Part shown: one piece after another, positions 1 through 7,364 of the stretch
Layout: every line of letters begins with the position of its first letter
How positions within the stretch are numbered: the first letter of the stretch is position 1
Assembly (NCBI GenBank): GCA_913009315.1
Contig: CAJVZA010000073.1
Coordinates: 1 to 7,364 of the forward strand
DNA: 7,364 nt
Source of the DNA: an uncultured Hippea sp.
GTDB lineage: Bacteria; Campylobacterota_A; Desulfurellia; JAADFJ01
Reading direction: 5' to 3'
The notes under the pieces: generated by a model
Told to the model about the DNA's origin: nothing
The model's input: the letters and a program-made list of their open reading frames with translations, nothing else
Databases searched by the model: none
Program-made: the position numbers and the translations under genes

Positions 1-75
1 TCTTTTCTTTTTTTTTTAATGATACGGCGACCACCGAGATCTACACTCTTTCCCTACACGACGCTCTTCCGATCT
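1..75 (+). other. Illumina P5 adapter with T-run (non-genomic contamination)
   Basis: Positions 18-75 match all 58 bases of the Illumina TruSeq universal (P5) adapter, from AATGATACGGCGACCACCGA to its end ACGCTCTTCCGATCT. They are preceded by exactly ten T (8-17), which matches the T10 spacer of the P5 oligo grafted on flow cells, and by seven bases of T-rich noise. The match is from memory of the adapter sequence and is essentially exact. This stretch is not part of the organism's genome. Read on the minus strand it gives the tail IGRASCRERV, a familiar artefact in protein databases. The genomic sequence begins at position 76. Confidence 0.98.
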
Positions 76-604
76 GCAGATATCCATCTTTCTGAAGTCT
101 GCTGAATGTTTCCCTGAACTGACCTTTTTTGTTTCTTATTATAGGTGAAATAGTGAACCGCTCATTCAATCCGATGGTTTTGTCTATTTGGCCTATCATC
201 TCATCAATACTTAAAGATGAAAGCGGCTGACCGCAATTATAACAGTGTGCCGTTGCCGTTCGGGTATAGAGCATTCTCAGATAATCATAAATTTCGGTAA
301 CCGTACCTACAATAGAGCGCGGATTGTTTGAAACGGTCTGCTGCTTTATTGCAATCGAAGGAGATAGTCCTTCGATCTTTTCTACATTCGGTTTTTTTAT
401 TTTGCCAAGAAATTGTCGGGCGTACGATGAGAGCGACTCAAGATATTTTCTCTGTCCCTCGGCATAAAGAACATCAAATGCGAGCGACGATTTACCTGAT
501 CCTGACGGTCCTGTTATAACAGTGAGGGCTTCTTTCGGAATCTCGACCGACACGGACTTTAGATTATGTTCGGAAGCTCCTACAATTTTAATTTTTCTTT
601 TCAT
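76..604 (-). CDS. uvrA: UvrA, excinuclease ABC subunit A, N-terminal fragment (cut at contig end)
   Basis: UvrA is the ATP-driven damage-recognition subunit of the cytoplasmic UvrABC nucleotide-excision repair complex. Only the first 176 of the family's roughly 940 residues are genomic. The open frame continues 11 more residues (to position 41), but these are translated adapter. Visible marks are the start MKRKIKIVGASEHNLK, typical of UvrA; the first Walker A motif GPSGSGKSS (residues 32-40); the following segment FDVLYAEGQRKYLESLSSYARQFL; SIAIKQQTVSNNPRS(I)VGTVTEIYDYLR leading into the insertion region; and CYNCG (about residues 121-125), the CxxC pair that starts a zinc-binding region. The gene is divergent from the radical SAM gene with only 28 bases between the start codons, and no clear Shine-Dalgarno sequence is visible. 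The truncation is a contig-end effect, not evidence of a pseudogene. Confidence 0.96.
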
Positions 605-632
605 TTAAGCAAAAAAGATTATAGTATATTTT
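605..632. promoter_or_regulatory. Short divergent intergenic region, possible uvrA -10 box
   Basis: The 28 bases between the two divergent start codons must carry, or overlap, the start signals of both genes. A perfect TATAAT lies on the minus strand at 618-623, about 13 bases upstream of the uvrA ATG, which would give a very short leader. No good -35 hexamer stands 17 bases behind it (TTTTCT at 641-646 is poor). On the plus strand the A/T-rich TATAGTATATTTT sits directly before the radical SAM ATG, without a Shine-Dalgarno sequence. No LexA-type box was recognised. This is a weak call. Confidence 0.3.
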
Positions 633-1577
633 ATGCTAAAAGAAAAGGATTATGATTATCTGTTTGGACCGGTACCTTCAAGAAGACTCGGAAGATCATT
701 GGGAGTAAATCTCGTTCCCAAAAAGATATGCAGTTATGATTGCGTTTATTGTGAAGTCGGTTCAACTGTAATTACAACCGTTGAGAGAAAAGAATATATT
801 GAATTGCAAAAATTGTTAAGCGAGATAGAAGAATTTACAGCCCGCAACAGGGAAATTGATGTAATTACGCTTACCGGTGCAGGAGAACCTACATTAAATA
901 GCTGCATAGGCAGCTTAATTAAAGCAATTAAAAAAATTATTACAGATATTCCTGTTGCCGTTCTGACGAATGGATCGCTTCTGTATCTTCAGGATGTAAA
1001 AGAATCCCTGCTTGATGCCGATATAGTGATTCCATCTGTGGACAGCGTGAATGAGAAAGATTTTTTTATGGTTGATAAACCGGATAGGCATATTAGCCTC
1101 GGAAAGGTTCTGACCGGAATCAAAGAGTTTTCGTACCTTTATAAGGGAAAGTTATGGCTTGAGATTTTGATGGTTAAGGATTTTAATGACAGCAGCGAAA
1201 GCATAAAAAAGCTTGGAATGTGGGCATCAACAGTGAGAGCTGATAAACTTCAGCTTGGCACCATTATAAGACCTCCCGTTAAGAATGTGAGTCCGGTATC
1301 ATTTGAACAACTGAAAAGAATTAAGCGCAGTCTCGAATCATTTTTGAGCTATCCGGTTGAAATTACGGGTGAATTTGAGAGTGAATCGAAATGTGAAAGA
1401 ATCTCGCAAAATGCACTTTTGTCAAGCTGCAATATGAGACCTCTTACAAAAGATGATATTATAGATATCTATGGAAGGAGCGACGATTTGGATGATACGA
1501 TTTTTGAGCTTCTCAGGGAAGGGAAACTTCAGGAGAGAAATTTTGGCAATAAACGATTTTTTGTAGCATCAAAATGA
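633..1577 (+). CDS. Radical SAM protein, COG0731 (wyosine-synthetase-like) family
   Basis: This 314-residue cytoplasmic radical SAM enzyme should bind a 4Fe-4S cluster and cleave S-adenosylmethionine; its substrate is unknown. The N-terminus FGPVPSRRLGRSLGVNLVP is characteristic of the bacterial branch of COG0731, related to archaeal Taw1. The cluster motif is CSYDCVYC with C33, C37 and C40, followed by the SAM-binding GAGEPT (residues 82-87) and LTNGSLL (about 111-117). The last 45 residues (RPLTKDDIIDIYG to the end) look like a small winged-helix domain, usual in this branch. It is not MoaA: it lacks the second C-terminal cysteine cluster and the terminal GG. The stop codon overlaps the moaD start by ATGA, so the two are probably translationally coupled, which suggests a role near molybdopterin metabolism. 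That role is inference. Bacteria do not make wybutosine, so the family name should not be taken as a function. Confidence 0.9.
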   Translation: MLKEKDYDYLFGPVPSRRLGRSLGVNLVPKKICSYDCVYCEVGSTVITTVERKEYIELQKLLSEIEEFTARNREIDVITLTGAGEPTLNSCIGSLIKAIKKIITDIPVAVLTNGSLLYLQDVKESLLDADIVIPSVDSVNEKDFFMVDKPDRHISLGKVLTGIKEFSYLYKGKLWLEILMVKDFNDSSESIKKLGMWASTVRADKLQLGTIIRPPVKNVSPVSFEQLKRIKRSLESFLSYPVEITGEFESESKCERISQNALLSSCNMRPLTKDDIIDIYGRSDDLDDTIFELLREGKLQERNFGNKRFFVASK

Positions 1578-1816
1578 AGGTCATAGTCTTTTACTTTGCC
1601 GCCATCAAAGATATAATCGGCATCGATTCGGAATCAATAGATCTTAAAGAATCGACCGACACCGATTGTTTAAAGATGCTGTTATCGGAAAAATATCCTT
1701 CGGCAAGGCGATATTTTGAAAATTCGAGAGTTGCGGTCAATTATGAGTATTGTGAAAACAAGGTACTAAAAAATAACGATGAGGTTGCATTTATACTTCC
1801 GGTTAGCGGAGGATAG
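1574..1816 (+). CDS. moaD: MoaD, molybdopterin synthase sulfur-carrier subunit
   Basis: MoaD is the small ubiquitin-like subunit of molybdopterin synthase. Its C-terminal Gly-Gly is adenylated by MoeB and converted to a thiocarboxylate, which donates sulfur to cyclic pyranopterin monophosphate in MoaE. The 80-residue length is normal. The beta-grasp opening MKVIVFYFAAIKDIIG and the C-terminus EVAFILPVSGG match the family closely, and the intact GG tail marks it as an active sulfur carrier. The start codon lies inside the ATGA overlap with the radical SAM gene, with no ribosome-binding site of its own visible, so translation is probably coupled. Its partner moaE is 0.9 kb downstream on the same strand, separated by a metal-binding-protein gene. 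A general ThiS-like carrier is the main alternative, but the presence of MoaE favours MoaD. Confidence 0.93.
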   Translation: MKVIVFYFAAIKDIIGIDSESIDLKESTDTDCLKMLLSEKYPSARRYFENSRVAVNYEYCENKVLKNNDEVAFILPVSGG

Positions 1817-1862
1817 GGTTATATAAAATCAATTATATTCAAAAAACAGCCAACGCAGCAGT

Positions 1863-2714
1863 GTGATGCAGAGGAGAGAATTTTTTAAAAGACTGATTTC
1901 GATGACGGCTGTCGGCATATTGCCGGATGCAAAGAATTTGATTGCATGCAGCATATGGCCGCTCTATTTAATTACAAAAGAAATTGTTGACGTAAGTCAA
2001 TTTGAAATTAAAACTATTGTGCCGCAATGGAAAGATCCTCACGATTATGTTCTTAAACCGAAAGATAAGTTAATGCTTGACAACGCTTCATTATTTTTTG
2101 AGATAGGATTGGGGATTGAAAAAAATATGAAATCAAAAAAAAGTATTGTACTATCCGAAAATTATCCTAATCTCATAGGAAGGCATAGAGTTGGAAACAT
2201 AGTAATTGCAAATCCTCATATCTGGCTTGATCCGGTGATTGTAAAAAATTATATTTTGCCCGGTATATTGAATGTTTTGGTCAAAAAATATCCCTCGGTT
2301 GTAAGTATAAAAAAAGTGAAGGGGTTCAAAGAGCGATTGAGTGAAATGAACAAGAGATTTGAGACTGATTTGGCTGCCGTAAAGTCGGTTCCTTTTATAA
2401 CGGAGGAAGGAGCATTTGATTATTTTGTCAGACGTTATCATCTTAATCTTGCAGGCAGCGTAGAACGGGATAAAAGTAAGGCCGGATCGAACATCAGATG
2501 GCTTTATAATCTATCCGGTATAATAAAAAGGCAAAATGTGCATGTTTTATTTATACATGCGGCGAGCTCCATTGAACCGTTTAGAATTTTTGTGGAGGAT
2601 TACGGACTTAAGATATACAGACTCCATCCTCTCGGGTATGGACAAAGCAGCTACAAATCAATGATGTATGGTAATGAAAGGACGATTTTAAAGGTATTAA
2701 AGAAATGGACATAA
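1863..2714 (+). CDS. ZnuA/TroA-like metal-binding protein with altered ligand set and Tat-like leader
   Basis: This 283-residue protein resembles the periplasmic substrate-binding proteins of zinc/manganese ABC transporters (TroA/ZnuA, cluster A-I). The leader MMQRREFFKRL has a twin-arginine pattern (R4 R5 x F F K) followed by a short hydrophobic stretch; Sec proteins of this family normally lack it. Family segments are SIWPLY (30-35), PHDYVLKP with H60, NASLFFEIGLGIE, PHIWLDP with H119, FITEEGAFDYFVRRYHL and RLHPLGYG. In classical members the third ligand is the His of a 'HDAFGYF'-like segment and the fourth an Asp/Glu before 'PLG'. Here these are E182 and H255, so His and acid appear exchanged. 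No permease or ATPase gene is adjacent. The gene lies between moaD and moaE. It begins with GTG at 1863 immediately followed by ATG at 1866, and either could be used; no strong Shine-Dalgarno is seen. The metal and role are unknown: orphan import receptor, metal chaperone, or a protein for a periplasmic metalloenzyme. Confidence 0.82.
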   Translation: MMQRREFFKRLISMTAVGILPDAKNLIACSIWPLYLITKEIVDVSQFEIKTIVPQWKDPHDYVLKPKDKLMLDNASLFFEIGLGIEKNMKSKKSIVLSENYPNLIGRHRVGNIVIANPHIWLDPVIVKNYILPGILNVLVKKYPSVVSIKKVKGFKERLSEMNKRFETDLAAVKSVPFITEEGAFDYFVRRYHLNLAGSVERDKSKAGSNIRWLYNLSGIIKRQNVHVLFIHAASSIEPFRIFVEDYGLKIYRLHPLGYGQSSYKSMMYGNERTILKVLKKWT

Positions 2715-2743
2715 CGAAATGAGAGAGGAGCATTATCGAAAAT

Positions 2744-2750
2744 GAGGGAG
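2744..2750 (+). promoter_or_regulatory. Shine-Dalgarno sequence deciding the moaE start
   Basis: GAGGGAG ends six bases before the ATG at 2757, an ideal spacing. An upstream in-frame ATG at 2742 would itself overlap this site. A second purine stretch, GAGAGAGGAG (2721-2730), stands 11 bases before 2742, so the longer start is possible but less favoured. Confidence 0.6.
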
Positions 2751-2756
2751 ATGCAG

Positions 2757-3197
2757 ATGATTAAAGTGACAAAAGAGAGATTGACCTCTGCGGCAATAGC
2801 AGCAATCTATGATGAGGTTAAAAAAGATGCCGCCGGAGCAGTGCTCATATTTGTCGGAACGGTAAGAAATTGCACTAAAGGCAAAACGGTTTTATCGATA
2901 GAATATGAATGTTATGAAAAAATGGCCGCCGCTCAACTTCAAAAAATCGCCGACGAGGCTGAGCATCGGTGGAAATTATCGGCTTTAAAAATAGTACATA
3001 GATACGGAAAACTTGAACCCGGAGAGATATCCGTGATTATTGCTCTTTCCTGTGTTCATCGAAAAGAAGCTTACGAAGCATCCGAATTTATTATAGATAC
3101 TATCAAACGATCTGTTCCAATCTGGAAACGTGAAAAATTTGATGACGGAACAGTTGAGTTCGGAAAATCCGAATATAATATGGAATTATCATGGTAG
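2757..3197 (+). CDS. moaE: MoaE, molybdopterin synthase catalytic subunit
   Basis: MoaE is the large subunit of molybdopterin synthase. As an (MoaD)2(MoaE)2 heterotetramer in the cytoplasm it inserts two sulfurs into cyclic pyranopterin monophosphate to make molybdopterin. The 146-residue product (151 if started at 2742) has the family blocks in order: GAVLIFVGTVRN with the anion-binding Arg, IEYECYEKMA, RWKLSALKIVHRYGKLEPGEISVIIALSCVHRKEAYEAS, and VPIWKREKF holding the conserved active-site lysines. The 2757 start is preferred because of its Shine-Dalgarno sequence and because MoaE proteins commonly begin close to MIKVT. The stop overlaps the next gene by seven bases (ATGGTAG), indicating translational coupling to the thioredoxin-like protein. 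All key residues appear present, so the enzyme should be functional with the MoaD encoded upstream. Confidence 0.95.
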   Translation: MIKVTKERLTSAAIAAIYDEVKKDAAGAVLIFVGTVRNCTKGKTVLSIEYECYEKMAAAQLQKIADEAEHRWKLSALKIVHRYGKLEPGEISVIIALSCVHRKEAYEASEFIIDTIKRSVPIWKREKFDDGTVEFGKSEYNMELSW

Positions 3198-3505
3198 AAG
3201 AACTTACGGCAGAAAATATAGATGAAAGGATAGCTGAAAACAGACTAATGTTCATCTATTTTTATGCCGTGCCATGCGAAAGCTGCGAGTTTATGAATCC
3301 TGTAATTGAAAAGCTTTCACAAATTTTTACGAATATTCCATTTGCGAGAATAAATATTGTTGAATATCTTGATGTTTTTGATAAATATGATATAGTTAAT
3401 ACGCCCACTATGATTTTTTTTAGAAATGGAAAAGAAGCTTGGAATGGAATAGGTCAACTTACATTAGATGCTATACTTTTTCAAATAAAGCGTTATATTG
3501 AATAA
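3191..3505 (+). CDS. Thioredoxin-like protein with CESC active site
   Basis: This 104-residue protein has a full-length thioredoxin fold and no signal peptide, so it is presumably cytoplasmic. The active-site segment is FIYFYAVPCESCEFMNPVIEKL, giving C29-E-S-C32. The Trp and the Gly-Pro of the classical WCGPC are replaced, so its redox potential and partners probably differ from housekeeping thioredoxin. The cis-proline loop is present (NTPT, P72), followed by MIFFRNGKEAWNGIGQLT, the usual beta4-beta5 region. The start ATG lies within the last seven bases of moaE, so the two genes are likely co-translated, and the cytochrome gene begins 22 bases after its stop. The role could be thiol reduction linked to cofactor sulfur transfer or to apocytochrome maturation. 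The sequence does not decide between these. Confidence 0.87.
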   Translation: MVEELTAENIDERIAENRLMFIYFYAVPCESCEFMNPVIEKLSQIFTNIPFARINIVEYLDVFDKYDIVNTPTMIFFRNGKEAWNGIGQLTLDAILFQIKRYIE

Positions 3506-3517
3506 AAATAAAAATGT

Positions 3518-3522
3518 GGAGG
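3518..3522 (+). promoter_or_regulatory. Shine-Dalgarno GGAGG of the monoheme cytochrome gene
   Basis: GGAGG stands five bases before the ATG at 3528. It decides the start against an in-frame TTG at 3498, which would add ten polar residues (MNKNKNVEVF) in front of a standard Sec signal peptide and would overlap the thioredoxin-like gene. Confidence 0.85.
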
Positions 3523-3527
3523 TTTTT

Positions 3528-3812
3528 ATGAAGAAGATTTTCGGTTTTGTAGCAATTGCTGCAGTTTTGGGTTTTGCGGGATTTAGCGTTCAGGCACATG
3601 CAGCGACCGGCAAAACATTATATCAGACAAGCTGTGCAGCATGTCATGGAGCTAACGCAACAGGCGGTGTCGGTCCTAATATTGTCGGTAGAAGTGCGAA
3701 GAATGTAGCAGATGCGATAAAGGATGTTCCTATGATGGCTGGATTAAAGGGAACTATTACAAATGCTGATGAAAAAGCAATTGGTGATTATCTACAATCG
3801 CTAAAAAAATAA
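3528..3812 (+). CDS. Small periplasmic monoheme cytochrome c (class I)
   Basis: This 94-residue precursor has a clear Sec signal peptide: KK at residues 2-3, hydrophobic core FGFVAIAAVLGFAGF, and a likely cut after AHA (residue 25). The mature protein is only about 69 residues. It carries one c-type heme site, CAACH (36-40, His40 as proximal ligand), then GANATGGVGPNIVGR, typical of class I cytochromes. The motif VPMMAGLKG has M69/M70 as candidate distal Met ligand, and IGDYLQSLKK forms the C-terminal helix. It is probably a soluble periplasmic one-electron carrier for a redox enzyme. The gene follows the thioredoxin-like gene closely and precedes a longer cytochrome whose first domain is a near copy, which marks a tandem duplication. 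No partner oxidoreductase is in the window. Confidence 0.92.
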   Translation: MKKIFGFVAIAAVLGFAGFSVQAHAATGKTLYQTSCAACHGANATGGVGPNIVGRSAKNVADAIKDVPMMAGLKGTITNADEKAIGDYLQSLKK

Positions 3813-3880
3813 TTACATACACTATGAATATCTGTCTTTTTTGTGCAGCGTACGACATAAAAAATATTAGATTCTGAGTT

Positions 3881-3886
3881 AGGGGA
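3881..3886 (+). promoter_or_regulatory. Shine-Dalgarno AGGGGA of the diheme cytochrome gene
   Basis: AGGGGA lies four bases before the ATG at 3891 and supports that start. The 78 bases between the two cytochrome genes show no convincing terminator hairpin, so read-through from the first cytochrome gene is likely. Confidence 0.65.
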
Positions 3887-3890
3887 ATTC

Positions 3891-4553
3891 ATGAGAAGAT
3901 TACTTATGATAATAACAGTATTATCGATCTTCGGTTTTGCGGGATTTAGCGTTCAGGCAAATGCAGCAACCGACAAAGCATTATATCGGGCAAATTGTGC
4001 AGCATGCCATGGAGCTAACGCAACAGGCGGCATTGGACCTAACATAGTTGGAAGAAATGCAAAGGATGTGACATACGCACTAAACAATGTTCCTATGATG
4101 ATGTCATTCAAAGGCAGTATAACAAAAAGTGATGTTGATAATATTGGGAAATATCTGAGCTTGTTAGGCAGCAGTAAAATGAGAAAAAAAGAGAACAGCA
4201 AAGCTAATAATATGATTATGAAGAAATCTTCCGCCGTAATCTTGAAAACAGAGAAAGCAGCTATAGCTATGGGCAGAAGACTGTTCAAAGATTCCTCACT
4301 GGGAACAAACGGCAAATCGTGCAACTCATGTCACATAAATATGGGAAGATCTTATAAAAGAGGTCCAATGGGAGCAATGAATTTCTTCAGCAAAGAGAAA
4401 TATCCTCGCTATTTTATGATGGCAAAAAAGGTTATGTCGCTGGATCAGATTATCAATACCTGTGTAAAAATGGCACTGAAGGGTAAGCCGCTGAAGTGGA
4501 ATGATCCGAAACTTACAGCACTTAATGCGTATATTTCAAGTTTGCGCAAATAA
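3891..4553 (+). CDS. Diheme cytochrome c: duplicated class I domain fused to a SoxA/TsdA-like domain
   Basis: This 220-residue periplasmic protein has a Sec signal peptide (residues 1-25, cut after ANA). Domain 1 (26-92) closely repeats the preceding cytochrome: CAACH at 36-40, GPNIVGR, VPMMM (69-71) and KGSIT. A lysine- and Met-rich linker (about 94-120, MRKKENSKANNMIMKK) leads to domain 2 (about 121-220): GRRLFKDSSLGTNGKSC, the heme site CNSCH (144-148), then IINTCVKMALKGKPLKWNDPKLTALNAYISSL. That C-terminal pattern is typical of the SoxA/TsdA-like and related cytochrome domains, with C191 and M194 as candidate distal ligands. It is likely an electron-transfer protein joining two hemes. Thiosulfate dehydrogenase activity is possible only by resemblance and is not claimed. 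The gene ends 18 bases from the end of the convergent fdhD gene. Confidence 0.88.
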   Translation: MRRLLMIITVLSIFGFAGFSVQANAATDKALYRANCAACHGANATGGIGPNIVGRNAKDVTYALNNVPMMMSFKGSITKSDVDNIGKYLSLLGSSKMRKKENSKANNMIMKKSSAVILKTEKAAIAMGRRLFKDSSLGTNGKSCNSCHINMGRSYKRGPMGAMNFFSKEKYPRYFMMAKKVMSLDQIINTCVKMALKGKPLKWNDPKLTALNAYISSLRK

Positions 4554-4571
4554 AAATTTCAGATATATTGA

Positions 4572-5354
4572 CTATCCTGCAGTTTTGTAAATGATACGGT
4601 CCGGGCGATTGAAAATGTTCAGCCGCCCGGGTCTTGCGTAAGATATCAACGTTATATCTGACTTCCTTGCAATCTCGATACCTAATGTTGAAGGTGCATT
4701 TCTACTAATAAGTATTGGGATACCGATTCTGGCGGTATACGCAACCATCTCTGAGGTCAATCTGCCTGTTGTATAGAGGGCGCCTTCCGGGATAATTCCG
4801 TTCATCAGGAGTTCTCCGATGATTTTGTTTACTGCGTTGTGTCTTCCTACATCTGCCGCAAATCCCAATAATGATCCATTCGACATAAAACCCGCTATAT
4901 GCACGCCATGCGTTTTCATTGTGAGATTTAGTCCTTGCAATGTAGTTTCCTTTATGAGTTTGGTGCAATCATCCAAAGTAAGTTTGCACTCTGTGATACT
5001 TTTTTTTCTATTACCCTTGATTATTTCTTTTGAAATAGTGCCGCCTGAGCACCCTGATGTTATTATCGAGTCGCCCGGCTTCGGCTCTTTTACGGATTCA
5101 GCATATATAAATATAGATCCGTCCTCGCATACCCTTATAGAATCGATCTGACTGTATTTGTCAATATATCCCTGTGCATAAAGAAAGCCTATTGCAAACT
5201 CTTCAAGTTTTTCAGGCAGAACCATAGATGTTGCAATTTCAACTGCATTAAGCAATAAATTAAAGGGTCTCTCTTCAATAACCGATTCCTGCTTGTATTG
5301 TTTATCATTGCTTTTTATGACTACGCTTTCAATGGTTTTATATAGTTTTTTCAT
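4572..5354 (-). CDS. fdhD: FdhD, formate dehydrogenase accessory sulfurtransferase
   Basis: FdhD passes sulfur from a cysteine desulfurase (IscS in E. coli) to the molybdenum cofactor, forming the Mo=S ligand that formate dehydrogenase requires. The protein is 260 residues, a normal length. Family marks are ERPFNLLLN (28-36), the flexible active-site loop ITSGCSGG with C102, HGVHIAGF (149-156), ADVGRHNAVNK (167-177) for nucleotide/cofactor binding, and TTGRLTSEMV (195-204) followed by IGIPILISRNAPSTLGIEIA. The E. coli loop has two cysteines (CxxC); here only one is present, so transfer would use C102 alone. The gene converges on the cytochrome run. The nearest good Shine-Dalgarno (GAGGTG, 5374-5379 on the minus strand) is 19 bases from the ATG, unusually far. 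No longer in-frame start near that site was found. Confidence 0.93.
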   Translation of the reverse strand: MKKLYKTIESVVIKSNDKQYKQESVIEERPFNLLLNAVEIATSMVLPEKLEEFAIGFLYAQGYIDKYSQIDSIRVCEDGSIFIYAESVKEPKPGDSIITSGCSGGTISKEIIKGNRKKSITECKLTLDDCTKLIKETTLQGLNLTMKTHGVHIAGFMSNGSLLGFAADVGRHNAVNKIIGELLMNGIIPEGALYTTGRLTSEMVAYTARIGIPILISRNAPSTLGIEIARKSDITLISYARPGRLNIFNRPDRIIYKTAG

Positions 5355-5573
5355 TTTTATCCGGCACTTTTTTCACCTCATGCAGCTTTTTAAAGCAATT
5401 TAATACGAAAACGTTTACTGTTCAGTATAATGTCTGTTTCTAATTATTAAAGTGATTAACCGTCATTTTGAATTTTGGTCGCGTTTTTATCTTTATAAGA
5501 TATTTCTAATAATTCTATGCGTTTTGATTGTGGACTCAAGATGGTCATTTACGGATTAACAGAAGTGCCCTTA

Positions 5574-5587
5574 ACTAACCGGTTAGT
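5574..5587. repeat. Perfect 14-bp palindrome ACTAACCGGTTAGT
   Basis: The sequence is self-complementary over all 14 bases, as expected for a dimeric regulator site or as a repeat core. A near copy, ACTAACGGGTTAATT, occurs at 7312-7326, at the centre of the large palindrome at the contig end. Because both copies lie at similar distances from the shared degenerate repeat, a repeat core seems more likely than an operator. Confidence 0.5.
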
Positions 5588-5632
5588 ATCTCAAATTTTA
5601 ATTTTCGAAGCTCATCCTTTCTTTTTAACTTC

Positions 5633-5666
5633 TGTGTATCTGTTTATTGTGCGGTGGTCTCATGAT
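5633..5666 (+). repeat. Degenerate dispersed repeat, copy 1
   Basis: These 34 bases match 7235-7268 read on the opposite strand at 29 of 34 positions; the core GTGGTCTCAT is identical. The similarity may extend upstream in fragmentary form: both copies have a GTTAGT block 43-45 bases before the match and a CATxTAC block before that. The differences are not concentrated at third codon positions in either tested frame, so this looks like a decayed non-coding or pseudogene repeat. Confidence 0.6.
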
Positions 5667-5789
5667 TTGATCACGTTGTCGGGTTTTCCTCTGTTCGCCT
5701 GTCCTGCGGCAAGCATATCCTAAACGGTTTATAGCTGCGTATCCCCTGGCCGCTTTCTCTAATGTCCTTAGAATGATTTAAGCGTGGTC

Positions 5790-5818
5790 TTGACAAATGA
5801 AAACAGTTTGCGCAAAAT
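5790..5818 (+). promoter_or_regulatory. Sigma70-like promoter upstream of the CPFC / sugar transferase genes
   Basis: A consensus -35 hexamer TTGACA (5790-5795) is followed after 17 bases by CAAAAT (5813-5818), four of six matches to TATAAT including its key second A and final T. Transcription would start near 5825, upstream of the ATG at 5862. This argues against translation from the in-frame GTG at 5784. Confidence 0.45.
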
Positions 5819-5861
5819 AAACATATGTATATTAAAGGTACGGCATTACAATAAATTTGAA

Positions 5862-6083
5862 ATGAGAAATACCGGAAAATTTATTAAAAGAGATCTAAAG
5901 GTTGCAGAAACATCTAAGGATGGATCATCTCTTGCAGAAATTGCTGAGCTTGAAGATTGCCCATTTTGTACGTATGCGGAATATCAATTACATACTGAAT
6001 TTCAATCATTTTTAAAAAACCGCACTCCGTTGTTTTTTGTACTTATCGGAAAAAGTTTACAACTAAAGCAAAAGCCTGATTGA
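5862..6083 (+). CDS. Hypothetical 73-residue protein with CPFC motif
   Basis: I do not recognise this protein. From the ATG at 5862 it is 73 residues, soluble and without signal peptide or membrane segment. It contains SLAEIAELEDCPFCTYAEYQ with a C33-P-F-C36 motif like the active site of glutaredoxins and some redoxins, then a helical stretch LHTEFQSFLKN and a hydrophobic strand PLFFVLIGK, and ends LKQKPD. The order 'strand or loop, CPFC, helix, strand' fits the first part of a thioredoxin fold, but the protein is too short for a full one. It could be a truncated redoxin, a small metal-binding protein or a remnant. The frame is open back to a GTG at 5784, but the promoter lies across that segment, and no Shine-Dalgarno is seen for either start. 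It ends one base before the GTG that could start the sugar transferase gene, so the two are likely co-transcribed. Confidence 0.5.
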   Translation: MRNTGKFIKRDLKVAETSKDGSSLAEIAELEDCPFCTYAEYQLHTEFQSFLKNRTPLFFVLIGKSLQLKQKPD

Positions 6084-6099
6084 TGTGAACCGACCTGAA

Positions 6100-7023
6100 A
6101 TGATCATTTTTGGAGAAAAATACAATTTTATAAAATTGGAATACGAAAAAATAAAAAAGATTTTCACGAAAATTGAACATATACAATATAAAGATTTAAA
6201 TTCAGAAGAGGTTATAAGTAGAATAAAAAATCTTGCTATAAAAGATAAATTTAAATTGATTGTTCTGAACACTAAAGCAGTATTTCCTGCAGAAATTACA
6301 CAATATTTAACAAATTTAGGATTAAAAGGAGCTAAATATATTACTATTGAGTGTTTTTTAGAAGAATATCTGCATAAATATTATATTCCTGAGAATAATA
6401 TAGATTTAAGTTTTTTGGAACATATCAAGCCATATTCAAAATGGCAATATTTTCAAAAAAGAGTGATTGATTATTTCGGAATTTTTTTACTTTTCTTTTT
6501 TGCGTGGCCTGTTATGCTTTATTCGATCTATAGAATAAAAAAAGAGTCTCAGGGTGGACCAATACTATTTAAACAAAAGAGAGTCGGACTTAATGGAAAA
6601 GAATTTGAGTGCACAAAATTTAGGAGCATGTATGCGAATTTAGGGTATTCTAATCCTTATACTCAAAAAGATGATCCGAGAATATTTCCCTGGGGTAAGA
6701 TTATGAGAAAAACCCGCATTGATGAGCTTCCTCAAATGATCAATATTTTAAAAGGAGAAATGCACTTAATCGGCCCTAGAGCTGAGTGGAATGAATTAGT
6801 TCAGAAATATGAAAAAGAAATTCCCTATTATAACGAACGTCATTTAATAGCCCCGGGTATAACCGGCTGGGCACAAGTTAATTATCCTTACGGAGCCAAC
6901 ATGGAAGATGCAAGGCAAAAGTTGATGTATGATTTATACTATATCAAGCATTGGAATATTGGACTTGAATTAAAAATTGCCTGGATGACGGTGATGACGG
7001 TGGTTGCAGGGAAAGGAGTTTAA
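6100..7023 (+). CDS. Polyprenyl-phosphate sugar-1-phosphate transferase (bacterial sugar transferase family)
   Basis: This membrane enzyme should transfer a sugar-1-phosphate from a nucleotide sugar to undecaprenyl phosphate, the first step of a surface polysaccharide or glycan. It has 307 residues. Residues 1-105 form a soluble domain (MIIFGEKYNFIKLEYEKIKK to FLEEYLHKYYIPE). A hydrophobic segment at about 121-144 (RVIDYFGIFLLFFFAWPVMLYSIY) holds W136-P137, where the family's reentrant helix breaks. Then come GGPILFKQKRVGLNGKEF, FRSM, the catalytic dyad D208-E209 in RIDELPQ, LIGPRAEW (GPR 225-227) and HLIAPGITGWAQVNYPYG. The layout, with a short N-terminal domain and no four-helix bundle, resembles proteins I associate with Campylobacterota such as Sulfurimonas. 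The start at 6100 is chosen by that resemblance; a GTG at 6085 adds five residues, and neither has a Shine-Dalgarno. The coding sequence is clearly more AT-rich than the cofactor genes, which suggests acquisition. The donor sugar cannot be told. Confidence 0.93.
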   Translation: MIIFGEKYNFIKLEYEKIKKIFTKIEHIQYKDLNSEEVISRIKNLAIKDKFKLIVLNTKAVFPAEITQYLTNLGLKGAKYITIECFLEEYLHKYYIPENNIDLSFLEHIKPYSKWQYFQKRVIDYFGIFLLFFFAWPVMLYSIYRIKKESQGGPILFKQKRVGLNGKEFECTKFRSMYANLGYSNPYTQKDDPRIFPWGKIMRKTRIDELPQMINILKGEMHLIGPRAEWNELVQKYEKEIPYYNERHLIAPGITGWAQVNYPYGANMEDARQKLMYDLYYIKHWNIGLELKIAWMTVMTVVAGKGV

Positions 7024-7053
7024 TCGATCGAGGCTGTTGATAAACTCCTATTT

Positions 7054-7141
7054 GTCATTGCGAGCACCGAAAGGTGCGTGGCAATCCCTTTATTGCCAAC
7101 GTTTTTTGAGATTGTTCCGTCACTCTATTCCCAGCAATGAC
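7054..7141. repeat. MITE/REP-like palindromic repeat with GTCATTGC ends
   Basis: The 88-base element is bounded by perfect 8-bp inverted ends GTCATTGC (7054-7061) and GCAATGAC (7134-7141). Near its left end it holds a strong hairpin GCACC-GAAA-GGTGC (7064-7077), itself bracketed by ATTGC and GCAAT (7081-7085). Outside the ends, TGTTGATA (7035-7042) and TATCAACA (7145-7152) form a further 8-bp inverted pair, so the full unit may be about 7035-7152. Repeats of the form 'GTCATTGCGAG...GTGGCAAT...GCAATGAC' are a well-known, very abundant type in many bacterial genomes. No transposase gene is present. The hairpin lies shortly after the sugar transferase stop and might act as a transcript end, but it lacks the following T-run. 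Confidence 0.8.
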
Positions 7142-7234
7142 ATCTATCAACAAGCTCAATTGAGGCAGTTTCAAGTCAATTCCGGTCATAGCCTTGCACT
7201 CAGCAGCTATCTGCCGAGTGTTTCGACGGGCTAT

Positions 7235-7268
7235 ATGATGAGACCACTGCACAGTAAGCAGATTCACA
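7235..7268 (-). repeat. Degenerate dispersed repeat, copy 2 (inverted)
   Basis: On the minus strand this matches copy 1 (5633-5666) at 29 of 34 bases. Reading on from it, the minus strand has an open stretch through 7142 (NLLTVQWSHHIARRNTRQIAAECK...), which looks protein-like and might be a transposase remnant. A stop codon stands two codons ahead of it and its end runs into the GTCATTGC repeat, so no intact gene exists. The copies face each other across the sugar transferase pair. Confidence 0.6.
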
Positions 7269-7272
7269 GCTT

Positions 7273-7364
7273 TTTATGAGGTTTTCTATAGACAAGGCAA
7301 ACTTCTGAAGGACTAACGGGTTAATTCAAAGAAGTTTAACGAAGTATATGGGAAACCTCATAAA
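7273..7364. repeat. 92-bp imperfect palindrome at the contig end
   Basis: The outer arms are perfect over 12 bases: TTTATGAGGTTT (7273-7284) and AAACCTCATAAA (7353-7364). A second pair, AAACTTCT (7299-7306) and AGAAGTTT (7330-7337), and a central TAAC/GTTA pair (7314-7317, 7320-7323) share the same centre near 7318. As RNA the outer stem continues six more pairs with G-U wobble (7285-7290 with 7347-7352), then after one mismatch two further pairs. The window ends exactly at the edge of the right arm, so the arms may continue beyond it. Confidence 0.75.

Follow-up and report, generated by a model that had tools for sequence, protein, structure and literature searches.

The window analysed here, 7,364 nucleotides that make up the whole of contig C73 of a draft genome (G000; 1.74 Mb in 96 contigs, 88% complete), carries at 1863-2714 the gene for a metal receptor with the ZnuA/TroA fold. 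We consider it fairly likely that this protein is the receptor of a ZnuABC-type divalent-metal importer with a split operon. The receptor, periplasmic or membrane-anchored, would be encoded in a moaD-moaE gene run and would serve an ATPase and a permease encoded alone on another contig.

The receptor gene and its neighbourhood

A profile search matched the open reading frame to PF01297 (E 1.2e-30; 107.4 bits compared with a Pfam cut-off of 29). In the AlphaFold2 model (mean pLDDT 89.5) a long helix, residues 149-173, joins two lobes. The nearest solved fold to this model is E. coli ZnuA (2ps0; Z 26.4, 2.3 Å, 247 residues), with TroA, MntC, YfeA and PsaA following about 1-2 Z units below (TroA 1toa, Z 24.9). 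Judged by profile, modelled fold and N-lobe His pair, the protein is a member of cluster A-I (PF01297) with predicted metal binding, which agrees with the earlier note in its reading of the gene as a ZnuA/TroA-like receptor. The gene and its neighbours are as follows:

633..1577, + strand: radical SAM protein that starts the gene run; PF04055, 9e-15; overlaps moaD
1574..1816, + strand: moaD; ThiS family, 3e-11; TIGR01682, 2.5e-16, just below its cut-off
1863..2714, + strand: cluster A-I metal receptor (ZnuA/TroA fold); 283 aa, start at GTG 1863 or ATG 1866; PF01297
2742..3197, + strand: moaE; PF02391, 4.6e-37
3191..3505, + strand: thioredoxin-like protein; PF00085, 2.1e-17

The receptor was compared within its family, f1, which consists of three genomes: the window's own (G000) and two congeners, G001 and G002, whose receptors are 90% and 52% identical to it. 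Within the class, that of Hippea and Desulfurella, we further distinguish two families of Hippea and Desulfurella type, f3 and f4, the former of which we take to be Hippea-like, and a third family, f2. A search of 25 genomes of the phylum yielded no further f1-type receptor. Among 84,980 species, a scan for short peptide patterns, which divergent members could escape, revealed no close relatives beyond the two congeners.

The position between moaD and moaE, which the earlier note had pointed out, is conserved in the genus. The order moaD-receptor-moaE-thioredoxin is found in G000 and G002, and receptor-moaE-thioredoxin in G001, whose contig ends just 5' of the receptor. Gaps of 46 and 27 bases flank the receptor and the neighbouring genes overlap, which suggests that the moaD-receptor-moaE run is one transcript. 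The order of moaD and moaE in relatives was also considered as a clue and proved uninformative, since the MoaE-like proteins found in Hippea and Desulfurella are highly divergent (E 1e-9 to 1e-12) and encoded elsewhere.

Three further features of the window were recorded. Tandem cytochrome c genes at 3528-3812 and 3891-4553 have closely similar first domains, and the second gene adds a SoxA/TsdA-type haem domain. Illumina adapter sequence at positions 19-76, the contig start, supplies the last residues of a UvrA-like open reading frame (41-604, - strand). Near the contig end, at 7040-7110, a 'cattgcgag...gtggcaatcc' segment resembles a dispersed genomic repeat.

The metal site

Receptors of this kind have sites of two classes, zinc (H,H,H and Asp/Glu) and manganese/iron (H,H,E,D) (PMC4242081, PMC5505154, PMC3851752). 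The usual order given in the earlier note, three His and then an acid, therefore describes the zinc receptors only. The residues of the site are listed here:

2040..2042, + strand: H60, N-lobe metal ligand 1; invariant in all aligned homologues but L021
2217..2219, + strand: H119, N-lobe metal ligand 2; invariant in all aligned homologues but L021
2406..2408, + strand: E182, C-lobe ligand position 3; 3/3 in the genus; first residue of helix 182-191 after strand 178-181
2556..2558, + strand: H232, replacing a second-shell Glu that the family conserves (E. coli ZnuA Glu256, TroA Glu248); 3/3 in the genus; end of strand 228-232
2625..2627, + strand: H255, ligand position 4 (the canonical Asp position); unconserved, H/Y/N

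Alignment with homologues placed H60, H119, E182 and H255 in the four canonical metal-ligand columns, as had been proposed from the sequence. A further His, H108 in the loop preceding H119, is invariant in f1. At position 255 the window receptor has His, G001 Tyr and G002 Asn, and f3/f4 have Asn or Ser; on the alignment, H255 stands alone, at a position not kept in the class. The conservation of H60, H119, E182 and the RRxF[FL]K motif of the leader exceeds what chance would give, whereas the occurrence of H255 does not. In E. coli ZnuA the corresponding Asp279 is not a ligand, and water completes the site (PMC1867320). Given the manganese/iron receptors and E. coli ZnuA, a Glu at position 3 is in itself nothing unusual, and there is precedent for the absence of the Asp.

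Zinc-type receptors (ZnuA/TroA) have His at ligand 3, where all three congeners have E182. Manganese/iron-type receptors (PsaA/SitA/YfeA) have Glu at position 3 and Asp at position 4; here the Glu is present and the Asp is replaced by H/Y/N. By its aligned ligands the receptor fits neither subgroup, and we do not file it as ZnuA or TroA because E182 replaces the ligand-3 His.

The unusual feature that is conserved lies elsewhere in the C lobe. H232 sits in the motif VLFIHA[AT]SS in the three f1 receptors (3/3). We mapped it through alignments with SitA, Lmb and Synechocystis ZnuA and by counting in TroA, where Glu248 is reached after a 5-residue offset from H68. In E. coli ZnuA this second-shell Glu256 (TroA 248) hydrogen-bonds the ligand His207 (199) as well as the strand bearing this His (PMC1867320), and in YfeA Glu256, near site 1, holds a placeholder water (PMC6719664). 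According to the alignments, f1 has a Glu182-His232 pair where zinc receptors have a His-Glu pair, and manganese-type SitA has Glu at both positions. A further 34 homologues could be aligned at the two positions, and the Glu-His pair was absent from all of them (0/34); they are a sample and not a family-wide survey.

In the model, E182, H232 and H255 each terminate a C-lobe strand (178-181, 228-232 and 250-254), and from the family topology these strand ends would face the cleft. Topology and the literature on homologues together point to a contact between E182 and H232. We propose that the metal would be held between the lobes by H60, H119 and E182, and that H232 would either support E182 or be a further ligand; it may thus be another His that fills the metal site. 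Position 255 would not be a required ligand, as water could replace it in the way seen in E. coli ZnuA.

These results bear on the suggestion, made before the comparison, that the acid and the third His had swapped positions. An acid and a His have indeed traded places and the site is odd, but the partner conserved in this exchange is H232 and not H255. The pairing of E and H255 with an RR leader, which had been put forward as a feature to look for in homologues, likewise held in part: E182 and the leader are present in 3/3, H255 in 1/3. A site of H-H-E-H type, with the roles of E182 and H255 exchanged, in a receptor that serves a periplasmic metalloenzyme and takes no part in uptake would agree with the residues present, the window devoid of ABC genes and the moa neighbours. 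We regard it as very improbable, as 255 is Y and N in the congeners and N/S in the sister families, and all three f1 genomes have a lone matching importer (below).

The altered site could also be that of a degenerating receptor, losing metal binding in a fast-evolving lineage. The canonical Asp and the second-shell Glu are lost, and the receptor is the fastest-changing protein of the gene run, with 52% identity compared with 64-78% for the others. Its stem in the receptor tree is very long, 2.7 changes per site. This explanation is nevertheless improbable: H60, H119, E182, H232 and the leader are kept in 3/3, and dN/dS is 0.21 against G001 and 0.14 against G002 (dS saturated for G002), like the neighbouring genes. 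As these values are close to those of moaE (0.18 and 0.14), the receptor is, by this measure, a working gene under selection.

Leader and export

The receptor begins with a leader of a type that the earlier note had considered unusual for the family, and the comparison bore this out:

1866..1925, + strand: twin-arginine-type leader (RREFFK, weakly hydrophobic core); motif in 3/3 congeners

The leader starts with MMQRREFFKR, and RRxF[FL]K is found in 3/3 f1 receptors. Its Arg codons are AGG AGA here and CGT CGA AGA in G002, and since the codons differ, the twin-Arg motif appears to be kept at the protein level. The most hydrophobic stretch of 12 residues scores 1.46-1.92 in f1 leaders versus 2.48-3.66 in 18 f3/f4 (Hippea/Desulfurella-type) leaders. 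By these features the f3/f4 receptors have Sec-type leaders, and f1 carries a Tat-type leader instead. A loose RR match also occurs in two Sec-type relatives, G008 and G014, but their cores score 3.36 and 2.94. We also considered a downstream start at M14, which would drop the charged part of the leader, and rejected it; the Arg codons differ synonymously between species.

TatC is present in the genome, and the predicted route of the receptor is probably Tat, by which it would be exported folded. No AxA cleavage site stands out ahead of the first strand (residue 25), so that the leader may be retained as an anchor. In the open-access literature we found no description of a Tat-exported ZnuA-type receptor or of a moaD-znuA-moaE arrangement.

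A precedent for metal loading before Tat export is MncA, a Tat-exported Mn cupin of a cyanobacterium (PMC8867077), although its fold is unrelated and it has no transport role. Both this precedent and the conserved Tat-like leader, as well as the cytochromes downstream in the gene run, would fit a metal chaperone or sensor that folds and is loaded in the cytoplasm, is exported by Tat and delivers metal to a periplasmic protein, the importer being a separate matter. No client has been identified, however, and the genome's only importer of this type would then be without a receptor, so that we hold this explanation to be a minor possibility. A related proposal, that the Glu-His inverted receptor folds and takes its metal in the cytoplasm before Tat export, its specificity being set before it meets periplasmic metals, is speculative and unlikely. 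If true, it would be a novel mode of action among cluster A-I receptors.

A lone transporter pair and its relatives

The receptor had been described as an orphan with no ABC transporter partner adjacent. A profile search indeed detected no ABC genes in the window, but each f1 genome encodes one strong ABC-3 permease (E ~1e-57) adjoining a ZnuC-type ATPase, with no receptor beside them (3/3 genomes). A second, weak permease match per f1 genome (~41-46 bits) looks like another permease type. In G000 the lone pair lies on contig C5. The window's own genome has one PF01297 protein and each congener one receptor match, in genomes that are 88-94% complete and in which a second could be missed. In f3/f4, receptor, ATPase and permease are in one operon, and in a tree the ATPase and permease of f1 and f3/f4 form one clade (support 99/98), so that the ZnuC/ZnuB-type pair is orthologous to the Hippea/Desulfurella operons. 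On these comparisons a split operon would be the simplest reading of the receptor and the lone pair. The receptor tree counts against it, as the long f1 stem joins the Hippea type with support of 58/65, too low to show vertical descent of the f1 receptor. With a matching transporter in each f1 genome, the earlier suggestion of a role other than uptake found no backing.

The lone pair is itself upstream of a recombinase, two more genes and then, where the contig reaches (G000, G002), moaA and moaC. If the receptor bound an oxyanion, either molybdate or tungstate, both its moa neighbours and its weakened site for cations would be explained. In favour of this are the moaD-moaE setting of the gene, a transporter pair whose own locus precedes moaA-moaC by a few genes, and the Lys that Hippea-type relatives have at a ligand position. 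This reading is nonetheless extremely unlikely: two invariant His and a Glu suit a cation, G001 and G002 encode distinct SBP_bac_11 (ModA-type) receptors, and in Hippea and Desulfurella the same uptake system sits away from moa genes. Because of the separate ModA-type receptors and the moa-free setting in f3/f4, we do not take the moa neighbourhood as functional evidence for molybdenum, and a link to the molybdenum cofactor is likewise unsupported.

For the proposed split-operon importer, zinc would be the likeliest substrate, with Mn2+ or Fe2+ possible. Zinc is favoured because no ZIP importer was found in the six class genomes searched. Searches detected Nramp in G000 and G001 but not in G002, and FeoB in G002 but not in G000 or G001.

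The receptor resembles E. coli ZnuA (2ps0) in its fold, its N-lobe His pair and a canonical Asp position not needed as a ligand (PMC1867320). It differs, at 21% identity, in the Glu at ligand 3, the His in place of Glu256, the Tat-like leader and the separate location of the transporter genes. With the manganese/iron receptors PsaA, MntC, SitA and YfeA it shares the Glu at ligand 3, in a similar EGAF-YF motif (SitA alignment), and a fold similarity of Z ~23-25, but it has H/Y/N for the position-4 Asp and His for the second-shell Glu. The Hippea/Desulfurella receptors have a common importer lineage with it, according to the ATPase and permease tree, and C-lobe ligand positions are altered in both. 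They differ in having K/D/M/E at ligand 3, N/S at position 4, Sec leaders, several conserved Cys and a complete operon.

Some observations concern these relatives themselves. Lys, Asp or Met stands at ligand 3 in 17 of the 18 Hippea/Desulfurella-type receptors and Glu in the remaining one; position 4 is Asn or Ser in all 18, and Cys residues are conserved elsewhere. The rebuilt site of f3/f4 receptors (e.g. L032:7818-8666 and L033:8948-9799) is perhaps odder than that of the window receptor. A second receptor of G024 (f3; L127) combines H,H,H with Thr at position 4 and groups with f2 and Synechocystis-type receptors. A His...Cys-x-x-Cys tail is found at the end of the ZnuC-type ATPases of f1, of f3/f4 and of Desulfobacterales (L052:4744-5553; L032:7051-7821; L063:6837-7649) and is missing from those of f2.

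The ligand residues of this family serve to predict the imported metal. The f1 lineage suggests that the C-lobe half-site, including an otherwise conserved second-shell residue, can be rebuilt while the N-lobe His pair stays. A receptor that would have become separated from its operon and acquired a different export signal, and that has a rebuilt site, would be a natural test of the determinants of metal specificity. If it is the receptor of an ordinary importer, the practical lesson is that a search for lone transporters elsewhere in the genome should come before any proposal of new roles for 'orphan' receptors.
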